Shown here: piece after piece, positions 1 through 5,870 of the stretch | How positions within the stretch are numbered: position 1 is the first letter of the stretch | How the letters are laid out: every line of letters begins with the position of its first letter | Assembly (NCBI GenBank): GCA_017652965.1 | Contig: JAGBZZ010000234.1 | Coordinates: forward strand, 1-5,870 | DNA: 5,870 nucleotides | Reading direction: 5' to 3' | Source of the DNA: Clostridia bacterium | GTDB lineage: Bacteria; Bacillota_A; Clostridia; Oscillospirales; CAG-272 | Notes under the pieces: generated by a model | Seen by the model: only the letters and a program-made list of their open reading frames with translations | Database searches by the model: none | What the model was told of the DNA's origin: nothing | Translations under genes and position numbers: made by a program

Positions 1-797
1 ACGGCACCATTACGGTCTATAAAAACGACTCCGAAACCCCTTACAGCGCCGTGCTTCTGGGGACCGATTGGCAGACCGATATCGCCGTGCTTCGCGTGTC
101 CTCTTCCGATTTCACCGCCGCTACGGTCGGCAATTCGCACCAGCTGATCCTCGGGCAGGAGGTGGCCGCCATCGGCAACCCGCTCGGTAAGCTTGGCGGC
201 ACCGTGACGGACGGCATCATCGGATGCCTTGAACGCACCATCTCGATCGAGGGTGTCTCCATGACCCTGATCCAGCATTCGGCCGGTGTCAGCCCCGGCA
301 ACTCGGGCGGCGGCCTTTTCAACCTCTACGGCCAGCTGATCGGCATTGTGAATGCCAAATCGGCAGGCGACGGGGTAGAGGCCATCGGCTATGCGATCCC
401 GGTCGACCTGGCGGTGGATCGCGCCAATCAGATCATCAATCGCGGCTACGTGGCGGGCACGCCCTATCTCGGCATTTCCTACCGTGCCTCCTCCTCGGAT
501 CTTGTGGTTTCGGATTATGTGTATAACAGTGAGCTGGAGGCCACCAACCAGGATACCCTGCAGTCGGGGGATATCCTCTATTCCTTGGACGGTGTGGCGA
601 TCACCGAGGTTGCCGACGTGCGCAAGGTGCTGTCCTCGCATGCGGTCGGCGATACCGTGGAGGCGGTCTTCTACCGCCCCAACCGCTACAACTACACCAA
701 GGTGACGGTTCAGCTGAAAATCCACGAATATATCCCGGAGGGGATAGAGGATCCGGGGCTTGACGCCCCCGCCGGCGGTGACATCGAATTCAACTGA
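1..797 (+). CDS. htrA: HtrA/DegP-like S1C serine protease with PDZ domain, 5' end outside the window
   Basis: This is the C-terminal part of a trypsin-like HtrA protease. The family cleaves misfolded proteins outside the cytoplasmic membrane, usually anchored by an N-terminal membrane helix. The frame is open from position 3, so the start codon and the catalytic His lie upstream; the GTG at 51 is internal. The catalytic Asp is in TDIAVL (codon 78-80) and the catalytic Ser in SPGNSGGGLF (codon 303-305). A single PDZ domain runs from about YLGISY (near 466) to the VTVQL strand (near 715) and includes the substrate-loop region YLGI and the SGDILYSLDG core. A short acidic tail, PEGIEDPG...GDIEFN, follows. 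The GGG after the catalytic Ser replaces the more common GGP. The response regulator starts 45 bases downstream, suggesting one transcript. Family assignment is secure; the physiological substrate is unknown. Confidence 0.93.
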   Translation, partial: GTITVYKNDSETPYSAVLLGTDWQTDIAVLRVSSSDFTAATVGNSHQLILGQEVAAIGNPLGKLGGTVTDGIIGCLERTISIEGVSMTLIQHSAGVSPGNSGGGLFNLYGQLIGIVNAKSAGDGVEAIGYAIPVDLAVDRANQIINRGYVAGTPYLGISYRASSSDLVVSDYVYNSELEATNQDTLQSGDILYSLDGVAITEVADVRKVLSSHAVGDTVEAVFYRPNRYNYTKVTVQLKIHEYIPEGIEDPGLDAPAGGDIEFN

Positions 798-805
798 CAA
801 AGCAC

Positions 806-824
806 GGGGCAGTCTCCCTGTCCC
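806..824 (+). other. small intergenic stem-loop between htrA and the response regulator
   Basis: GGGGCAG (806-812) can pair with CTGTCCC (818-824) around a 5-base loop, with one G-U pair. No T-run follows, so this is not a standard intrinsic terminator. It sits just before the Shine-Dalgarno at 826-834 and could modestly uncouple expression of the protease from the regulator. Functional meaning is only inferred. Confidence 0.35.
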
Positions 825-825
825 T

Positions 826-834
826 AAGAAAGGA
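826..834 (+). promoter_or_regulatory. ribosome binding site that selects the ATG at 843
   Basis: AAGAAAGGA ends at 834, leaving 8 bases to the ATG at 843. The earlier in-frame ATG at 834 overlaps the end of this Shine-Dalgarno and so would have no usable spacing. The shorter protein, starting MAHLLVVDDE, also fits the usual N-terminus of receiver domains. Confidence 0.75.
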
Positions 835-842
835 TGACGTCT

Positions 843-1529
843 ATGGCACATCTTCTCGTGGTAGATGATGAAGCACCGATTCGGATGCTGATCCGCAAAT
901 ATGCCGAATTCGGCGGTCACACCGTCAGCGAGGCGGCCGACGGGATGGAGGCAGTAGCCAGCGTGCGTGCGGCTGTCCCCGACCTTATCGTGATGGATAT
1001 CATGATGCCCGAGCTTGACGGCTTTTCCGCCGTGCGGGAGATCCGCAAGCTTTCCTCTGTGCCGGTGCTGTTTCTCTCGGCACGGGGGGAGGAATACGAC
1101 CGCATCAACGGCTTTGAAAGCGGTGCGGACGATTACGTGGTCAAGCCCTTTTCCCCGAAGGAGCTGATGCTCAGGGTCGAGGCGATCCTGCGGCGTGCGG
1201 GAAGCACGCCCACCCCCGCTTCCCCCGGTAAGGAGGTCTACACCTTCGGCGGGCTCAGCGTGGATATGACGGCGCGCATCGTAACGGCAGACGGCTGTGT
1301 GCTTGACCTTTCCCCCAAGGAGTACGATCTTCTTTTCTATATGATCCGCAATAAGAACATTGCCCTGTCGCGTGAGAGGCTGATCACCGAGGTGTGGGGG
1401 TATGATTTCTTTGGGGTCGACAGGACTCTTGATACCCACATCAAGCTTTTGCGCAAGTCGCTTGGGGTATACAGTGCGCATATCGTAACTCTGCGCGGCG
1501 TGGGGTACCGCTTTGATGAGCGCGTCTAA
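843..1529 (+). CDS. OmpR/PhoB-family response regulator
   Basis: This is a two-domain transcription regulator of 228 residues, a typical length for the OmpR family. The receiver domain (about 1-118) has the acidic pocket D8-D9, the phospho-acceptor D52 in VMDIMMP, the switch Ser S79 in LSAR and K101 in VKPF. A short Pro/Thr-rich linker (TPTPASPG) leads to a winged-helix DNA-binding domain (about 130-228) with the signatures LSPKEYDLL, LDTHIKLLRKSL and the terminal RGVGYRF hairpin. All residues needed for phosphorylation are present. It lies downstream of htrA and overlaps the sensor kinase by 14 bases, so the two are almost certainly cognate partners. The target genes are not shown by the sequence. 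By analogy with CssRS, which controls htrA in Bacillus subtilis, envelope stress is one possible input. The ATG at 834 is the alternative start, adding three residues. Confidence 0.95.
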   Translation: MAHLLVVDDEAPIRMLIRKYAEFGGHTVSEAADGMEAVASVRAAVPDLIVMDIMMPELDGFSAVREIRKLSSVPVLFLSARGEEYDRINGFESGADDYVVKPFSPKELMLRVEAILRRAGSTPTPASPGKEVYTFGGLSVDMTARIVTADGCVLDLSPKEYDLLFYMIRNKNIALSRERLITEVWGYDFFGVDRTLDTHIKLLRKSLGVYSAHIVTLRGVGYRFDERV

Positions 1530-2997
1530 GGGCGCCCGCCGCCCGCTTGGTATCCGTACCAAGATATTTGGCCTTTTTACCCTCTTTACCCTTTTTACCG
1601 TCCTTCTTCTGTGGCTCTTCCAGATCCTGCTTTTGCCCGGCTTTTACAGTGCCACCACCAAGCACCGTATAGCCGCGGGGGTGGAGCGGCTTCTTGCGCT
1701 TCCCATGATCGGGGCAGAGGAGGAGACCGCCCTGCGGCTCTCGCAGGATTATAACGCGGGCATCCACATCTTCCACGTGGATGACAAGGTGGCGACAACC
1801 GTTCTGACGGTGGACGGTCAGCCCGGGTCGGTATTGGCGCTTCTTTCAAGCACCCAGCTGAACGAGCTGTATGCCGCCGCCTCCGGGGAAGAGGACGGTG
1901 CCTGGTTTAAGTTCCAGCTGCGAGAGGGGGATTTTCGCTTCGCCTGGGAGATGGCAGACGGCGAGGATTTTGAGGGGACAGTGGTGGACGAGCGTGAGGT
2001 GTATGCGACGGTTGGCACCACGTCAGCAGGGAAGCAGTATTTTATCCTGATGGATATCCCGCTGGAGCCGATCGACGGTACGGTGCGCGTGTTGAGCGCC
2101 CAGCTGGTCGTCCTTACCCTTGTCCTTTTGCTCCTTTCCGCCATCCTTGCCACGGTCATTGCCGGGCACATTTCAAAGCCCCTCAGCTATCTGAACATCG
2201 CGGCGCGGCGCCTGCCGCGCGGCACCTACCCCGCCGATTACCGTGAGGAGGCCTACCGTGAGGTGGCCGAGCTTTCGGACACCCTCGCCGAGGCGGCGGG
2301 CGAGATCGGAAAGGTGGAGGCCCTGCAAAAGGAGCTGATCGCCAACATCTCGCACGATCTGCGCACCCCCCTCACCATGATCATCGGATACGCCGAGATC
2401 ATGCGGGACATCGAGGGGGAGAACACACCCGAAAACATGCAGGTCATCATTGACGAGGCCAAGCGGCTTTCGGATATGGTGGGGGATCTTGTCAGCATCT
2501 CGCGCTATCAGGGCGGCGGGGAGCAGGTTGAACTTTCGGACTTCTCACTGTCAGAGATGGCAGGCGAGCTGCTTGGCGAGTATCGCGCCCTTCTGCAGCC
2601 CTCGGGCTATTCCTTCCGTGAGGAGATCGGCGGGGATATCTCGGTCCATGCCGACCGCAACAGGATCCTGCGTGTCCTGCGCAACCTCCTTGATAACGCC
2701 GTCAACTATGCGGGCGACCGTCGTGAGGTCACCCTGGCCGTCAGATACGACGTGGGACTTGTGCGCTGTGAGGTGCGGGATCGCGGCGAGGGGATCGCCG
2801 AGGAGGATCTGCCCTACGTGTGGCAGCGCTACTACCGCGCACGCGGCAACCATGAGCGCAGCAAAAGCGGTAGCGGCCTCGGCCTTGCCATAGTCCGTGA
2901 GCATTTGGAGTGGCACGGCGCCCGCTATGGGGTGGAAAGTAAGCTTGGGGAGGGGACGACCTTCTGGTTCCTCTTAAAGCCCGCCGCGCGCAAATAA
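1516..2997 (+). CDS. membrane sensor histidine kinase (HAMP-HisKA-HATPase_c)
   Basis: A 493-residue class I sensor kinase. TM1 is at about residues 17-40 and a roughly 150-residue extracytoplasmic sensor region (41-193) follows, beginning GFYSATTKHRI. TM2 is at about 194-216 and the HAMP linker has its conserved Pro at P222 (SKPL). The HisKA H-box ISHDLRTPL carries the phospho-accepting H280, followed by D281 and T284. The ATP-binding domain has the N-box LRNLLDNA (N390, N394), the G1 box DRGEGI (D422), the F-box YVWQRYYRA and the G2 box GSGLGLAIV (from G452). All catalytic boxes are intact. The start chosen is the ATG at 1516, with GGGGT (1502-1506) nine bases upstream; a TTG at 1513 would add one residue. 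It overlaps the response regulator by 14 bases, implying translational coupling. The sensor region is not a domain I recognise with certainty; a PAS-like extracellular fold is plausible. The ligand is unknown. Confidence 0.95.
   Translation: MSASKGARRPLGIRTKIFGLFTLFTLFTVLLLWLFQILLLPGFYSATTKHRIAAGVERLLALPMIGAEEETALRLSQDYNAGIHIFHVDDKVATTVLTVDGQPGSVLALLSSTQLNELYAAASGEEDGAWFKFQLREGDFRFAWEMADGEDFEGTVVDEREVYATVGTTSAGKQYFILMDIPLEPIDGTVRVLSAQLVVLTLVLLLLSAILATVIAGHISKPLSYLNIAARRLPRGTYPADYREEAYREVAELSDTLAEAAGEIGKVEALQKELIANISHDLRTPLTMIIGYAEIMRDIEGENTPENMQVIIDEAKRLSDMVGDLVSISRYQGGGEQVELSDFSLSEMAGELLGEYRALLQPSGYSFREEIGGDISVHADRNRILRVLRNLLDNAVNYAGDRREVTLAVRYDVGLVRCEVRDRGEGIAEEDLPYVWQRYYRARGNHERSKSGSGLGLAIVREHLEWHGARYGVESKLGEGTTFWFLLKPAARK
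1572..1598 (+). repeat. three tandem 9-bp copies within the kinase TM1
   Basis: CCTTTTTAC, CCTCTTTAC and CCTTTTTAC follow each other without gaps, the middle copy differing by one base. They encode the Leu-Phe-Thr triplet three times at the start of the first membrane helix. Because the unit is a multiple of three, a change in copy number would lengthen or shorten the helix without breaking the frame. Confidence 0.75.
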
Positions 2998-3008
2998 ATA
3001 GCATGAAG

Positions 3009-3051
3009 GAAAGCACCCACCGGCGGCCACGGCCGCGGCGGGTGCTTTTTT
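3009..3051 (+). terminator. Rho-independent terminator after the sensor kinase gene
   Basis: AAGCACCC (3011-3018) pairs with GGGTGCTT (3040-3047), and the stem continues inward through GC-rich CCGGCGGCC / GGCCGCGG segments with a small mismatch. A run of six T (3046-3051) overlaps the 3' arm and follows the stem. It starts 12 bases after the kinase stop codon. It separates the htrA-regulator-kinase unit from the transporter operon. Confidence 0.9.
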
Positions 3052-3132
3052 GCTCCTTCTTGCCTTTTTGCCATAGCCAAAGAGCCGCCCTTCTTCATGG
3101 CGTGAAAAAGAAAGAATATTTTGGAAAAGGGC
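3052..3132. other. AT-richer intergenic spacer without a recognised gene
   Basis: This stretch between the terminator and the -35 box of the transporter promoter has no credible reading frame with a ribosome binding site. It is pyrimidine-rich on its left side and A-rich on its right side (GAAAAAGAAAGAATATTTTGG). The A/T-rich part directly upstream of the -35 box could act as an UP element for RNA polymerase, but this is inference only. Confidence 0.4.
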
Positions 3133-3161
3133 TTGACAACACCGCTTTAGTGTGATAAAAT
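3133..3161 (+). promoter_or_regulatory. strong sigma-A-type promoter of the amino acid transporter operon
   Basis: The -35 box TTGACA (3133-3138) is a perfect consensus match. A 17-base spacer leads to the -10 box TAAAAT (3156-3161), one mismatch from TATAAT. TGA directly precedes the -10 box, giving an extended TGn element. Transcription would start near G3168. The promoter stands just after the terminator of the preceding unit and drives the binding protein, permease and ATPase. A TGATAAA direct repeat (3153-3159 and 3161-3167) overlaps the -10 region. Confidence 0.88.
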
Positions 3162-3176
3162 GATAAAGTCCTAAAA

Positions 3177-3196
3177 CGGATGTCCGAAAGACACCG
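3177..3196 (+). promoter_or_regulatory. 5'-UTR stem-loop at the start of the transporter mRNA
   Basis: CGG (3177-3179) pairs with CCG (3194-3196) and TGTC (3181-3184) with GACA (3190-3193), with one bulged A and a CGAAA loop. It lies about 9 bases from the predicted transcript 5' end and is followed by an A-rich segment rather than a T-run, so it is not a terminator. A 5'-end hairpin of this kind can stabilise an mRNA. It does not match a riboswitch class I know. Confidence 0.45.
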
Positions 3197-3210
3197 AAAA
3201 AAATTAAAAT

Positions 3211-3214
3211 GAGG
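3211..3214 (+). promoter_or_regulatory. ribosome binding site that selects the ATG at 3224
   Basis: GAGG within TGAGGT lies nine bases before the ATG at 3224. The upstream in-frame ATG at 3209 is preceded only by A/T-rich sequence and overlaps this site. Starting at 3224 gives MKKILSLLLAVAMLAGC, a normal lipoprotein signal peptide. Confidence 0.8.
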
Positions 3215-3223
3215 TATATTGAA

Positions 3224-4053
3224 ATGAAAAAGATCCTTTCTCTCCTCCTCGCTGTTGCGATGCTTGCCGGTTGCATGCTCGTGATGGCCTCCTGCGGCCA
3301 GCCCACCCTGAAGGTTGGCTACACCGTGTACGCCCCCATGAACTTCTACGACAATGACGGTGACGTCCTTGACGGGGATGACGGCAGCGGCGATTTCGTC
3401 GGCTTTGACACCGAGCTTGCCCTTCTTGTTGCCGAGAAGCTTGGTATGAAGGTCCAGTTCGTTGAGATCGACTGGAACAACAAGTACTCCGAGCTGAACT
3501 CGGGCGCTATCGACTGCATCTGGAACGGCTTCACCTCGAACAGCAAGGATGCCGACGGTATCGAGCGTTCCGAGAAGGTTGACTTCTCCTATGCTTACCT
3601 GGATAACGCCCAGTGCGTCGTTGTGAAGGCCGCCGACCTTGCCGCATACACCTCTGTCGAGTCTCTTGCCGGTAAGAAGGGTGCTGCCGAGGGTGGTAGT
3701 GCCGGTGAGACCTATGCGCTGTCGGTTACCGACTCCGACAAGGTCGTTCCTGCCGACGTGCAGACCGATACCTTTACCGAGCTTCTGGCCGGTGCCGTTG
3801 ATTCGGCGTTGTTGACCGTCTGCTTGCCGAGAATATCGTCGGTAAGGGTGACTATGCCGCCCTCGCGATCGTCGAAGCTATCGAGATCGAGAAGGAGGTC
3901 TACTCCATCGGCTGCAAGAAGGGTGGCGATCTTGACGACAAGATCAACAATGCCCTTGTCGAGCTTCTGAACGAGGGTAAGATCGAAGAACTTGCTGCCA
4001 AGTACAACGTCCGCGTGACCGATACCCTGATGGCTAAGAAGACTGCCGAATAA
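3224..4053 (+). pseudogene. amino acid ABC transporter substrate-binding lipoprotein, broken by a single-base frameshift
   Basis: This is a family 3 extracellular solute-binding protein, which captures polar amino acids outside the membrane and delivers them to the permease. The signal peptide MKKILSLLLAVAMLAGC has a canonical LAGC lipobox (Cys17); MASC (Cys24) is a second candidate. Lobe I begins LKVGYTVYAPMNFY, then GFDTELALLVAEKLG and AIDCIWNGFT. R115 in ERSEKVDFS is the usual Arg that binds the ligand carboxylate. After residue 195 (GAVDSA) the frame is lost: translation runs through 53 unrelated Arg/Ser-rich residues to a stop at 3970. From 3811 the next frame encodes VDRLLAENIV, EVYSIGCKKGGDLDDKIN, ALVELLNEGKIEELAAKYNV and ends at 4053, which is the expected family C-terminus. 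Restoring one base, probably G in GCG GTT GTT GAC, gives 276 residues and the consensus DxAVVD. Coding quality after the break is unspoiled, so a sequencing error or very recent mutation is likely. The exact amino acid bound cannot be read from the sequence. Confidence 0.9.
3806..3814 (+). other. frameshift site in the substrate-binding protein gene
   Basis: Observed GCGTTGTTG fits the family only if read as GCG, (G)TT, GTT, G.., with one base missing between 3808 and 3810. Reading phase changes from codon starts at 3209+3n to codon starts at 3811+3n. No slippery heptamer of the XXXYYYZ type is present, so programmed -1 frameshifting is not supported. Confidence 0.85.
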
Positions 4054-4060
4054 TTAAAGC

Positions 4061-4708
4061 ATGTCTGTTTTTTGGGAAGTTACACTTGAACTCCTCAAAG
4101 GATTTTGGACAACCTGTTCCATTTTTGGGCTAACACTCGTGTTAGCCCTTCCTTTGGGTTTGCTGATCTCTTTCGGGACGATGTCGCGCCTTGCGCCCAT
4201 CAAGATCACCTTTAAAACCGTCGTTTGGATCATCCGCGGTGTGCCGCTGATGCTTCAGATCTTCGTTGTCTATTACGTCCCGGGATTTGTGTTCGGGACG
4301 CCGATCGCAAGCCGTTTTATCGCCGCGATCATTGCCTTTGTTATCAACTACGCCTGCTATTTCTCCGAGATCTACCGCGCAGGTATCGAGGCGGTCCCCT
4401 TTGGCCAGACCGAGGCAGGGCGTGTGCTCGGTATGACCAAGGGTGAGATCTTCTTCCGTGTGACCCTTCTGCAGGTCATCAAGCGCATCATTCCCCCGAT
4501 GGGGAACGAGATCATTACCCTTGTCAAGGATACGGCGCTTGCCCGCGTTATTATGGTCGTGGAGATCATCAAGGTTGCCGAGAAGTTTACCTCCCGCGCG
4601 ATGATCTGGCCGCTCTTTTACACGGCGATCTTCTATTTGCTGTTCGTAGGAGGGCTGACTCTCCTCTTTGGCAAGGCAGAGAAAAAACTTTCGTACTTTA
4701 AGGTGTAA
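4061..4708 (+). CDS. amino acid ABC transporter permease (HisM/GlnP family)
   Basis: A 215-residue inner-membrane subunit of a polar amino acid importer, a normal length for the family. Hydrophobic segments are visible at about 18-38, 56-76, 85-102 and 184-204, with a further one near 160-170. The HisMQ signature RGVPLMLQIF (residues 59-68) is present. The cytoplasmic EAA loop that docks on the ATPase is at about 118-146, centred on EAGRVLGM and ending IKRIIPP. It starts seven bases after the restored stop of the binding-protein gene and has no clear Shine-Dalgarno (only TTAAAGC precedes the ATG), so it probably depends on translational coupling. In the sequence as given, ribosomes on the binding-protein gene would stop at 3970, 91 bases short of this start. 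The first about 90 bases are more A/T-rich than the rest and contain a perfect inverted repeat. Probably functions as a homodimer, since only one permease gene is present. Confidence 0.95.
   Translation: MSVFWEVTLELLKGFWTTCSIFGLTLVLALPLGLLISFGTMSRLAPIKITFKTVVWIIRGVPLMLQIFVVYYVPGFVFGTPIASRFIAAIIAFVINYACYFSEIYRAGIEAVPFGQTEAGRVLGMTKGEIFFRVTLLQVIKRIIPPMGNEIITLVKDTALARVIMVVEIIKVAEKFTSRAMIWPLFYTAIFYLLFVGGLTLLFGKAEKKLSYFKV
4127..4148 (+). repeat. perfect 10-bp inverted repeat inside the permease gene
   Basis: GGGCTAACAC (4127-4136) and GTGTTAGCCC (4139-4148) are exact reverse complements with only two bases between them. In RNA this gives a 9-bp stem closed by a CTCG tetraloop. Five T precede it and only two T follow, so it is not a terminator on the + strand. 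It encodes part of the first membrane helix (GLTLVLAL). Confidence 0.8.
4700..4705 (+). promoter_or_regulatory. ribosome binding site of the ATPase gene, inside the permease 3' end
   Basis: AAGGTG lies six bases before the ATG at 4712 and is made of the last permease codons (Lys-Val). The permease stop is only three bases before the ATPase start. This layout supports tight co-translation of the two subunits. Confidence 0.75.
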
Positions 4709-4711
4709 GCT

Positions 4712-5515
4712 ATGGCGTTTTTAGAGGTAAAGAATATCCATAAATCCTTCGGAGATCTGAAGGTCCTCCGTGGGATCAACTTCTCAATGGAGAAGGGCGA
4801 GGTCGTGGTTATCATCGGCTCGTCGGGTGGCGGTAAGACCACCTTTCTCCGTTGCCTGAACTTTCTGGAAACACCGAACACGGGCACGATGACCGTCGGC
4901 GGCAGGAAGATCTTCGATGCCAAAGAGATCTACACCGATGCCGAGATCCGCGAAATGCGCCTGCGCTTCGGTCTTGTCTTCCAGTCCTTCAACCTTTTCC
5001 CGCAGTACACCGCGCGTGACAATATCGCCATGCCGCTGGCCCTCCGCCTTTATGAGCGTGCCGCCACCGAGGGTCTTTCCCGTCGTGAGCGCGCCGCCCT
5101 CAAAAAGACCACCCGTGCCGAGGCGCTCTCGCGTGCCGAAGCACTCCTTGCCGAGGTGGGGCTTTCGGAGAAGGTGGATTACTATCCCCACCAGCTGTCG
5201 GGCGGCCAGTGCCAGCGCGTGGCTATCGCCCGCGCCCTTGCGCTTTCCCCCGATATCCTCTGCTTTGACGAGCCGACCTCGGCCCTCGACCCCGAGCTGA
5301 CGGGGGAGGTGCTTCGCGTCATTCGCTCACTGAAGGATAGTGACCGCACCATGATCATCGTCACCCATGAGATGGAGTTTGCCCGCGGCGTTGCCGACCG
5401 TGTGATCTTCATTGCCGACGGTGTGATCGTGGAGGAGGGCACGCCCGAGGAGCTGTTCGAAAATCCGAAAAGCGAGGCCCTGCGCACCTTCTTGCACAAG
5501 AGTAACGAATTCTGA
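4712..5515 (+). CDS. amino acid ABC transporter ATP-binding protein (GlnQ/HisP family)
   Basis: The cytoplasmic ATPase that powers the importer, 267 residues against about 240 for E. coli GlnQ. Motifs in order: aromatic A-loop region KSFGDLKVL (the aromatic is F13), Walker A GSSGGGKTT (36-44, K42), Q-loop VFQSFNLFP (Q91), ABC signature LSGGQ (162-166), Walker B ILCFDEP (D186, catalytic E187), D-loop SALD and H-switch VTHE (H219). All catalytic residues are intact. Differences from the common sequence are GSSGGGKTT for GPSGSGKST, and Cys167 after LSGGQ where Gln is usual. The helical domain between the Q-loop and the signature carries about 18 extra residues (roughly 114-133, charged, Arg/Lys/Glu-rich); a smaller extension of about five residues lies before the Q-loop. 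Such longer forms probably occur in clostridial relatives, so this is likely lineage-specific rather than aberrant. It is the last gene of the operon. Exact substrate is not deducible. Confidence 0.96.
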   Translation: MAFLEVKNIHKSFGDLKVLRGINFSMEKGEVVVIIGSSGGGKTTFLRCLNFLETPNTGTMTVGGRKIFDAKEIYTDAEIREMRLRFGLVFQSFNLFPQYTARDNIAMPLALRLYERAATEGLSRRERAALKKTTRAEALSRAEALLAEVGLSEKVDYYPHQLSGGQCQRVAIARALALSPDILCFDEPTSALDPELTGEVLRVIRSLKDSDRTMIIVTHEMEFARGVADRVIFIADGVIVEEGTPEELFENPKSEALRTFLHKSNEF

Positions 5516-5518
5516 TGA

Positions 5519-5548
5519 AAAATGGAGAGGCAACCGCCTCTCCATTTT
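5519..5548 (+). terminator. 13-bp perfect hairpin at the end of the transporter operon
   Basis: AAAATGGAGAGGC (5519-5531) and GCCTCTCCATTTT (5536-5548) are exact reverse complements around an AACC loop, beginning four bases after the ATPase stop codon. The 3' arm ends in four T and then GAGG, so the T-run is short. It is most likely an intrinsic terminator for the operon, possibly leaky. The 5' side is A-rich (GAAAAATGG), so it could also act on the opposite strand. Confidence 0.75.
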
Positions 5549-5552
5549 GAGG
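5549..5552 (+). promoter_or_regulatory. ribosome binding site of trmB, adjoining the hairpin
   Basis: GAGG lies seven bases before the ATG at 5560 and begins at the base immediately after the terminator hairpin. It supports 5560 over the in-frame ATG at 5566 as the start. Confidence 0.75.
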
Positions 5553-5559
5553 TATAGCT

Positions 5560-5870
5560 ATGAGAATGAGAAAAAAGAAGCACGGGGCCGAGCGGCTTGC
5601 CGCCTGCAGCGCCCTTTTGCTTGACCGCCCCGAAGCCCCCCTTACCGACCCTGCCGCCCTCTTCGGGCGTAAGGGTGCCTGCTATCTTGAGATCGGCTGT
5701 GGCAAGGGCGGCTTTGCCGTCGGGATGGCCGCCGCCTATCCCGAGCGCCTGTTTATCGCGATGGAGAAGGTGTCGGACGTCCTCCTTCTGGCGGCCGAGC
5801 GCGCCATGCGTGAGGCGGACAGCCGCCCCGACAACCTCCGCTTTATCAACGGCGATGCGCGCGACCTTGC
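5560..5870 (+). CDS. trmB: tRNA (guanine-N7-)-methyltransferase, 3' end outside the window
   Basis: The N-terminal 103 residues of TrmB, the SAM-dependent enzyme that makes 7-methylguanosine at position 46 in the variable loop of tRNAs. The protein opens MRMRKKKHGAERL, the Arg/Lys-rich start typical of Firmicute TrmB. SAM motif I is LEIGCGKGGF (residues 43-52), followed by FIAMEK (E69, the acidic residue contacting SAM ribose in this fold) and NLRFINGDA (92-100). The frame is open to the window edge. Compared with the common pattern, GIE is AME here. The gene is preceded by the transporter's terminator with only 44 bases between genes. It is a housekeeping gene with no evident functional tie to the transporter. 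Its promoter is not clear; it may lie in the 3' end of the ATPase gene or transcription may read through the hairpin. Confidence 0.93.
   Translation, partial: MRMRKKKHGAERLAACSALLLDRPEAPLTDPAALFGRKGACYLEIGCGKGGFAVGMAAAYPERLFIAMEKVSDVLLLAAERAMREADSRPDNLRFINGDARDL

Follow-up and report, generated by a model that had tools for sequence, protein, structure and literature searches.

Gene Organization of the Locus

The window, by which the whole analysed stretch of 5,870 nucleotides from a Clostridia bacterium is meant here, makes up one complete contig and carries a series of genes that all lie on the forward strand, as do the parts of the binding-protein gene and the promoter-like site described below. 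In order, these genes encode a trypsin-like/PDZ protease clipped by the contig start (3-797), a response regulator (834-1529), a histidine kinase (1516-2997), a family 3 solute-binding lipoprotein (PF00497; start at 3224), an amino-acid ABC transporter permease (4061-4708; PF00528, E = 8.4e-15), an amino-acid ABC transporter ATPase (4712-5515; PF00005, E = 1.5e-33), and the start of a methyltransferase (5560 onward; PF02390), which is presumably TrmB-like. The permease and the ATPase are intact, and no frame break was found in any of the four complete neighbours of the binding-protein gene (regulator, kinase, permease, and ATPase), whose reading frames are all open. The permease is 100% identical to an entry listed for five contigs (P0241), and the kinase shares 491 of 493 residues with P0121. 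The best NCBIfam match for the ATPase was TcyN, with a score under the cut-off of that model. Across the aligned span (1-264 vs 1-247), it exceeds this model by about 17 residues, pointing to a possible insertion within the ATPase.

The succession of binding protein, permease, and ATPase is the order expected of a polar amino-acid ABC importer operon, and a permease and an ATPase follow downstream within 4 kb, in this order, in 75 of the 80 genome loci compared. The locus is an ordinary polar-amino-acid ABC importer operon of this Clostridia bacterium, composed of a binding lipoprotein, a permease, and an ATPase. A promoter-like site with a near-consensus sigma-70 sequence, detected by consensus scan only, is located 5' of the binding-protein gene (3133-3161); it has 11 of 12 consensus matches, a 17-base spacer, and a TG ahead of the second hexamer. 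The scan returned 2 sites in the region, compared with 0.7 in shuffled sequences. Past the stop codon of the kinase and ahead of the importer genes, a strong GC-rich hairpin is followed by a T run (3003-3056; -32.3 kcal/mol, z = -4.7), which is likely an intrinsic terminator, although the consensus scan did not pick up this candidate.

The Two Parts of the Binding-Protein Gene

In the original prediction, the frame starting at 3224 was assigned to the family 3 binding proteins, and this assignment was confirmed by the domain search. The in-frame 5' part (3224-3799; residues 1-192), which comprises a signal with a lipobox cysteine and most of the binding domain, matched PF00497 with an E-value of 4.2e-18 and 65.8 bits, above the gathering cut-off of 26.4. 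A lipoprotein signal was recognized by LPAM_1 (E = 3.7e-4; 20.8-22.4 bits against a cut-off of 20), and the lipobox residue Cys24 is invariant in 48 aligned proteins, including the near-twin P0002 described below. After residue 192, the frame runs into an out-of-frame tail of 56 residues (3800-3970) and stops at the TGA at 3968-3970. As had been stated beforehand, this tail bears no resemblance to the family and is rich in serine and arginine (13 Ser and 10 Arg). A function of its own was considered for the tail and rejected: nothing in the PDB matched it up to an E-value of 1, and its sole Pfam match, Codanin-1_C (E = 0.018), was under the cut-off of that family.

The rest of the gene is found in a displaced frame (3802-4053), which encodes residues 194-276, including the strand 194-198, Asp198, and the C-terminal elements, and closes with the TAA at 4051-4053. 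The presence of the family C-terminus in this frame had been correctly recognized, but its opening had been placed at 3811; the frame is in fact open from 3802, and a TGA of the same phase stands immediately before it at 3799-3801. By itself, the displaced part reached 13 bits against PF00497, under the cut-off of 26.4. A complete two-lobe PF00497 domain in a single frame is thus absent from the window, whereas it is present in P0002. In the displaced frame, no start codon precedes the GTG at 4015 and the ATG at 4030, which agrees with the claim that no in-frame ATG lies near the break and makes separate translation of a useful 3' part unlikely.

Codon scores were calculated with the pooled usage of the four neighbouring genes as the reference, and these genes were scored against their own pooled table. 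The tail had a per-codon score of -0.62, while the 3' frame had a score of +0.51 over the shared stretch and 0.45 overall, comparable to the scores of the four neighbouring genes (0.35-0.47). Both parts of the gene retain coding quality, as had been noted for the two sides of the break.

The Near-Twin and the Position of the Break

The closest counterpart of the broken gene product is P0002, a whole binding protein of 276 amino acids that is listed for a single 5784-base ENA contig and matches PF00497 over residues 30-261 (81.1 bits; cut-off 26.4). At the protein level, the window is identical to P0002 at 192 of 192 positions over residues 1-192, and the displaced frame is identical to it at 82 of 83 positions over residues 194-276. 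The only mismatch in the latter stretch is residue 195, which is Val in P0002 and Gly in the window. Both protein differences are therefore confined to residues 193-195, and the remainder of the 276 residues is identical. If the second difference were placed uniformly, its chance of falling within two residues of the break would be 4/275, a figure obtained post hoc. The frame-broken protein (P0001) is represented by the window only, that is, by one contig among the matches listed.

Conservation around the break was assessed in the best 120 of 4123 relatives found, the window being included as P0001. Both gene parts are present in 116 of these 120 proteins, and the 3' part is missing in four of them (P0001, P0066, P0067, and P0073), so that the residue counts refer to 116 relatives. 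In this set, 104 proteins have Asp at residue 193 and 12 have Q, E, K, H, Y, or N there. At residue 194, Phe occurs in 114 proteins and Cys in the remaining 2; residue 195 is always one of I, V, A, and L and never Gly. Val at residue 196 and Asp at residue 198 are present in all 116. In the displaced frame of the window, codon 195 (3805-3807) encodes Gly, and Asp198 is encoded at 3814-3816. The original prediction had restored the sequence DSAVVDRLL as the expected motif, which does not fit these counts, since Ser was found at residue 194 in none of the 116 relatives.

Compared with the coding sequence of the relatives, the gene is one base short (modulo 3). In the gap scan, a single gap was slid along the window and the mismatches were counted against the degenerate codons of the protein. 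Against P0002, 1 mismatch was obtained with the gap at 3800-3802 and 4-5 with the gap at 3808-3810. For the Asp193 forms, which are the commoner ones, a gap at 3801-3804 gave 1 mismatch and one at 3808-3810 gave 2-4. The break had previously been put between 3808 and 3810, and this position was rejected on the comparison with the twin and, less strongly, on that with the Asp193 forms. Placement on the DNA level was based on the 26 of the 80 loci that fit the motif (54 did not); among these 26 distant relatives, the best gap, with ties counted, followed 3801 in 18 cases and 3807 in 16, an ambiguous result. Most economically, the break would be placed at 3800-3804 and be accompanied by a changed codon at 3805-3807.

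Occurrence of the Break Among Relatives

Two findings had been named in advance as refuting the proposal, a break shared with relatives and a 3' frame without similarity to family 3 binding proteins, and neither was obtained: none of the relatives examined carries the break, and the homology of the 3' frame is clear. The genome loci closest to the binding protein belong to metagenome-assembled Clostridia from the gut of deer, goat, sheep, and yak, with a best identity of 60%, which makes an uncultured gut-type Clostridia bacterium the probable source of the window. In 56 of the 80 loci, the two parts were detected near each other, and all 56 have them in one frame that is free of stops. The other 24 loci, in which the 3' part was unmatched close downstream, were re-examined. 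In 23 of them, the frame stays open for at least 74 codons beyond the matched 5' part, and in one of the 23 (L078) it is open to the end of the locus. In L050, a distant relative with 44% identity, a stop occurs 16 codons after the matched 5' part. At about 2385-2900 of this locus, two stops come shortly past the Asp motif of lobe 2 and a permease-like frame follows close behind; neither the C-terminal part nor a displaced 3' part was seen in the three forward frames. L050 may encode a natural short binding protein or may carry a deletion. The frame break is thus not conserved among the relatives, but genes that end early are seen in the wider family.

Several other records deserve mention. 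The proteins P0066, P0067, and P0073, which come from contigs of 715-1225 bases, end or diverge earlier and at other points than the window, and abbreviated records of this binding-protein gene are accordingly recurrent. P0004 is 92% identical to the window over the 5' part and 54% over the 3' part, and could have arisen either by natural recombination or as a chimera of the assembly. P0014 and P0016, with 274 residues each, differ at 16 positions that all fall between residues 67 and 99, a cluster that may reflect mosaicism or misassembly. An exact-pattern scan of viral contigs with a 38-base stretch spanning the break gave 0 matches.

Predicted Structure and the Product as Written

The predicted model of P0002 has a mean pLDDT of 90.7 and a pTM of 0.77, and it matches solved amino-acid binding proteins, including 4ohn (E = 7.1e-20), 4zv1, 3hv1, and 2iee. 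The TM-scores by query length are moderate (0.44-0.64 among the 50 matches listed), perhaps because the lobes open differently. For the structure alignment, 48 of the 116 relatives were used. Mapped on this model, the part lost through the break comprises the strand 194-198, in which the invariant Asp198 lies, and everything that follows this strand. Asp198 of lobe 2, which we take to be the residue that contacts the ligand amino group in this family, is out of frame in the window. A product truncated in this way would be unlikely to fold properly or to bind its ligand.

Origin of the Frame Break

A sequencing or assembly error is the most likely origin of the break, and we put its probability at about two thirds, against about one third for a genuine mutation or variant of very recent date. 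The fault would be a local one, at about 3800-3807, that left the sequence one base short and changed one adjoining codon; it would have arisen in sequencing or assembly, through low coverage or mixed strains, and the living bacterium probably still makes a whole, ligand-binding protein. The break in the record, the wholeness of the near-twin, and the lack of the break in the relatives examined are observations, whereas the technical nature of the break and the source organism are inferred. A local error is favoured by the clustering of the two differences at residues 193-195. It is also supported by the whole twin P0002, by the listing of the broken form for a single contig, by the four complete neighbours being unbroken, and by the 3' frame having kept the codon bias of the contig. 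On the other hand, the contig looks accurate elsewhere, as seen from the permease that is identical to P0241 and the kinase with its 491 of 493 residues, which argues against a generally error-prone assembly. An error or a very recent loss had been proposed at the outset; the whole twin and the relatives read in one frame support this, and the observation was right in substance, but the break position and the motif attached to the proposal did not hold, and the second change had not been foreseen.

It has been documented that assembly error at low coverage gives rise to false pseudogenes among public bacterial genomes, and a role of coverage and of the choice of assembler has been documented as well (PMC11017572). 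In the same study, reads of low quality had a stronger effect on internal stops than on frameshifts, and the causal inference for frameshifts named coverage alone, with a low confidence of 37% (PMC11017572). The study is not known to have dealt with metagenome contigs, and all three points count against the error reading.

The tentative second choice, distinctly below even odds, is that the gene genuinely lost its function through a very recent mutation, or that the break is a variant carried by a minority of the population. Such a change would leave a truncated lipoprotein of 248 residues that is unable to close on its ligand, and an importer that stands idle or is served by a different binding protein. 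In favour of this explanation, mutations of the frameshift type are common in nature, and the sequence as given encodes a broken protein, from which a strand, an invariant aspartate, and every later element have been lost. The differences of the kinase from P0121 indicate that strain variation exists, and the related gene of L050, which ends early with a permease right behind it, indicates that real loss does happen. However, the break occurs on one contig only among the matches listed and is absent from the relatives, no decay was seen in the permease or the ATPase, and a simple one-base slip leaves the changed neighbouring codon 195 unexplained. It is improbable that the strain lost its own binding lipoprotein, with the permease and ATPase intact, and that the neighbouring codon was changed in the same complex mutational event, the strain having been sampled very soon afterwards.

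Far less credible is a programmed or compensated frameshift, in which the whole protein would be made via ribosomal frameshifting or the 3' part would be translated separately. The two parts adjoin and both retain coding quality, as noted above, but the twin and all of the two-part loci are read in one frame, the break is not conserved, the 3' frame has no start codon before 4015, and no Rfam family reached its gathering score in the window. A conserved or programmed frameshift was rejected on the single frame of the relatives and the Rfam result. The least probable explanation, a chimeric contig in which two strains or paralogues were joined at the break, could draw on mosaic-looking relatives among the matches listed, such as P0004, but the same protein P0002 is matched on both sides (192/192 and 82/83) and none of the 10-base words around the break is found a second time in the window. 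A template switch from a local repeat was also rejected, as the 10-base words at the break recur 0 times on either strand while random stretches average 1.1.

Significance and Comparison With Known Systems

A frame-broken amino-acid binding-protein gene is an ordinary finding, and it matters for little other than clean annotation. An annotator would enter this record as a pseudogene or as two fragments though a whole copy circulates, and a loss of amino-acid uptake might be wrongly inferred from it. If the break is real, an uncultured gut bacterium would carry an ordinary allele that has lost its function.

Two known systems can be compared with the locus. As in the PF00497 family, the domain and the fold are found in the twin P0002, and a permease and an ATPase come after the binding gene in the window; unlike in that family, the copy in the window is out of frame past residue 192, and the end of the domain is missing as written. 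The case also resembles the spurious pseudogenes described for public bacterial genomes (PMC11017572), in that one assembly is frame-broken while a near-identical sequence is whole. Those pseudogenes were shown to be spurious by reassembly from the reads of public genomes, whereas the present case concerns a metagenome contig and its assembled sequence alone.
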